This document shows, one piece after another, positions 1 through 64,000 of a stretch of DNA of 64,000 nucleotides. The position numbers were made by a program, and so were the translations under genes. Under the pieces are notes generated by a model, which did no database searches, was not told the DNA's origin, and saw only the letters and a list, made by a program, of their open reading frames with translations. The stretch's first letter is position 1; the number at the start of each line of letters is the position of its first letter. Source of the stretch: Synechococcus sp. JA-2-3B'a(2-13) (GTDB taxonomy: Bacteria; Cyanobacteriota; Cyanobacteriia; Thermostichales; Thermostichaceae); contig NC_007776.1 of NCBI RefSeq assembly GCF_000013225.1, positions 1,641,001 to 1,705,000 of the forward strand, given 5' to 3'.

Positions 1-787
1 TTTGCCGGGCTTTTTCCACAGGGAAGGGCTGTTCAAACTCCAGGTTGAGGGCCTCGGCGTGGGTACGCAGCACCGGCACCCGCACACAGGTAGCTGTCAG
101 CCGCAGGTTGGGGGATCCCATAATCTTGCGGGATTCGTTGACCATTTTCATCTCTTCCTGGCAGTAGCCGTTCTCTTGCAGGGGGCTGTTGTGGAGGAAG
201 AGGTTGAAGGCAATGGGGTAAGGGAACACCTGGGGCTGCAACGGCTGCCCCTGGAGGTAGGCGCGGGTTTGCTCTTGCAGCTCCACCATGGCGCGGGCCC
301 CGGCCCCACTGGCCGATTGATAGGTGGCGGCCACCACGCGGCGCAGGGGGATGTGGCGATGCAGGGGGTAGATGGCCACGCACATTAGGATGGTGGTGCA
401 GTTGGGATTGGCAATGATCCCTTGGTGACGGAAGGCTTCCTGGGGGTTGACCTCCGGCACCACCAGCGGAACATTGGGATCCAGGCGAAAGGCGCTGGAG
501 TTGTCAATCAGCACCGCCCCCGCCTCGACGATGGGCTTGGCCCAGGCTTTGGAAACACTTGCTCCGGCAGAGGCCAGCACCAGATCCAGGCCCCGGAAGG
601 CCGCTTCTGAAACTGGTTCCACCGGGATCCGCTCCCCCTTGAAGGTTAGATAAGTGCCTGCAGAGCGGGGAGAGGCCAAAAGCTTGAGGTCGGCTACAGG
701 AAAGTTGCGCTCTTCCAGCAGCATCAGCAGCTCTGCCCCTACTGCCCCTGTTGCTCCCAAAATGGCTACCCGTTGTTGCCGTCCCAT
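1..787 (-). CDS. asd: Aspartate-semialdehyde dehydrogenase (C-terminus beyond window)
   Basis: This enzyme reduces aspartyl phosphate to aspartate semialdehyde with NADPH, the branch point to lysine, threonine and methionine. The translated frame opens with MGRQQRVAILGATGAVG, an NADP-binding Rossmann loop of the GATGAVG type, and has the active-site motif NPNCTT with the catalytic Cys at residue 130. About 262 codons lie in the window and the reading frame is still open at base 1, so roughly the last quarter is missing. The ATG at 787 is the first Met ahead of the Rossmann strand. It is followed on the same strand, 34 bases upstream, by the end of aroB, which suggests an amino-acid biosynthesis neighbourhood. 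Confidence 0.95.
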   Translation of the reverse strand, partial: MGRQQRVAILGATGAVGAELLMLLEERNFPVADLKLLASPRSAGTYLTFKGERIPVEPVSEAAFRGLDLVLASAGASVSKAWAKPIVEAGAVLIDNSSAFRLDPNVPLVVPEVNPQEAFRHQGIIANPNCTTILMCVAIYPLHRHIPLRRVVAATYQSASGAGARAMVELQEQTRAYLQGQPLQPQVFPYPIAFNLFLHNSPLQENGYCQEEMKMVNESRKIMGSPNLRLTATCVRVPVLRTHAEALNLEFEQPFPVEKARQ

Positions 788-821
788 GCTTTGCCATCCT
801 CAAGTCCCCTTATTTTAAGGC

Positions 822-1958
822 TCAAGACGCCCCTAAAGCTGGGAGGGTAACGGATTCTACAGCCGCCTGAATGTCTGCCAATTCCACCTGGTCGGTCAGC
901 TCGGCCTGGCCGATGCGGCGGGGCAGAACGAAGCGAATCCGCCCCTGTTTGACTTTCTTGTCGGCCTGCATTGCCTGCAGCACTGCCTCCCAAGGGATCC
1001 CGGCAGGCCACCGGCTGGGCAATCCTGCTTTCTCGATCAGGCGTCGTTGCCGCTCCGCCTCGGCGGCGCTCCACCAACCCAGGCGGCGGGCGATCTCCCC
1101 GGCAGCTACCATGCCGATGGCGACAGCTTCTCCGTGCAGATAGCGGCGGTAGCCGGTGGCAGCTTCTAGGGCATGGCCGAGGGTATGGCCGTAGTTGAGG
1201 ATGGCCCGCAGGCCCGCTTCTTTCTCGTCCTGCTGCACCACCCAGGCTTTGCACTCGGCACAGCGGCGCAGCAGGTAGTGCAAGTCTGCGGGAGTAAAGT
1301 CGGTATAGCGGCTCAGTTGGGGTCGATCTTCCAAAAACTCAAATAGGTCGGCAGCCTGAATCACGCCGTATTTGATCACCTCTGCCAAAGCCGAAGTAAA
1401 CTCCCGTGGGGGCAGAGTTTTCAGCACCGTCGGGTCAATCCACACCAGGCGCGGCTGATAAAACGCCCCAATGAGGTTTTTCCCGCCAGGATGGTTGACA
1501 CCGGTCTTGCCGCCGATGGCCGCATCCACCATGGCCAAAAGTGAGGTGGGCACCTGCACAAAAGGGATCCCGCGCAGCCAGGTGGCGGCAGCAAACCCCA
1601 CCATGTCGCCAATGACCCCCCCTCCTAGAGCCACCAAGGTGGAGGAGCGCTCCAGGCCAAAGGCTAGGGCGGCGTCGTAGATCTTGGCCACCGAGCGCAG
1701 GGTTTTGTAGCGTTCGCCGGCAGGCAATAGGCAGAGGTGGGCGGCAAACCCCGCTTGTTGCAGCCCCTGCAGCAACTTCTCGGCAAAGTGTTTGGCAATG
1801 CCGGGATGGCTCACCACCAGAGCCTTGCCGGAAAGCCCTCTAGCTCGCATTTGGGATCCCAGCTGGATGAGGCTGTGGCCAGGGGGGCCTTCGGCAGACT
1901 GGAGGAGAATATCGTAGGAGCTGTGGGGAAGCTTGACAGGGATCAGATAGAGATCCAT
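822..1958 (-). CDS. aroB: 3-dehydroquinate synthase
   Basis: AroB converts DAHP to 3-dehydroquinate, step two of the shikimate pathway, using NAD and a divalent metal in the cytoplasm. Family motifs are visible: [16 protein letters not shown] (NAD-binding glycine-rich loop), [35 protein letters not shown] and [10 protein letters not shown], which carry the metal-binding Glu and His residues. The open frame extends to 2075, but the first 39 residues resemble no AroB; the ATG at 1958 ([10 protein letters not shown]) gives 378 aa, close to the family length, and avoids overlap with the TIR-TPR gene. The gene lies between asd and the TIR-TPR gene on the same strand. Confidence 0.96.
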
Positions 1959-2058
1959 GCGTGTCGGTCCTGGGGGGCGGGATCCAGTGTGGCATGTTCT
2001 GCTCCCGTCTGCCTGCTGCAGGCATTGTCCTTGGGGTCTGAAAGCCCAGGGGATCCTG

Positions 2059-4161
2059 CTAGGGGTTGGGGTCAACTGGCTGCGGTTGGGGAGTGAGGGT
2101 TTCCAATTCCGGCAGAGCCATTCCCGCCGGGGAGGCCGAGTCTTCTTGGGCCAAATCCTGCAAAGCAGCTTGGGCCGGCTGAAATTGGGGATCCAGCTCC
2201 AGACAGCGCCGCAAGCTGGCCTGGGCGGCTGCTCGCTGGCCGGCCCGCAGTTGAATCAGCCCCAGGGTGTGCCAAAAGGCGGGCCGCTGCGGATCCAGGT
2301 GCGTGGCCTGTTGGGCGTCTGCCAGAGCAGGTTCCAGCTTCCCCAGTTTCAAGGCTTCCCAGGCGCGGTTGTTGAGGGCCACAGCATCTTCTGGGGTGAG
2401 CTGCAAAACCCGCGAGTAGGCTTGCACAGCTTGTTCGGGATCCCTCAGCTCGCTGTAGATCAACCCCAGGGCAAACCAGCCCCAGGGATCCCGTTCGTTG
2501 AGGTGGATCATCTGCTGGCAGGCGGCACGGGCTTCTTCCAGCCGGCCCAGGCGCCGCAGGCCGGTGATCTGGCCAAACCAGCAGGCAGAACTGCCGGGAC
2601 GCTGCTGCACCAAGCGCTGGAAATGCCGTAGGCTGGCCTCATATTGCCCCAGCTCCTGCTGAGCTACCGCCAAGGCATAGCGGGCTGGAAAGTGCTCCGG
2701 CTTGATCTTGAGGGCTTCCTCGAAGTGGATACAGGCTTCTTTCAGGTAGCCCAATTTCTGGAAGGCCACACCGCGGGCGTACCAGCTTTTGTAGTTGTCG
2801 GCATCGTAGCGCAGAGCGCGTTCTAGGGCCTTGCTGGCCAGCCGATACTGCCCCAAGCGCAGCAGGGCCACCCCCAAGTTGTGCAGGGTTATGGGATCCC
2901 GGCGACGCAGCCGCAGCGAGCGCTTGTAACACTCGACAGCCGAGCGCAGCCGGTGGCAGTGGAAGAGGGCATTGCCTTGGTAGCGCCAAACCCGCGCACT
3001 TCTGGGGTTGAGCTTCAAAACCCGCGCAAAACTAGCCGCTGCCGAGCTGGGCCGACGCAGCCGCCGCAGCACGATCCCACGGGCCAGCCAGGTGCGGGGC
3101 TGCTTGGGGTTGTGGCGCAGCGCTTTGTTCAGGCTGTTCAGGGCCAGCTTCGACCGCTTCAGTTGCAGCAGGCGGATGCCGCGGTTATGCCAGGCCAGAG
3201 CATCTTCCGGGTTGCTCTCCAGCACCTTGTCGTAGTTAACCACCGCCGACTTGTACTGCCCCAGGCGCCCCAGAATCAGGGCCAGGCGCAGCCGGGTTTC
3301 TTCGTCGTAGGGGTTGATGCTCAGGGATCCGTTGTAGCTGTCCACCGCCTCGCGGTAGCGGGCCAGCTGCACCAGCACATCCCCACGGCGGCTCCAAGCC
3401 AGGGCGAAGTTGGGATCCATGTTCAGAGCCCGGTCGTAGGCGGCCAGGGCTTCCGTCAGGTTGCCGCGGCGACGCCAGTCTTCCCCCCGCTCGAATTGGA
3501 TGTCGGCACTGTTCCACTGAAACAGCCGCTGAATGAACTGCAAAATGGCGATCTGACGCGCTCCTTCTTCTGGCGTGGCGGAGGGGGTTTCGCCTGTGGC
3601 AATGCGCAGGATGGCCATCTGGATGGCCCGCAAAAAGGCCTGAAATCCCCGCACCTCTTCATCTTCCAGGGACTCTTTCCCCTCACGGCGGCGGTATTGC
3701 AGCCGGAACCGCTGCAGATCCCCGGGGGCAGGGAAGCTGGGATCCAAAAAGTGCATTAGCTCCAAGGCGCGGTACTCAAACAGCACCGGATCCTCTTCTG
3801 AGCCAGTAAAATCCAGCAGGGGCGCCTCTTCCAGGGGGCGGGGTAGCTCAGTGGGGGTGTGCAGCAGCGTCAGCAGGCGCTGGTTTTGTCGTGCCGGGGC
3901 ATGGGGAAACCCGCTGTACAGCTCATCCCTTGGCCAGGGATCGGCAACAAACTCTGGAGAGGCCACCACTCCCACCCAGCGGCATTGTTCGATGGCCAGT
4001 TGCAGCTCCAGCTTGCGGTTATCCCCCGGCTGCAGCATCCAGCGGTCAAACCAGACTTTGAAACCCTCGCGATCCAGCCGCTCCGCCAGTTGACGCGCCC
4101 ACCGGGCTTGCTCTCGGTGGTAGTGCAAGAAAAGGTCGAACTTGTAATGCTCTGAAGACAT
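2059..4161 (-). CDS. TIR domain protein with long TPR array
   Basis: The N-terminal ~130 residues are a TIR domain: [20 protein letters not shown] begins it, followed by [15 protein letters not shown] and the helix C-like [16 protein letters not shown], where W76 and E80 align with the Trp and catalytic Glu of NAD-cleaving TIR domains. A linker rich in charged residues (about 130-215) leads to roughly 13 tetratricopeptide repeats (about 215-665) of the AWxxRGxxLxxLxRxxEAxxxYxxAL type. There is no signal peptide, so it is probably cytoplasmic. TIR-TPR proteins are widespread in cyanobacteria; whether this one degrades NAD, signals in defence or is a scaffold cannot be read from sequence. It sits 100 bases upstream of aroB on the same strand. 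Confidence 0.9.
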
Positions 4162-4371
4162 GAACGCCCGCTCGCTGCTCTTCTCCAGCTTATCTTTGCG
4201 TTATCGCTGCGCGATGCTTTCACAAACGCAAACGCATTTGCTCCCCATCGGGTCTGGGGCAAGGAGCAAACCTGATGCTAGGCAACGCTTCCGCTCGATT
4301 GGTTCTGAATGGCGATGATGACCGGACAGCGATAGGCGATAGTTGGTGCAGGGCTTGAAAGGAGGGAGCAC

Positions 4372-5922
4372 GTGCTGGGTGGAGTTTTGGCGATTGCGGC
4401 CGCGATTGGCTTGGTGGTCTTGCTGTTGGAAGCGATTCGATATCGCCGCTGGGGATCCGTTCGCCGCTGGCAACCGGCAGTGGGGCTGGGCTTGGTGGCC
4501 TTGGCGGCGCTGGGGTGCTGGCTGGGTCAGTTGCCGGATCTGATCCCCCTGGCTTTGTTGTTGGGGGGCCTGGTGGGGGTGGGTTTACTGGGGTTGAGTG
4601 GCTGCGGTCGGGCCGGGCAAGGGCTGGTGGTGCTGTTGCTCAGTTTGGCGGCCTGGCAAAGTCTGGCTATCGGCTCCCCCAGTCGCATCGGCATTGCGGA
4701 GCAGCATGGAATGCTGTTTCTGTGGGGCTGCGGCCTGGGGATGGGCTTGGTGGGGATCCCTTTGCTGGGGGTCTTGGCCGCAGCGGAAGCCCTGTCGTTG
4801 CTGATGGCGCTGGGCCAGGGGTGGAGCGGCATTGCCGCCATAACCTGGGGATCTCGCCTGCTGGAGATGGGATCCCAGCCGGATCTCCCTTGGCAGGTGC
4901 TGTTGCCGGTGGGGCTGGCCGCCCTCAGCTTGGTGGCAGGCACTGTGCCGCTCTTGACCGCCTCAGAAGACTCCCCCGGGCTGCTGTCGGCAGTGGGGCA
5001 TGGGGTGGGGTGGCTGGTGGCGTTGGCGCTGGCCTTGGCCTTGACCCGCAACGGCCTATACCAGGATCCCTTTTGGGCCTTGCTCTACGGGGCAGGGGTG
5101 CTGCTCTCGTGGGCCTTGCTTGCCTTGGAAAACCAGACGGGACAGGGGATCCCTGCGCCAGGGGAACCTGCTGGCGTCAGCGGGCCGGAGGCTTCAGCCG
5201 GTCGCGTCAGCGTTGCCGAGCAACAAGGACGGCTGCTCTGGCGGGCCTGTGTGGGCCTAACGCTGGTGGGCGGAGGAGCGCTGCTGGCGTTGCGGCTGGG
5301 GGGATCCTACGGGGCGGCCCTCTTGGGGCTGGGATGTCTGGCTTTTCCCAGCCGTTGGGGGGCCATGGCCGCTTTGTTTTTGTCGGCCCGCCCTCTGCTG
5401 CAAAACCTGTTGCACCAGTTCAACCTGCAGGTTGCCGGGATCGACCTCACCCAACCCTATGTGTCGGCGGCGCTGTACCTGGGAATGGCGGCCATGGCGC
5501 TGGCGGCGCTCATTCACTGGCTATACGGGCCAGACAAACCCCTGCAGACGGGGATCGCCCTGACGCTGGCTAGCCTGGCTTTGCCGGTGGGGGTGGGCTA
5601 CTTCATTCACGCTCAGCCGCAAGCGGCCTTCCTGTTGGGAGCCTTGACCACCGCCTTGATCCTGGCGGCGCTGCAGCCCATCCTCCTGCAGCAGGAGGGA
5701 AGAGGGGCGGAATCTCTGGGGATCCGAGGTTTGGGCCTGGCTGTGCTTGCCATTCTGGGATCCAACCTCAGCCGCGATTGGACGGTAACCGGCTTCCATG
5801 CCACCCGCTGGGAACGGGCGCTGGTGCTGGCCGGGGTGGTCGGGATCCTGGCGTTGATTCTCCTGCTCTGGCAAGGCTGGAGCCTGTGGCACTCTGGGAG
5901 AATGCGCGCCCCCGCCCGCTGA
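4372..5922 (+). CDS. Multi-pass membrane protein, unknown function
   Basis: A 516-residue protein made almost entirely of hydrophobic Gly/Ala/Leu-rich segments, probably 13-15 membrane helices, with short basic loops such as RYRRWGSVRR near the start. I do not recognise a family motif; an ion-transporter or complex I-like antiporter fold is conceivable but unsupported. Translation probably starts at GTG 4372, which has a strong AAGGAGG ribosome-binding site at 4359-4365. The stop codon overlaps the next ATG by one base (TGATG), so it is translationally coupled with the thioesterase downstream. The nearest upstream gene is divergent (TIR-TPR), and the 210-base gap holds the likely promoter. 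Confidence 0.75.
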   Translation: MLGGVLAIAAAIGLVVLLLEAIRYRRWGSVRRWQPAVGLGLVALAALGCWLGQLPDLIPLALLLGGLVGVGLLGLSGCGRAGQGLVVLLLSLAAWQSLAIGSPSRIGIAEQHGMLFLWGCGLGMGLVGIPLLGVLAAAEALSLLMALGQGWSGIAAITWGSRLLEMGSQPDLPWQVLLPVGLAALSLVAGTVPLLTASEDSPGLLSAVGHGVGWLVALALALALTRNGLYQDPFWALLYGAGVLLSWALLALENQTGQGIPAPGEPAGVSGPEASAGRVSVAEQQGRLLWRACVGLTLVGGGALLALRLGGSYGAALLGLGCLAFPSRWGAMAALFLSARPLLQNLLHQFNLQVAGIDLTQPYVSAALYLGMAAMALAALIHWLYGPDKPLQTGIALTLASLALPVGVGYFIHAQPQAAFLLGALTTALILAALQPILLQQEGRGAESLGIRGLGLAVLAILGSNLSRDWTVTGFHATRWERALVLAGVVGILALILLLWQGWSLWHSGRMRAPAR

Positions 5923-6344
5923 TGAAACCTGTTCCCCTGGGCACCCTCGGCACCTGGCAGGGGATCCTCGGCCCGGAACAAACCGCTGAGGCTCTGGGCA
6001 ACCCCGGTGTGAAGGTGATCGGATCCCCGGCTTTGTTGACGTTGATCGAGCGGTGCAGCCACACCACCTTGCAGCCCTTCTACGAGCCGGAGGAAGCGGC
6101 GGTCGGGATCCGCTTTGCCTTGGAACATCGGTCGGCAGCGGTGGCGGGGGATCCCTTGCAGATGCGGGTCGAAGTCGTGGCCGTGGAGGGGAGACGCATT
6201 CAGTTTCAGGTGGAGATCACCCAGCAGGAGCGGCTGGTGATGCAGGGATCCTACACCTGCCTGGTGGTCGATTTGCCCCGTTTTCTGGCCCGCTATGGAT
6301 TGACCGCGGAGGATCCCAGTCGGTGCTCAAGCTGTTCGCGTTAG
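5922..6344 (+). CDS. FlK-like hotdog thioesterase family protein
   Basis: A 140-residue single hotdog domain. The order of elements, SPALLTLIERCSHTTLQPF, then GIRFALEHRSAAVAGDPLQM and VEVVAVEGRRIQFQVEI, matches small acyl-CoA thioesterases of the fluoroacetyl-CoA thioesterase (FlK) type, with E in LIERC and H in LEHRSA as the likely catalytic pair. Substrate is unknown. The ATG overlaps the stop of the membrane-protein gene by one base and the 3' end overlaps the next gene by 22 bases, so the three form one operon. The last codons (CSSCSR) are written by a dispersed 26-bp repeat and probably are not ancestral. Confidence 0.75.
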   Translation: MKPVPLGTLGTWQGILGPEQTAEALGNPGVKVIGSPALLTLIERCSHTTLQPFYEPEEAAVGIRFALEHRSAAVAGDPLQMRVEVVAVEGRRIQFQVEITQQERLVMQGSYTCLVVDLPRFLARYGLTAEDPSRCSSCSR

Positions 6345-6931
6345 CGGGACGGAGTCCTTTGGGATTGCTGCTGGCCGTCTTTGTGGGAACTCTCTTGTTC
6401 TGGCCTCAACAGCTCATTCTGCGCTACCGCAAACCCTGGCAGGGCCCCCTTGCCTGGATCTGGAAATGGCACGGCTGGGGAGGCTGGGCCGTGCGGGGCA
6501 GCCGCCGTGGCTGGGAATGGCGTTGGGGATCCCTGCGCCTTCGCGGCCGTTGGCCGGCGCAGCGGGGAGAACGTTGCTCCCCCAGAGATTGGCCCTACCT
6601 GTGGAAGCTGGGCAAGCAGCTCCACATCCAATCTTGGCAAGGAGGGGTGGAAATTGGCTTTGCCGATCCGGCTTTGACGGGGCAATGCTTGGGACTAATC
6701 GCCGCTCTACCCCCTCAGTTGGCCCAACACCTGCGCTTGACCTTCGCTCGCATCGGTTGGCACGGATGGGGATCCCTGGTGATCCGGTTGCGCGGCTGGC
6801 AGGTGCTGGGGCTGGCCTTGAAACTGGGGTGGCTCGCCCTATCGCGCCATCGGAAGGGATCCCCAGCAAAAATAGCCCATGGGACAGCTGGCGTCAGGAG
6901 CAAAGCGCTGGGGGGGGAACTGCAGCGCTGA
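6323..6931 (+). CDS. Membrane-anchored hypothetical protein (DUF2953-like)
   Basis: About 202 residues from a GTG at 6323 inside the end of the thioesterase gene. It opens with one strong membrane helix (SPLGLLLAVFVGTLLFWP) followed by a Trp/Arg/Gly-rich soluble region and the segment FADPALTGQCLGLIAALPP, which resembles the core of DUF2953 proteins in spore-formers and other bacteria; that match is by eye only. It is the third gene of the 4372-6931 unit. The start is uncertain because the first codons lie in a dispersed repeat; the open frame itself extends upstream without a better start. Confidence 0.5.
   Translation: MLKLFALAGRSPLGLLLAVFVGTLLFWPQQLILRYRKPWQGPLAWIWKWHGWGGWAVRGSRRGWEWRWGSLRLRGRWPAQRGERCSPRDWPYLWKLGKQLHIQSWQGGVEIGFADPALTGQCLGLIAALPPQLAQHLRLTFARIGWHGWGSLVIRLRGWQVLGLALKLGWLALSRHRKGSPAKIAHGTAGVRSKALGGELQR
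6332..6357 (+). repeat. 26-bp dispersed repeat, coding copy
   Basis: A 26-bp sequence containing GTTCGCGTTAGCGGGACGGA recurs identically, inverted, at 22976-23001 and 32519-32544, and with one mismatch at 22491-22512 inside tnpB. This copy spans the stop codon of the thioesterase gene and the first codons of the next gene. Confidence 0.85.
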
Positions 6932-6976
6932 CGCGGTCAGGCCGGCTGCAGCGCCGGGCAGCAATTCAACAGAGGC

Positions 6977-7230
6977 ATGACCTACCCGCCTCCCCCTTCG
7001 CCCTGGCCGTTGGTAGGGGTGGGGGCAGGTGCTGCAGGGATAATCGGCGGCACAATGTACTGGCGCAGGCAGCGTCGCTGCAGACAACTGCAAAACCAGA
7101 TCCAAGCTTTGCAAGCTCCTGTTGTGGCGGCTCCTCGCGCTCTTCTGGCTCTTTCGGCTCCTCCTCCCGCCCTTCATCGGGGGGCAGCTCTTCTCGCCAC
7201 TCTTCGGGCGGCTCCTCCCGTCGTTGCTAG
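6977..7230 (+). pseudogene. Possible small frameshifted gene with Ser/Gly-rich tail
   Basis: From ATG 6977 one frame reads a Pro-rich start, a short hydrophobic segment (PLVGVGAGAAGIIGGTMYW) and a basic Gln-rich stretch to about 7105. A different frame then reads a tail rich in Ser and Gly that ends at the TAG at 7228-7230. Neither frame alone makes a convincing protein, and the first would run 150 bases into the convergent gene at 7296. A single indel near 7100-7130 would join them into one ~84-residue membrane-anchored protein. I do not recognise the family and the call may be wrong. Confidence 0.25.
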
Positions 7231-7295
7231 ACGAACTCAGAGGACGATCCCTTTCACGACAATAGAAGAGATCCCGGAGCTGTTCTGCTTAAGAC

Positions 7296-8357
7296 CTAGG
7301 GAGTCGGTGTGGCAGAGGGGATGCGCAGCTCCACAGCCGTATCCAGGCGAGAGCGTGGGGGTGGGGCTTCTCCCTGAGCCAGTTCTAGGTACTGGGCCAG
7401 CGGGTGATGCTCCTTCCAGCGGGATCCCACCTCAGCAGCCATCTGGGTGACTTGGATTTGATAAAGCTGGGCCAGCTCGGCAGCATTGAGGTTGCTCCGC
7501 TCCACCTGATCGCGACTGGCCTCGGCCAGGATATCTACCACAAGGTTGCCTTGCTCATCAAACCGCCACAGTTCCAGGCGGCTGCGGGAACGCAGGCTCA
7601 GCTCCGTTGGCGAAGCTGGTCGAGTGAGGACATCGACGCGGGCGATGACGATGGCTTCCAGGCCCAGGTAATCGAAAAATTGGCCCACCGCCTCCGGCTT
7701 GCGGCGATCCCACTCAAACAGCTCGTAGATGGGCCAGCCCACCTTCTGCAAAATGGGCTGAATGCGACGGTTGTCCAGGGGCACCACCTTCTCGCCGTTG
7801 GGGATCAAGCCCAGACGCACCGCCTCTATGGCCAGGCGCTGGCCCAACAGTTGGGTATGCTCCAACCCTCCCACCCCCAAAATGCCAAGGCGACGGCGGG
7901 GCTGAGGCCGAATCGGCACCTGCAAAACCACATCCACAGGGGTGGTCAGGCCCGCTTGCAGGAGGATCTCCTGCTCTGCCTTTTCATAGTCGGGGTGCCA
8001 CACCGTCAACATCCGGCGCCCGGCTGGGGCTTGGTCTAGCTCAAAAGCGCCCCGCTCATCGGTTTGAATCGGCTGATTGGGGTTCTCCATGCCCTCCAAC
8101 TGCACCTGTGCCCCCGCCACAGGTTGCCCCACGCTGTTGCTCACCTGCCCCACCAGCCGTGCTGTTCCCTGGGGCTGCCCTCTGTTTTGGGAGGGAAACA
8201 ACGGCGTCAACCGCGGAATGGGGGTGGCCGGAGCCTGAGCCAGCGCTCCTGAAGCCAGTGCCAGCCAGCCGCAGAGGGCCAGACTGCCTGTTCGCGAGAG
8301 CGTTGCGTAGCGATAGCTAATCCTGTGCCGGAGAGGATGAAAGAAGAAAAAAGGCAT
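7296..8357 (-). CDS. Exported protein with carboxypeptidase regulatory-like domain
   Basis: A 353-residue protein with an N-terminal export signal ending near SLALCGWLALASGALAQ|A. Residues ~66-140 form a carboxypeptidase regulatory-like beta-sandwich (ARLVGQVSNSVGQPVAGAQV, then TDERGAFELDQAPAGRR). The rest is an alpha/beta domain (LGILGVGGLEHTQLLGQRL, GLEAIVIARVDVL) reminiscent of periplasmic CsgG-like folds, though not matched with confidence. It lies 88 bases downstream of a second exported protein of similar architecture and probably shares its operon. Codons around residues 14-25 are written by a dispersed short repeat (positions near 8288-8315), giving the signal peptide an unusually long n-region. 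Confidence 0.7.
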   Translation of the reverse strand: MPFFFFHPLRHRISYRYATLSRTGSLALCGWLALASGALAQAPATPIPRLTPLFPSQNRGQPQGTARLVGQVSNSVGQPVAGAQVQLEGMENPNQPIQTDERGAFELDQAPAGRRMLTVWHPDYEKAEQEILLQAGLTTPVDVVLQVPIRPQPRRRLGILGVGGLEHTQLLGQRLAIEAVRLGLIPNGEKVVPLDNRRIQPILQKVGWPIYELFEWDRRKPEAVGQFFDYLGLEAIVIARVDVLTRPASPTELSLRSRSRLELWRFDEQGNLVVDILAEASRDQVERSNLNAAELAQLYQIQVTQMAAEVGSRWKEHHPLAQYLELAQGEAPPPRSRLDTAVELRIPSATPTP

Positions 8358-8445
8358 GGCGAAGGTTGCATCCGGTAGTAGCAGTCGGTTCTATTCTGCT
8401 CCGCACCCCTGACGCGAACAGGGCAAGATCCTGCTGCAGGGATCC

Positions 8446-10422
8446 TCACCCCGAAAAGGGGTTGTTGGTTTGCCATTGTTGGACAAACACCGGCACCATG
8501 TTGCGCACCTGCAGCCGAAACAGGCCCGCTGCCGCATCTTCAAACATCGGATCCCCGCCCACATCATCCCGCCCATAGGCTTCGTAGTAGCGGGCCCGAT
8601 CCCCAGGCCGATCCCTCTGCAAGTCCACCACCACCACCACCCCGCGGCTGCGCAACTGGTTGGGGGTGAAATTGGGAATTTCCACCGGCACCGTCGGGGC
8701 CACAAAGCGTAAGGCCGTATTCAGCAGAGAGTTGCCCTGGCGGTTGTAGTCCCGCGAGATCTGCATCTGGGTCAAGAGGATATAGCGCAATCCCAGGGCA
8801 TCCCCGATGGCCTTCAGCTTGGCCAAGTCGGCGGTGTAGCGCTCATCCCGATCCAACAACGTTAGGCCCTGGGTGAGGGGCAGAAGCGGCTCAAACCGAG
8901 GATCCGGCCCCAAAGGCCCCTTCAAGAGGATCACCGGTCGCTGGGGCTGCAACTCCTTCAGGGCCATGCTGAGGTGGCGGGCCAGCTCATCCGAGTAAAC
9001 GGGTTCATCCGGCAAAAGGCCAATGCCCTCCGGCCGGCGGGTCGGTTCCCCGGGCGGCAGACGAATATCCTGAGTGGAGACAAAGCCGGCCCGGACTTCC
9101 ACCTGGGTGCTGGTCAGCGGAAAACCCGGCACCTCCACATCCACCAAATACAGGCCGGCCGACAGTTCCGGCAGCACGTAAGTGCCGTCGGCAGCAATGC
9201 GGACGGTTTGCCTGGGTTGGGTTGGCGTGGCGGCCAAGTGCAAAACCCCGGTCTGAACGGGTTGGCCGGCAATATCCAGCACCCGCCCGGTTACCACACC
9301 GCGGTTGCCTGGAGAGGGGACTCCCCCGTTCAGGACCTCTGTCCCGCCGTCGCCAACTTGAGCCTGAATATCCTGCAAACGGCGCAAAGCCGGGATCCCT
9401 GCTGCCACCACCCACAGATCCCGCTCCCCCAGCATCACCAGACCCGTCGGCTGTCCCTGCAGCCGCAGCGAGGCCACCAATCGCCCCGTCTGTAAATCCA
9501 CCAGCTGCAGGCGGTCGCTATCGCGGGAGGTCACGTAAGCCCAACGTCCATCAGGGGAAAGGGCCAGCCGCGTCGGTCGCCAATCCAGGCCAACCCGCTG
9601 CAGGGCCTCGCCGCTGCGGCTCAGATCCAGCACTGTTAGATCTTGGCTGCCGGAGTTGAGCACCACCAAGCGTTGCCGTTCGGCATCCAAAGCCATCGCT
9701 TCCGGAGTATTGCCGCCGCGCCAACGGGCCAACAACTCCCCATTGTCTGGGTTGACCACCAGCAAACTGAGGGGATCCTCCCCGGCTAGACCCACAAACA
9801 GGGATCCCCGCTGCGCATCATAGGCCAGCGCCAAGGGGGGGCCGGGCATCGGCAAATTGCGGGCTTGCGGCTGCTCTGAGGGATCGCTTTGCGCACCGCT
9901 GACGCGCAGGGGAGCAGCCATCACCGCCAGACTTTGGGCAGAAGGCATGGAGGCGAAAACCCGCCCTGTGACCCCATCCACGGCAATATCCAAAACCCCT
10001 GCCGGCAACCCATAAGCCTGAATCAGCTCCCCCGTCAGCAGATCGAGGGCCACCAGCCCAGGGGCATTGGGGCCAGAGGCATAGACCACCTGCCGCGCCT
10101 CATCCACCCGCACCACACTGGGGGCAAACCCCACCGCCGCCTGCCACAAGGGATCCCCGCTGGCCCCATCCAGCAGAGTCACGGCCTGCTCCTCCAACAG
10201 CCCAACCGCAACCCAGCCCCGATCCGGTACCCCATCGATGCGATCGGCAGAGCTGCGCAACGGCAAAAGCCAATCCCCCTCTGTCCTCAGGCCGTTCCCA
10301 TCCGCAGAAAAGTTCCTCCCAGCAGAGGAAGAGCCTGCCTCCGGCGAAGGGATCCCTTGCCCCAACACAGGGGATCCCAGCCCCAGCACACCACTCAGCA
10401 CAACCAGCCATTGCCACCGCAT
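8446..10422 (-). CDS. Exported beta-propeller (YVTN-type) protein with CarboxypepD_reg domain
   Basis: A 658-residue protein starting at ATG 10422 (MRWQWLVVLSGVLGLGSP), which gives a clean signal peptide; the longer open frame to 10527 adds residues before it. Residues ~65-370 contain repeated beta-propeller blades (VVYASGPNAPGLVALDLLTG, GRWAYVTSRDSDRLQLVDLQ). A carboxypeptidase regulatory-like domain follows (GVVTGRVLDIAGQPVQTGVL), then a C-terminal alpha/beta domain (IGDALGLRYILLTQMQIS) that parallels the end of the gene downstream. A periplasmic or cell-surface scaffold role is plausible. Function is unknown. Confidence 0.75.
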   Translation of the reverse strand: MRWQWLVVLSGVLGLGSPVLGQGIPSPEAGSSSAGRNFSADGNGLRTEGDWLLPLRSSADRIDGVPDRGWVAVGLLEEQAVTLLDGASGDPLWQAAVGFAPSVVRVDEARQVVYASGPNAPGLVALDLLTGELIQAYGLPAGVLDIAVDGVTGRVFASMPSAQSLAVMAAPLRVSGAQSDPSEQPQARNLPMPGPPLALAYDAQRGSLFVGLAGEDPLSLLVVNPDNGELLARWRGGNTPEAMALDAERQRLVVLNSGSQDLTVLDLSRSGEALQRVGLDWRPTRLALSPDGRWAYVTSRDSDRLQLVDLQTGRLVASLRLQGQPTGLVMLGERDLWVVAAGIPALRRLQDIQAQVGDGGTEVLNGGVPSPGNRGVVTGRVLDIAGQPVQTGVLHLAATPTQPRQTVRIAADGTYVLPELSAGLYLVDVEVPGFPLTSTQVEVRAGFVSTQDIRLPPGEPTRRPEGIGLLPDEPVYSDELARHLSMALKELQPQRPVILLKGPLGPDPRFEPLLPLTQGLTLLDRDERYTADLAKLKAIGDALGLRYILLTQMQISRDYNRQGNSLLNTALRFVAPTVPVEIPNFTPNQLRSRGVVVVVDLQRDRPGDRARYYEAYGRDDVGGDPMFEDAAAGLFRLQVRNMVPVFVQQWQTNNPFSG

Positions 10423-10587
10423 GGCCTTCTCCACCCCACAGTCGCGCCTACTTTGACTCAGGAGATCCTCGCCCAACCAGCATAGCCAACCCGACTGTCC
10501 GCTCGCTGTCAGCAAACCCAAACACATTTTGACAGGCTGCCCAGACGAACATAGAATGGATATTCGCTGGTTTTGTCAGGATCAACC

Positions 10588-10704
10588 ATGAAGGTGCGGC
10601 CTTCCGTCCGTCGGATCTGCGAAAAATGCCGGGTCATCCGCCGCCACGGTCGGGTGATGGTCATTTGTTCTTCCAACCCCAAGCACAAGCAGCGGCAGGG
10701 CTAG
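10588..10704 (+). CDS. rpmJ: Ribosomal protein bL36
   Basis: A 38-codon gene giving [20 protein letters not shown] and the usual basic C-terminus. The zinc ligands C11, C14, C27 and H33 of the zinc-binding type are all present. It heads the ribosomal block, about 200 bases before rpsM, the same order as in other cyanobacteria. The secY-adk-infA genes that normally precede it are absent here; a minus-strand exported-protein gene lies upstream instead. It binds 23S rRNA in the large subunit. Confidence 0.97.
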
Positions 10705-10905
10705 AGGGTCGATGGTGGGTGGGTTCAGCCTGCAATGGGAGACAGAGGCAAAGGCTTCCGACACAACCGAGCAAAACGTTGGCTAGACCTCTCGGTGAGC
10801 ATGGATCCCAAGACCAGCATCTCCACGGCCACATCCCCCTGAATAAAAATCCCATCTCAGGCAGGCAACTTGGTTTGATTTGATTTCGATAAGGTACCCC
10901 TGACT

Positions 10906-11289
10906 ATGGCACGGATTGCGGGAGTTGACATCCCCCGAGAAAAGCGAGTGGAGATTGCCCTCACCTACATTTACGGCATTGGGCTAACCCGCTCCCGCCA
11001 GATTTTGGCGAAGACCGGTATCAATCCGGATACTCGTACCCGCGACCTCACCGACGCTGAGGTGGCCGCCCTACGGACGGTGGTGGAGGGCGAATACCAG
11101 GTAGAAGGGGATCTGCGCCGCCAGGAGGCGATGAACATCAAGCGGCTGATCGACATCGGCACCTATCGAGGTCGTCGCCATCGCCTGGGTCTGCCCGTGC
11201 GTGGTCAGCGCACCCGCACCAACGCCCGCACCCGCAAGGGGGTCAGGAAGACGGTGGCCGGCAAGAAGAAAGCTCCTGCCAAGAAGTAG
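10906..11289 (+). CDS. rpsM: Ribosomal protein uS13
   Basis: A 127-residue protein of full family length. The N-terminal [20 protein letters not shown] and the helix-hairpin-helix [14 protein letters not shown] are diagnostic, as is the basic tail [14 protein letters not shown] that reaches toward the P site. S13 sits in the head of the small subunit and forms inter-subunit bridges with L5. It is followed by rpsK in the conserved alpha-operon order. Confidence 0.98.
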
Positions 11290-11373
11290 TCGCTGGACTT
11301 TGCGCGGAAGGCAAAACTCTTCCACCATCCCGAATCCCAACCCCAAACAGTCGATTGCAAGGACACCTGGATC

Positions 11374-11760
11374 ATGGCTCGGCAGCAACGGCGCGGACGT
11401 AAAGTCAAAAAGAACATCCCCAATGGGGTGGCCTACATTCAGTCCACCTTCAACAACACCATCGTCACCATCACGGATCCCAACGGCGATGTGGTGTCTT
11501 GGGCCTCGGCAGGTTCTACGGGCTTCAAAGGGGCCAAAAAGGGCACTCCCTTCGCCGCCCAAATGGCAGCAGAAAGTGCGGCGCGTCAAGCCATGGAGAA
11601 CGGCATGCGCCAGATCGAAGTGATGGTGAGCGGGCCGGGAGCCGGTCGGGAAACCGCCATTCGCGCTCTACAGGCAACGGGCCTGGAAATTACTCTGATT
11701 CGAGATATTACTCCCATTCCCCACAACGGTTGCCGTCCTCCCAAGCGGCGGCGTGTCTAA
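11374..11760 (+). CDS. rpsK: Ribosomal protein uS11
   Basis: A 128-residue protein with the S11 hallmarks [40 protein letters not shown] and the C-terminal [17 protein letters not shown]11 forms the platform of the 30S subunit next to the Shine-Dalgarno helix. It lies 84 bases after rpsM and 90 bases before rpoA in one transcription unit. Confidence 0.98.
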
Positions 11761-11850
11761 AGGATCCTGCGTTGAGGGCTGGTCGAGCGTCTGTAGGGGG
11801 TTTTCTCCAGAGCTACGCCATGCCTCAGCGAAGGTCTGCCCAAGCGTGAG

Positions 11851-12918
11851 ATGACCTCGAAGTTTCATCAGTTCTCCAAACGGATATCGAGCCAGACGGA
11901 CGGGGCCACCATGACGATTCAAACCAGCCGAACCCTCTCCCACTCTCTGGGCAGCAGAGCGAGCTCAAGCGCTGTTGCTTACCAGACCGAGTGTGTTGAA
12001 TCTCATCGGGATGATAACGGCGTTCACTACGGCAAATTTGCTCTGGGGCCACTGGAGCGCGGCCAAGGGATCACGGTGGGCAACGCTTTGCGGCGGGTGT
12101 TGCTCTCCAATCTGGAGGGGACGGCGGTGACTGCTGTACGCATTGCCGGGGTGACCCACGAGTTTTCCACGGTGCCGGGGGTGCGGGAAGACGTGATGGA
12201 GATCCTTCTAAACATGAAGGAGCTGGTGCTGCGCTCCAGTTCCCCCGAGACTCAGGTGGGCCGCTTGGTGGCTCAGGGGCCAGGGGAAGTTACTGCTGAG
12301 AAGCTGCAATTGCCCAGCGATGTGGAGGTGATCAACCCCCGTCACCACATTGCCACCCTGGCGGAAGGGGCGATTTTGGAAATGGAGTTCATGATTGGCC
12401 GGGGACATGGCTACCGCGCCGTCGATTACTCCGACAGCAAAGCGATGGCGATTGATTTTCTGCAGATCGACTCTGTCTTCATGCCGGTGCGCAAGGTGAA
12501 CTACGCTGTGGAAGCAGCTCGGGTGGGCCAATTCCTGGAAAAAGATCGGCTAGTATTGGAAATCTGGACCAACGGCAGCCTCACCCCGCAAGAGGCCCTC
12601 AGCCAAGCGGCCCGCATTTTGGTGGGCTTGTTCGCACCGCTGCAGGAGGTCAGCTTCGATGCTCCTGTGCCGCCCAAGCCAGACGAGGACAACCAAAAAA
12701 ACCAGATCCCCATCGAGGAGCTACAGCTCTCGGTACGGGCCTACAACTGTCTGAAGCGAGCTCAGATCAACACGGTGGCCGATCTGCTGCTCTATACCGA
12801 GGAAGATCTGCTGGAGATCAAAAACTTTGGCCAGAAGTCTGCCGAAGAGGTGGTGCAGGCTTTGAAAGCCCGCTTTGGTCTGACACTGCCCCGCACCCGC
12901 GAAAAAGGCAAGGCCTAG
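11851..12918 (+). CDS. rpoA: RNA polymerase alpha subunit
   Basis: The N-terminal dimerisation domain (ECVESHRDDN, KFALGPLERGQGITVGNALR, NLEGTAVTAVRIAG) and the C-terminal alpha-CTD (IEELQLSVRAYNCLKRAQIN and EIKNFGQKSAEEVVQAL) are intact. The alpha dimer nucleates core polymerase assembly and the CTD contacts promoter UP elements and activators. The open frame gives 355 aa; typical cyanobacterial RpoA begins just before the ECVES segment, so 30-40 extra Ser/Thr-rich residues precede it here. The ATG at 11911 is an alternative start. Neither candidate has a strong ribosome-binding site. Confidence 0.95.
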   Translation: MTSKFHQFSKRISSQTDGATMTIQTSRTLSHSLGSRASSSAVAYQTECVESHRDDNGVHYGKFALGPLERGQGITVGNALRRVLLSNLEGTAVTAVRIAGVTHEFSTVPGVREDVMEILLNMKELVLRSSSPETQVGRLVAQGPGEVTAEKLQLPSDVEVINPRHHIATLAEGAILEMEFMIGRGHGYRAVDYSDSKAMAIDFLQIDSVFMPVRKVNYAVEAARVGQFLEKDRLVLEIWTNGSLTPQEALSQAARILVGLFAPLQEVSFDAPVPPKPDEDNQKNQIPIEELQLSVRAYNCLKRAQINTVADLLLYTEEDLLEIKNFGQKSAEEVVQALKARFGLTLPRTREKGKA

Positions 12919-13013
12919 AGTTTAGGTTCCGTCTCAAGCATCTGCACCGCTAGCACAACCGCGTCAAAACGCAAGGATCCCCGAAGAGTGTAGGACACAA
13001 GACAGAGGTTACC

Positions 13014-13364
13014 ATGCGCCACCGCCGTCGTACCCCCCACCTCAATAAGCCCGCCGACCAGCGCAAGGCCCTGATGCGGGCGCTGACCACGGCTCTGCTG
13101 CGGGAAGGGCGGATCACCACCACCAAAGCCCGCGCCAAAGCCATTCGGGCCACCACCGAGAAGATGATCACCCTGGCCAAAGAGGGATCCCTGGCGGCGC
13201 GGCGACAGGCGCTGGCCTACATCTACGACAAGGAGCTGGTGCGCTCCCTGTTTGAGCAGGCTCCTGAGCGCTACCGGGATCGGCCCGGTGGCTATACCCG
13301 CATCTTGCGCACCGTGCATCGGCGGGGGGATGGAGCAGAAATGGCGGTCATCGAGCTGGTGTAG
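13014..13364 (+). CDS. rplQ: Ribosomal protein bL17
   Basis: A 116-residue protein beginning [20 protein letters not shown], the standard L17 opening, with the core [20 protein letters not shown] and the end [15 protein letters not shown]17 sits near the exit tunnel of the 50S subunit. It follows rpoA by 95 bases and precedes truA by 13 bases, as in other cyanobacterial alpha operons. Confidence 0.98.
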
Positions 13365-13377
13365 CGGAAAGGGATCC

Positions 13378-14235
13378 ATGCCGTACCGTCGCATTGCCCT
13401 GAGAATTCAGTACCTCGGCAGCAGGTTCTATGGCTGGCAGCGCCAGGCAGCCCGCCGTACCGTGCAAGGGGTGCTGGAGGAGGCGATTGCGTCGCGGGCG
13501 GGGCATCCGGTAACCCTCTATGGGGCCGGTCGCACCGATACGGGGGTTCATGCTGCAGGCCAGGTGGCCCACTTCGACACCACCTCCGGCATCCCTGCGG
13601 TGGAGTGGTCGAGGGTGCTGAACGACTGTCTGCCGGAAGATGTGGTAGTGCTGGCTTCTGCTCAAGTGCCTGACTCCTGGCACGCCCGCTTTTCGGCTCG
13701 CTGGCGCCGCTACCGCTACCTGATCCTGAACCGGGAGCGACCGGATGTGTTCTGGCGCCTCTTTAGCTGGCAAGTGCGTTGGCCTCTGCAGGTGGAGCCG
13801 ATGGCGGAAGCCCTGAATTCCCTGCTGGGGGAGCACAGCTTGGAAGCCTTCCGGCGGCGGGGATCGGATCGGCCCCACTCGCGGGTACAGGTGCAGGAGG
13901 TGCTCTGCCAGCGGCTGGGGGACTTGATCAGCATCGAGGTGCAGGCCAGCGGCTTCCTCTACCGGATGATGCGGCTCTTGGTGGGATCCCTAGAGGTGGT
14001 GGGCCGGGGCCAGCTCAGCCCAGCCCAATTTGTCCACCTGTGGCAACACAACGACTGGAGCCAGATGCGCACCCGCTACAGCGCTCCTCCGCAAGGGCTG
14101 TGCCTGACGGATGTGGGCTATGCTGCGGATCCCTTCGGTCAACAGTTCGCCCACTCGCCGCCCTTTTGGGCCTTGCCCACAGAGCCTCCCTCCGCCCTCC
14201 GGTCGCCGGCTACGTTGGCCCATTCCTGCGGTTGA
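13378..14235 (+). CDS. truA: tRNA pseudouridine(38-40) synthase TruA
   Basis: TruA makes pseudouridine at positions 38-40 of the anticodon stem-loop. The catalytic Asp lies in GAGRTDTGVHAAGQ; other family motifs are QYLGSRFYGWQRQ at the start, FSARWRRYRYLI and GFLYRMMRLLVGSL. The frame is open from 13252 inside rplQ, but ATG 13378 (MPYRRIALRI) preceded by GGAAAGGG gives 285 aa and fits the family. The final ~20 residues (Pro/Ser-rich) extend beyond the conserved core. It is co-directional with rplQ and rplM. Confidence 0.95.
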   Translation: MPYRRIALRIQYLGSRFYGWQRQAARRTVQGVLEEAIASRAGHPVTLYGAGRTDTGVHAAGQVAHFDTTSGIPAVEWSRVLNDCLPEDVVVLASAQVPDSWHARFSARWRRYRYLILNRERPDVFWRLFSWQVRWPLQVEPMAEALNSLLGEHSLEAFRRRGSDRPHSRVQVQEVLCQRLGDLISIEVQASGFLYRMMRLLVGSLEVVGRGQLSPAQFVHLWQHNDWSQMRTRYSAPPQGLCLTDVGYAADPFGQQFAHSPPFWALPTEPPSALRSPATLAHSCG

Positions 14236-14280
14236 TCTGGGCGATCTCCAAGCTTGTCCTGATATGTTTCCTTGCCTGCC

Positions 14281-14736
14281 ATGAACAAAACTCCCCTTCC
14301 CAACCCCGAAACTCTGGCGCCCCGCTGGTATCTGGTGGATGCTGCCAATCAGCGCCTGGGCCGCTTGGCCGCCGCTGTGGCCACCCTCTTGCGGGGTAAG
14401 CACAAACCGGACTTCACCCCTCACCTGGATACGGGGGACTATGTAATTGTGATCAACGCTGAGAAAGTGGTGGTCACTGGCAAAAAGCGCACCCAAAAGC
14501 TCTACCGCCGCCACTCTGGCCGTCCCGGCGGCATGAAAGTAGAAACCTTTGCCCAACTGCAGGCGCGCCTGCCGGAGCGGGTGGTGGAAAAAGCGGTCAA
14601 GGGAATGTTGCCCCACACCCGTTTGGGCCGGCGGCAATTCACCAAGTTGAAAGTTTATGTCGGGCCAAACCACCCTCATGAGGCCCAGCAGCCCCAAGTT
14701 TATCCCCTCAACACGATCCCAGGAGCCAAAGCATGA
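14281..14736 (+). CDS. rplM: Ribosomal protein uL13
   Basis: A 151-residue protein starting [20 protein letters not shown], typical of cyanobacterial L13, with [20 protein letters not shown] and [13 protein letters not shown]. An in-frame ATG nine bases upstream is less likely because the family begins MNKT. L13 is an early-assembly protein of the 50S subunit. Its stop codon overlaps the start of rpsI by four bases (ATGA). Confidence 0.97.
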
Positions 14737-15143
14737 CTCAAGCGAGCAGCCAACGAGCCGTTTATTGGGGAACGGGACGCCGCAAAACCGCCGTTGCCCG
14801 CGTGCGTTTGGTGCCCGGCACGGGCAAAATCATCATCAACGACAGGCCGGGAGACCAGTATCTGCAGTATCAAGAAGCCCTTCTGGCCAGTGTGAAGGGG
14901 CCGCTGGAGATCCTTGGTCTGGAAAACTCCTACGATATCCTAGTGCGAGCCCATGGCGGCGGCGTTCACGGCCAGGCGGATGCGATCAAGCTGGGGGTGG
15001 CGCGCGCCCTCTGCGAGGTGGATCCGGCCAATCGCGGCCCTTTGAAAGTCGAGGGTTATCTGAAACGGGATCCGCGCGCCGTGGAGCGGAAGAAATACGG
15101 CCTGCGCAAGGCCCGCAAGGCTCCCCAGTACTCGAAGCGCTAG
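14733..15143 (+). CDS. rpsI: Ribosomal protein uS9
   Basis: A 136-residue S9 with [19 protein letters not shown] at the N-terminus, [20 protein letters not shown] in the middle and the C-terminal [12 protein letters not shown], whose last Arg contacts the P-site tRNA anticodon. It overlaps rplM by four bases, the usual L13-S9 pairing and a sign of translational coupling. rpmE follows. Confidence 0.98.
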
Positions 15144-15219
15144 GGATCCCTGCCGTTGTTTTTAGAGGAAGATGTTGATAGACAAGGGTATAGAAACAGG
15201 CCCAGAGGAGGAAAGGGTT

Positions 15220-15444
15220 ATGCCCAAGAAAGGATTGCACCCGCAGTGGTATCCAGAAGCCAAAGTCATCTGCAATGGCGAAGTGGTGATGACGGTGGGA
15301 TCCACCAAGCCGGAGCTCAAGGTGGATGTTTGGTCGGGCAACCATCCCTTTTTCACCGGCAGCCAGAAGATCATCGACAGCGAAGGCCGGGTGGAGAAGT
15401 TCATGCGCAAATACGGCATGAGCGGTGGCAAAAAGGCCAAGTAG
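15220..15444 (+). CDS. rpmE: Ribosomal protein bL31
   Basis: A 74-residue L31 starting at ATG 15220 (MPKKGLHPQWYPEAKVICNG) behind a GAGGAAAGGG ribosome-binding site; a longer frame from 15172 adds unrelated residues. GNHPFFTGSQK is the conserved core. The CxxC zinc ligands of the zinc-type protein are not both present (only one Cys in VICNG), so this is the cyanobacterial, largely zinc-free form. L31 bridges the two subunits. Confidence 0.95.
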   Translation: MPKKGLHPQWYPEAKVICNGEVVMTVGSTKPELKVDVWSGNHPFFTGSQKIIDSEGRVEKFMRKYGMSGGKKAK

Positions 15445-15498
15445 AGGTTCCCCCATCTGGGTGTGGGCAACGCTTGGATCCCTGGGTATTGCGAATCT

Positions 15499-16581
15499 AT
15501 GGCTTCTGCTCAACTGATCGACCAGCTTAAGAATGTCGAAGCCACTTTTCAGGAGCTGACGGTGCGCTTGGCCGATCCGGACGTGGCCACGGATCCAGCT
15601 GAGCTGCAGCGGATTGCCAAGGCCCGCTCCTCCTTGGAGGCCACCGTCCAGGCTTTTCACGACTGGCAAAAGCTGAATCGCGATCTGCAACAGACGGAAG
15701 AACTTTTGCGGGAATCGGCCTCCGACCCGGAGCTGGAGGCGATGGCAAGAGCGGAACTTGAGCAACTGCGGGCCCGCCAAGAACAACTGGAGGAAAAGCT
15801 CACCCTGCTGCTGCTGCCCCGGGATCCCAACGACGACAAGAACATCATGTTGGAGATTCGCGCCGGCACCGGTGGGGAGGAGGCGGCGCTGTGGGCGGCG
15901 GATCTGGCCCGCATGTACACCCGCTACGCCGAAAAGCTGGGCTGGTCGGTGCGTCTGGCGAGCCTCTCGGAAGGAGAGCTGGGGGGCTACAAAGAGGCGA
16001 TCCTGGAGATTCAAGGGGATCAGGTGTACAGCAAGCTCAAGTTTGAAGCTGGCGTGCATCGGGTGCAGCGGGTGCCCGTCACCGAAGCGCAAGGCCGTGT
16101 CCACACCTCGACGGCCACGGTGGCGGTGATGCCAGAGGTGGACGAGGTGGAGGTGGTCATCGACCCGAAAGACATCGAAATCAAAACGGCACGCTCCGGG
16201 GGGGCAGGCGGCCAAAACGTGAACAAGGTGGAGACGGCGGTGGATCTTCTCCACAAGCCCACCGGGATCCGGGTGTTTTGTACCGAGGAGCGTTCCCAAC
16301 TGCAGAACCGCCAGCGGGCCATGCAGATTTTGCGGGCCAAACTCTACGAGATGAAGCTGCAGGAGCAACAGGCCTCCATCAGCTCTGCTCGGCGCATGCA
16401 GGTGGGAACGGGATCCCGCTCGGAAAAAATTCGCACCTACAACTACAAGGACAACCGCGTTACCGACCACCGCCTTAACCAGAATTTCCCTCTGCAGCCC
16501 ATCTTGGATGGGGAGCTGGACGACTTGATCCAAGCTTGTATTGGCCTTTACCAAAAAGAGCTGTTGGCGGAGCTATCCTAG
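15499..16581 (+). CDS. prfA: Peptide chain release factor 1
   Basis: RF1 reads UAA and UAG and triggers peptide release. The stop-codon recognition tripeptide appears as PVT in [19 protein letters not shown], which identifies RF1 rather than RF2, and the peptidyl-transferase centre motif GGQ is in [21 protein letters not shown] 15499 ([10 protein letters not shown]) gives 360 aa, the family length; twelve extra codons upstream in the open frame are unlikely. It closes the ribosomal block. Confidence 0.97.
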
Positions 16582-16683
16582 GCCAAGCTGAGTTACCGCC
16601 AGCGGATGGGATCCCTTCTCGAGGACCTTTCCTCTGCCGAGCTAGCGGTAGAATAAATACCCACGTCGAGTGCCTAAACCCCC

Positions 16684-19308
16684 ATGCTGGCCGAATACCG
16701 CCAACACGCCGCTGCCCGCGAGGCCCAAGGGATCCCGCCGCTGCCCTTAAACGCTGCCCAGACCAGCCAGGTGTGCGAGCTCCTGAAGGCCCCGCCTGCT
16801 GGCGAAGAAGCCTTTTTGTTGCACCTCTTAACAGAGCGCGTCCCGCCGGGGGTCGATGAAGCCGCCTATGTGAAAGCGGGCTTTTTGGCCGCTGTGGCCA
16901 AGGAGGAGGTTGAATCCCCGTTGATCACTCCCCTGCGGGCGGTGGAGCTCTTGGGCACGATGCTGGGGGGCTACAACGTTCAGGTTTTGCTGGATCTCTT
17001 ACAGGATCCGCGCCAGGAGATTGCAGCAGCAGCAGCCCGCGCCCTCAGCCACACGCTGCTCATCTTCGATGCCTTTCACGATGTGCTGGAGCTGAGCCAA
17101 GCCGGCAATGCCTATGCCCGACAGGTGATCGAGTCTTGGGCCAAGGGCGAATGGTTTACCGCCAAAGCTCCCCTGGCCGCAGCAATCACTGTAACAGTGT
17201 TCAAGGTTGCCGGCGAGATCAACACCGACGACCTTTCCCCCGCCGCCCACGCCACCACCCGCCCGGATATCCCCCTCCACGCCCAAGCCATGCTGGAGTC
17301 CCGCGCTCCAGGATCCCTGGTTACCATTGCCGAGCTGAAGCGCCGCGGCCATCCCGTTGCCTTTGTGGGGGATGTGGTAGGCACGGGATCCTCCCGCAAA
17401 TCCGCCCTCAACTCGCTGCTCTGGCACATCGGCCACGACATTCCCCATGTGCCCAACAAGCGGGCCGGCGGGGTCATCCTGGGGGGCACCATCGCGCCCA
17501 TCTTCTTCAACACCGCCGAAGATGCCGGGGCCTTGCCCATCCAGTGCGATGTCTCCCGCCTGGAAACCGGCATGGTGGTTACCATTTGCCCCTACGAAGG
17601 TGTGATCCGCTCTGAGGCCGGCCAGGTTCTCTCCACCTTTTCCCTGCGGCCCGTAACCCTCCCCGACGAAGTGCGGGCGGGGGGACGTATTCCCCTGTTG
17701 ATTGGCCGTGCCCTCACCGACAAAACCCGCCAAGCCTTGGGTTTACCTCCCTCCACCTTGTTTATCCGCCCCACTCCACCGGCAGACACCGGCAAAGGCT
17801 ATACCCTAGCGCAAAAAATCGTGGGCAAAGCCTGTGGGCTGCCAGGCGTGCGCCCGGGCACCAGTTGTGAGCCCCTCATTACCACGGTGGGATCCCAGGA
17901 CACCACCGGCCCCATGACCCGCGATGAGCTGAAGGAGCTGGCCTGTCTGGGCTTCAACGCCGACCTGGTGCTGCAGAGCTTCTGCCACACCGCCGCCTAT
18001 CCCAAGCCGGTGGACATCCAGATCCACAAAGAGCTGCCCGACTTTTTCGCTTCCCGCGGGGGCGTTGTCCTGCGTCCCGGCGATGGCATTATCCACTCCT
18101 GGCTGAATCGCATGTTGCTGCCCGACACCGTGGGCACAGGGGGCGACTCCCACACCCGCTTCCCCTTGGGGATCTCCTTCCCGGCAGGATCCGGTCTGGT
18201 GGCCTTTGCCGCCGCCATGGGGGTGATGCCCTTGGACATGCCGGAATCGGTGCTGGTGCGCTTTACAGGTGAATTGCAGCCGGGGATCACCCTGCGGGAC
18301 ATTGTCCATGCCATCCCCTACGTGGCCATTCAGAGGGGCCTGTTGACCGTTGAGAAAAAAGGCAAGAAAAACGTCTTTGCCGGGCGCATCATGGAGATCG
18401 AGGGCCTGCCGGATCTGAAGGTGGAGCAAGCTTTTGAGTTTACCGATGCCTCGGCAGAGCGCAACTGTGCCGGCTGTACCATCAAGCTGAGCATCGAGAC
18501 GGTCTCAGAATATCTGCGCTCCAACGTGGTGCTGCTGAAGAACATGATCGCCCGCGGCTATCAGGATGCGAGAACCTTGCTGCGGCGCATCGCCAAAATG
18601 GAAGCATGGCTGGCCAACCCCACCCTCCTGGAGGCGGATGCCGACGCCGAATACGCCGAAGTCATCGAAATTGACCTCAGCACCATCACCGAGCCAATTG
18701 TCTGTGCCCCCAACGATCCCGACAAGGTGATGACCCTGAGCGAAGTCCATGCCCAACACGCCGCCGGCAACCCCGATACGCCGATCAAGATTGACGAAGT
18801 TTTCATCGGCTCCTGCATGACCAACATCGGCCACTACCGCGCCGCCGCCAAAATCCTGGAAGGCCAAGGGCGGGCCAAGGTGCGCCAATTCTGGATCTGT
18901 CCGCCCACCCGCATGGATGAGGCACAACTGCGCTCGGAAGGCGTATACGGCATCTTTGCTGCCGCCGGGGCCAGAACGGAAATGCCGGGATGCAGCTTGT
19001 GTATGGGCAACCAAGCCCGCGTGGAAGACGGGGCCACCGTCATGTCCACCTCCACCCGCAACTTCAACAACCGCATGGGCAAAGACGCGCGGGTTTATCT
19101 GGGATCCGCCGAGCTGGCCGCCGCCTGCGCCCTTTTGGGCCGGATCCCCACCCCTGAGGAATACCAAGAGATCGTCTCCACCAAGATCCAGCCCTTTGCC
19201 GGCGAGCTGTACCGCTACCTCAACTTCCACGAGATCCCTGGCTTTGAGGACGAAGGACGGGTCATCCCGCGGCAGCACGTGGAGGAGCTGTCCAGGAGCC
19301 GTTCTTGA
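16684..19308 (+). CDS. acnB: Bifunctional aconitate hydratase B
   Basis: AcnB interconverts citrate and isocitrate in the TCA cycle and can also act on 2-methylisocitrate. The 874 residues align in order with the enterobacterial enzyme: HEAT-like N-terminus ([28 protein letters not shown]), the swivel domain, then domains 1-3. The [4Fe-4S] cluster ligands are C711 in GSCMTN and C770 and C773 in PGCSLCMGN, almost the same numbers as in E. coli (710, 769, 772). It stands alone, about 100 bases after prfA. Confidence 0.98.
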
Positions 19309-19375
19309 GCGAGAATAGGGGCTAGCTGCCCTGATAGCATGGCAGGGATCGCCCCATTGCCCTGGAGAAAGCTCA

Positions 19376-19687
19376 ATGGCCCTGAATCCAAAGAGGATCC
19401 GCCGCATCCACCGCACCCTTGCCCCCATCCTGGCCTTGCCTTTGGTGGTAACGGTGCTAACGGGATCCCTGTATCAAATTGCCCGCCTCAACCAAAACTT
19501 CGACTACTACTGGCTGATCCAAATCCACAAAGGGCAGTGGGGCCCCCTCGATCTGCAAGCGGTTTACCCCTTCTTAAACGGACTGGGGCTGCTGGTGATG
19601 GTGGCCACCGGTCTCAGTATGTGGTTACCCACAAAACTCCATCGCCGCCCCAAACATACGGAGTCCCAGAGGGTTTTGGATGGATAA
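19376..19687 (+). CDS. Small PepSY-associated transmembrane protein
   Basis: A 103-residue protein with a basic start (NPKRIRRIHR), a first membrane helix (TLAPILALPLVVTVLTGSLY), a loop containing QIHKGQWGPLDLQAVYP and a second helix (LNGLGLLVMVATGLSMWLP). The RxxHR...TG pattern and the WG.LH-like loop resemble the membrane segments of PepSY-TM proteins, which often sit with iron or redox systems. Function is unknown. It follows acnB by 67 bases on the same strand. Confidence 0.65.
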   Translation: MALNPKRIRRIHRTLAPILALPLVVTVLTGSLYQIARLNQNFDYYWLIQIHKGQWGPLDLQAVYPFLNGLGLLVMVATGLSMWLPTKLHRRPKHTESQRVLDG

Positions 19688-19764
19688 ACCTGTAGGGTAA
19701 ACACCTAAGAAACATTCCAGAAAACCCTACACTTCTCGGAATAGATTTGAATACACTAGAAGCA

Positions 19765-19858
19765 TAGAGGTTTTGCTTATACCTCTAAAGTTGAGCCCCG
19801 AAAGCTAAGCTAAAAACTCGAACTGGAAGTCAAAAAAGCAAAGTAATAGAGGAGGAGG
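19765..19858 (+). promoter_or_regulatory. Leader of hsp20 with alternative pairing to the ribosome-binding site
   Basis: CCTCTA at 19782-19787 can pair with TAGAGG at 19765-19770 as a local hairpin, or with a second TAGAGG at 19847-19852 that runs into the ribosome-binding site GGAGGAGG (19851-19858). The two pairings exclude each other. Cyanobacterial hsp17/hspA leaders are known to act as RNA thermometers; that this is one is inference. No CIRCE element is present here. Confidence 0.4.
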
Positions 19859-19865
19859 ATGCTCT

Positions 19866-20306
19866 ATGGCTCTTGTCCGCTGGGATCCGTTTCGTGAAAT
19901 TGACGAAATTCAACGGGAAATGAACCGGATGTTCGACCGGCTGATCCCTCGCACCACCGAGGCCGACGGCTTTGCCTTCATGCCGGCAGTGGAGATGCAC
20001 GATGATCCCGAAACCATTACCCTGAAGCTGGAGCTGCCCGGCTTGAACCCCAACGACTTGGATATCCAAGCGACAGCCGAAGCGGTCTCCATCACCGGGG
20101 AACGGCGATTTGAGAAGCGCTCTGAAGACAAAGGGGTAACCCGGACTGAATTCCGTTATGGGCGCTTCCAACGGGTGATCCCGCTGCCGAACCGGATCAA
20201 ACACGATCAAGTGAAAGCCGAATACAAAGATGGGATCCTCACCCTCACCTTGCCCAAGGCAGACTCTGAAAAAGCCCAAGTGGTCAAAGTGAGCGTTGTC
20301 TCCTGA
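19866..20306 (+). CDS. hspA: Small heat-shock protein (Hsp20, alpha-crystallin type)
   Basis: A 146-residue chaperone with a short N-terminus (MALVRWDPFREIDEIQREMN), an alpha-crystallin domain (PAVEMHDDPETITLKLELPG through DGILTLTLPKAD) and a short C-terminal tail. It binds unfolding proteins and, in cyanobacteria, also protects thylakoid membranes and phycobilisomes. The ribosome-binding site GGAGGAGGA is very strong and is probably masked by structure in the leader. A rho-independent terminator follows at 20355. Confidence 0.95.
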   Translation: MALVRWDPFREIDEIQREMNRMFDRLIPRTTEADGFAFMPAVEMHDDPETITLKLELPGLNPNDLDIQATAEAVSITGERRFEKRSEDKGVTRTEFRYGRFQRVIPLPNRIKHDQVKAEYKDGILTLTLPKADSEKAQVVKVSVVS

Positions 20307-20354
20307 TGGCCTAGAGGTTAGGCAACTTCCTAATAGGGAAAAAGGATCCCATAG

Positions 20355-20381
20355 AGGTAGGCGATGAGCCTACCTTTTTTT
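20355..20381 (+). terminator. Rho-independent terminator of hsp20
   Basis: AGGTAGGC at 20355-20362 pairs perfectly with GCCTACCT at 20368-20375 across a five-base loop, followed by a run of seven T. It lies about 50 bases after the hsp20 stop. Confidence 0.85.
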
Positions 20382-20585
20382 ACATTTCGGTTCAAGATTC
20401 CATGGCTTCCCAGCTCCCCTCTCCTTCTGGGAAAGGGGCCGGGGCAAGGGCAGGGGCAACGACCATAAACTGGCTTCGCTGCAGGGATCCCCAGCTCTCC
20501 CTACCGAACTCAACTCAACTCGATTTGACTTTTGCCCGCCGCTTTGGATAGGGTTTGAGTGCGCAACGGAGCCAAGGTTGAGAGC

Positions 20586-21707
20586 ATGGCCAGCGTTACC
20601 TACGAACACGTTACCAAGCGCTACAGAGACACCACCGCCGTCCACGACCTGAACATCGCCATCGAAGACGGGGAATTTCTCGTCTTCGTCGGTCCCTCCG
20701 GCTGCGGCAAAACCACCTCTTTGCGCATGCTGGCCGGACTGGAAGAGGTGAGCGCCGGCTCCATCTACATCGGCGACCGAGTGGTCAACGATATCCCCCC
20801 CAAGGATCGGGATATCGCCATGGTCTTCCAGTCCTACGCCCTCTACCCCCACATGACCGTGGCCGAGAACATGGCCTTTGGCCTCAAGCTGCGCGGCCTG
20901 CCACGGGCGGAGATCGAAAGCCGGGTTAGGGGGGTGGCCAAGCGCCTTGGGATCGAGCACCTGCTTAACCGCAAGCCCAAGGAACTTTCGGGTGGGCAAC
21001 GGCAGCGGGTTGCCGTCGGGCGGGCCATCGTGCGCAATCCGGCGGTGTTTTTGATGGATGAGCCCCTCTCCAACTTGGATGCCAAGCTGCGGGTACAGGC
21101 GCGGGCCGAGATTAGCAAGTTGCACATGCAACTGGGCACCACCTTTATCTACGTTACCCACGACCAGGTGGAGGCCATGACCATGGGCAACCGCATCGCC
21201 GTCATGAAGGATGGCCGCCTGCAGCAGGTGGATACCCCCCACACCCTCTACACCCGCCCGGCCAACCTGTTTGTGGCCGGGTTCATCGGCAGCCCCGCCA
21301 TGAATTTCTTCCAGGCCAAGCTGCGGGAGCAGGAGGGCACCCTCTGGATCGATACCGGCGCCTTCCGCGTGGCCATCCCGCCCCACCAGGCAGAGCCCTA
21401 TTGGCAATACGTCGGCAAGTCGGTCATCTTCGGCATCCGCCCGGAAAACATCCACGATCCCCAGTACCAACCCCCAGGGATCCAACCTGCCCCGGTGCGG
21501 GCTAAGGTCTCCGTCACCGAGCTGATCGGCCATGAAGTGATCCTCCATCTCAGCACCACCGACCGAGAAGGGATCCTGGCCGAGCAGGAGTTTGTGGCCC
21601 GCGTGGATCCCCGTACCCAGCTTCGGGTTAACCAGTGGGCAGAAGTGGTCTTCGACATGGATCGCTTCCACCTGTTTGACCCGCAAACCGAGCAGCGGCT
21701 GGGATAA
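20586..21707 (+). CDS. ABC transporter ATPase, MalK/UgpC family
   Basis: The N-terminal nucleotide-binding domain has Walker A GPSGCGKTT, Q-loop VFQSYALYPHMTVAEN, signature LSGGQRQRVAVGRA, Walker B VFLMDEPLSNLD and H-loop YVTHDQ. The C-terminal ~130 residues form the regulatory TOBE region (FGIRPENIHDP), typical of sugar and glycerol-3-phosphate importers (MalK, UgpC, MsmK). ATG 20586 (MASVTYEHVT) is preferred to the upstream Met at 20559. No permease or binding-protein genes lie beside it, so it is probably a shared ATPase serving several importers; the substrate is unknown. Confidence 0.92.
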   Translation: MASVTYEHVTKRYRDTTAVHDLNIAIEDGEFLVFVGPSGCGKTTSLRMLAGLEEVSAGSIYIGDRVVNDIPPKDRDIAMVFQSYALYPHMTVAENMAFGLKLRGLPRAEIESRVRGVAKRLGIEHLLNRKPKELSGGQRQRVAVGRAIVRNPAVFLMDEPLSNLDAKLRVQARAEISKLHMQLGTTFIYVTHDQVEAMTMGNRIAVMKDGRLQQVDTPHTLYTRPANLFVAGFIGSPAMNFFQAKLREQEGTLWIDTGAFRVAIPPHQAEPYWQYVGKSVIFGIRPENIHDPQYQPPGIQPAPVRAKVSVTELIGHEVILHLSTTDREGILAEQEFVARVDPRTQLRVNQWAEVVFDMDRFHLFDPQTEQRLG

Positions 21708-21795
21708 AAACGATGACCAAAAAAACTGGGTTACAAGCCCCGCCCTTCTAGGGCGGCTTTTGTAAGATGCTATTCGACAGAAAAGGCAACTTTGC

Positions 21796-22902
21796 ATGTA
21801 CCTTGTCCGCAAGCTCAAGCTAGGCGTCTCAGAGCAACTGCAGCTGTTGAGCAGGGCAGCAGGCGAGCTGTACTCAAAGGTGCTCGTTCACTTTTGGCGG
21901 GTTGTCCGCAAGAAGGGACTGTGGTTGAAACCTTCCACGCTAATGCGGTGGTTTCCCAACGACCCTGAGAATACACTTCATGCTCACAGTGCAGACGCGG
22001 TAGTGCAAAGCTTCTTTGCCTCTTTGAAGTCCTGGCGAGAACGCCGCCAAACCGACCCCAACGCCCGTCCACCTCGACGGCGTCGGTACTATTCCAAAGT
22101 TCAATGGAAGTCTTCAGCCATCCAAGTCGTCAATGGAAAGCTGCGATTGTCGAACGGGAAAGGCAATGAGCCCCTGATGATTAACTGGGCTTGGGACACA
22201 CCTGTTTGGGTAGAGATGGGCTGGGATGGCCAGCAGTATGAGTTGAGAGCTTGCTACAAGGTGGGGGATACGCTGCCGGAAGAAGAGGGGGAAGAGAGCA
22301 ACGTTGCCGCTGTGGATTTGGGTGAGATTCACCCCGCAGTCGCTCATGAGGGGGGACAAACCTACCTTGCCAATGGCAGGCTGCTGCGCTCCAAAAGGCG
22401 CTACCAGAACAAGCTGCAGGGCAAGCTAGCTCGACTCCTGGCGCGCAAAAAGCGGGGTTCTCGGCGGTGGAAGCGGCTAATCCGTTCCAATCGCGTGAGC
22501 GGGACGGAGTCCTTACGCCTGCAGCTCAAGAAGCTACACCACCAAATCCAAGACATTCTGCACAAGCAGACGACCAGACTGGTCTCCACGCTCCACGAGC
22601 GAGGCGTGCAGACAGTTGTGATTGGCGACATTCGGGATATCCGGATGTCTGCCAACTACAACAAGAAAGCGAATCAGAAGATCCACCAGATGTTGCATGG
22701 TCAAGCTCGGCACCAAATCACTTACAAGGCCGAACGGCTGGGGATGAAGGTTGTGCTGCAGGATGAGCAGTACAGCTCTCAGGAGTGTCCTGTTTGTGGG
22801 CAGAGAAACAAGCCCAAAGGTCGTGTGTACAGGTGTGGGTGTGGGTTTGAGTTCCATCGGGACGGGGTGGGTGCAATTAACATTGTTGCTACGCAACGCT
22901 AA
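21796..22902 (+). CDS. tnpB: TnpB-family RNA-guided nuclease (transposon-associated)
   Basis: A 368-residue protein of the group ancestral to Cas12. The N-terminal half is basic; the RuvC-like core contains D174 in AVDLGEIHPAV, the second block VQTVVIGDIRDIR and D356 in FHRDGVGAINIV. Zinc-finger cysteines are C331, C334, C347 and C349. In most TnpB proteins the second block carries the catalytic Glu (IxxEDL); here that position is Gly277, while a Glu (E177) follows the first Asp. The stop region (ATQR) is written by a short repeat also seen elsewhere. Whether the protein is active is unknown. Confidence 0.88.
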   Translation: MYLVRKLKLGVSEQLQLLSRAAGELYSKVLVHFWRVVRKKGLWLKPSTLMRWFPNDPENTLHAHSADAVVQSFFASLKSWRERRQTDPNARPPRRRRYYSKVQWKSSAIQVVNGKLRLSNGKGNEPLMINWAWDTPVWVEMGWDGQQYELRACYKVGDTLPEEEGEESNVAAVDLGEIHPAVAHEGGQTYLANGRLLRSKRRYQNKLQGKLARLLARKKRGSRRWKRLIRSNRVSGTESLRLQLKKLHHQIQDILHKQTTRLVSTLHERGVQTVVIGDIRDIRMSANYNKKANQKIHQMLHGQARHQITYKAERLGMKVVLQDEQYSSQECPVCGQRNKPKGRVYRCGCGFEFHRDGVGAINIVATQR

Positions 22903-23088
22903 CGCGAACGCAGGAAGTATCTGGGCTCCGGCCCAGTAGTTGGGGTTATGGCATCCCCCATAGGGTTGAGGTTGAGGACTCCGTCCCGCTAACGCGAACA
23001 GCCTCATGCCCTGTGTAGCTCAGTTGGTAGGAGCAATTCTGCTGGCTGAGAAAGAATCCCCGTCCTTTAGGGCGGGGGGTATGTCAAC
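22903..23088 (+). ncRNA. Candidate right-end guide RNA (omega RNA) with tRNA-like segment
   Basis: In this family the RNA used by TnpB comes from the 3' part of tnpB and the right end. The 185 bases after the stop contain a GC-rich hairpin (CTGGGCTCCGGCCCAG), a copy of the 26-bp dispersed repeat (22976-23001), a tRNA-like stretch near 23008-23034 (TGTAGCTCAGTTGGTAGGAG, a D-arm) and the terminal hairpin. If processed as in known elements the guide would start around 23089. This is inferred from position and family, not shown directly. Confidence 0.4.
22976..23001 (-). repeat. 26-bp dispersed repeat, copy in the IS right end
   Basis: Identical and inverted to 6332-6357 and in the same orientation as 32519-32544. 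A partial relative (GCTACGCAACGCTAACGCGA) lies at 22889-22908 across the tnpB stop. Confidence 0.85.
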
Positions 23089-23089
23089 C

Positions 23090-23123
23090 AAAAAGGCCCC
23101 CATGTATGAATCAGGGGGGCTTT
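23090..23123 (-). terminator. Terminator of the methyltransferase gene
   Basis: On the minus strand AAAGCCCCCC pairs with GGGGGCCTTT, ending in five T. It lies 25 bases after the methyltransferase stop and immediately beyond the IS right end, so the element seems to have inserted against this terminator. Confidence 0.75.
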
Positions 23124-23147
23124 CGTAAGTCCTGGCTTTGCACTTGC

Positions 23148-24416
23148 CTAGCGAAGTGGGGAATCCAGCAGAATGACCAGGCGTTCTTCCAAAAACTTCA
23201 GGTTGGCCAACACTTGACTAAACGCTTCTTCCTGCGTCCAGTCCATAATCTCCATGGTCTTGTGGACTAGAGATTGCACCGGCACCGGCAAGGGGCCGAA
23301 GACATCCACCAGCCAGCGCACCGAGAAAGGATCGATGGTAATGTTCCCCTCAGCTCCCGGCCAGCCGTTGATGTTGACAGGCCCGTTGTCCCGAATGGCG
23401 TTGAGAAAAGCCTGCTTGGCATCCAACTTCACCAGAAGGGGGTGGGCTTGCACCGTGCCGTTCCACCATTCGTCGTTCGTAAACGGCTCAGCCTTGGGAA
23501 TGCCGGGGTGCCCACACCAAAAGTCGATCAAGCGGGTCATGTTGGGGAAAATCAGCTCGATGAAGTGAAGCTTTTGCTCCTCGCTTAACTTATTGAGTTG
23601 CCGCATCGAGTAGGGCACCGGCTTGGTCAAGACCCTCTCCAACTTCCACTGCTGCCAATTCACCATGCTAATAAACTCGAGGCCGGCCTGCCTCAACATC
23701 TCAAACACCTGCGGCACCGTAAAGCCCTTGTCGCTGCGCAGCAGGAAGTTGGCCAGGATCCCCGCTGTGGTTTTGATGGCATCGCCGTTCCAGTGGCTCT
23801 TCACAAAGCTGGCGTCGGTGAGCGCTTCCATCACCTCTCGTAGCAGGGGCACCGCTTTGGCTGCCGGCTCGTCCATCACCCCCAGCAGCTCCATCGCATC
23901 CTGCATGTTGAAGATAAACTGCCGCTGATAAAGGCTATGAACATTGGTGCGGATGATCCCATCGGGCTTGAGCACCTGCCGCATGCCTTTCAAACCGGCA
24001 ACCGGGTCGTCCAGTAGGTAGAGAACGTCGTTGCAGGCAATAAAATCAAACTCCTCCCCCAGCGCCGTCATGTCGGTAATGTCCATAACATGAAAGCGGG
24101 CGTTTTCAATCTTATGGAACTTAAAGCGCTGCTCTGCCATCTTGATGGACTCCGGCGAAATATCCACACCCACATAGCGAGCGCCGGGGTTGGCCGTTGC
24201 CAAAACCAAAGTTTCCCAACCGGAGCCACAGCCGGCATTGAGCATCACCTTGCCTTCCGGCAATACCACCTTGCGATCCCGCAGGTACCTGGCCGTCGTA
24301 AGGCTGTTGGCAAACAAGGCAAGGTTGTCGGTAACCGTCTGCTCAATCGGCACATTCGGGTAGGGAAACTCGTCAAACTGCGCCTGTACGGGGTTGGACA
24401 CAACTTTCTCTGCCAT
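23148..24416 (-). CDS. SAM-dependent class I methyltransferase
   Basis: A 422-residue protein. Motif I, VMLNAGCGSGWETLVLA, and motif II, YVGVDISPESIKMAEQR, define the SAM pocket in the N-terminal third; FDFIACNDVLYLLDDPVAGL matches motif IV/post-IV. The C-terminal half (about 200 residues, with WWNGTVQAHPLLVKLDAKQA) is not part of the core and may bind substrate. ATG 24416 (MAEKVVSNPV) is chosen because the upstream extension to 24602 is not protein-like. Methyltransferases of this layout are common in cyanobacteria but the substrate is not known. It is divergent from the lipoprotein gene at 24589. Confidence 0.85.
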   Translation of the reverse strand: MAEKVVSNPVQAQFDEFPYPNVPIEQTVTDNLALFANSLTTARYLRDRKVVLPEGKVMLNAGCGSGWETLVLATANPGARYVGVDISPESIKMAEQRFKFHKIENARFHVMDITDMTALGEEFDFIACNDVLYLLDDPVAGLKGMRQVLKPDGIIRTNVHSLYQRQFIFNMQDAMELLGVMDEPAAKAVPLLREVMEALTDASFVKSHWNGDAIKTTAGILANFLLRSDKGFTVPQVFEMLRQAGLEFISMVNWQQWKLERVLTKPVPYSMRQLNKLSEEQKLHFIELIFPNMTRLIDFWCGHPGIPKAEPFTNDEWWNGTVQAHPLLVKLDAKQAFLNAIRDNGPVNINGWPGAEGNITIDPFSVRWLVDVFGPLPVPVQSLVHKTMEIMDWTQEEAFSQVLANLKFLEERLVILLDSPLR

Positions 24417-24588
24417 GGCAGTCTTCCTGTTTTTGGGTATCCCAACACTCTTAGCACGCACCCTATCGTACTGCACAGCAAGCAAAAGACTGAGGCAAAT
24501 CCAGAAAAGCCTGAGGATGGTATAGTGGTGGGGTGTTTTGTAACTACCTAACCTAGAATTCAGGGGAGTCGGGAAGAGGGATCCTTCG

Positions 24589-26337
24589 ATGAGCCCCCGC
24601 AAGCGGCTGTTTTGGTTAATGGCAACTTTTCTCCTTGGAATTCTGGCTGCTTGTGGGCTAGCTAGCGGGCCCAGCCTCCTCAGTCGCCCAGAGACTTCAT
24701 CGCCCGCCCCAGAAGGAGGCGTTGCTGCCTACTACGACGGCAACCCGCAATCGGTAACCATCCGCGATGCCGCCATTGCCTTTGCCATTGCCAGCGGGAT
24801 CACCCAGCCCAGCCAGATTGTCAGCTTTGTCAACACCGTTTTGCGGGTGCAGCCTCCTCTCACCTTGGCTGAGGTGACCACGGCCGACCCCAATCCGGTG
24901 GCCATCTCCGATTTTGATGGGGATGGCACGCCAGGCACCATTCGGGATGCGGCTATTTTGTTTGCCATTGCCACTTTGCAGACCCGCGATGCCAACCGCA
25001 TCAACACCTTCGTCAACACCGTTTTGCGGCTGCAACCTCCCCTCAACCTTACGCCTGAACAAGCGGCCAGATTGCCAGGGCCGGGATTTGTTCCGCCCAC
25101 AGGGCTTCCAACCGCCTCGCCTTCGCCGTCACCACCTGGGATCCCCACCCTGGGGGTGCCGCAGGCGGTTACAGGGCGCTTGACCACCAGTAGCCCTCGG
25201 GATCCCCGTCGTCCTACTCACTTCATTCAGGATTTCCTGCTCAGCGCGCCTGCGGGGCAAACGGTGCGGATCCAGCTTTCCAGTATCGACTTCGATACTT
25301 ACCTTTTCATCGTTAACCAGGCTACCGGCGAGGTGATTGCCGAAAACGACGACTTTGGGGGGAGTACGAATTCCCAGCTCGACTTGGTTGTGCAAGCTGG
25401 AATCAACTACTTGGTGCGGGTTAGCAGTTATGACCCTGGTGCTACGGGTGCTTTCCAGCTTAGGACTGCTCTGGTTGCCCCGGCACCCACTCCTTCTCCC
25501 ACGGCTTCGCCCACTCCCTCTGCTGGCGGCTTCAACATCGAGATTGAATTCATCGACAACAGCCTCAGCCCTTCCCAGCGCAACATCGTTCTGCAAGCGG
25601 CCCGGCGCTGGGAGCAGATCATCACCGGGGATCTGCCTGATGTAACCGTAACTCTGGAGGCTGGCTTCTGCGGAGCTGGTTTCCCCCCGACTCCCCTGGT
25701 CAACCGGCCTGTGGATGATCTCTTGGTTCAAGTAACCGGCGCCCGGCTCCTCTCCAGCCCCCCTGAGAGTGATGGTCCGGGTAAGGCTGTGGGTCAAGCG
25801 GGCCCCTGTGGCCCCCTTCGGCCCGGGATCGGCATCATCCCCTATGCCAGGATAGGGATCGACCCGGCATATCTGGGTCGCTTAGAGGATCAGGGATCCC
25901 TGTTTGACGTTGTCCTGCACGAGCTGGGCCATGCTCTGGGGTTTGGCACCGTCCCCAACTGGCGTCCTCTTCTCCTCAACAGCGGCACCTCCAACCCGCG
26001 CTTTGCCGGCCGGCAGGCCACTGCTGAGTACAACAGCCTGGGCGGATCGGGGAATGTGCCGGTGGAGGTTGAGCCACCTCCCGAAGGTCACTGGCGGCGA
26101 ACCCTAGGGTTGGAGCTGATGACGCCGGTGCTGCCACCGCCACCTGCACGCCCTGCTCTTAGTCGTATTACGGCTGCAGCCATGCAGGACCTGGGGTACC
26201 CAGGCGTTAACCTGGCTGCTGCGGATCCCTATACCCTGCCTCCAGAAGGGCGCCGCCTGCCCCCAGGGGAGGGGCTCTTCCTTGGCAACGACGCTGTTTT
26301 TGGCCCAATTGGGGGTGAGATAGAGCTTTTGCCCTAG
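24589..26337 (+). CDS. Lipoprotein with dockerin-like repeats, PPC domain and HExxH metallopeptidase domain
   Basis: A 582-residue lipoprotein: lipobox LAAC with Cys22, then two ~50-residue repeats (AAYYDGNPQSVTIRDAAIAF and DFDGDGTPGTIRDAAILFAI) that look like dockerin calcium loops, a Pro-rich linker, a pre-peptidase C-terminal-like beta domain (QDFLLSAPAGQTVRIQLSSI), a second Pro/Ser/Thr linker, and a catalytic domain with HELGHALGFGTVPNW (H444, E445, H448). The zinc motif and surrounding sequence resemble leishmanolysin-like M8 or related secreted metallopeptidases. It is predicted to be membrane-anchored outside the cytoplasm. The repeat module is shared with the convergent gene at 26394. 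Confidence 0.8.
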   Translation: MSPRKRLFWLMATFLLGILAACGLASGPSLLSRPETSSPAPEGGVAAYYDGNPQSVTIRDAAIAFAIASGITQPSQIVSFVNTVLRVQPPLTLAEVTTADPNPVAISDFDGDGTPGTIRDAAILFAIATLQTRDANRINTFVNTVLRLQPPLNLTPEQAARLPGPGFVPPTGLPTASPSPSPPGIPTLGVPQAVTGRLTTSSPRDPRRPTHFIQDFLLSAPAGQTVRIQLSSIDFDTYLFIVNQATGEVIAENDDFGGSTNSQLDLVVQAGINYLVRVSSYDPGATGAFQLRTALVAPAPTPSPTASPTPSAGGFNIEIEFIDNSLSPSQRNIVLQAARRWEQIITGDLPDVTVTLEAGFCGAGFPPTPLVNRPVDDLLVQVTGARLLSSPPESDGPGKAVGQAGPCGPLRPGIGIIPYARIGIDPAYLGRLEDQGSLFDVVLHELGHALGFGTVPNWRPLLLNSGTSNPRFAGRQATAEYNSLGGSGNVPVEVEPPPEGHWRRTLGLELMTPVLPPPPARPALSRITAAAMQDLGYPGVNLAAADPYTLPPEGRRLPPGEGLFLGNDAVFGPIGGEIELLP

Positions 26338-26350
26338 CCGAGTACCTTCC

Positions 26351-26373
26351 AAAAAAGGCCCCCTAGCGGGGCC
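26351..26373 (-). terminator. Terminator of the DUF1565 lipoprotein gene
   Basis: On the minus strand GGCCCCGCTAGGGGGCC forms a GC-rich hairpin followed by six T, 20 bases beyond the stop at 26394. Confidence 0.85.
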
Positions 26374-26393
26374 AGCAGGGGGAGGAGTCAAGC

Positions 26394-28037
26394 TTAAAGA
26401 GGAGGGAGAACTTTATGCTTCAGGCAAGGGTTCATAGGGCTGCAGGAAGAAGGATCCCCAGAAGGAGGAGGGAAAGTGTTGGTACCTAAGCTTAGGGTTC
26501 CCGTTCCCGTTGCTGCATTTTTGATGCCAATACCAACCTCATTGGTTCCAGTGCTGAAGGTGGTGCCATCCACGATCACAGAACCGCTGGAGTGGCTAGC
26601 TTTAATCCCAATTGCCCCTAACTGATTGGCTGTGTTACCGTTCAGCTTGATCTTAGAGCTTGGGCCCAACACCTTGGAGCCTCCGACGTTTAGCCAAACG
26701 GCTATGCTTGGTTTAAGGTCGGTTCCACTGGTAATGCTTTCGAGATTCACCGTGCTCGATTGAACAATCACCGGCCCTGCTGAAGCTCCACCTAAAACAC
26801 CCACAACACCTAGACCATTGCTGCCGGTAGATTCAATGGTACTGCCGACTACCTCCAGAGTTGTGTTGTTACCTGCATGCACGATGGCGGCGGTGTAGTC
26901 TTTGTCGCCTTTGATCTGAACCTCCAGCCCTTGCAGCAAGATGGTACCGCCCAGCGTTAGAGCAGTTACTGCAATACACCTGTCACCCAAACTTGTAAAG
27001 GGCGTGCCGCCAGTGCCAAGATCCTTACAGTCAATCTTCATGTTTTCTAAAGATGTGCCCACACCGGCAAGGTTGATGGCTGCTGTAGGAGTAGGCCCAC
27101 CCGGATCCCCGCTGGTAATCTTGAAGCCCTTGAGGCGATAGCCTTTGTTGAGAGTTAGGAGCTTGCCGCTCAAATTGAGGTTAAAGCCACTGGGGCCGAC
27201 CACCGTCACAGATCCTTTAGTCAGGTTAGGGGTGCTGATGTTGCTAGAAACGCCCTGAGTTGCTGCCCTGACAATCGTTACCGTTACATCTGTTCCTCCG
27301 CCGGTGCCTGAGCCGGTAGTGTTGGCAGCAGAGCTGACGATGGGTGTAGTTAGCGCATACTCCACTGTTTGAAATGGCTGAGTAGCCGTACCAGGGTTCG
27401 TATTGTCTCCATACACTGGATCTACGAAGAACTGGATGGTCGAAGGTGTGGGCGTCGGAGTCGGGGTCGGAGTCGGTGTCGGAGTCGGGGTGGGCTCGCT
27501 GAAGAGGGTATCTAAGTTCGGCTGCGTGACGCTGACACCGCTGAGCTTCAGGGTGGTGGCAAGGAAGGGATTGATCTTACTGGCCGTCGGCGGAAGACCT
27601 GTTGAAATTGCCGCAAACAAAACCGCCGCATCCTTGCAGTCCACCACCCCATCGGCAGTAAAGTCCGAAATGGACGGCTTGAGCGGGTTGCCCAACCCCG
27701 TCACGTCGGCAGCCGTAATCGGCCCCACCTTGAGGGTGTTATTGACAAAGTTAACAATCTTCCCGGAGTCGTTGGTGTTGAGGGTGCAGGCGGCAAAAAG
27801 GACTGCCGCATCCTTGATGGTGACTGAGGTCTTTACCCCGTCGTAGTAGAAAGCAATGCTCTCGGAACCCCGAACTGCCGTTTCCGGCGCCTGAGCGGAA
27901 ATGGTCGGCGGAACTTGAGTAACCGTAGGCGGATCCGAAGAGAACGAACAAGCGACCATGCCTCCTGCCAGGGAGGAAGCCAGAAGCAGGGGAGCTAACG
28001 AAGACCGGAAGCCGGGCCTTGAGCCGCGGGAAGCCAT
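26394..28037 (-). CDS. Lipoprotein with dockerin-like repeats, PT linker and beta-helix (DUF1565-like) domain
   Basis: A 547-residue lipoprotein starting at ATG 28037 behind TAGGAGG; lipobox MVAC with Cys30. Two repeats follow (YYDGVKTSVTIKDAAVLFAA and ISDFTADGVVDCKDAAVLFA) that match the module of the peptidase gene at 24589, then a (PT)n linker of about 18 residues. The C-terminal part starts IQFFVDPVYGDNTNPGTATQ, the opening typical of DUF1565 right-handed beta-helix proteins, and continues with irregular beta-helix turns rich in Gly, Asn and Thr. A cell-surface binding or adhesive role is plausible; no enzyme motif is seen. Confidence 0.8.
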   Translation of the reverse strand: MASRGSRPGFRSSLAPLLLASSLAGGMVACSFSSDPPTVTQVPPTISAQAPETAVRGSESIAFYYDGVKTSVTIKDAAVLFAACTLNTNDSGKIVNFVNNTLKVGPITAADVTGLGNPLKPSISDFTADGVVDCKDAAVLFAAISTGLPPTASKINPFLATTLKLSGVSVTQPNLDTLFSEPTPTPTPTPTPTPTPTPSTIQFFVDPVYGDNTNPGTATQPFQTVEYALTTPIVSSAANTTGSGTGGGTDVTVTIVRAATQGVSSNISTPNLTKGSVTVVGPSGFNLNLSGKLLTLNKGYRLKGFKITSGDPGGPTPTAAINLAGVGTSLENMKIDCKDLGTGGTPFTSLGDRCIAVTALTLGGTILLQGLEVQIKGDKDYTAAIVHAGNNTTLEVVGSTIESTGSNGLGVVGVLGGASAGPVIVQSSTVNLESITSGTDLKPSIAVWLNVGGSKVLGPSSKIKLNGNTANQLGAIGIKASHSSGSVIVDGTTFSTGTNEVGIGIKNAATGTGTLSLGTNTFPPPSGDPSSCSPMNPCLKHKVLPPL

Positions 28038-28277
28038 GGTAAACCTCCTACTGAAGAATCCTTGCCAGGGTAGAAGTCCTTGACAAGACTTGCCCAGCTC
28101 ACTCCAGGGAAACCACAAGACAAACCTTACGCTGATCCTAAGGATACCCAAAGAGCTCTCAAAAAAAGAAGTACAGAGACGGTGCCTTTCCCAAAGTTGA
28201 AGAACAAGAAAGACAACCGGCTGCCACCCAGCTCCTCCTGAATGAGAACCGATTGCCCTCCTGGAGCCAGCCCTGAG

Positions 28278-28751
28278 TTAGTTCACCAAAATGCCAGGCC
28301 CGAAGTTGAAGTAGGTGGTGCTGCCAGGGTTGGTGGTGTTGTCAAAGGTGCTAAGGGTAGTACCGCCGACCGTAATCGGCCCAGGTGAAGGAATGGCGGG
28401 AGTCACCCGGATCTGGCCGCCAAAGGGAATGGTAAAGGAAGTGGGGAAGGTGGCCACATTCCCAGACACCGAGGTGGAGGTGGCGATCACCGTGCCATCT
28501 GCTTGTCGAATGGTTACCGTGGCCCCTGCCGGCAAGCCCGGGATCGTAATCTGCGGGCCGGCAGGAGTCGGTGTTGGCGTGGGTGTTGGAGTTGGAGTGG
28601 GCGTGGGTGTCGGTGTTGGCGTGGGCGTGGCAACCGTGAGAGGATCCCTTGAGGAAGAGCCACAGGCCACCACTAGCCCGGCCAGAGCAGCAGACAATAC
28701 CAACGAGGCCAGGGAAAAATGCCGCCTATGTGGGAAGTTGCGCTTAGACAT
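28278..28751 (-). CDS. Small lipoprotein with Pro-Thr repeat linker
   Basis: A 157-residue lipoprotein with lipobox LVVAC (Cys30), an uninterrupted (TP)n linker of about 24 residues and a ~90-residue beta-rich C-terminal domain (ITIPGLPAGATVTIRQADGT). No family is recognised. The linker is encoded by a GT-rich hexanucleotide-type tandem repeat (about 28563-28629), which could change length by slippage. It lies 240 bases upstream of the larger lipoprotein gene on the same strand. Confidence 0.75.
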   Translation of the reverse strand: MSKRNFPHRRHFSLASLVLSAALAGLVVACGSSSRDPLTVATPTPTPTPTPTPTPTPTPTPTPAGPQITIPGLPAGATVTIRQADGTVIATSTSVSGNVATFPTSFTIPFGGQIRVTPAIPSPGPITVGGTTLSTFDNTTNPGSTTYFNFGPGILVN

Positions 28752-28877
28752 TCTCAGACCTTCAGCAAAGTGAGTAGGAATTAGGACAGCGGTTGCAGTC
28801 TTGGTTCGGCGCCGGCCAGCTCAGGGGAACTAACGGGTATTATTCCCCAACCCTGGCCGAGAAGGAAGACTCTGGGC

Positions 28878-29441
28878 CTAGTCTTGGCTCATAAGGTAGG
28901 TAATGGCGCGGTTTTGCTGCTCAACCACCTGGCGCAGCTCGGCAATGCTGGCCCGCAGCTCAGCGATGGACTCCCTAGTTTGGGCAATGGCTGCAAAAAC
29001 TTGCCCAATCGCCTCTGTGTTTTGGGCAATGACTGCAAAAAGACGCTCAATGGCCTCTGTGTTCTGGACAGTAACTGTGGAAACACGCCCAATGGCCTCT
29101 GCGTTCTGGACAGTAACTGTGGAAACACGCCCAATGGCCTCTGCGTTCTGACCAATGGCTGCAAAGGCTTGCCCAATCGCCTCTGTGTTTTGGGCAATGA
29201 CTGCGAAAAGACGCTCAATGGCCTCTGTGTTCTGGACAGTAACTGTGGAAACACGCCCAATGGCCTCTGCGTTCTGACCAATGGCTGCAAAGGCTTGCCC
29301 AATGGCCTCTGTGTTCTGGGCGGTGGCTGCAAAAAGACGCTCGATGGCTTCTGTATTCCGGGCAGTGGCCTGGGCATTGGCCAGCGTCTGCTGGGCCAGG
29401 ACTTCCAAGATGGCCTCTACCCGCTCCAACCGCTCCGACAT
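28878..29441 (-). CDS. Coiled-coil protein built of 14-residue repeats
   Basis: A 187-residue protein beginning MSERLERVEAILEVLAQQ, then about nine 14-residue units of the type QNTEAIERLFAVIA / QNAEAIGRVSTVTV, i.e. double heptads predicted to form a continuous alpha-helical coiled coil. The final segment IAELRASIAELRQVVEQQNR keeps the heptads. The DNA units (42 bp) are nearly identical, indicating recent duplication. There is no signal peptide or membrane segment. Similar short coiled-coil proteins of unknown function are common in cyanobacteria. Confidence 0.75.
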   Translation of the reverse strand: MSERLERVEAILEVLAQQTLANAQATARNTEAIERLFAATAQNTEAIGQAFAAIGQNAEAIGRVSTVTVQNTEAIERLFAVIAQNTEAIGQAFAAIGQNAEAIGRVSTVTVQNAEAIGRVSTVTVQNTEAIERLFAVIAQNTEAIGQVFAAIAQTRESIAELRASIAELRQVVEQQNRAITYLMSQD

Positions 29442-29489
29442 GGGGTTCCCTACACCGGCTTAGGATCCCATTCTAGCCGGATCCCTGGC

Positions 29490-29782
29490 CTACCAGCGGC
29501 AGGGGCCGCGCTCCCCATCGGGGCAGATGGTCTCCCCGTCCGTCAGCGCCCCCTCCAGCTTGGCCCCTTTCAGAATCGCCCCCCTGAGGTTGGCCCGCCG
29601 CAACTGGGCCCCGTTGAAAGCGGTGTTTTCCACATAGGCCCCCGCCAAATTGGCCCCCGACAGATCCGCTTCTAGAAAGACTCCCCCTGCACCAGCGCCT
29701 CGCCCAGATCAACGCCGGCCAGCTTGGCGTTGGGAAGCACCACCCCAAGCAACTGGCAGCCGGAGTGTGTCGCGTAAATGTA
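29490..29782 (-). pseudogene. Pentapeptide-repeat gene broken by frameshift
   Basis: The 3' frame reads ADLSGANLAGAYVENTAFNG and on to GPCRW-stop, consecutive A(D/N)LxG pentapeptides. Upstream, another frame reads NAKLAGVDLGEALVQG and hits TAG at 29672-29674. One extra G in the G5 run just before this stop (plus-strand C run at 29682-29686) would fuse the frames in perfect five-residue register. The 5' end also seems shifted again near 29770, and no good start codon is visible, so this looks like a decayed gene rather than a single sequencing error. Confidence 0.7.
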
Positions 29783-29896
29783 TCAGCCGCCCGCCCTTGC
29801 CGACACAGTCCAGCAGCCCCAGGGCAAGCAGCTAGGCAAACCTTTTGGCCATCCCCTCTGCCCCAAGGGAGAGCAACGCAGCGACCTTCAGCCAAC

Positions 29897-29922
29897 AAAA
29901 AACCCCCCACACAAGGGGGGGG
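29897..29922 (-). terminator. Terminator of the second beta-helix lipoprotein gene
   Basis: On the minus strand a run of C pairs with GGGGGG across a short loop and is followed by six T, about 25 bases after the stop at 29948. Confidence 0.85.
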
Positions 29923-29947
29923 AGCAACAAACTAGCCTTCTGGCCGG

Positions 29948-31387
29948 TTATTGAACATTCTGGGCAAGGTTCGGCGGTTGAGGGAAGCTGTTGCCGTTCG
30001 AGATATCGTTGACAAAGTTGGCAATGGGAACTCCTAATTTTATTCCGACGCCTACATTATTGACAGAAGCCTTGAACTCATTGTCTTGAACTAGGTGTCC
30101 GGTGCCAGCGGCAGCCAAAACACCAAATGAATTGGGGGCATCACCAGCCACAAGGATCTTGTTGCCCTTGACAACAGCGCTACTGGAACCAGCATTAAGC
30201 ACAATTGCTGTAGTGTCCGGACCACCACCAGCGTTAACAGAAGACAAGTCAAACTTAGAGTTAAGTACAGTGGTACCAGCAGCAGCAGTGTCTATAGCTC
30301 GAGTGGAATTACCAGCAGTATTTGAACCATCTGACTTGAACTCACTGTCTTTGATGATAACGCCCGGCTTTTGTATGGCTACTGCTGTTGTTTGCACATC
30401 GAACGTGATCTTATTACCCGAGAGCTTCACATTGGCTGCGTTAACGTTGATACACGTATTTCCCGCTGGTGGTTTACACCTAATCGTCGCATTGTTGATG
30501 GATGCAGAGGACTTGTTGATGGTAATATCATTATTGCCTTTGACCTCGATAGAGAAGCCCTCCAACTTCACATTCTCGTTCAGCGTCAACGTGTTCCCGG
30601 CGGGAATAGACAGCTTGTAATTCGTCGGACCCACGATGGTGATAGAACCACCGGGCACAGTAGTACCCAGGGCGGCAGTCAGACTTTGCGTAACCGGCGC
30701 CGGCGCTACCACCTGAATCGTTACGTTCTCGCCCTGCTGCAGGAGCGGCACCAGCTTGCTCTGATACGGGTCAGCCCCCACCTTCAGCACCCCTTCAAAG
30801 GTCTTCCACGGCGCTGCCGCCGTCCCTGGGTTGCTGTCGCTGCCGTTCACCGGATCCAGGAAGAAGGTGTTCGGCACCGGAGTCACCGTCACCGGCACAT
30901 CCACACTCCCCAGCCCCGTCCCGCTGAAGGTGATGTTTTGCGTCTGACCCACCGCCGTCAGCGGCGCCGTGAACTGCACCGGCTGGTTCACGTTGAAGTT
31001 GCTGCTGTCAAAGGTCAAGCTCGCGGGGGAAATGCTCCAACCTGTTGGCCCCGTCACCGTCACCGTCTTGATCCCGCTCGGATCCTGGGCTAGCTTGACG
31101 TTGATAGTTTTGACGGAGCTGGCAGTCGCATTGGGAATCGAGGTAGGCGAAACCACAATCAAAGACGCAGGCGTCGGAGTTGGGGTAGGAGCTGGAGTCG
31201 GAGTTGGAGCTGGAGTCGGAGTTGGAGCCGGCGGCGGAGGTGGAGGAGGTGGAGGAGGCACAGGCACCACAGAGCTGGCACTGTCTCCGCCACAGCCTGT
31301 CAAGATCAGGGGCAGAAGCACCACGGCAGACGCCAAGGTTAGAGAACCAAGTGACTTCAACAGCCACTTATGCGTTTTTCCGTTCAT
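29948..31387 (-). CDS. Lipoprotein with Pro-rich linker and beta-helix (DUF1565-like) domain
   Basis: A 479-residue lipoprotein from ATG 31387, which follows AGAGGAG; an ATG six codons earlier is less likely. Lipobox LTGC has Cys32. A poly-Pro then (PTPA)n linker spans about 45-80, followed by an Ig-like beta segment (VKLAQDPSGIKTVTVTGPTG) and a DUF1565-type beta-helix that opens NTFFLDPVNGSDSNPGTAAA. It resembles the gene at 26394 in the C-terminal half but lacks the dockerin-like repeats. Probably a surface-exposed paralogue; ligand unknown. Confidence 0.78.
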   Translation of the reverse strand: MNGKTHKWLLKSLGSLTLASAVVLLPLILTGCGGDSASSVVPVPPPPPPPPPPAPTPTPAPTPTPAPTPTPTPASLIVVSPTSIPNATASSVKTINVKLAQDPSGIKTVTVTGPTGWSISPASLTFDSSNFNVNQPVQFTAPLTAVGQTQNITFSGTGLGSVDVPVTVTPVPNTFFLDPVNGSDSNPGTAAAPWKTFEGVLKVGADPYQSKLVPLLQQGENVTIQVVAPAPVTQSLTAALGTTVPGGSITIVGPTNYKLSIPAGNTLTLNENVKLEGFSIEVKGNNDITINKSSASINNATIRCKPPAGNTCINVNAANVKLSGNKITFDVQTTAVAIQKPGVIIKDSEFKSDGSNTAGNSTRAIDTAAAGTTVLNSKFDLSSVNAGGGPDTTAIVLNAGSSSAVVKGNKILVAGDAPNSFGVLAAAGTGHLVQDNEFKASVNNVGVGIKLGVPIANFVNDISNGNSFPQPPNLAQNVQ

Positions 31388-31434
31388 TTTTCTCCTCTTA
31401 ACCAAAAAAGTAGGGTTCGGCTGAACACTTCCCT

Positions 31435-31591
31435 TAACTTACCCGATCAACCAACCCGAAGCAACTGAGAAGGCTAAGGGCTTGATACTCGGATGGGAGA
31501 CGCACACACGCCTGTGTCAGCGGTTGCTCTGGTTACTCCGTAAATTATACAGTCAGATCCGCCCAACTTGGCAAGTCTTGCCATTTTTTTT
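31435..31591 (+). ncRNA. Candidate orphan structured RNA
   Basis: AACCA and AGCAAC around 31450-31466 can pair with GTTGCT and TGGTT around 31525-31537, enclosing a small hairpin ACACACGCCTGTGT. A terminator hairpin with eight T follows (31569-31591). The stretch GATACTCGGATGGGAGAC inside the fold resembles the loop E region of 5S rRNA, but the rest does not. No upstream plus-strand gene accounts for the terminator. The 5' end is a guess. Confidence 0.35.
31569..31591 (+). terminator. Rho-independent terminator with no gene upstream
   Basis: TGGCAA (31569-31574) pairs with TTGCCA (31578-31583) and is followed by eight T. The only preceding gene is on the minus strand and points away, so this ends an unannotated plus-strand transcript or acts as an early stop ahead of petF. 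Confidence 0.75.
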
Positions 31592-31859
31592 CCAGGTGCA
31601 ACCCAGGAGCTACAGGGATCCCTGCCAAGTCCAAGTTGAACAGAGAGGATTGCGGAAGAATGACCGGTGGGATCTGCGGCAGTTCTGCCATCGGAGCCGA
31701 GGTTCACCCTTCATGCAGACGCTGCGGGCTAACAGCCCTCTTGAGCAGCCAGAACCCTTACCCGGCAAGCTTTCCCGGATCCACCTGCAAAAAACCGGAA
31801 GATTTGCCTATTTCCTCACAAAAGGGTGCTTGATCTGGGGCAGAAGGGTGGCAGGATGA

Positions 31860-32192
<333 letters not shown>

Positions 32193-32222
32193 TCGAGCTT
32201 GAATTTCCGTCCTCAACCCCAG

Positions 32223-32255
32223 CCCCTCTTCCAAAGAGAGAGGGGTTTTTGTTTT
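32223..32255 (+). terminator. Terminator of petF, formed by a dispersed repeat
   Basis: CCCCTCT (32223-32229) pairs with AGAGGGG (32239-32245), followed by a T-rich run. The hairpin belongs to the widespread CCCAGCCCCTCTC... repeat family, here apparently used as a terminator. Confidence 0.8.
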
Positions 32256-32657
32256 GGGTGGCCCAAGGGGGTGTTCGAGCGCTCCGCGCTGCTGAGGCCC
32301 TCACCCAGAGGGAGAGGAGCATGCCTCTAACCCCCAAAACCCTGAACTTTGCTGAATTTACTGAGCTTTAGGCGGTTTGGCAAAAGTCATTGAGAGGGAT
32401 ATAGTAGACCAAGTTTCCCCCTGATCCTTGAGTCCACCGCAACGGTTGCCGGGAAGTGAAGGGGGAAAGCGCTCGGGGGGTATTCCTCAGGGCTTTGCGG
32501 GATACCGCCTTCCTGCTTGGACTCCGTCCCGCTAACGCGAACAGAGATAGGCAGGATGCGATCGCTTCTTTCCTGAACCATGTTCAGGAGAGTTCAGCGT
32601 GAATGTATCAGAATTGGCAGTGGTAGGATTTCCTTATTCTGTAGTGCTTCAGCAACC
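32256..32657. other. 402-base gap with repeats and cassette leader
   Basis: No protein gene is evident. It holds a second partial CCCTCACCC...GGGAGAGG repeat near 32299-32320, the 26-bp repeat at 32519-32544, one HIP1 octamer at 32558-32565 and, from about 32617, the leader that precedes every copy of the coiled-coil cassette. Confidence 0.6.
32519..32544 (-). repeat. 26-bp dispersed repeat, intergenic copy
   Basis: Identical to 22976-23001 and inverted relative to 6332-6357. Confidence 0.85.
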
Positions 32658-33017
32658 ATGACCCCTGAGCAAGAGCAGTGGCTGATTCAAGCCATCCAGG
32701 AGCTAAAAGCCTCCCAGAGAGAATTGCAAGCCTCCCAAAGAGAATTGCAGGCCGCTCAGCAGGAGCTGCGCCTTGTCCAACAAAACCAGCAGGTTTTGAT
32801 TCAAGAGCTGCGGGAAGGGCAGGCGATGTTGGCGCAGTTCTTTCGCGAGTCAATGGATCGGTTTGATGAGCGCACCCGGGCTATTGAACGGCGCACGGAA
32901 GCTGTGGAACGGCGCACAGAAGCACTGGAACGGCGCACCGACCAGATGGCGGAAGAGATGAGGGAGATCCGGCAGGAGATTCGGGATCTGCGCCGCGATT
33001 TTTTGGAACGGCGTTAG
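32658..33017 (+). CDS. Small coiled-coil protein, cassette copy 1
   Basis: A 119-residue protein starting MTPEQEQWLIQAIQEL. Heptads ELKASQR, ELQASQR and ELQAAQQ form the N-terminal coil, followed by the constant block QQVLIQELREGQAMLAQFF, three ERRTEA-type heptads and the end EIRDLRRDFLERR. The whole chain is predicted to be one long helix. Codons 1-26 of the longer open frame belong to the conserved leader, not the protein. It is the first of four paralogues between 32658 and 35128. Function is unknown. Confidence 0.75.
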   Translation: MTPEQEQWLIQAIQELKASQRELQASQRELQAAQQELRLVQQNQQVLIQELREGQAMLAQFFRESMDRFDERTRAIERRTEAVERRTEALERRTDQMAEEMREIRQEIRDLRRDFLERR

Positions 33018-33114
33018 CTTCCATCCAACCCTGGCCCAAGCGCTCACAGCCCCTTTCCCAGGGAGAAATGCAGGGTGATAGGATTTTTTTATTCTTCTGT
33101 AACCCTCGCCGACC

Positions 33115-33432
33115 ATGACCCCTGAGCAAGAGCAGTGGCTGATTCGCGCCATCCAAGAGTTGCAAGCTGCCCAGCAGGAGCTGCGTCTTGTCCAACAAAA
33201 CCAGCAGGTTTTGATTCAAGAGCTGCGGGAAGGACAGGCGATGCTGGCCCAGTTTTTTCGCGAGTCAATGGATCGGTTTGATGAGCGCACCCGGGCTATT
33301 GAACGGCGCACGGAAGCTGTGGAACGGCGCACAGAAGCACTGGAACGGCGCACCGACCAGATGGCGGAAGAGATGAGGGAGATCCGGCAAGAGATTCGGG
33401 ATCTGCGCCGCGATTTTTTGGAACGGCGTTGA
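33115..33432 (+). CDS. Small coiled-coil protein, cassette copy 2
   Basis: A 105-residue paralogue of copy 1 with only one ELQAAQQ unit in the N-terminal coil and three ERRTEA-type heptads. From QQNQQVLIQE to the end it is identical to copy 1. It starts 97 bases after copy 1 behind a similar but slightly diverged leader. Confidence 0.75.
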   Translation: MTPEQEQWLIRAIQELQAAQQELRLVQQNQQVLIQELREGQAMLAQFFRESMDRFDERTRAIERRTEAVERRTEALERRTDQMAEEMREIRQEIRDLRRDFLERR

Positions 33433-33539
33433 CTGCCAACAGACCGAGCGCTCACAGCCCTGCTCCCAGAGGAAGAGAGGGGTTGTGCGAGATGACAAGG
33501 CTAGTATGGCAGCAAAGAGACTTTTGGCCGAGACGGTTT

Positions 33540-34178
33540 ATGGCTTTGGCAATGGGATCCGTTTCTGCACCATCAAGAGCTCGCCTGAGTTTGGCGGAAT
33601 ACCTTGCTTATTCGGATGGCAGTGATACCCGCTATGAGCTGGTGGCAGGGGAGTTGGTGCCCATGGCTCTTCCAACCGGGCGGCATGTGCAGATTCAAAA
33701 CTTTCTCAGCCGAGTTTTCGAGGCAGAGATTGCACGGCAGAAGTTGCCCTGGACAGCGATACAGGGGAGCCCAGGGATCCAGTCTCCGCGGGGCAATCGG
33801 TGGGCTACGGTGCGGATCCCGGATGTGGTGGTGCTGCCTCTGGAGCAGTGGCAGGAGATGGGATCCAGAGAGGCGTTGATTCGCCTGGAGGATCCGCCGC
33901 CGCTACTGGTGGTGGAGGTAGTCAGTGAGTCCAGCCGGGCAGCAGACTACCGGGCCAAGCAAGCAGAGTATTGCGTTTTGGGGATCGGCGAGTATTGGGT
34001 TGTGGATCCCTTGGAGGAGAAGGTGAGCCTGCTGCTGCTTCATGAAGGCTGGTACGATGTGCTGGAGCTGAAGGGATCCGATCCGGTATCCTCAAAGGTC
34101 TTTCCCAAGCTGGAGTTGCAGGCGGGGGAGATCTTGGCTGCGGATTCGGGTTATTCTGGTAAAGCTACGGGGAGTTAG
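33540..34178 (+). CDS. Uma2 family (DUF820) PD-(D/E)XK-like protein
   Basis: About 212 residues. The typical sequence opens with RLSLAEYLAYSDGSDTRYEL, followed by GELVPMALPTGRHVQIQNFL, VRIPDVVVLPLEQW and PPLLVVEVVSESSRAADYRA, then GIGEYWVVDP, the Uma2 nuclease-like fold with its acidic residues and Lys in VVSESSRAADYRAK. Starts at 33492, 33540 and 33552 are possible; 33540 fits the family length. Dozens of copies per genome are usual in cyanobacteria, and their role is not settled. It splits the coiled-coil array and ends just before the tRNA gene. Confidence 0.88.
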   Translation: MALAMGSVSAPSRARLSLAEYLAYSDGSDTRYELVAGELVPMALPTGRHVQIQNFLSRVFEAEIARQKLPWTAIQGSPGIQSPRGNRWATVRIPDVVVLPLEQWQEMGSREALIRLEDPPPLLVVEVVSESSRAADYRAKQAEYCVLGIGEYWVVDPLEEKVSLLLLHEGWYDVLELKGSDPVSSKVFPKLELQAGEILAADSGYSGKATGS

Positions 34179-34241
34179 CTCAGTTGGTAGAGCGCTGCGA
34201 TCGCACCGCAGAGGTCAGGGATTCGAGTTCCCTACTCTCCA
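34169..34241 (+). tRNA. tRNA-Ala (anticodon CGC)
   Basis: A 73-base cloverleaf: acceptor GGGGAGT/ACTCTCC, D-arm GCTCAGTTGGTAGAGC, anticodon arm CTGCG-ATCGCAC-CGCAG, T-arm AGGGA-TTCGAGT-TCCCT, discriminator A. The G3-U70 pair, the alanine identity element, is present. The CCA end is not encoded. The 5' end overlaps the last codons of the Uma2 gene. The anticodon arm contains a HIP1 octamer (34197-34204). Confidence 0.95.
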
Positions 34242-34343
34242 TTGAGGTTTTGGATTTGGATCCCTTGCCCCCGATCCCTCTCCCAGGAGGAGAGAAGAGT
34301 TAGTGGTGGTAGGATTTCCTTATTCTGTAGTGTTTCAGTAACC

Positions 34344-34745
34344 ATGACGCCCGAGCAAGAACAGTGGCTGATTCAAGCCATCCAAGAGTTGCAAGCCTCC
34401 CAAAGAGAGTTGCAAGCCTCCCAAAGAGAGTTGCAAGCCTCCCAAAGAGAGTTGCAAGCCTCCCAAAGAGAGCTGCAAGCCTCCCAAAAAGAATTGCAAG
34501 CTGCCCAGCAGGAGCTGCGTCTTGTCCAGCAAAACCAGCAGGTTTTGATTCAAGAGCTGCGGGAGGGACAGGCGATGCTGGCGCAGTTCTTTCGCGAGTC
34601 AATGGATCGGTTTGACGAGCGTACTCGGGCCATCGAACGCCGCACAGAAGCACTGGAACGGCGCACCGACCAGATGGCGGAGGAGATGAGAGAGATCCGG
34701 CAAGAGATTCGGGATCTGCGCCGCGATTTTTTGGAACGGCGGTAG
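34344..34745 (+). CDS. Small coiled-coil protein, cassette copy 3 (expanded)
   Basis: A 133-residue paralogue with six N-terminal heptads: four ELQASQR, one ELQASQK and one ELQAAQQ. The constant block and the C-terminal DLRRDFLERR are as in the other copies, but it has two rather than three ERRTEA-type heptads. It starts about 100 bases after tRNA-Ala behind the same leader as copy 1. Confidence 0.75.
   Translation: MTPEQEQWLIQAIQELQASQRELQASQRELQASQRELQASQRELQASQKELQAAQQELRLVQQNQQVLIQELREGQAMLAQFFRESMDRFDERTRAIERRTEALERRTDQMAEEMREIRQEIRDLRRDFLERR
34386..34511 (+). repeat. 21-bp tandem repeats in coiled-coil cassette copy 3
   Basis: Six units of 21 bp, each encoding a heptad of the ELQASQR type; the first four are nearly identical. 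The number of units differs among the four paralogues (3, 1, 6 and 1), pointing to slippage or unequal exchange. Confidence 0.9.
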
Positions 34746-34852
34746 CTTGGGCCCAAGCGCTCTGCGTTGCTAGTGTAACCATCCCCGGATCCTTCTCCCA
34801 GGAGGAGATTTAGGGTGGTAGGATTTCCTTGTTCTGTAGCGCCTTGGTAACC

Positions 34853-35128
34853 ATGACACCTGAGCAAGAGCAGTGGCTGATTCGGGCCGTCCAGGAGTTG
34901 CAAGCTGCCCAGCAAAACCAGCAGGTTTTGATCCAAGAGCTGCGGGAAGGGCAGGCGATGCTGGCGCAGTTTTTCCGCGAGGCGCTGGATCGCTTTGACG
35001 AGCGCACCCGAGCCATTGAACGGCGCACCGAGGCTTTGGAACGGCGCACTGACGAGATGGCCCAAGAGATGCGGGAGATGCGGCAGGAGATTCGGGATCT
35101 GCGCCGCGACTTTTTGGAACGGCGGTAA
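34853..35128 (+). CDS. Small coiled-coil protein, cassette copy 4 (shortest)
   Basis: A 91-residue paralogue with ELQAAQQ joined directly to NQQVLIQELREGQAML, lacking the ELRLVQQ step present in the others, two ERRTEA-type heptads and small substitutions (DEMAQEMREMRQEIRDLRRD). It is the most diverged copy. It ends the array; gatA follows after 166 bases. Confidence 0.73.
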   Translation: MTPEQEQWLIRAVQELQAAQQNQQVLIQELREGQAMLAQFFREALDRFDERTRAIERRTEALERRTDEMAQEMREMRQEIRDLRRDFLERR

Positions 35129-35156
35129 CTTGGGCCCAAGCGCTCTGCATTGCCGA

Positions 35157-35200
35157 CGCCCTCACCCCCAGCCCCTCTCTCTCAGGGAGAGGGGAAATTG
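35157..35200. repeat. Dispersed palindromic repeat, full copy
   Basis: CCCTCACCCCCAGCCCCTCT followed by an inverted AGGGAGAGGGG. Relatives occur near 20420-20445, 32212-32245, 32299-32320, 33040-33065, 33450-33480, 34262-34295, 34784-34810 and 49283-49318, mostly between genes. Confidence 0.8.
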
Positions 35201-35294
35201 GCGGGATTTTGGGTAGGAAGGGATCCCACCTAGATTAATCTAGAGGAACTTTGTCTGGCCTCACCGGCATTTGCCCTTCCCCACGAGTTTGCCT

Positions 35295-36827
35295 ATGTCT
35301 GTCATCCGTGCCCTCCACAGGCAGTTGGTAACCAAAGAGCGCTCTGCCGAAGAGATCGCCCGCGAGTACCTGGAGCGCCTGGCCCAACTGGAGCCGCAGC
35401 TCAAGAGCTTTATTACTGTGACCGAGGAACTGGCTCTGCAACAGGCCAGGGCGGTGGACGCCCGCATTCGGGCCGGGGAGGCGATCGGCCCTTTGGCCGG
35501 GATCCCGCTTGCCGTGAAAGACAACCTCTGCACCCAAGGGATCCGCACCACCTGCGCTTCCCGGATGCTGGAGGGGTTCATTCCCCCCTATGAATCAACG
35601 GTGACGGCGCGGCTGGCGGCTGCGGGCATGGTGACGGTGGGCAAGACCAACCTAGACGAGTTTGCCATGGGCAGCTCCACGGAAAACTCCGCCTTTCAGC
35701 GCACCGCCAATCCCTGGGATCTGACGCGGGTGCCAGGGGGATCCTCTGGGGGATCGGCGGCGGCGGTGGCTGCCGACCAAGCGGTGGTGGCCCTGGGCTC
35801 AGATACGGGGGGATCCATCCGCCAACCGGCAGCTTTTTGCGGGGTGGTGGGCCTCAAGCCCACCTACGGGCTGGTGTCTCGCTACGGGCTGGTGGCCTTT
35901 GCTTCGTCTTTGGATCAGGTGGGGCCGTTTGGGCGCACGGTGGAGGATGTGGCCTTGCTGCTGCAGGGGATCGCCGGCCATGACCCGATGGACTCCACCA
36001 GCCTGAAGGTGGATATCCCGGACTATAGCCAGGCTCTGATCCCGGACATCAAGGGGTTCAAAATCGGGGTGATCCGCGACTTGCTGGGGGAAGGATGTGG
36101 GGAGGAGACCCGCGCTGCCGTGCAAGCGGCCATTCAACATCTGCAGGAACTGGGGGCCGAGATCCTGGAGATCGACTGCCCCAGTTTTCGCTATGGCCTA
36201 GCCACCTATTACATCATCGCCCCTTCGGAAGCCTCTGCCAATTTGGCCCGCTACGACGGGGTGAAATACGGCCTGCGGGAACCTGCCGACTCGCTGCTGT
36301 CGATGTATGGCAAGACCCGCGCCCACGGCTTTGGGCCAGAAGTCAAGCGGCGCATCATGATCGGCACCTATGCCCTCTCCTCGGGGTACTACGACGCCTA
36401 CTACCTCAAGGCTCAGAAGGTGCGCACCCTCATCAAGCAGGACTTCCTCAAGGCTTTCGAGAAGGTGGATGTGCTGGTCAGCCCCACCACCCCCACCCCA
36501 GCCTTCAAGCTCGGCGAGCGGGAGGATCCCCTCAGCATGTACCTCTGCGACCTGATGACGATCCCGGTGAACCTGGCGGGCTTGCCGGGGCTGAGCCTGC
36601 CCTGCGGGTTTGCCGATGGCCTGCCCATTGGCCTGCAAATTGTGGGCAATGCCCTACAGGAGAGCAAGGTGCTGCGGGTGGCCTATGCCTATGAGCAAAG
36701 CACCGACTGGCACAAGCGACGGCCGCCGCTGGGGCAGCCCTCAGTTAAAGAGGGCCAGGGATCCGATCCCGGCCAACCTCAAGCCAAGCGCAGATCCGGC
36801 AAAAGGAGCAAAAAATCCAAAAGCTGA
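35295..36827 (+). CDS. gatA: Aspartyl/glutamyl-tRNA amidotransferase subunit A
   Basis: GatA hydrolyses glutamine and passes ammonia to GatB, which corrects Glu-tRNA-Gln. The Ser-cisSer-Lys triad is complete: K75 in [11 protein letters not shown]151 in [12 protein letters not shown] and S175 in [13 protein letters not shown] 35295 ([10 protein letters not shown]) gives 510 aa, about 25-30 longer than usual because of a Lys/Arg/Ser-rich tail ([15 protein letters not shown]). gatB and gatC are not adjacent. It converges with psb28, 17 bases away. Confidence 0.97.
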
Positions 36828-36844
36828 GGCGGGAAGGGCGGCAA

Positions 36845-37159
36845 CTAGGCCATGCCCATCTGGTTGGCCGCTGAAAAGCGTTCCATAAAGCGCAGGAAGC
36901 GATCCCACTCTGCCTCGGTTTCCATGTCGTAGGTCACTTCCAGGGCTTTGAATTCCCCGTTCAGGAACTTGGCCCTGATGTTGCGGGTGGTCAGCTCCCC
37001 TTCCTCATCGATCATCCGCATGCCGAGGATGTTTTGCGTATCGGATTTTAGATCCTCGAAGCGGAAAATCGCGGATCCCCGGTTGCCGGTCTTGGATTTC
37101 AGCACTCGCACCTGGGTGGGCACCTCTTGGATGCCGGGGGAGAACTCGATACTGGCCAT
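36845..37159 (-). CDS. psb28: Photosystem II assembly protein Psb28
   Basis: A 104-residue soluble protein that binds CP47 on the cytoplasmic side during PSII assembly and affects chlorophyll supply. Conserved features are MASIEFSPGIQEVPTQVRVL, DLKSDTQNILGMRMIDEEGE, TRNIRAKFLNGEFKALEVTY and EWDRFLRFMERFSAANQMG. The upstream glycerate kinase gene is on the same strand, 31 bases before the Psb28 start. Confidence 0.95.
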   Translation of the reverse strand: MASIEFSPGIQEVPTQVRVLKSKTGNRGSAIFRFEDLKSDTQNILGMRMIDEEGELTTRNIRAKFLNGEFKALEVTYDMETEAEWDRFLRFMERFSAANQMGMA

Positions 37160-37190
37160 GATGTCCTACGAAACACGATGATTTAAGCCA

Positions 37191-38390
37191 TTATAACCGG
37201 CCAATCCCCGCATCCTGCTCCAGAAAATCTCTCAGCTCCTGGGCCGTCATCTGCTCCAGGTGATGGCCGGCCTGCCGTTGGGCTTCTGCCACATCGGGGA
37301 TCCGGTCGCACAGGGCGCCAACCCGAAGGGGAAGAGGCTGGGCTGCCAACCCAGCGCGCGCTGCCGGAGTCACCTGGCCACAGAGGATGAGCAGGGGTTT
37401 TTGGGCTTGGATAGCCTGCTCCAGCACGGCCCCCACCACCTTTCCCATCGTGCTTTGTTCGTCGAGGCAGCCCTCTCCGGTGACGACCAGATGGCAGCGG
37501 CGGATGCGCTCCGGCAGGGCCAATTGCCGCGCCAAGAGCTGGATCCCGGACTCCAGAGTGGCCCCCAAAAAAGCCACCAGACCTGCTCCTAAGCCACCTG
37601 CGGCTCCGGCCCCCGGGATCCCGGCCACGGCCTGGCCCAAATCTCGCTCCACCACTTGAGCCCACTGCTGCAGCGCCTGCTCCAACTGCTGCACCTGGGA
37701 AGGGGTGGCGCCCTTCTGGGGGGCAAAGACGGCGGCGGCTCCCCACGGGCCGGTGAGGGGATTCTGCACATCGCACAGGCCGCGGACCCGTTTCCCCTGC
37801 CAGACAGGCTGTTCAGGGGACTCAATGCGCTGCAAACGGGCCAGCTCTCCCCCGCCCCAGCCGATGGGATCCCCAGCTCCATCCAACAGGCGATAGCCTA
37901 AGGCCTGCGCCATGCCCGCCCCTCCATCCACGGTGGCGGATCCCCCCAGACCTATCCAGATCTCAGCGATGGGATCGCGGCAGACGGCCCGCAACAGCTC
38001 TCCCAGGCCATAAGTGGTGGTGCGGGTGGGATCCCGCCGCTCCGGTGGCACCAAGGTCAGGCCGGCCACCTGGGCCAGCTCCAACAGGGCCAGCTCTCCT
38101 GCCACCCCGTACTCCGCCCAGACGGGATCCCCCAGGGGGCCGGTGACCCATAGGCCCTTCTTCTCTCCCCCCAGCGTCGGCAGCAATACCTCTAGGGTGC
38201 CCTCTCCCCCATCGGCCAAGGGGAGCCGCTCCACCTCGACTTCCGGCAGCACCTGTTGGATCCCATGGGCTATGTGCTCTGCCGCCGCCGTGGCTGTTAG
38301 GGATCCCTTAAAACTATCCGGGCAAACCAAAATCCGCCGCGGTGGGCTGCTGAACTGGGATCCCTTTGCCTGGAAACCCGCATCCAGCAT
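37191..38390 (-). CDS. Glycerate kinase (GarK/GlxK family)
   Basis: A 399-residue kinase that phosphorylates glycerate to 2-phosphoglycerate, probably part of photorespiratory or glycolate salvage. Typical motifs are RILVCPDSFKGSLTATAAAE, LPLADGGEGTLEVLL, IGLGGSATVDGGAGMAQALG and VVTGEGCLDEQSTMGKVVGA. The usual cyanobacterial photorespiratory enzyme (GLYK) is a different family, so this is the bacterial type. Co-directional with psb28 and DUF760. Confidence 0.93.
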   Translation of the reverse strand: MLDAGFQAKGSQFSSPPRRILVCPDSFKGSLTATAAAEHIAHGIQQVLPEVEVERLPLADGGEGTLEVLLPTLGGEKKGLWVTGPLGDPVWAEYGVAGELALLELAQVAGLTLVPPERRDPTRTTTYGLGELLRAVCRDPIAEIWIGLGGSATVDGGAGMAQALGYRLLDGAGDPIGWGGGELARLQRIESPEQPVWQGKRVRGLCDVQNPLTGPWGAAAVFAPQKGATPSQVQQLEQALQQWAQVVERDLGQAVAGIPGAGAAGGLGAGLVAFLGATLESGIQLLARQLALPERIRRCHLVVTGEGCLDEQSTMGKVVGAVLEQAIQAQKPLLILCGQVTPAARAGLAAQPLPLRVGALCDRIPDVAEAQRQAGHHLEQMTAQELRDFLEQDAGIGRL

Positions 38391-38428
38391 GGAACCTCCT
38401 CGGCGGCGCTAAAAGGTGGATTGCAAGC

Positions 38429-38800
38429 CTAGCCCTCCTCCTCTGCTGGCGAAGGCTGATCCGCGCTGGCAGGCTGGGAGGCACTGCCCAAAGATTGCTC
38501 CAGGGCTAGGCGCTGCTCCATGACCCGCAGGAAATAGCCGCCCATCATCGCGCCGGAGAGCATTTTGGCCAAGCTCTCGCGGTTGGTGATGATCTGAACC
38601 CCGAATTGATCGGAGGGCAAGCTCCCCACCAAGCTGCGGATGTTGTGGCCCAAGATCTCCAGCACTTCTGGGGAAGAATTGCGGGCAATATCCTGAAAGA
38701 CGCTGGGATCCTGAGATTGCAGGTATTGCCAGAGCCGGTTGTCGGGGCTCGGAGTTTGCACTGCCTCAAAACCAGGGATGAAGTTCAACGGGCTCGCCAT
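38429..38800 (-). CDS. DUF760 protein
   Basis: A 123-residue protein with the DUF760 core NRLWQYLQSQDPSVFQDIAR, EVLEILGHNIRSLVGSLPSD and MLSGAMMGGYFLRVMEQRLA. ATG 38800 (MASPLNFIPG) is the family start. The C-terminal 20 residues are Pro/Ser/Glu-rich. The family occurs in cyanobacteria and plastids; a function was not evident from the sequence. It lies between gyrA and glycerate kinase, all on the minus strand. Confidence 0.85.
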   Translation of the reverse strand: MASPLNFIPGFEAVQTPSPDNRLWQYLQSQDPSVFQDIARNSSPEVLEILGHNIRSLVGSLPSDQFGVQIITNRESLAKMLSGAMMGGYFLRVMEQRLALEQSLGSASQPASADQPSPAEEEG

Positions 38801-38986
38801 GGAGTAACCAAGCTCCACAAACACAGCAGATGCAATCCCAACCGGGCCGCTCGGCCTGATCCCACAGACCTTTGCCGTTCCCGGAATTTGGGCTATCCCA
38901 AAGGTAACACCCCATCCTCACCCCCTCCGGTACGGGATCCCACCCTTCTGCGGCGGCAAATGCCGTACCTAAGTAACGGCCGGGGA

Positions 38987-41515
38987 TCAAGCGCTGGCTT
39001 CTGAGGTCTCCTCCTCGGCAACCAAGGCAGCGGGTACCACTGTAACTCCCACAATGCTGTCTTCCGGATCCAGGCGCTGCACCAGCACCCCGGTCGCCTC
39101 GCGGGACTGGGTGGGAATAGCCTTGGCCAACTGGCGCATGACAATGCCCCTGGCGGTTACCAACAGGATCTCGTCTTCGGCATTGACGATGCGCAGGGCC
39201 GCCAGCTCGTCCGACGCTTGGCGGAACTTGGTGGCGATCACCCCCTTGCCGCCGCGGTTTTGCTGGCGGAAATTGTCGATGGCCGAGCGCTTGCCCCGCC
39301 CTTCTTTGGTGATCACCAGCACCCAAGGGTTAGCCAGCTTCTCCCCCTCTCGCTCGGCAGCCATCACCGATTCGGCAGAGATAATATCCATGCTGACGAT
39401 GTCATCGCCGGCGTTGAGGGTAATGGCCCGCACGCCCCGGGTGGCCCGTCCCAGAGGGCGCAGTTGCTCGTCATCCGCCGGGAAGCGAATGGACATGCCT
39501 TGGCGGGTCGCCATGACCACATCATCGCTGGAGCGGGCGCGGCGCACCCAGCGCAGTTCGTCGTTTTCTTCCAGAGAGATGGCAATCAGGCCGTTGGAGC
39601 GTACATTGGCAAAGGCGCTGAGGGCCGTTTTTTTGATGTAGCCGCCGCGGGTGAGCATCACCAGATATTCGTCGTCGCTGAACTGGCTCACCGGCACCAT
39701 GGACGTAACCCGCTCTTCCCGGGTGATCGGCAGCAACTGAACGATGGCGCTGCCGCGGGCGGCGCGGCTCCCCTGGGGGATCTGGTGGGCGGGCAGGGTA
39801 TAGACTACGCCCCGATTGGTGAAAAAGAGGATGGTGTCGTGGCTGCGACAGGCAAAAAACTGTTCGATGGCATCGTCTTCTTTGATGCGGGCGCCGGCTT
39901 TGCCGCGGGTGGCTCGCCCCTGCACCTGGAACTCCTCAAGGCCCATGCGCTTGATATAGCCCTGCTCGGTTAGAAAGATAACCGTCTCCCGATTTTCGAT
40001 CAGATCATCCGTTCCCAGCTCCCCATCCTCCAAACAGAGGCGGGAACGGCGCGGGCTGGCAAAGCGGGCTTTGAGCTGCTGCAGCTCTTCGCTGATGATC
40101 TGCATCACCCGTTCTCGGCGGGCCAGAATATCCCGCAGGTCGGCAATTTGCCTCACCAAGTCTTCGTGCTCGGCCTGGATTTTTTCCGCTTCCAGGGCGG
40201 TGAGGCGGCGCAGCTGCATCTGCAGGATCCCGTCGGCTTGGGCTTCGCTCAGGCCCAACACCGCCTGCAATTCCTCTCGGGCTGTGGCGGTATCGGCGGC
40301 TCCCCGAATGAGGGCAATCACCCGATCCAACTGCCCCAAAGCCAAGAGATAGCCCTGCAGCAGGTGATCCCGCTCTTCGGCTTTTTGCAGCTCGTAGCGG
40401 GTGCGCCGCTCGATCACCTCTTCCCGAAAATCCAGAAAAGCCTGCAGCGCGTCCCGCAGGGTCAGGGTGCGCGGCTCGCCGTTGAGGATGGCCAGCATGT
40501 TGACCCCGAAGTTGGCCTGCAGGGGGGTTTGCTTGTAGAGGTTGTTAAGCACCACCTGCGGCTGGGCATCCCGCTTTAGCTCGATCACCACCCGCATGCC
40601 GCTGCGGTCGCTCTCGTCGCGGATGTCGGCAATGCCTTCCAGTTTTTTCTCGTTGACCAGCTCGGCGATCTTCTCAATCATGGCTGCCTTGTTGGTCTGG
40701 TAGGGCAGCTCGGTGATAATGATGGCGTCTCGAACCGGTCGGCCCCGCTGCTCGATCGTCTCCACCCTGGCCACCCCCCGCAGGGTGATGGAGCTGCGCC
40801 CGGTGGTGTAGGCTTCGCGGATGCCCTCCTGGCCCATGATCAGCGCCCCGGTGGGGAAGTCGGGGGCCGGGATCCACTGCATCAACTCCAGGCTGGTCAG
40901 GTTGGGGTTGTGGATGAGGGCGATCAGGCCGTCCACCAATTCGCTCAAGTTGTGAGGCGGGATGTTGGTGGCCATGCCCACGGCAATGCCGGAAGAGCCG
41001 TTCAGGAGCAGTTGCGGGATCCGCGCCGGCAGCACCAGGGGTTCTTGCTGGGATCCGTCGTAGTTGCCGACAAAATCGACAGTGTTGGCGTCGATATCCT
41101 GCAGCAGGGCTTCTTGGGCAAAGGCAGTCAGCCGACACTCGGTGTAGCGCATGGCCGCCGGCGGATCGTTGTCCACAGAGCCGAAGTTGCCATGCCCATC
41201 CACCAGGCGCTCCCGCATGGAGAAATCCTGGGCCATGCGCACCAGCGCATCATAGACGGCCTGATCCCCATGGGGATGGTATTTCCCGATCACATCCCCC
41301 ACCACGCGGGCACACTTGCGGAAGGGGCGATCCGCCGTCAGGCCCAACTCGTGCATAGCGTAGAGAATGCGGCGGTGCACCGGCTTCAGGCCATCCCGCG
41401 CATCTGGCAAAGCCCTCCCGACGATCACGCTCATGGCGTATTCCAGGTAGGACTGCGACATCTCCCGCTGCAGGTCGGTGGAGATGATGCGCGCCGTCGA
41501 TTCGTTGTCGCTCAT
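38987..41515 (-). CDS. gyrA: DNA gyrase subunit A
   Basis: GyrA is the DNA-breaking subunit of the topoisomerase that introduces negative supercoils. The catalytic Tyr is Y124 in [10 protein letters not shown]. The quinolone-region segment reads [17 protein letters not shown], with Gln where E. coli has Ser83. The C-terminal pinwheel domain has repeated blades ([33 protein letters not shown]). Length 842 is normal. The upstream gap of 433 bases contains a hairpin-rich element rather than a neighbour gene. Confidence 0.98.
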
Positions 41516-41948
41516 GGGGTTGGGTTATCCGTAAGGGATCCCAGTCGGCCTTGGCGCAGTGGGTTCATGGAAGTTTATCGAGAAGCCAACCTTGGCCGTG
41601 GCAGAGTAAACTACCCGACCCTGACTGCTTCGCAGTACGGGGCGGGCTTTCGGTAGCCCTGCAGTTAGTAAACTAACCACGAGCCTCTGGGCTGGTTTAC
41701 GGGCAGCCCCAATCGACCGTTACCAGTGCCCTAAACAGCCGTTTCTGGTGTCCGCAGAATTATTATAGCATTCCTCCCGACACTGACCCTACGGGTACAG
41801 TGCGGGGCTCCTGCGCTAGTAAGCTGAAGGTGATTGAATTGAGCAGAAAGCTTTTGTATTCCCAGTCTACCATTCGCCCTTTGTGAAGGCTGGCTGACTT
41901 CCAGTAGGAGAGGCTCGGTGGTTCATCGGCGGCCCTCTCTACAGCCTC
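41516..41948. other. 433-base gap with hairpin-rich element
   Basis: No intact gene is seen. It should hold the gyrA promoter near 41520-41600; three strong hairpins lie at 41611-41802; the rest leads into the K+ channel remnant. Confidence 0.6.
41611..41802. mobile_element. Palindrome-rich element, possible non-autonomous IS200/IS605 remnant
   Basis: Three hairpins: 41611-41656 (outer CTACC/GGTAG, inner ACTGC-TTC-GCAGT), 41669-41699 (AACC...AGCC-TCT-GGCT..GGTT) and 41781-41802 (CACTGACCC-TAC-GGGTACAGTG). The first and third flank the element and share GTAC...GGGGC. Hairpin ends without inverted terminal repeats fit a palindrome-associated element. No transposase is left. Confidence 0.45.
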
Positions 41949-42191
41949 ATGGATCGAGATTTACAGGTGGGCCAAGCGGAGCTGATCATTACCTTGACCG
42001 GCATCGACGACACCTTTTCCCAAACCATCCATGCTCGCCACTCCTACTTGGCCGATGAGATTCTCTGGAACCACCGATTTGCCGATATTCTCCACCTGGA
42101 CAGCAATGGGCATCGCTATGTGGACTACTCTCACTTTCACACAACTCTACCGGCTCAAGCCCCATGCCCTCGCTTGGAGGGGAATCCTTGA
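41949..42191 (+). pseudogene. C-terminal remnant of an inward-rectifier (KirBac-like) K+ channel
   Basis: The 80-residue frame reads GIDDTFSQTIHARHSYLADE and ILWNHRFADILHL, then a VDYSHFHTT end, as in the cytoplasmic C-terminal domain of prokaryotic inward-rectifier K+ channels. The slide helix, pore helices and selectivity filter are missing and are not encoded just upstream. It appears to be the leftover of a gene cut by rearrangement or by the adjacent hairpin element. A working product is unlikely. Confidence 0.75.
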
Positions 42192-42196
42192 GGGAA

Positions 42197-42237
42197 ACTA
42201 TAGAAGAAAATCTATTCTCTAGCATGATCTCTATAGT
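42197..42237 (+). promoter_or_regulatory. Inverted repeat upstream of bicA
   Basis: ACTATAGA at 42197-42204 is matched by its perfect complement TCTATAGT at 42230-42237, centred about 65 bases before the bicA start. The spacing could fit an operator, for example for a LysR-type regulator; this is inference only. Confidence 0.35.
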
Positions 42238-42281
42238 AACGTTCAATGATAGGCTGCCCATAGCGTGGAGGGCTTTGGGGC

Positions 42282-43988
42282 ATGCTAAGCCAAGCGAAAG
42301 AACAACAGTCCGGCAACAGGAGATTTCTGGATTGGCACCGACGTCTGAGCCCAGACAACTGGCGCGGGGATCTGTTCGGCGGGTTGACGACGGCGATTGT
42401 TTCCTTGCCGATGGCCTTGGCCTTTGGGGTGGCTTCGGGGGCAGGGCCGGTGGCGGGCTTGTACGGAGCAGTATGCGTGGGCTTTTTTGCGGCTCTGTTT
42501 GGGGGTACGCCCACGCTCATCTCCGAACCCACCGGGCCGATGACTGTGATGATGACGGCGGTGGTTGCTAATGTTACAGCTCGTTACCCGGAGCAGGGGC
42601 TGGGGCCGGCCTTCACCGTGGTGATGCTGGGGGGCTTATTTCAGATCCTGTTTGGATCCCTGAAACTGGGTAAATACATCACCCTCATGCCCTACAGCGT
42701 TATTTCCGGCTTTATGTCCGGGATCGGCTGGATCATGATTTTGCTGCAGATCCCGCCGCTGCTGGGCCACGCCAGCCAGGGGGGAGTGATTGGGGCGGTG
42801 CAGAACCTGCCGACCTACCTGCTCAACCTCAAGATACCAGAGCTGGGGCTGGGGTTGCTGACGCTTGCCATCCTTTTTGGCTATCCCAAGCCCTGGCGAC
42901 GGGTGGTGCCGCCGCAGTTGGTGGCTTTGGTGTTGGGAACGCTGGTGGCCAGCTTGTTTATGGCCGATTGGGATTTGCGGCGCATTGGCCCCATCCCCAC
43001 CGGTTTGCCGCAGTTGCAGTGGCCGCAGTTGCCCTTTGCTTCCCTGGCCAACTTGGTGCTGGATGGGGTGGTGCTGGGGATGCTGGGCTGCATCGATACC
43101 CTCTTAACGGCAGTCATTGCTGATAACCTCACCCGCACCCGCCACGACTCCGACCAAGAGCTGATCGGGCAGGGGATCGCCAATATTGTCTCTGGCTTCC
43201 TGGGGGGCTTACCGGGAGCCGGCGCCACCATGGGCACAGTGGTGAACATCCAGTCGGGCGGACGTACCCCTCTAGCCGGCATTACCCGAGCGTTAATCCT
43301 GCTGATGGTGGTGCTGTTTGCCGCTCCCCTCACGCAAGGGATCCCAATGGCGGTGCTGGCAGGGATCGCCTTTAAGGTGGGGGTGGATATCCTCGACTGG
43401 AGCTTCCTCAAGCGGGCCCACCGCCTTTCCCTCAAAGGGGCAGCCATCATGTACGGAGTGATGTTCATGACGGTGTTTGTGGATCTCATCGCTGCCGTAG
43501 GGGTGGGGGTGTTTGTGGCCAACTTGCTCACCATTCAACGCCTCAGCGAGATCCACTCCGAAGAGGTGAAAGCCATTACCGATGCCGATGATGCGGTGGA
43601 TCTCACTCCCCGTGAGAGGGAATTGCTGCGCCAGGGATGCGGGCAGGTGTTGCTGTTTTACCTGAGCGGGCCGATGATCTTCGGGGTTTCCCAAGCCATT
43701 TCCCGCCAACATCAGGCGGTGGCCTCCTGCCAAGCGCTGGTGGTGGATCTATCAGATGTGCCGATGCTGGGAGTTTCGGCGACGCTATCCTTGGAAAATG
43801 CCATTCGCGAGGCCCTGGATCGGGGCAAACAGGTGTGGATTGTTGGGGCCAAGGGCCGGATCCGGCAGCGCCTGGAAAACCTACATTTGCCGCTGCCCCC
43901 AGAGCGGTTTGTGGACAGCCGTGAGGTGGCTTTGGCCGAGGCTGTTGCCCAGTTGGGCTTGCCGCTCGAGGCCAGTCCCCTGGTTTGA
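42282..43988 (+). CDS. bicA: SulP-family bicarbonate transporter BicA-like
   Basis: A 568-residue SulP transporter. The first segment NWRGDLFGGLTTAIVSLPMA with FGGTPTLISEPTGPMTVMMT matches BicA, the low-affinity Na+-dependent HCO3- importer of the CO2-concentrating mechanism. About 12-14 membrane helices are followed by a C-terminal STAS domain (about 430-560; VLLFYLSGPMIFGVSQAI, ALVVDLSDVPMLGVSATL). A sulfate role cannot be excluded from sequence alone. The K+ channel remnant lies just upstream. Confidence 0.8.
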   Translation: MLSQAKEQQSGNRRFLDWHRRLSPDNWRGDLFGGLTTAIVSLPMALAFGVASGAGPVAGLYGAVCVGFFAALFGGTPTLISEPTGPMTVMMTAVVANVTARYPEQGLGPAFTVVMLGGLFQILFGSLKLGKYITLMPYSVISGFMSGIGWIMILLQIPPLLGHASQGGVIGAVQNLPTYLLNLKIPELGLGLLTLAILFGYPKPWRRVVPPQLVALVLGTLVASLFMADWDLRRIGPIPTGLPQLQWPQLPFASLANLVLDGVVLGMLGCIDTLLTAVIADNLTRTRHDSDQELIGQGIANIVSGFLGGLPGAGATMGTVVNIQSGGRTPLAGITRALILLMVVLFAAPLTQGIPMAVLAGIAFKVGVDILDWSFLKRAHRLSLKGAAIMYGVMFMTVFVDLIAAVGVGVFVANLLTIQRLSEIHSEEVKAITDADDAVDLTPRERELLRQGCGQVLLFYLSGPMIFGVSQAISRQHQAVASCQALVVDLSDVPMLGVSATLSLENAIREALDRGKQVWIVGAKGRIRQRLENLHLPLPPERFVDSREVALAEAVAQLGLPLEASPLV

Positions 43989-44057
43989 GTAACCCCAATT
44001 GGCCTGAGCCACAAAGCTGCGGGATCCGTTTGCCAGATCTAGGTTAAGTCTGAGTCT

Positions 44058-44897
44058 ATGCAATGGAAGGGTCGGGTCGCCTACTTGGCAACCATGCATC
44101 GCAAAGAGCAGGTCATCGGCCCTCTCTTGGCCGAACATTTGGGGATCCAAGTCCAAGTAGCAACTTTTGACACCGACCAACTGGGCACCTTCTCGCGGGA
44201 GCGGCCCCGACCGGGGGATCCCATCCACACTCTGCGCCTGAAGATTGCAAGGGCTTTGCAGGATCATCCTGAAGCTCTGGGCTTGGCCAGCGAGGGGTCC
44301 TTTGGCCCCCACCCTCAGATCCCTTGGATCCCTTGGAATCAGGAGTGGGTCATGCTCAGGGTTTTTGAACCCGGCGCGGAGCCCTTGGAGCTGGTCGGCT
44401 ATGCAGAGAGCACCCAAACCAATTTCAGCCATCGCTGGGTGCAGAGCTGGGCAGAAGCGCTGGACTTTGCCCAAAGGGCGGGTTTTCCCCAGCATGCCCT
44501 GATTGCCCTCGACCGGCCAGAAAAGCCTCAGGTCATCCACAAAGGAATCCAAGATGAAGAGACCCTGAAGCAGGTGGTGGGGGAGATGCTGACTCGGCAA
44601 GGGGGCCTTCATCTGGAAACCGACATGCGGGCCATGTGCAACCCAACCCGGCTCCAGGTTATCGCAGCCGCCACCCAAAACCTAATCGCCAAGGCCCAAA
44701 GCCTGTGCCCGGCCTGCGGCACTCCCGGCTACTGGCGGATCCGCTCGATCTCTGGACTGCCCTGCGGCCAGTGTGGCGCCCCCACCCCTGTAACCAAGGC
44801 GTGGGTATATGGCTGTGCCCGCTGTTCCCATACCCACACCGAGCCTGTGGCAGAGCCCTGGGCGGATCCCGCTCAGTGTGCTTTCTGTAATCCCTAG
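44058..44897 (+). CDS. Hypothetical protein with C-terminal zinc ribbons (DUF6671-like)
   Basis: A 279-residue protein beginning VAYLATMHRKEQVIGPLLAE, with QVQVATFDTDQLGTFSRE and LHLETDMRAMCNPTRLQVIA. The C-terminal ~60 residues carry CPACG, CGQCG, CARC and CAFC motifs, probably two zinc-binding ribbons. This order resembles the DUF6671 family. No catalytic assignment is possible. It lies 69 bases downstream of bicA on the same strand. Confidence 0.72.
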   Translation: MQWKGRVAYLATMHRKEQVIGPLLAEHLGIQVQVATFDTDQLGTFSRERPRPGDPIHTLRLKIARALQDHPEALGLASEGSFGPHPQIPWIPWNQEWVMLRVFEPGAEPLELVGYAESTQTNFSHRWVQSWAEALDFAQRAGFPQHALIALDRPEKPQVIHKGIQDEETLKQVVGEMLTRQGGLHLETDMRAMCNPTRLQVIAAATQNLIAKAQSLCPACGTPGYWRIRSISGLPCGQCGAPTPVTKAWVYGCARCSHTHTEPVAEPWADPAQCAFCNP

Positions 44898-45091
44898 CCT
44901 TGTCTTGAGCCCGACCTCAGGCTCTCCAGAGCCGGCATTGTCATCCCCGCAGAGGAGTTGTAGTCGTTTCAGGTTAGGGTGAGACACCTGGGCTATAGAG
45001 AAAAAGCCCTTCGCTGTATGCACTCAACGTTTCAGACGTGGGTGCAGTGTCCTAGTCTGAATCGAAATGACCATAAAGGAAGGTTTGAACC

Positions 45092-45119
45092 AAAAAAGGG
45101 ATCCACTGCAGTGGATCCC
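45092..45119 (-). terminator. Terminator of the porin gene, built from the genome palindrome
   Basis: Positions 45098-45119 are a perfect 22-bp palindrome with GGGATCC at one end and GGATCCC at the other around a central CTGCAG. On the minus strand it is followed by six T, 37 bases beyond the porin stop. Confidence 0.85.
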
Positions 45120-45155
45120 CTAACCAGCTATGAACCTGCAAAAGAGGTCAACTCA

Positions 45156-46736
45156 TCAGAAGTTGAACACAGCCCGCAGAGCACCTACACCAATGGTTGG
45201 GTCGTTGTCCCCAGGTAGAGCACCATTGGGGTTGCTCACAAAGTAGGCCGCCGGGGTAAGGGTGAGGTACTCGTTCACCGGGAAGCTGTAGTAAACATCC
45301 ACAATGAACGGGCGGGTATCCCAAACTCCTTCGTTTTTGGTGGTCACAATTGGCTGGCCAAAAACCACACCCCCTTGAGCACCCTCAATGAACAGATCTG
45401 GGAAGGCGAAGCCAAACAGGAATCCGTTAAAATCTTCATCACCCGGATCGATGGTGCCAGCCGGTACCACATTGGGCAAGTTGTAATCCACATTGCCAGC
45501 AGTAAACCAGCCAGATACGATGACGCGGGGGGTAATCTCCCAGTTGGCAGCCACAGAAAAGGCGTTCACCCGTGCAGAGGTGGACACATTGGTTACTCTC
45601 AGAGGGCCACGGAAAAGAGCTGTACCGTTGGCCAAGAACTCAGGGCCATCGTTTGCCGTCTGCAGATAGGTACTGGCAAACTGCAGGTAAATCTCTAGAT
45701 TTTCATTCGGCAGGAAGCCCAGCTCCACCGCGTGGGCGCTATCGCTACCGGTTATACCGCTGTCGCCGAAGCCCTTGCCCAAAGCTTGAGCGTTCCTGGT
45801 GCTGTAGCTGTAGGCCAAGCGCAGTTGATCGGAGAGGCGGTAGCGGAAGCCAAACAGAGCTCCACCTGGCACATCCGCCGTGGAGTTGGGAGCATCAGCA
45901 AAGTCGGAGAGAGCTTCGAAGGGTGTGCTGTAGTTGAATACATCGAACACACCTGAGCCAACGATACCCGTGTAGATGGTAGCTGCTCGGTTGAAAGCTG
46001 GGAATTGGTAGATCAGCTTGGCCAGGGTGAAAGTGCCGCCGCCACGGCCGCCAAACTCAAGGCCGGGATCCCCATCAAAGAACTCAGTCACAGCATCGCG
46101 AGCTTGGAGACGAATGCGCAGGCGATCGCGACCCACAAAAGAAGCATCGAAGTTCAAGCGTACCCGATAGGGAAGAGTCATGTTGGCTTGGTTTTGCTCT
46201 GCTACTACCCTCCCATCAACAACTCTGTCTTCCGTGAGAGCGCTGCCTACAACAGCGGCGATGACTTGGGCATTCAACTTGGTAACCGGGTTGAAGACCT
46301 TCCCTTTCAAATCAGTAACATCGGCTTCCAGGGCATCCACCCGCCCGCGCAGGGCTGCCAGCTCAGCAGCAAATTCCTCTTGCAAGCGCTGCAGAGTGGC
46401 CAAGTCTTCCTTGGAGACTTTGTCGGCCAAACCGGCTGCAATCAACTCATTGATGCGATCCAGGCAGGCGTTCATACCAGCGGCAAACTCAAAGCGAGTC
46501 ATAGCCCGGTTACCGCGGAAGGTGCGGTCGGGGTAGCCGGCAATACAACCGTAGCGCTCCACCAAGGATTGCAGGGCTTGGAAGGCCCAGTCGGTGGGCT
46601 GCACATCCGAAAGCTCAGAGATGGAGGTGACCGGCCCGGTAGCTTGGGCATAAGCCACTCCAGGGGTCAGGATCGCTGCTGCGCCCAGGGTGCCGGCCAG
46701 CAGCGTTTTCCAGTAGTTCGCGTGTTTCACGGGCAT
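45156..46736 (-). CDS. Outer-membrane porin with SLH domain (SomA/OprB family)
   Basis: A 526-residue cyanobacterial major porin. A signal peptide (LAGTLGAAAILTPGVAYAQA) is followed by an SLH domain (SELSDVQPTDWAFQALQSLV, CIAGYPDRTFRGNRAMTRFE) that binds pyruvylated peptidoglycan-linked polysaccharide, a coiled coil (LQRLQEEFAAELAALRGRVD) and a C-terminal OprB-type beta-barrel ending in ...ALRAVFNF with terminal Phe. It passes small solutes and inorganic ions. It has a strong terminator and a structured leader. Confidence 0.93.
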   Translation of the reverse strand: MPVKHANYWKTLLAGTLGAAAILTPGVAYAQATGPVTSISELSDVQPTDWAFQALQSLVERYGCIAGYPDRTFRGNRAMTRFEFAAGMNACLDRINELIAAGLADKVSKEDLATLQRLQEEFAAELAALRGRVDALEADVTDLKGKVFNPVTKLNAQVIAAVVGSALTEDRVVDGRVVAEQNQANMTLPYRVRLNFDASFVGRDRLRIRLQARDAVTEFFDGDPGLEFGGRGGGTFTLAKLIYQFPAFNRAATIYTGIVGSGVFDVFNYSTPFEALSDFADAPNSTADVPGGALFGFRYRLSDQLRLAYSYSTRNAQALGKGFGDSGITGSDSAHAVELGFLPNENLEIYLQFASTYLQTANDGPEFLANGTALFRGPLRVTNVSTSARVNAFSVAANWEITPRVIVSGWFTAGNVDYNLPNVVPAGTIDPGDEDFNGFLFGFAFPDLFIEGAQGGVVFGQPIVTTKNEGVWDTRPFIVDVYYSFPVNEYLTLTPAAYFVSNPNGALPGDNDPTIGVGALRAVFNF

Positions 46737-46833
46737 GTTTCTCTCCTTGTTCTTTTCCTCACACCTTTTTGGCTGTAGGGATGTCTTCTAGAGGTAACCA
46801 ATTGCCTAACTCAAGAACAAGTCTGGCAACTGC

Positions 46834-46867
46834 GGACTTCGGTGAAGACATGATACAGCCGAAGTCC
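46834..46867 (-). promoter_or_regulatory. Perfect inverted repeat in the porin upstream region
   Basis: GGACTTCGG (46834-46842) and CCGAAGTCC (46859-46867) are complementary over nine bases with a 16-base spacer, about 100-130 bases before the porin start. It may be an operator or a leader hairpin; nothing links it to a known regulator. Confidence 0.4.
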
Positions 46868-47018
46868 ACATCGTCTACCACTTTACACACTTTCTGGGCA
46901 AGACTCAATGCGAGACCCAACTGCGGTAGATGATCGAGGCTCGATACCCACTACTCTACCTCAGGGATCCGGCCCTGGCTAGCGGGTGTATCCCCCAAAC
47001 TGCCAGCCTGGATGGGGA

Positions 47019-47090
<72 letters not shown>

Positions 47091-47131
47091 CCGAGGGATC
47101 CCAGTCCACCGAGTTTAGCATTCCCAAAGGA

Positions 47132-48295
47132 CTATTTCCCCATACCCAAGCTCTGCGCCTTCTGGTACACCTTGCCCTCGGTCAGGAGGGAAGGGGCAAT
47201 GCAGATCTCCACCTGCTGCATTTCTCGAAGATTGGCAGCCCCCAAGGTGGCCATGCTGGTGCGCAGGGCGCCCAAGAGGTTGTGGGTACCGTCGTCCAGG
47301 CGGGCGGGGCCGCGCAAGATTTCTTCCAAGGTGCCGGTGGATCCCACGCGGATGCGGGTGCCGCGGGGCAAGATGGGGCTGGGGGTAGCCATGCCCCAAT
47401 GAAAGCCGCGACCGGGGGCCTCATAGGCGCGGGCCAGGGGGGATCCGATCATCACTGCATCGGCTCCACAAGCGATGGCCTTGCAAATGTCGCCACCGGT
47501 CACCAATCCCCCATCGGCAATCACAGGGACATAGGCGCCGGTTTCCGCCAAAAACTGCTCCCGTGCAGCGGCACAGTCGGCAATCGCTGTAGCCTGCGGC
47601 ACTCCCACCCCCAACACGCCTCGGGAAGTACAGGCAGCGCCAGGGCCGATCCCCACCAAGACACCGGCAGCTCCGGCCTGCATCAGCTCCAGAGCGACAT
47701 CGTAGGTAACGCAGTTGCCCACCACAACAGGAATGGACATCGACCGGCAAAATTGGGCCAGATCCAGCAGTTCCATGCCTTCGGGAACCTTGTGGTGAAC
47801 GGAAACCACCGTGGCCTGGACGAAAAACAGATCCCCCCCGGCTTCAGCCACCAGGGGGCCGTATTGGGCGGCGTGGGCGGGCACACTGCTGGCTGCTGCA
47901 ATGGCGCCACCGGCCTTGATTTGGCGGATGCGCTCTTGAATCAGATCCGGCTTTACAGGTTCGCTGTAGAGGCGCTGCATCAGAGGCACAAACTCGTCTT
48001 TGCCCACCGACGCGATCTGAGCCAAAACCTCATCGGGATCGGCGTAGCGGGTTTGGATGCCATCCAGGTTCAACACCCCGAAGGCCCCCAGCTCCGAGAG
48101 CAAAATGGCCATTCGCACATCCACCACGCCGTCCATAGCGCTGGCGATGATGGGGATTTGCCGTTGGATCCCTCCCAGGGTGAAGTGGGTATCCACCAGG
48201 CTGGGATCCAGCGTTCGTCTGCCTGGGGCCAGCGCGATTTCATCCAGCCCGTAAGCGCGTCTTGCCTGCCGATTGCGGCCCAGTTGCACGTCCAT
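47132..48295 (-). CDS. guaB3: GuaB3 family IMP dehydrogenase-related protein
   Basis: A 387-residue TIM-barrel protein of the IMPDH/GMP reductase superfamily. [60 protein letters not shown] (phosphate-binding loop with the reactive Cys), [20 protein letters not shown] are visible. The CBS-domain insertion of ordinary IMPDH is absent, as in GuaB3. ATG 48295 ([10 protein letters not shown]) is preferred to the open frame from 48400. It may serve as a second IMP dehydrogenase. Confidence 0.9.
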
Positions 48296-48396
48296 TTTTC
48301 CCCTGTTCTGCGGATCCTTGTTCTTATCATGCCGCCAAGGGGGGATCCAAGGCCAGCGAGAGTCTTGTTCTCTTGGCTGCGATCCCGGAGCGGGTC

Positions 48397-49191
48397 TCAA
48401 TCAGCCTCAGAGGTTCGAGGGGGCAAGGGCGTGAAAATGTGCCCTTCTTGCAGGTTGCCGAAACTGCGGCAGCGCTCGGATCCCCAGCGGAACCCGTAGA
48501 GGGCGATGTAAGCACACATCAAGGCATCCACTTGATCTTCGTAGTTTTTGAGCCGACGGCTCTTGAGGGATCCCACCTCCACTTGAAGCAGCTCCTCGTG
48601 GCCCTGGAGAGCCGGGTCAGCGGCAGCCAGAGAGCGCAGATGATGCTGGTAAAGTTGCCAAGCTTGTTGCCGTTCCGGCCAGGTGCGTCGAGGGCGGGCC
48701 TTGTATTTTAGAGTGCGGCTGAGGCCAAAGAGGCTTACCAAGGCGCTGTGGGGGAAGACCTCGGTCACTTGGCGGGTAAGTTTTCCTCGCTCGATGCTGG
48801 CCTGCTCCCGAAAGCCATAACTGGCTAGGGCTTGCACCAAGGCTTCCCCTCTCACCTGGCCGTTTTTTTCTAGAAGCCGGCGGTTGGCCGGGTGGGCCCC
48901 GGCTGCATAGGCGCGAAACACCCGGTTCAGTTCGGCCTCGGCCCGCCGTTGTCCTGTGAGGTTGGGAACCCGCAAGGGCGCATCCACCGCCACCAAGCAG
49001 GGATCTTCGCCCGCCTGAGCTTGAATATAGTCCAGGATCTCCTCATCCGTTTGGAGAATGCGGCTATCGACCAGATGGCCTGTCAAGTTCTGCCTGCCGG
49101 GATCCCCGAGCTGGACTCGCAGCGTGGCCAGACCGGAAGGGTTGCGGGGCGACCAAGCCAGATCCAGGCCAATGCAAATCAACTGAGCCAC
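48397..49191 (-). CDS. DUF429 RNase H-fold protein
   Basis: A 264-residue protein from a GTG start. ICIGLDLAWSPRNPSGLATL is the first strand with its Asp, CLVAVDAPLRVPNLTGQRRA contains a second, and DQVDALMCAYIALYGFRW the third acidic position, the pattern of DUF429 nuclease-like proteins with RNase H-like fold. The substrate is unknown. It lies 101 bases upstream of guaB3. Confidence 0.8.
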   Translation of the reverse strand: MAQLICIGLDLAWSPRNPSGLATLRVQLGDPGRQNLTGHLVDSRILQTDEEILDYIQAQAGEDPCLVAVDAPLRVPNLTGQRRAEAELNRVFRAYAAGAHPANRRLLEKNGQVRGEALVQALASYGFREQASIERGKLTRQVTEVFPHSALVSLFGLSRTLKYKARPRRTWPERQQAWQLYQHHLRSLAAADPALQGHEELLQVEVGSLKSRRLKNYEDQVDALMCAYIALYGFRWGSERCRSFGNLQEGHIFTPLPPRTSEAD

Positions 49192-49529
49192 ACCGCCTTC
49201 CCCTTCTCTTCAAGTTGGACAGAATCAGAGTCGTTATCAAAAAACCAGTTTGAGGCAGTTCCCGATTGCATGGCTCCGGCGCCCTCACCCCCAGACCCTC
49301 TCCCAAAGGTAGAGGGGGATCAACGTCACAGACAGTTGCGCTGCTGTTGCATGGGTATTGGGAATGATCCCGCCAGCTTGCCTGTCTTGATAAAAAATAA
49401 AAATCCATAAAAAAGGGATCCCACCAGGGGATCCCGAAAGATTCATCCAAGATGCCTGGCCAGGAAGCGAAGTGCCCATGGGCTCTTCGGTGAGCCTCAG
49501 GGATCCACCTCGCTGTGGCGGTCAACGGA
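49192..49529. other. 338-base gap with dispersed repeat and groEL terminator
   Basis: No gene is evident. A CCCTCACCCCCAGACCCTCT repeat copy with an inverted partner lies at 49281-49318, and the groEL terminator at 49409-49435. Confidence 0.7.
49409..49435 (-). terminator. Terminator of groESL, two GGGATCCC palindromes
   Basis: GGGATCCC at 49415-49422 and again at 49428-49435 pair with each other across five bases; on the minus strand six T follow, about 95 bases after the groEL stop. Confidence 0.85.
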
Positions 49530-51209
<1,680 letters not shown>

Positions 51210-51254
51210 TCAAGGATTCAATCGTTCGTTGAACTGCTGCTGAATCACTGACCA

Positions 51255-51566
51255 TTACTGAACAATGGCGAGAATGTCCCGCTCGGCCAACAGCACATAT
51301 TCATCGCTGCCCAGCTTGACTTCGGTTCCGGCATACTTGGAGTAGAGCACTTTGTCGCCGGCTTTCAGTTCCATCGGGATCAGCTTGCCCTCGTCGTTGC
51401 GCTTGCCAGGGCCAACAGCAACCACTTCCCCCACCTGGGGCTTTTCCTTGGCAGTGTCCGGCAAGAAGATCCCACCTGCGGTTTTCTCATCTTGCTGAGC
51501 GATTTTGACCAGCACGCGGTCGCCCAGCGGCTTCAGGGTAGAGACGTTAAGAGCTACTGCAGCCAT
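51255..51566 (-). CDS. groES: Co-chaperonin GroES
   Basis: A 103-residue lid protein with [20 protein letters not shown], the mobile loop [18 protein letters not shown] and [20 protein letters not shown]. It caps GroEL during folding. Transcription is probably repressed by HrcA through the CIRCE element 81 bases upstream. Confidence 0.98.
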
Positions 51567-51646
51567 GACGAATGTCCTCCGTGATCCTAAAGCACGAAGC
51601 TGAAGTTTTCATTTCCATTAGTTCCACTTCCCCGAAGGGAAGCGAC

Positions 51647-51673
51647 TTAGCACTCTCGACTTACGAGTGCTAG
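51647..51673. promoter_or_regulatory. CIRCE operator of groESL
   Basis: TTAGCACTC-N9-GAGTGCTAG matches the HrcA operator consensus TTAGCACTC-N9-GAGTGCTAA except for the last base. It overlaps the likely promoter upstream of groES. Confidence 0.95.
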
Positions 51674-51810
51674 TTTATCAGCCAACTTTCTGGCCTGACA
51701 ATAGCCTTTGTCAGCGGGATCCCGCTTTTGGCGGGTACGGTCGGGGTGCGGATCCCCCTACTTTTGGTGCCGGTGTGGGATCATGGCCTGAGTTGGGCTG
51801 GGTTGAGAAG

Positions 51811-52674
51811 GTGTGGATCCCGTTGTTTCAGGTGGATGCGTTTACGGCAGTGCCTTTTGCAGGTAACCCCGCGGCGGTGTGTTTGCTGCCTCAGGAGCTG
51901 CCGCAGGCGCTGATGCAGGCCATTGCCGCAGAGAACAATTTGTCGGAGACGGCTTTTTTACTGCCTCAGGGATCCCAGGGCGAGGTTCCCCACTATGGGC
52001 TGCGCTGGTTTACGCCGACGACGGAGGTGGATCTCTGTGGCCACGCCACCTTGGCTGGTGCCCATGTGCTGTTCACCGAGGTGCATCCTGAGGCGGAGAG
52101 GGTAGCCTTTTCCACCCGCAGTGGCCTGTTGCAGGTGCGGCGGCAGGGGGATCGCCTGGCCATGGATTTTCCTGCTCGCAGTCCGGAACCTTGGCCAGAA
52201 GCCAAAGAGCAAGTAGCAGCAGCTTTAGGAATCCCACCTGTGGAGCTATACCGGGGGGACATGGGGGTAGCGGTGCTGGCTTCGGCGGAACAAGTGCAGC
52301 AGGTGCAACCGGATCTGGCCCAGGTTCAAGCACTCCCCGTTCCGGGGTTGATCGTCACAGCCTCTGGGGCGGCTCTGGGGAATGGGCCGGATTTCGTCTG
52401 CCGCGTTTTCGCTCCTCGGCTGGGGATCCCGGAGGATCCGGTGACGGGATCCGCCCAGTGTCTTTTGATGCCCTATTGGGCCAAACGCCTGGGTCGCTCT
52501 GAGTTACAGGCCCACCAGCTATCCAGCCGCGGCGGGGAGCTCTGGTGTCGCGATCTCGGCTCTCGCGTGGAGATTGCCGGGCAGGCTGTGCAGGTGATCA
52601 GAGGAGAGCTGAGGCTACCTTGGAACCCTACCGAACAAAAAACACCCCGGATATGCTTCCGAGGTGCAGGCTAG
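51811..52674 (+). CDS. PhzF family isomerase/epimerase-like protein
   Basis: A PhzF-fold protein of about 287 residues. PLFQVDAFTAVPFAGNPAAV opens the first half, with the catalytic Glu in NNLSETAFLL, DLCGHATLAGAHVLF (conserved His) and the second-half LGIPEDPVTGSAQCLLMPYW. Substrates in this family vary widely, so the reaction is unknown. GTG 51811 is the start closest to the domain; the open frame extends to 51667. The last codons overlap the petCA terminator on the other strand. Confidence 0.85.
   Translation: MWIPLFQVDAFTAVPFAGNPAAVCLLPQELPQALMQAIAAENNLSETAFLLPQGSQGEVPHYGLRWFTPTTEVDLCGHATLAGAHVLFTEVHPEAERVAFSTRSGLLQVRRQGDRLAMDFPARSPEPWPEAKEQVAAALGIPPVELYRGDMGVAVLASAEQVQQVQPDLAQVQALPVPGLIVTASGAALGNGPDFVCRVFAPRLGIPEDPVTGSAQCLLMPYWAKRLGRSELQAHQLSSRGGELWCRDLGSRVEIAGQAVQVIRGELRLPWNPTEQKTPRICFRGAG
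52637..52666 (-). terminator. Terminator of petCA inside the phzF 3' end
   Basis: On the minus strand CACCTCGGA and TCCGGGGTG pair, followed by six T, 22 bases past the petA stop. On the plus strand the same bases encode the last residues of the PhzF protein. Confidence 0.75.
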
Positions 52675-52687
52675 GAAAGAGCTTGAG

Positions 52688-53671
52688 CTAGCCGAGGATT
52701 TCGGCGGCTTGAATGAGCTCCACCTGCTTTTTCTTCAGCACCAACAGCACCTGGGTAATGGTAATGGCTGCCAGGAAGGCCACCAGCCATTTCACCCGAT
52801 CCGGGCTTTGCAGCACCAGATCCCGCTCCACCTGGCCAAAGCCGCCCACATTGGGATTGTTGGTGACGGGATCCCCTTCTTTGACGCTGTCGCCAACGGC
52901 AACCACCAGCTCCGGCCCAGGTGGCACCACCAGGTTGTGGATCCCACTTTCGCTCTCGAAGCTGAGAACCCGCGTGCCTGGCAGCTCATATTCCGGGGGC
53001 ACCAGGCTGGCCAATTCAGCCGGCAGATCGCTGATATCGGAGTCGAGGGTGGCAATGTTGACCAGACGCCCCGTGGCTGGGGCGCGGAAGACGTTGTTGT
53101 TGCTGAGGCTGCCGTCGGGGTTGAGCTGACCGCGACCCCGGTTGGCCCCAATGTAAACGCGATACTTCATGAAGGCCACCGAGGGATCCTCTTTCGGGTC
53201 AGGGGCCACCACCGGGAAGACGATTTCTTGATGCTGCTCGCCCGGCAAAGGCCCGACCAAGAGGATATTGGGCTTCGCGTCGCTGTAGGGGGTGATGTAG
53301 GTCTCGGCAGTTTCTTGCCGTTGTTCCTCGGTCATCTCGGCTTCGGTGGCTAAACGGAAGCCCTCCGGCAAGACCACCACCGCGCCCACATTCAACCCAC
53401 CCTTGCTGCCGTCTGCCAGCACCTGCTGCTTGCTCAGGTCATAAGGGATCCCAACTTTGATGGTGAACACCTGGCCGGGGGTGACGGCCTGGGGCACCTC
53501 GGCGCGAGTGGGCATGGCGTTCAGGTGGCAGTTGGCACAGACAATTTTTCCAGTCGCCTCGCGGGGGTTGTCGTAGGCCATCTGGGCATAGTAGGGGTAG
53601 GCTGCCGCCGGACGTGCCCCCATCCCCAGCAGCAGCAGCAGCGCGCAGAAGACCAAGCCAATTCGCTTCAT
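52688..53671 (-). CDS. petA: Cytochrome f
   Basis: A 327-residue precursor. The signal MKRIGLVFCALLLLLGMGAR is cleaved before Y25 (AAA|YPYYAQ), and the mature Tyr1 amino group is the sixth heme ligand; C45, C48 and H49 in CANCH bind heme c. The large lumenal beta domain is followed by one membrane helix (VKWLVAFLAAITITQVLLVL) and a stromal tail. ATG 53671 replaces the longer open frame. It passes electrons to plastocyanin or cytochrome c6. Co-transcribed after petC. Confidence 0.97.
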   Translation of the reverse strand: MKRIGLVFCALLLLLGMGARPAAAYPYYAQMAYDNPREATGKIVCANCHLNAMPTRAEVPQAVTPGQVFTIKVGIPYDLSKQQVLADGSKGGLNVGAVVVLPEGFRLATEAEMTEEQRQETAETYITPYSDAKPNILLVGPLPGEQHQEIVFPVVAPDPKEDPSVAFMKYRVYIGANRGRGQLNPDGSLSNNNVFRAPATGRLVNIATLDSDISDLPAELASLVPPEYELPGTRVLSFESESGIHNLVVPPGPELVVAVGDSVKEGDPVTNNPNVGGFGQVERDLVLQSPDRVKWLVAFLAAITITQVLLVLKKKQVELIQAAEILG

Positions 53672-53793
53672 AACTCTCAGCTCAGAATGAATTTCCATCA
53701 CAGGTTTAGGACACAGTCTTGGAACAGCCATCTCGACAATTTGCCCCAAATCGTTCGGCAAAAGCCGGCACAGCCAGCGGGATCCCTTGCCCT

Positions 53794-54312
53794 TTAGGTT
53801 TCCCGGAAATCGGGGCCTTGCCAAGGGCTGAAGCGGACGTTGTCGCCATCCACAGTGGCGCTCACCAGCTCCAGCGAGCGGGGAGCCGGTCCCCGGATCA
53901 CCTTGCCATTGGCCGCATACTGGGATCCGTGGCAAGGGCACTTAAACAAGTTTTCCCCCACATTCCAGGGCACCACGCAACCGAGGTGGGTACAAACCGC
54001 GTTGAGGCCATAGTTGGCCACCGCCCCGTTGTCGATCACGATGTAGGTGGGATCCCCCTTCAAACCTTGGGCCAGCACCCGATCCGTAGCGGCATGGGTG
54101 GCCAACAGTTCACTGACGCTGATGGGCTTGCCGAGGGCGTCCTGAGCGATGAGGCCTTCCCCCCCTCCACCGGCAGAGGGCGGAATAAAGTACTTCACCA
54201 CCGGGTAGAGGGCGCCCACCACCACGACTCCCACAGAGCCGCTGAGCAGGGCATTGAGAAGAACCCGCCGGCTCATGGGGGGCGCTTCAAAGTTGCTAAC
54301 CGCTTCCGTCAT
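53794..54312 (-). CDS. petC: Rieske iron-sulfur protein of cytochrome b6f
   Basis: A 172-residue protein with an uncleaved N-terminal membrane anchor (twin Arg SRRVLLNALLSGSVGVVVVG), a flexible hinge (SAGGGGEG) and the Rieske domain. The 2Fe-2S ligands are C107 and H109 in CTHLGC and C125 and H128 in CPCHGS; C112 and C127 form the disulfide. It accepts electrons from plastoquinol and delivers them to cytochrome f. petA follows after 122 bases. Confidence 0.97.
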   Translation of the reverse strand: MTEAVSNFEAPPMSRRVLLNALLSGSVGVVVVGALYPVVKYFIPPSAGGGGEGLIAQDALGKPISVSELLATHAATDRVLAQGLKGDPTYIVIDNGAVANYGLNAVCTHLGCVVPWNVGENLFKCPCHGSQYAANGKVIRGPAPRSLELVSATVDGDNVRFSPWQGPDFRET

Positions 54313-54495
54313 AATGGCAAATGCAGACCTGAGAAGTTTTAACGTTCGTTGACAAGCGACATCATCCTAACCGACCCCTCTGGCCAATATCGTTAAGAAA
54401 TGCAACGCTGTAAGAGGCCGTGGCCTTCCTTCCCAAGGTGAGCGGCCCACCCAGCGCGATTGGAGCCAGATCCAAGCCAGCCTCAGACAAGTCTG

Positions 54496-54813
54496 ATGAA
54501 GGGATCCGACTTTCAAGCTTTGTTGCGCGAGAAGTGGGGCTATTCCTACGACGTGCAGCTGCGGCGTATCCAGCAGAAGGTGGTGCTGCTGGTGATGTGG
54601 CGCTATCTGGAGCAGCCCTCCTTCCCCTTGAGCGAGGCCGAGTATTTGGCCCACTTGGAGAACGTGCTGGCCCATTTGCAGGCTTGGGGGGTGTGGGAAG
54701 CGGTGCGTCGGGAAATCGAAGCCACCCGTCAGAGACCCCGTATGGGCAAGGCAGTGGCCATTCCTCTGGATTTGCAGAAGGTGGGGGAGCGGGTCTCGGA
54801 GTGGTTGCTGTGA
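54496..54813 (+). CDS. DUF3067 protein
   Basis: A 105-residue protein starting at ATG 54496 with MKGSDFQALLREKWGYSYDV, continuing QQKVVLLVMWRYLEQPSFPL and RPRMGKAVAIPL. This is the small cyanobacterial/plastid DUF3067 family, function not known to me. The gene is divergent from petC; the short spacer holds both promoters. Confidence 0.85.
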   Translation: MKGSDFQALLREKWGYSYDVQLRRIQQKVVLLVMWRYLEQPSFPLSEAEYLAHLENVLAHLQAWGVWEAVRREIEATRQRPRMGKAVAIPLDLQKVGERVSEWLL

Positions 54814-54936
54814 GTTCTCCGGGGGAGAAAAAAGTCCAAGCAAACCCAAGCGCCGGATTCTCCGGCTGGGCAAGAAACTCGAATGGGTCTCAGCTCAAAC
54901 GGCAGACCGGGAGTTTGCCCAACGGCCATGACCTCT

Positions 54937-56277
54937 CTAGAGGGGACGCGGCTTGCGCACTTGTTCGGTTTCGGGGCGATCCTGCTGAGCTTTGGATTCC
55001 AAAAGTTGGCGGAATGCCGGCTCGTCCAGACGGTAGTCCCGCTGCTCGATCAAATCCCGATCGGTTGAGTAAATGGTGTCTGACTCTGGCACAACTCCCT
55101 GACGGCGGAAGCGGCGGGCAAAGTTGAGTTTGCGCAGCAGCGCCTCTGTGGGATGCTGCAGATGCTCTCGCCAAAGCTGCCGGACACGATTGCGACGCTC
55201 CACTCCCTGGTTGCGGATTTGCAAGGCTAGCCAGCGAACGGCGGGCACCGCCAAAAAGAGGCTGCCGTAGAGAAACAGAAACCCAATCAACGGGTAGATG
55301 AAGGCTAAAAAAGCATTGCTGCCGGCTGCCGCTGCCACCTCCTCCCGTGCCCCATAGAGAATGGCGGCCAGAAAGAAATTGAGAACTCCCAAGCCTCCTG
55401 CCAGGGTCAGTTGACCAGGCGTGGCCCGGCTGAACACCCAAGGTTTCTCCTGCAACACCTCAGGGATCCCCTTGGGCTTGCGCTCTGAGGCGGCCACCTG
55501 CAGCTCTGGGAAGCGGTAGACAATGTCCCCATCCTCGCTGACCTCCGGCTGGCCGTCGAACTTGAGCAAAATGGGCAGCATGTAATCTTCGTATTCCAAG
55601 GCCGGGGATCCTGGCTCCACATCCAGGTAGGGCAACACCTGTTCCGCTGCGATCACCCCCCCATTGGCACGAATCAGTTGGCCAATGAGGGCATAGCGCT
55701 CCTCCTCCAGGTTGGCATTGGGATCCCCGTCCCCAAAGAGGAAGCTGTACACCGCTTCCAGGAAGTTCAGCTCGGATTTTTGCGGCTGGCGGGGGCGCGT
55801 CCGACCGGAGTAGCTGCCATAGTAGGGATAGGGATCCCAGAAGGGGTTGCCGATCCAAAGATTGGGGAAGTAGTAAAACCCTATCCCCCGCGATCGGCTG
55901 CGATTGTCCTGCTCGCGGCTACTGGCCATCTGCAAGGCAATCAACGCCAGGACGATCAAGACAATCGACACCACCAGCAGAATGCCAAAGGAGATGCGCA
56001 ACCCATAGAGGAAGCCCCCCCACAACCGGCGACGCAGGGCTGCTAGCCGATCCTGCTGCTCCTTGCGCTTGAGAATGCTGCGAAAATCCGGCGGGAAAAC
56101 ATAGGTAATCTCCCCCTGCCGGGAAACCTGGAGATGCCCCTCCGCCTTTTGGGCCAAATTCAGCAGCTCTTGTTTGGCCTCGTGTAGAGCCAAGCCCGTG
56201 CTGGATGCAATATCTCCCAGCGTGACCCGCAGGCCCAACTGCTCCACTGCATCCATCACCAATGTTTGTGTAGCCAC
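54937..56277 (-). CDS. Conserved cyanobacterial membrane protein
   Basis: A 446-residue protein from a GTG start. The N-terminal ~70 residues look like a helix-turn-helix-type domain (LGLRVTLGDIASSTGLALHE), then a membrane helix (ISFGILLVVSIVLIVLALIA), a soluble middle region with EEERYALIGQLIRANGGVIA, two further helices (GGLGVLNFFLAAILYGA, FIYPLIGFLFLYGSLFLAVP) and a basic C-terminus. It resembles the chloroplast protein family around At5g03900; I am not certain of the role. It faces DUF3067 convergently. Confidence 0.75.
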   Translation of the reverse strand: MATQTLVMDAVEQLGLRVTLGDIASSTGLALHEAKQELLNLAQKAEGHLQVSRQGEITYVFPPDFRSILKRKEQQDRLAALRRRLWGGFLYGLRISFGILLVVSIVLIVLALIALQMASSREQDNRSRSRGIGFYYFPNLWIGNPFWDPYPYYGSYSGRTRPRQPQKSELNFLEAVYSFLFGDGDPNANLEEERYALIGQLIRANGGVIAAEQVLPYLDVEPGSPALEYEDYMLPILLKFDGQPEVSEDGDIVYRFPELQVAASERKPKGIPEVLQEKPWVFSRATPGQLTLAGGLGVLNFFLAAILYGAREEVAAAAGSNAFLAFIYPLIGFLFLYGSLFLAVPAVRWLALQIRNQGVERRNRVRQLWREHLQHPTEALLRKLNFARRFRRQGVVPESDTIYSTDRDLIEQRDYRLDEPAFRQLLESKAQQDRPETEQVRKPRPL

Positions 56278-56421
56278 TCTTAACCTCCGCTTTCCGCCCC
56301 CATTGTCGAGGAGCCTTTGGGATCCCTGGACGCAGATCCGCTCCCCTGAGCTAGACCTATCGTTTCCTCTACTCCCAGTATCTCCCCACTAACCCAGCAG
56401 CGGCGAGGGTTATACCCCCCT

Positions 56422-56934
56422 CTAGGGCAGCCAAGCCATCACGGCCAGCAGGGTCGAGAGGATCCCGATCAACACCCAGATGAGGGGCTTAGTGTCCAAC
56501 GGGGGATCCGCTGCCCGGCGGCTGAGGGGATCCCCAGATCTTGGGGAAGGGCCTTTGCGTTGGGAGCGCCCATAGGCCAAGCGGTACTCTGGGGGATCAG
56601 CTTCCTCCAGCCGGCTGAGATCGGGAATTTCGCTCAACCACTCCGCTGGACGCCGCAGACGAGGGGCTTGCCAGATACCCAAGACATAGCGAGCCTGCTG
56701 GGCAACTTCTGGATCTGGGTTGCGCAGCAAGGTTTGGGCCAACAGGATGGCCTCCTGCGTTTCGCCAAGGGCTTCTTGGGCCAGGGCCTGCCAGAGCCGT
56801 AGCTTACCCGACTGCGGATAGCGGCTTTGGGCCTGCTTAACCTCCTCTAGCGCCTGCCGGTATTGTCCTCGCTCGAACCTCAACTGGATCAGAGCCAAGT
56901 GCTGAGACAATCTCAGGTCTTTGGGAAGCGTCAT
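56422..56934 (-). CDS. TPR-containing protein with C-terminal membrane anchor
   Basis: A 170-residue protein with two to three tetratricopeptide helices (LSQHLALIQLRFERGQYRQA, LRLWQALAQEALGETQEAIL), a polar Arg/Ser/Pro-rich linker (about 105-145) and a C-terminal hydrophobic segment (IWVLIGILSTLLAVMAWLP). It is probably a tail-anchored adaptor. The partner is unknown. It lies between cpcS and the previous gene on the minus strand, 16 bases after cpcS. Confidence 0.7.
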   Translation of the reverse strand: MTLPKDLRLSQHLALIQLRFERGQYRQALEEVKQAQSRYPQSGKLRLWQALAQEALGETQEAILLAQTLLRNPDPEVAQQARYVLGIWQAPRLRRPAEWLSEIPDLSRLEEADPPEYRLAYGRSQRKGPSPRSGDPLSRRAADPPLDTKPLIWVLIGILSTLLAVMAWLP

Positions 56935-56950
56935 GCTCAGGATCCGCAGG

Positions 56951-57505
56951 CTAGGTCAGCTTCTGTTCTACCCCAAACCCCACCAGCAACAGCTCCTGCA
57001 AAGGCTGACCCTGAGGGGGACGTTGGTAGGTAAGGATCTGCCGCAGGCGCAGGCGCGGATTCAGTAGAGTGATGGTATCTACAGCAACCACACGAGTGTA
57101 GGTGGTGGTCATCACCAGTTGCAGGGATCCGGGATCAAACCGGAAAGCCGCCACCATCGGGCGATCTTCCTCGTAGGCCCGATCCCGCAGGTAGTCTCCC
57201 TGCAGCCCCAGGGGGGTTTCCTGCCGAGGGACGAACAGCATGTTCAGCTCTTGCCCGGCCTCCTCCCCCGTTTCGGAAACGGTCTCAAAAGCCAAGTGAA
57301 AGCCCAAAAAACCATCCACGTTGTGGTTGGGGTAGTTGTTGTCGGCGAGCACCTTGTGCTTGAGCTCAGGGGTGAGAGTGCGAATGGTGAACTCGGTGCG
57401 GGAGCGCTCCACCTCGCCACGGTCTAGGTAATGGTAGGTGCGCTCTGTGCGCCAAGCCCCAATGCAGCAGTTGAAAAAGTGGTGAAATTGCTGGATGGCG
57501 TTCAT
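56951..57505 (-). CDS. cpcS: Phycobiliprotein lyase CpcS/CpeS family
   Basis: A 184-residue lipocalin-fold protein that attaches phycocyanobilin to Cys84-type positions of phycobiliproteins. MNAIQQFHHFFNCCIGAWRT, RTYHYLDRGEVERSRTEFTI and GFHLAFETVSETGEE fit the CpcS family. ATG 57505 is chosen over the extended frame. Its presence implies phycobilisomes in this organism. Confidence 0.88.
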   Translation of the reverse strand: MNAIQQFHHFFNCCIGAWRTERTYHYLDRGEVERSRTEFTIRTLTPELKHKVLADNNYPNHNVDGFLGFHLAFETVSETGEEAGQELNMLFVPRQETPLGLQGDYLRDRAYEEDRPMVAAFRFDPGSLQLVMTTTYTRVVAVDTITLLNPRLRLRQILTYQRPPQGQPLQELLLVGFGVEQKLT

Positions 57506-57659
57506 GCGGGCGGGAGCGGACAGAGTCAGAAGCCGGCGCTGGAGCCGAGAAGTGGCCCAGAAAACCCTGCCTCTGATCCTAAAACGAATTGAAAACAAAC
57601 AGGAATCCAAATCCTAATGCCAACGATTGAGATCTGGGTCTGGAGCGGGATCTCCTCCC

Positions 57660-58937
57660 TCACCCGCTTTTGGCCACCGGGATCCCTTGGGTCTGCCCCA
57701 ACAACTCCAAGGCTCGCTGCAGCTGGATGTCCTCCGGCCCGGCCAAGGTTTCTGCCGTCAGAGGAACGGATCCCTCCGCCACCACCACATCGGGCTGGAT
57801 CCCCTGGCGATGAATGTCGTGGCCGCTGGGGGTGAGGTACTTGGCCGTGGTCACCGCCAGCCCCGATCCATCCGCCAGCTCCAGCAGGGATTGAATCAGA
57901 CCCTTGCCAAAGGTGCGCGTTCCCACCAGTTGAGCTCGCCCACTATCCTGAAGTGCCCCGGCCAACACTTCACTGGCACTGGCGCTGCCCTGATTTACCA
58001 AGACCACCAGCGGCGCCTCTGTGAGCACCTCGCCGGTGGCGGGAATGCTGTCTTGAATGCCGTGGCGATCCGTCACCAGCACAATGTCACCCTTGGGGAT
58101 CCAGAAGCGAGCGATCTCGATAGCCGCCTGCAAGAGTCCCCCCGGATTGTTGCGCAAATCGAGAATGTAGCCCCGCACCCCTTGAGCTTCTGCGGCCCGA
58201 ATGGCTTGGCGGACTTGAGCGGCAGCATTGCCGTTGAACTGGCTGAGGCGAATGTAGGCCACCGATCCCTGAGGCAGCTCAAAAAAACGGGTGCGCACGG
58301 GGTTGATGGTGATCGATTGGCGTACCAGCTCCACCTCCCAAATGCGATCCTGCCGCTTCAGCTTCAAGGTAACCGGCGTGCCACTGCGCCCCCGCATCCG
58401 CTCGGCCACTTCGTCCAGACTCAACCCCGCCACCGGCACCCGATCCACCGCCAAAATCTCATCCTGAGGTTGGATCCCGGCCTGCTCGGCAGGAGTGCCC
58501 TCCATGGGGGCAATCACCCGCACAGCGCCTTGCTCGTCGATAGCAATCTGCAAGCCGACACCACTCAGCTCGCCGGCTGTAGAGGTCTGCAGGCTGAGGT
58601 AGTGCTCTCTGTCCAGAAAGCGGGTAAAGGGATCCCCCAGAGTGGCCAACATCTCCTCGATGGCCTGGTAAGTCTGCTTGCGCTCCTTCAGGGGCCGGGA
58701 GAGAAACCGTTGCCGCACCTGCCACCAGTTTTGCCCGTTAAACCCCGGATCCACATAGGCCCGATCCACATAGGCCCAAGCCTGCGCCAGCAGTTGCTGC
58801 TCTTCTCCCCAGCGGCTGGCCTGCCCTGGACAGGCGCCAATGCCCAAACTCGCCCAGAGCAAACACCCAAGCAAGACAATGCGGATCCCCCACCCTCTCC
58901 AGCGGATCCCTGTGTATCTCGGCTTCTGCACAACCAT
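57660..58937 (-). CDS. ctpA: Carboxyl-terminal processing peptidase (S41)
   Basis: A 425-residue exported protease with a signal segment ([18 protein letters not shown]), a PDZ domain ([40 protein letters not shown]) and the catalytic domain with Ser in [16 protein letters not shown] and Lys in [20 protein letters not shown]. In cyanobacteria CtpA removes the C-terminal extension of the D1 protein; paralogues CtpB and CtpC exist, so the exact one is inferred. It is divergent from petBD, an arrangement known from other cyanobacteria. Confidence 0.85.
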
Positions 58938-59125
58938 CGATCCCAAAAAACATTAAGAAACATGAACAAAACGCAATATCGAAAACTTGCCTGGCCTCCT
59001 GGGATCGAGATCTTCGTCCCCAAGCTGAGCCCGACGCCAGGATGGTGTTAAAAGATTGTGTTACATTGCTGAGTAGAGTGGGCTTGCCCCGCCCTCGAGA
59101 TCCAATTTCAAGAATTGCAGGCATT

Positions 59126-59773
59126 ATGAGCAAAGTTTACGACTGGTTGGACGAGCGGCTGGAGATTACGCCTTTCGTCGACGACGCAACAGGGAAATTC
59201 ATTCCGCCTCACGTTAACATCTTCTACTGCCTCGGCGGGGTGACGCTGGTGTGCTTCTTAATTCAGTTTGCCACCGGCTTCGCCATGACGTTTTACTATC
59301 GTCCGACGGTGGCTGAGGCCTTTGAATCGGTGAACTACATCATGACCCAGGTGAACTTCGGCTGGCTGTTGCGCTCCATCCACCGTTGGAGCGCCTCCAT
59401 GATGGTGCTGATGATGATCCTACACACCTTCCGGGTCTATCTGACAGGGGGATTCAAAAAGCCCCGTGAGCTGACCTGGGTAACCGGCGTGATCTTGGCG
59501 GTGCTGACCGTCTCCTTTGGCGTTACCGGCTACTCCCTGCCCTGGGATCAGGTGGGCTACTGGGCAGTCAAGATCGTCTCCGGTGTGCCCAGTGCCATTC
59601 CGGTGGTGGGCGACTTGTTGGTGCAACTGATCCGGGGTGGCGAAGCGGTTGGTCAAGCTACCCTGACTCGCTTCTACAGCTTGCACACTTTCGTGCTACC
59701 CTGGCTGACCGCGGTCTTTATGACCATGCACTTTTTGATGATCCGCCGCCAAGGCATTTCTGGGCCTTTGTGA
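59126..59773 (+). CDS. petB: Cytochrome b6
   Basis: A 215-residue integral protein with four membrane helices. C35 (NIFYCLGG) binds the extra heme c(i); the His pairs in [18 protein letters not shown] and the later [13 protein letters not shown]...FMTMH ligate the two b hemes. It forms the quinone-oxidising core of cytochrome b6f with PetD. ATG 59126 ([10 protein letters not shown]) is the conserved start; 28 codons upstream in the frame are not protein. petD follows after 98 bases. Confidence 0.98.
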
Positions 59774-59871
59774 GAAAGGTTTGACTCCCAGACGCCTTTG
59801 ACTTTCCTGGTAACTGGGATCTTTACCTGCCACTTTTTCAGAACTTTTGTCCCTAGATAAGGAGAACTCCC

Positions 59872-60384
59872 ATGGCCGTCTCAAAACAGGTGATAGCGAC
59901 CGAGGCCATTACCCGCAAGGTTGATCTAGACAACCCCAAAGTTGTAGCCAAGCTGAAGAAAAACATGGGCCACATGACCTATGGTGAGCCCGCTTGGCCC
60001 AACGATTTGCTCTTTATGTTTCCGGTGGTGATCCTGGGCACTATTGGAGTGATCGTTGGCCTGTCAGTCATGGATCCGGCAGGTGTAGGGGAGCCGGCGG
60101 ATCCCTTTGCTACGCCTCTGGAAATTCTGCCGGAATGGTATCTCTACCCCGCCTTCCACATCCTGCGGATTGCTCCCAACAAGCTGTTGGGAATTGCTCT
60201 GATGTCTGCCATTCCTGTGGGTCTCTTGTTTGTGCCCTTCATCGAAAACGTCAACAAGTTCCAAAACCCCTTGCGCCGCCCAGTGGCGACAACGGTGTTC
60301 CTGATCGGCACCTTGGTCACCCTCTACCTGGGCATAGGTGCCACCTTGCCCTTGGATAAGTGGGTCACCTTGGGCTTGTTCTAA
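59872..60384 (+). CDS. petD: Cytochrome b6f subunit IV
   Basis: A 170-residue protein with three membrane helices and the quinol-binding motif PEWY in [15 protein letters not shown]. Conserved landmarks are [20 protein letters not shown] and [13 protein letters not shown]. The N-terminus is about ten residues longer than usual ([20 protein letters not shown]). A strong ribosome-binding site (AAGGAG) precedes ATG 59872. It ends the petBD operon. Confidence 0.98.
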
Positions 60385-60448
60385 AAGAACATCTGGGACT
60401 CCCGCTTGATGGGTTGATCGTCATCATCACCATTAGAATCACCATCAG

Positions 60449-60487
60449 AGTGCAGCAGGTCGGTGGCCGGGCTGCACTTTCTCTTTT
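60449..60487 (+). terminator. Probable terminator of petBD
   Basis: AGTGCAGC (60449-60456) pairs with GCTGCACT (60471-60478) across a GC-rich loop and is followed by a T-rich stretch, 65 bases after petD. Confidence 0.6.
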
Positions 60488-60591
60488 GGAGAGCTTTTTG
60501 GAGAAGTTGTCTGCAAACCTGTGTGCCAAGGGATGGGCAAGTCCGCCGAAATGGTAGTATCTCTACGCCCTCATCTTCAGCTTGACCGCTC

Positions 60592-61707
60592 ATGAGCACT
60601 TCTTCTTCAACTGCTCGAACCTATCGGATCACAGCCCTTGCCGGAGATGGCATCGGCCCCGAAATCATGCGGGTGGGACGAGCCGTTTTGGATGCAGTTG
60701 CCCGGCAGATGGGATTTGCTCTTCAGTGGCAAGAGGGCCTGATCGGCGGGGCCGCCTACGACCAGACCGGGGATCCCTTGCCGGCAGAAACCCTGAAAAT
60801 GGCTCAAGAGAGCGATGCCGTTTATCTGGCTGCTGTCGGCGACTTCAAGTATGACGCTCTGCCTCCTGAGAAACGCCCGGAGCGGGCCTTGTTGGGCTTG
60901 AGGGCGGGGCTGGGGCTGTTTGCCAACTTGCGCCCGGTGAAGGTCTTCCCTCAACTGGTGGGGGCCTCCTCCCTGAAGCCGGAGGTGATCGCGGGGATCG
61001 ACCTGGTGGTAGTGCGGGAGCTGACGGGGGGCATTTACTTCGGCCAGCCCAAGGGAATCTTCACGGATGCCCAGGGATCTCGGCGCGGCGTGAACACCAT
61101 GGTCTATAGCGAAGCTGAGGTGGATCGGATTGCCCGAGTTGCCTTTGAGCTGGCCCGCAAACGCCGGCGCAAGCTCTGCTCGGTGGACAAAGCCAACGTT
61201 CTCGAGGTGTCGCAACTGTGGCGGGAGCGGGTCAATGCCATTGCGGCTGAGTACCCGGAGGTGGAACTTTCCCACCTGTACATCGACAATGCCGCCATGC
61301 AGTTGGTGCGCTGGCCCAAGCAGTTCGACGTCATCCTCACGGGCAATCTCTTCGGCGATATCCTCTCCGATGAAGCGGCCATGCTGACCGGCTCTATTGG
61401 TATGCTGCCCTCTGCCTCTCTGGGATCCTCTGGCCCCGGCCTATACGAGCCGGTACATGGGTCGGCTCCCGACATTGCCGGACAAGACAAAGCCAACCCC
61501 ATTGCCCAGGTGCTCTCCGGCGCCCTGATGCTCCGCTACTCCCTGGATCAGCCGCAAGCTGCCGACCGCATCGAACAGGCGGTAGAAGCCGTTTTGGCGC
61601 AAGGGTACCGCACCCCAGACCTCTACTCTGAGGGAATGACTTTAGTGGGTTGCCAGGAAATGGGAGAAAAGTTGGTGGCAGCCCTGTCCCAGCAGCAGGC
61701 GCAATAG
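60592..61707 (+). CDS. leuB: 3-isopropylmalate dehydrogenase
   Basis: A 371-residue enzyme of leucine synthesis that oxidises 3-isopropylmalate with [77 protein letters not shown] and [20 protein letters not shown] are all present, including the catalytic Tyr, Lys and Asp residues. Monocistronic, convergent with dusB. Confidence 0.97.
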
Positions 61708-61788
61708 CCTTTTTCGGGGCCACAGGCTACAGCCAAGGCAGACGTGCGGCGATTTCCAAGCAATTTCCAATTGTGGGGATCCTTGGAG

Positions 61789-62874
61789 CTACGCCCAACC
61801 GGCTTCAGGGAGAAGGTCGACCTCCTCGGTGGTTTTAATGGCCTCTTCCGGTCGAAGTGTGGCTTCTTGGCAGCGCTCCATGGCTTGAAGAAGCAGGGCT
61901 TCCCCTTCCTGCACCGTCTCAATGCGACAGAGGAGAGCACGGAATTGAGAGGCTCCGGCAAAGTCTTTGATGTACCAAGTCATGTGCTTGCGGGCCTGAC
62001 GGATGCCACGTTCTCCCTTGTACTCCCAGAGACCGCGCAGATGCTCTAAGGCCATTTGAATCCGCTCCAGGGGAGTGGGGGCCGGTCTTTCTTGACCGGT
62101 TTTCAGGAAGTGATCGATTTCCCCCACCAGAAAGGGATAGCCCATGGTGCCACGGGAGCACATCACCCCATCGGCTCCGGTTTCCTCCAGACACTTCACC
62201 GCTGCGGCTGTCGAGAAAATGTCCCCATTGGCGATGACGGGAATGCGCAGGTGCTGTTTGACGCGGCGGATCCAGTCCCAGCGGGCTTTGCCGTTGAAGC
62301 CTTGGGCGCGTGTCCGGGCATGCAGGGTGAGCAGTTGCGCCCCTGCCTCCTGCAGACGGTGGGCAAAATCCAAAATGTTGATCTCCTGATCCGACCAGCC
62401 CAGGCGCGTTTTCACGGTTACGGGCACCTCCACTGCGTTGGCCACCGCCTCCACAATTCGCGCTGCCGTGTCGGGATCGCGAAGCAGAGAAGAGCCGCCG
62501 CCGTTTTTGGTAATCTTGTTCACCGGGCAGCCCATGTTGATGTCCACCAAGGTCGCCCCTTCGTCCACAGCCATGCGGGCTGCTTCCGCCAGAAAGTCGG
62601 GCCGACAATCAAACAGTTGGATGCCAATAGGCTGCTCTCCCTCGCCGACCTCCATGATGCGGGGCAACTGGCGGGCATAGTGCAAGCCGGTCGCACTGAC
62701 CATTTCCGTGTAGACCAAGCTGTGGGGGGCAAAACGGCGTACCAGCCCTCGAAAGACCTGGTCGGTTACCCCTGACAGTGGCGCCTGAAAAACGCGGCTC
62801 AAAACTTTTACCCCGCCGATATTGAGGGGCTGGGACAAGCGGGCTTGGAGTTCCGGCGAAAGCTGCAGGCCCAT
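61789..62874 (-). CDS. dusB: tRNA-dihydrouridine synthase
   Basis: A 361-residue flavoenzyme that reduces uridine in the D-loop of tRNA. SRVFQAPLSGVTDQVFRGLV, YTEMVSATGLHY, DINMGCPVNKITKNGGGSSL (with the catalytic Cys) and VIANGDIFSTAAAVKCLEET are typical of the DusB/TIM-barrel family. ATG 62874 avoids a 20-base overlap with rpsR that the TTG at 62910 would create. Co-directional behind rpsR. Confidence 0.95.
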   Translation of the reverse strand: MGLQLSPELQARLSQPLNIGGVKVLSRVFQAPLSGVTDQVFRGLVRRFAPHSLVYTEMVSATGLHYARQLPRIMEVGEGEQPIGIQLFDCRPDFLAEAARMAVDEGATLVDINMGCPVNKITKNGGGSSLLRDPDTAARIVEAVANAVEVPVTVKTRLGWSDQEINILDFAHRLQEAGAQLLTLHARTRAQGFNGKARWDWIRRVKQHLRIPVIANGDIFSTAAAVKCLEETGADGVMCSRGTMGYPFLVGEIDHFLKTGQERPAPTPLERIQMALEHLRGLWEYKGERGIRQARKHMTWYIKDFAGASQFRALLCRIETVQEGEALLLQAMERCQEATLRPEEAIKTTEEVDLLPEAGWA

Positions 62875-62890
62875 CGGGATCCGGAGAAAG

Positions 62891-63106
62891 CTATCCCTCT
62901 TTGTTGACAAAGTAAAGAAGACCCATGATGCGCGCTCTTTTGATCGCGGCAGTGAGCTCCCGCTGCTGTTTGGCGGTCAGGCCGGTGATGCGGCGGGGCA
63001 AGATCTTGCCTCGCTCGGTCACAAATTTCTTGAGCAGCTCCACATCGGTGTACCTAATGGGTTCTCCCGGCTTGATGGGAGACAGGCGGCGGCGAGCGTA
63101 AACCAT
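62891..63106 (-). CDS. rpsR: Ribosomal protein bS18
   Basis: A 71-residue S18 with [20 protein letters not shown] and the C-terminal [28 protein letters not shown]. It binds S6 on the platform of the 30S subunit. It follows rpmG by 29 bases, the order found in other cyanobacteria and plastids. Confidence 0.98.
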
Positions 63107-63135
63107 AGGTCAGGAGAACGGCGAAACGGCTTGAA

Positions 63136-63330
63136 CTACTTAATCTCTTTGTGGACGGTGTGGCGGTTGCAGTGGGGGCAGAATTTCTTCAGCTCTAAGC
63201 GGGCTGTTGTGTTGCGGCGGTTTTTGGTGGTGGTGTAGCGGTTCACGCCTGGAGAGCGCTTGTTGACGTTGGTGCGGCACTCCGTACACTCCAGAGTAAT
63301 GATGATGCGGGCACCCTTTGCTTTGGCCAT
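63136..63330 (-). CDS. rpmG: Ribosomal protein bL33
   Basis: A 64-residue L33 of the zinc-ribbon type: CTEC near residue 15 and CPHC near residue 53. [20 protein letters not shown] at the start and [20 protein letters not shown] in the middle are diagnostic. ATG 63330 is chosen; the longer frame adds ten residues. rpsR follows on the same strand. Confidence 0.97.
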
Positions 63331-63421
63331 GACGGATCCCAAGACGAAGGTAAACGGCAATGAGGAAACTGCAATCCCAGATCCTGAGGCTGGAGATGGG
63401 GGTTTACCTCGATAAGCGCGA

Positions 63422-64000
63422 TCACCAATTATCTAACTTTTCCTTGACGGAATCAACCCAAGTTTTCACTTGCTTGCCCGTTTGTTGCCGTAGGCTACGG
63501 GCGTTGCGATCCACATCTTTGCTCAGGCGCTGCAACTGCTTGGACAGATCCCGCACGGTGTCATTGCGCTGGGCTTGGCGCAGCAGGTCGCGAGCAGCCG
63601 ATTTGACGTCGTCAGCAGCGTCCCCCTCTAGGATGTCCTGCAAAAACCGCAAGACTTTTTCATCCAGGTGGTAGCCCCGCTCCGCTTCCACCACTAGGGT
63701 ACGTCCGGCGCGGTCGTGAATGGTTTGGCGTTTTTCCTTGTCGAAGACGGCAAACAGCCCATCCGCAGCCAGAGGCACCAGCAGGGCCTCCGTGAGCACA
63801 AAGAGGGAGAGCACTCCCTCTCGAGCCAGAGAGCGAACCAGGTGCGGCGAGGCTTCGGTCTCGGGATCCAGGGTTTTGATGTTCAGCAGCCATTTGCCGA
63901 GGCTTTGGCCCTCAGGGCGGGATTGGAAATAGCCGCGGTTCACCAGCCAGGTAGCGAAGAAGGCGATATAGCCGACCATGTCCACGGCGCTTGCATTGGC
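63422..64000 (-). CDS. RDD family membrane protein (N-terminus beyond window)
   Basis: The frame is open at the right edge, so the first residues are missing. The visible part has [20 protein letters not shown], the RDD-type [40 protein letters not shown] and [19 protein letters not shown], typical for RDD proteins. The C-terminal ~80 residues are hydrophilic and helical ([20 protein letters not shown]), perhaps a coiled coil. Function in this family is generally unknown. Confidence 0.85.

Follow-up and report, generated by a model that had tools for sequence, protein, structure and literature searches.

A tandem module directly behind the lipobox is shared by diverse surface-type lipoproteins of one cyanobacterial family

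Two convergent lipoprotein genes and their neighbourhood

The stretch of DNA analysed here, referred to as the window, comprises 64,000 nucleotides of Synechococcus sp. JA-2-3B'a(2-13) (NC_007776.1, positions 1,641,001 to 1,705,000), and its ORF list contains two convergently oriented lipoprotein genes, p1 on the plus strand (24589..26337, 582 aa) and p2 on the minus strand (26394..28037 from an ATG start; a TTG start would reach 28151). In p1, the lipobox LAAC (Cys22) and a tether are followed by a tandem module (24724..25080, +, aa 46-164), a PPC-like beta domain (25243..25422, +; Pfam PPC E 0.034, below the cut-off) and a HExxH metalloprotease domain (25525..26334, +). The order in p2 is lipobox MVAC, tether, tandem module (27504..27854, -, supported by unit comparison, the family profile and an AlphaFold model), PT-repeat linker and a beta-helix-like passenger. 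In both proteins the tether of 22-30 aa separates the lipobox from two tandem units, which in p1 span 24724-24900 (unit 1, +) and 24901-25080 (unit 2, +).

The initial annotation had assigned a HExxH peptidase to one protein and a beta-helix to the other. The HExxH motif was confirmed as HELGH at aa 444-448 of p1, which lies within the string HELGHALGF and is accompanied by weak M8/M10/NF038122 matches; a later conserved HWR..LG.ELM suggests a metalloprotease of the leishmanolysin-like type. The beta-helix of p2 is plausible, the family evidence behind it being weak, and for the passengers of both p1 and p2 this evidence lies below the curated cut-offs of Pfam and NCBIfam.

Further lipoprotein genes lie on the minus strand next to this pair. 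The product of p3 (28278..28751, -) has no module and carries a PT linker and a small terminal domain of which the cluster has further examples, and p4 (29948..31405, -) encodes a beta-helix-type lipoprotein, also without the module, whose passenger is akin to that of a module-bearing protein of the sister strain G294 (L030:5203-7326; 31% over 403 aa). Short coiled-coil repeat proteins are encoded at 28878-29441, 32580-33017 and 34242-34745, and their sister-strain relatives differ in length. A TnpB/OrfB-like gene (21796-22902, +) is located near the cluster, and the syntenic piece of G294 is identical over 152 aa.

The shared module is statistically real and internally duplicated

When the units of p1 and p2 were compared pairwise, five of the six pairs scored 61-113 against shuffled maxima of 42-55, with none of 2000 shuffles reaching the observed value; the sixth pair (p1 unit 1 versus p2 unit 2) scored 45, which 2 of 2000 shuffles reached. 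With the p1 module as the sole query against the whole source genome (one contig, 3,046,682 bases), p2 was matched at E = 9.6e-17, and copies in other genomes were matched at up to 7.1e-20, the ortholog aside. The family profile returned the p1 and p2 copies at 1.8e-42 and 6.5e-41, respectively, both copies being part of that profile. The shuffle tests and profile searches together confirmed the claim of the initial annotation that both proteins carry a common tandem module, about 120 aa long, just behind the lipobox. The two unit profiles are themselves homologous (hhalign 97%, E 3.6e-11), and by this comparison the module is an internal duplication.

The units are 50-60 aa long, contain an extra helix and exceed dockerin repeats in length. 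Across 19 copies, loop 2, which lies in unit 2, follows the pattern D-[FL]-[NTD]-x-[DN]-G and closes with a D after 12 or 13 residues. D1, G6 and the closing D are present in all 19, and D5 in 18; the strict Dx[DN]xDG motif is found in 13, with six departing from it, and 12 of the 19 carry one extra residue. Loop 2 of p2 (27630..27665, -; DFTADGVVDCKD) has the canonical 12-residue EF/dockerin spacing D1-T3-D5-D9-D12, and that of p1 (24910..24948, +; DFDGDGTPGTIRD) is a 13-residue variant of the Dx[DN]xDG loop. From these ligand positions, unit 2 is likely to bind calcium through loop 2. Loop 1 mostly reads Y-[YF]-D-G, and no copy (0/19) has an acidic first position. An AlphaFold model of the p2 module built from ten sequences (mean pLDDT 82, pTM 0.81) has the topology hairpin-helix-helix followed by loop-helix-helix, with loop 1 modelled as a beta-hairpin. 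Modelling full-length p1 on the basis of two sequences gave a poor result (pLDDT 44), which was left out of account. Of the two dockerin-like calcium loops proposed in the initial annotation, loop 2 is thus retained for its Asp-rich canonical positions, and loop 1 is not, for want of an acidic first ligand and given its modelled hairpin.

The module is restricted to one lineage

We searched nine genomes of the order, the source genome and G291-G298, with the family profile. Copies were found in the source genome (two), its sister strain G294 (four), G296 (one), G298 (one) and G293 (11, one of them extending to the end of a contig). G293 is the MAG Synechococcaceae cyanobacterium SM2_3_2, and it has in addition a broken copy (G293:C304:135-1043; L076, L077) that lies in two pieces, perhaps through a frameshift or an assembly error. 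The same search gave no copy in G291, G292, G295 or G297, and since G295 and G297 share a genus with module carriers, the function of the module is dispensable. No other convincing copy came from two cyanobacterial samples, one of 291 genomes and one of 386. One hit in G129 (E 4.4e-4) was rejected, as the match falls, in frame, within a coiled-coil-rich protein of 408 aa that has neither a lipobox nor DG loops, and two weak places in the source genome (899239 and 795445) were dropped because they are absent from the profile search list.

When GTDB contigs were scanned for patterns taken from the p1 module, no relative was returned, and type B patterns run against 84,980 species genomes found SM2_3_2 only; such scans reach close relatives only, and wider absence is not proven by them. 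IMG/VR and plasmids held no copies, Pfam and NCBIfam scans gave the module no name, and literature searches found no paper on it. The profile search with the repeat, as proposed in the initial annotation, recovered copies from one lineage: among the genomes searched, the module was found only in the window's own, hot-spring-type cyanobacterial family. The module is real, lineage-restricted and unnamed in Pfam and NCBIfam.

One head on many passengers

In all 19 copies examined, the module immediately follows a lipobox-bearing signal peptide; the lipobox was recognised by pattern in 17 and by reading in the other two (LKAC and AMGC). The tether measures 18-31 aa in 17 copies and about 50 aa (range to 51) in the two longest proteins, and Pro/Thr-rich linkers often join the module to its passenger. 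Besides the protease of p1, the passengers include Exo_endo_phos, 5'-nucleotidase C, fasciclin with Ig-like domains, a choice-of-anchor/NHL propeller, beta-helix and VWD with LRR. As judged from domain content, one module is reused on many unrelated passengers of surface-type lipoproteins.

Relatives of the p1 protease domain are present in all nine genomes of the order, and those outside p1 and its two counterparts have no module. A lipobox is visible in eight of the nine module-less relatives taken in full, so that most genomes of the order have the enzyme as a lipoprotein without the module. The module is therefore an optional, added cassette, and lipidation does not require it. The p1 counterpart in SM2_3_2 is 53% identical; in the G294 ortholog most of the linker and PPC region is missing, 53 of the 147 residues being aligned. 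Between the source genome and G294, the p2 module is 96% identical and its passenger 49%, indicating separate histories of head and passenger. We considered strong constraint as the cause of the 96% identity and rejected it, because dS is low in the p2 module (0.093), compared with 0.29 in the neighbouring methyltransferase and a saturated value of about 2.2 in the passenger. Such a dS is better explained by recent exchange of this DNA than by unusual constraint. In the module tree, the p1 modules of the source genome and G294 cluster among those of type A, and the SM2_3_2 counterpart is of type B. Yet p1 keeps B-type landmarks, namely the 13-residue loop and the LPGPG end, and is therefore intermediate in sequence.

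Search for a partner and possible roles

The initial annotation had envisaged a cohesin/dockerin-like assembly on the cell surface. The cohesin model PF00963, which gave matches in two control genomes and which a very divergent cohesin could escape, had no match at E <= 1 in the nine genomes of the order. Neither a cohesin partner in these genomes nor a dockerin whose loops are both of the calcium type is supported, and membership of the module in the cohesin-dockerin system is likewise unsupported. The annotation had set against its own proposal an isolated, lineage-specific linker without partners or calcium binding; lineage restriction and the absence of a known partner were indeed observed, whereas loop 2 is predicted to bind calcium.

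A Pfam-significant Dockerin_1 protein, distinct from the module proteins, occurs once in each genome of the order (twice in G291), with the domain at the N-terminal side of a protein that has a carboxypeptidase-regulatory-like region; in the source genome this true Dockerin_1 domain lies at G000:C1:1091088-1091255 (L049). It is an orphan dockerin conserved across the order, its cohesin undetected.

The small terminal domain of p3 (ITIPGLPAGATV...FNFGP) is found on PT-linker lipoproteins at 28278-28751 (-) and in L079, L081, L083, L080 and L082. It is limited to three genomes, those with type A modules, and partly shares their gene clusters, which raised the idea that it is the partner of these modules. 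We give this idea hardly any credence, since the three genomes are related by descent and the domain also sits C-terminally on lipoproteins with and without the module, so that gene linkage explains the co-occurrence equally well; the distribution is a lead and does not amount to a sign of binding.

The explanation that we tentatively favour is that the module, close to the membrane and stabilised by calcium, would serve in docking or positioning, with a candidate common envelope partner. In unit 2, loop 2, of the dockerin/EF-hand type, and its helix would bind one calcium ion, and in unit 1 a beta-hairpin would replace the calcium loop. Calcium binding would lock the module fold outside the cytoplasm, and the stabilised head may then contact a common envelope component, bringing a variety of surface enzymes and adhesin-like proteins to one common site. 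Such a head would be dockerin-like in principle, but its partner would be a non-cohesin. An extended version, in which a family docking code with a single envelope receptor and a calcium-locked half-dockerin gathers enzymes and adhesins in one surface assembly, seems unlikely to us.

Docking is possible, and a role as a spacer or stalk is nearly as likely. A calcium-rigidified stalk would simply lift the passenger off the membrane without a specific partner, as would fit a module that always stands between anchor tether and passenger, is lineage-restricted and freely shuffled, has no detected cohesin and is missing from lipoprotein relatives of the same enzyme. However, a spacer would hardly seem to need a compact fold of two duplicated units with well-conserved positions, and the PT-rich linkers already act as spacers in the same proteins. 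To our knowledge, the organisation of cyanobacterial envelope lipoproteins is poorly known. Whichever role applies, a head shared by many passengers offers a handle for seeking a common partner, and the module provides a label for proteins whose N-terminus Pfam and NCBIfam do not recognise.

Comparison with dockerins, EF-hands and other known systems

The p1 passenger resembles NF038122 'LGF'/leishmanolysin-like metalloproteases in its HELGHALGF core and the later conserved H..LG.ELM, but its matches are below curated cut-offs, and the likeness concerns the passenger, not the module. For the module itself, the closest known system is dockerin type I (PF00404), with which it shares the tandem repeat, the D-x-[NDT]-x-D-G....D loop with a helix behind it that begins D-[LA]-[AG], and the occurrence on extracellular proteins with diverse passengers. 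The best Dockerin_1 match among 15 modules had E 0.0065, and none exceeded the curated cut-off; the sister copy of p2 has a sub-threshold match at loop 2 (10.3 bits). Aligned with the order's own dockerins, the module gave a 22-column match (hhalign 54%, E 1.3e-4), and weak PDB sequence matches to the CelS dockerin, secretagogin and CIB1 fell at the same columns. In these alignments nothing beyond loop 2 and the helix after it (20-30 residues) resembles a dockerin or EF-hand.

These weak matches of loop 2 and its helix in several members could also be taken to mean that the module is a true dockerin docking to a divergent surface cohesin. We regard this as highly improbable: all the matches are sub-cut-off and cover one loop only, and the cohesin search in the nine genomes was negative at E <= 1. 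In contrast to dockerin type I, the module has a calcium-type loop in unit 2 only, its 50-60-aa units include an extra helix, and it lies N-terminally, beside the lipid anchor, with no cohesin detected.

The Dx[DN]xDG calcium loop occurs in many folds (PMC3123361), so its presence is not enough to assign the module to a fold. Compared with such loops in general, its context is hairpin-helix-helix and loop-helix-helix, for which Foldseek and VIA-align of the module model against PDB and viral folds gave no clear match of any kind; dockerins and EF-hands were not among the fold matches listed, which proves nothing by itself. Lying outside the family definition of dockerin, the module may nevertheless work like half of one.
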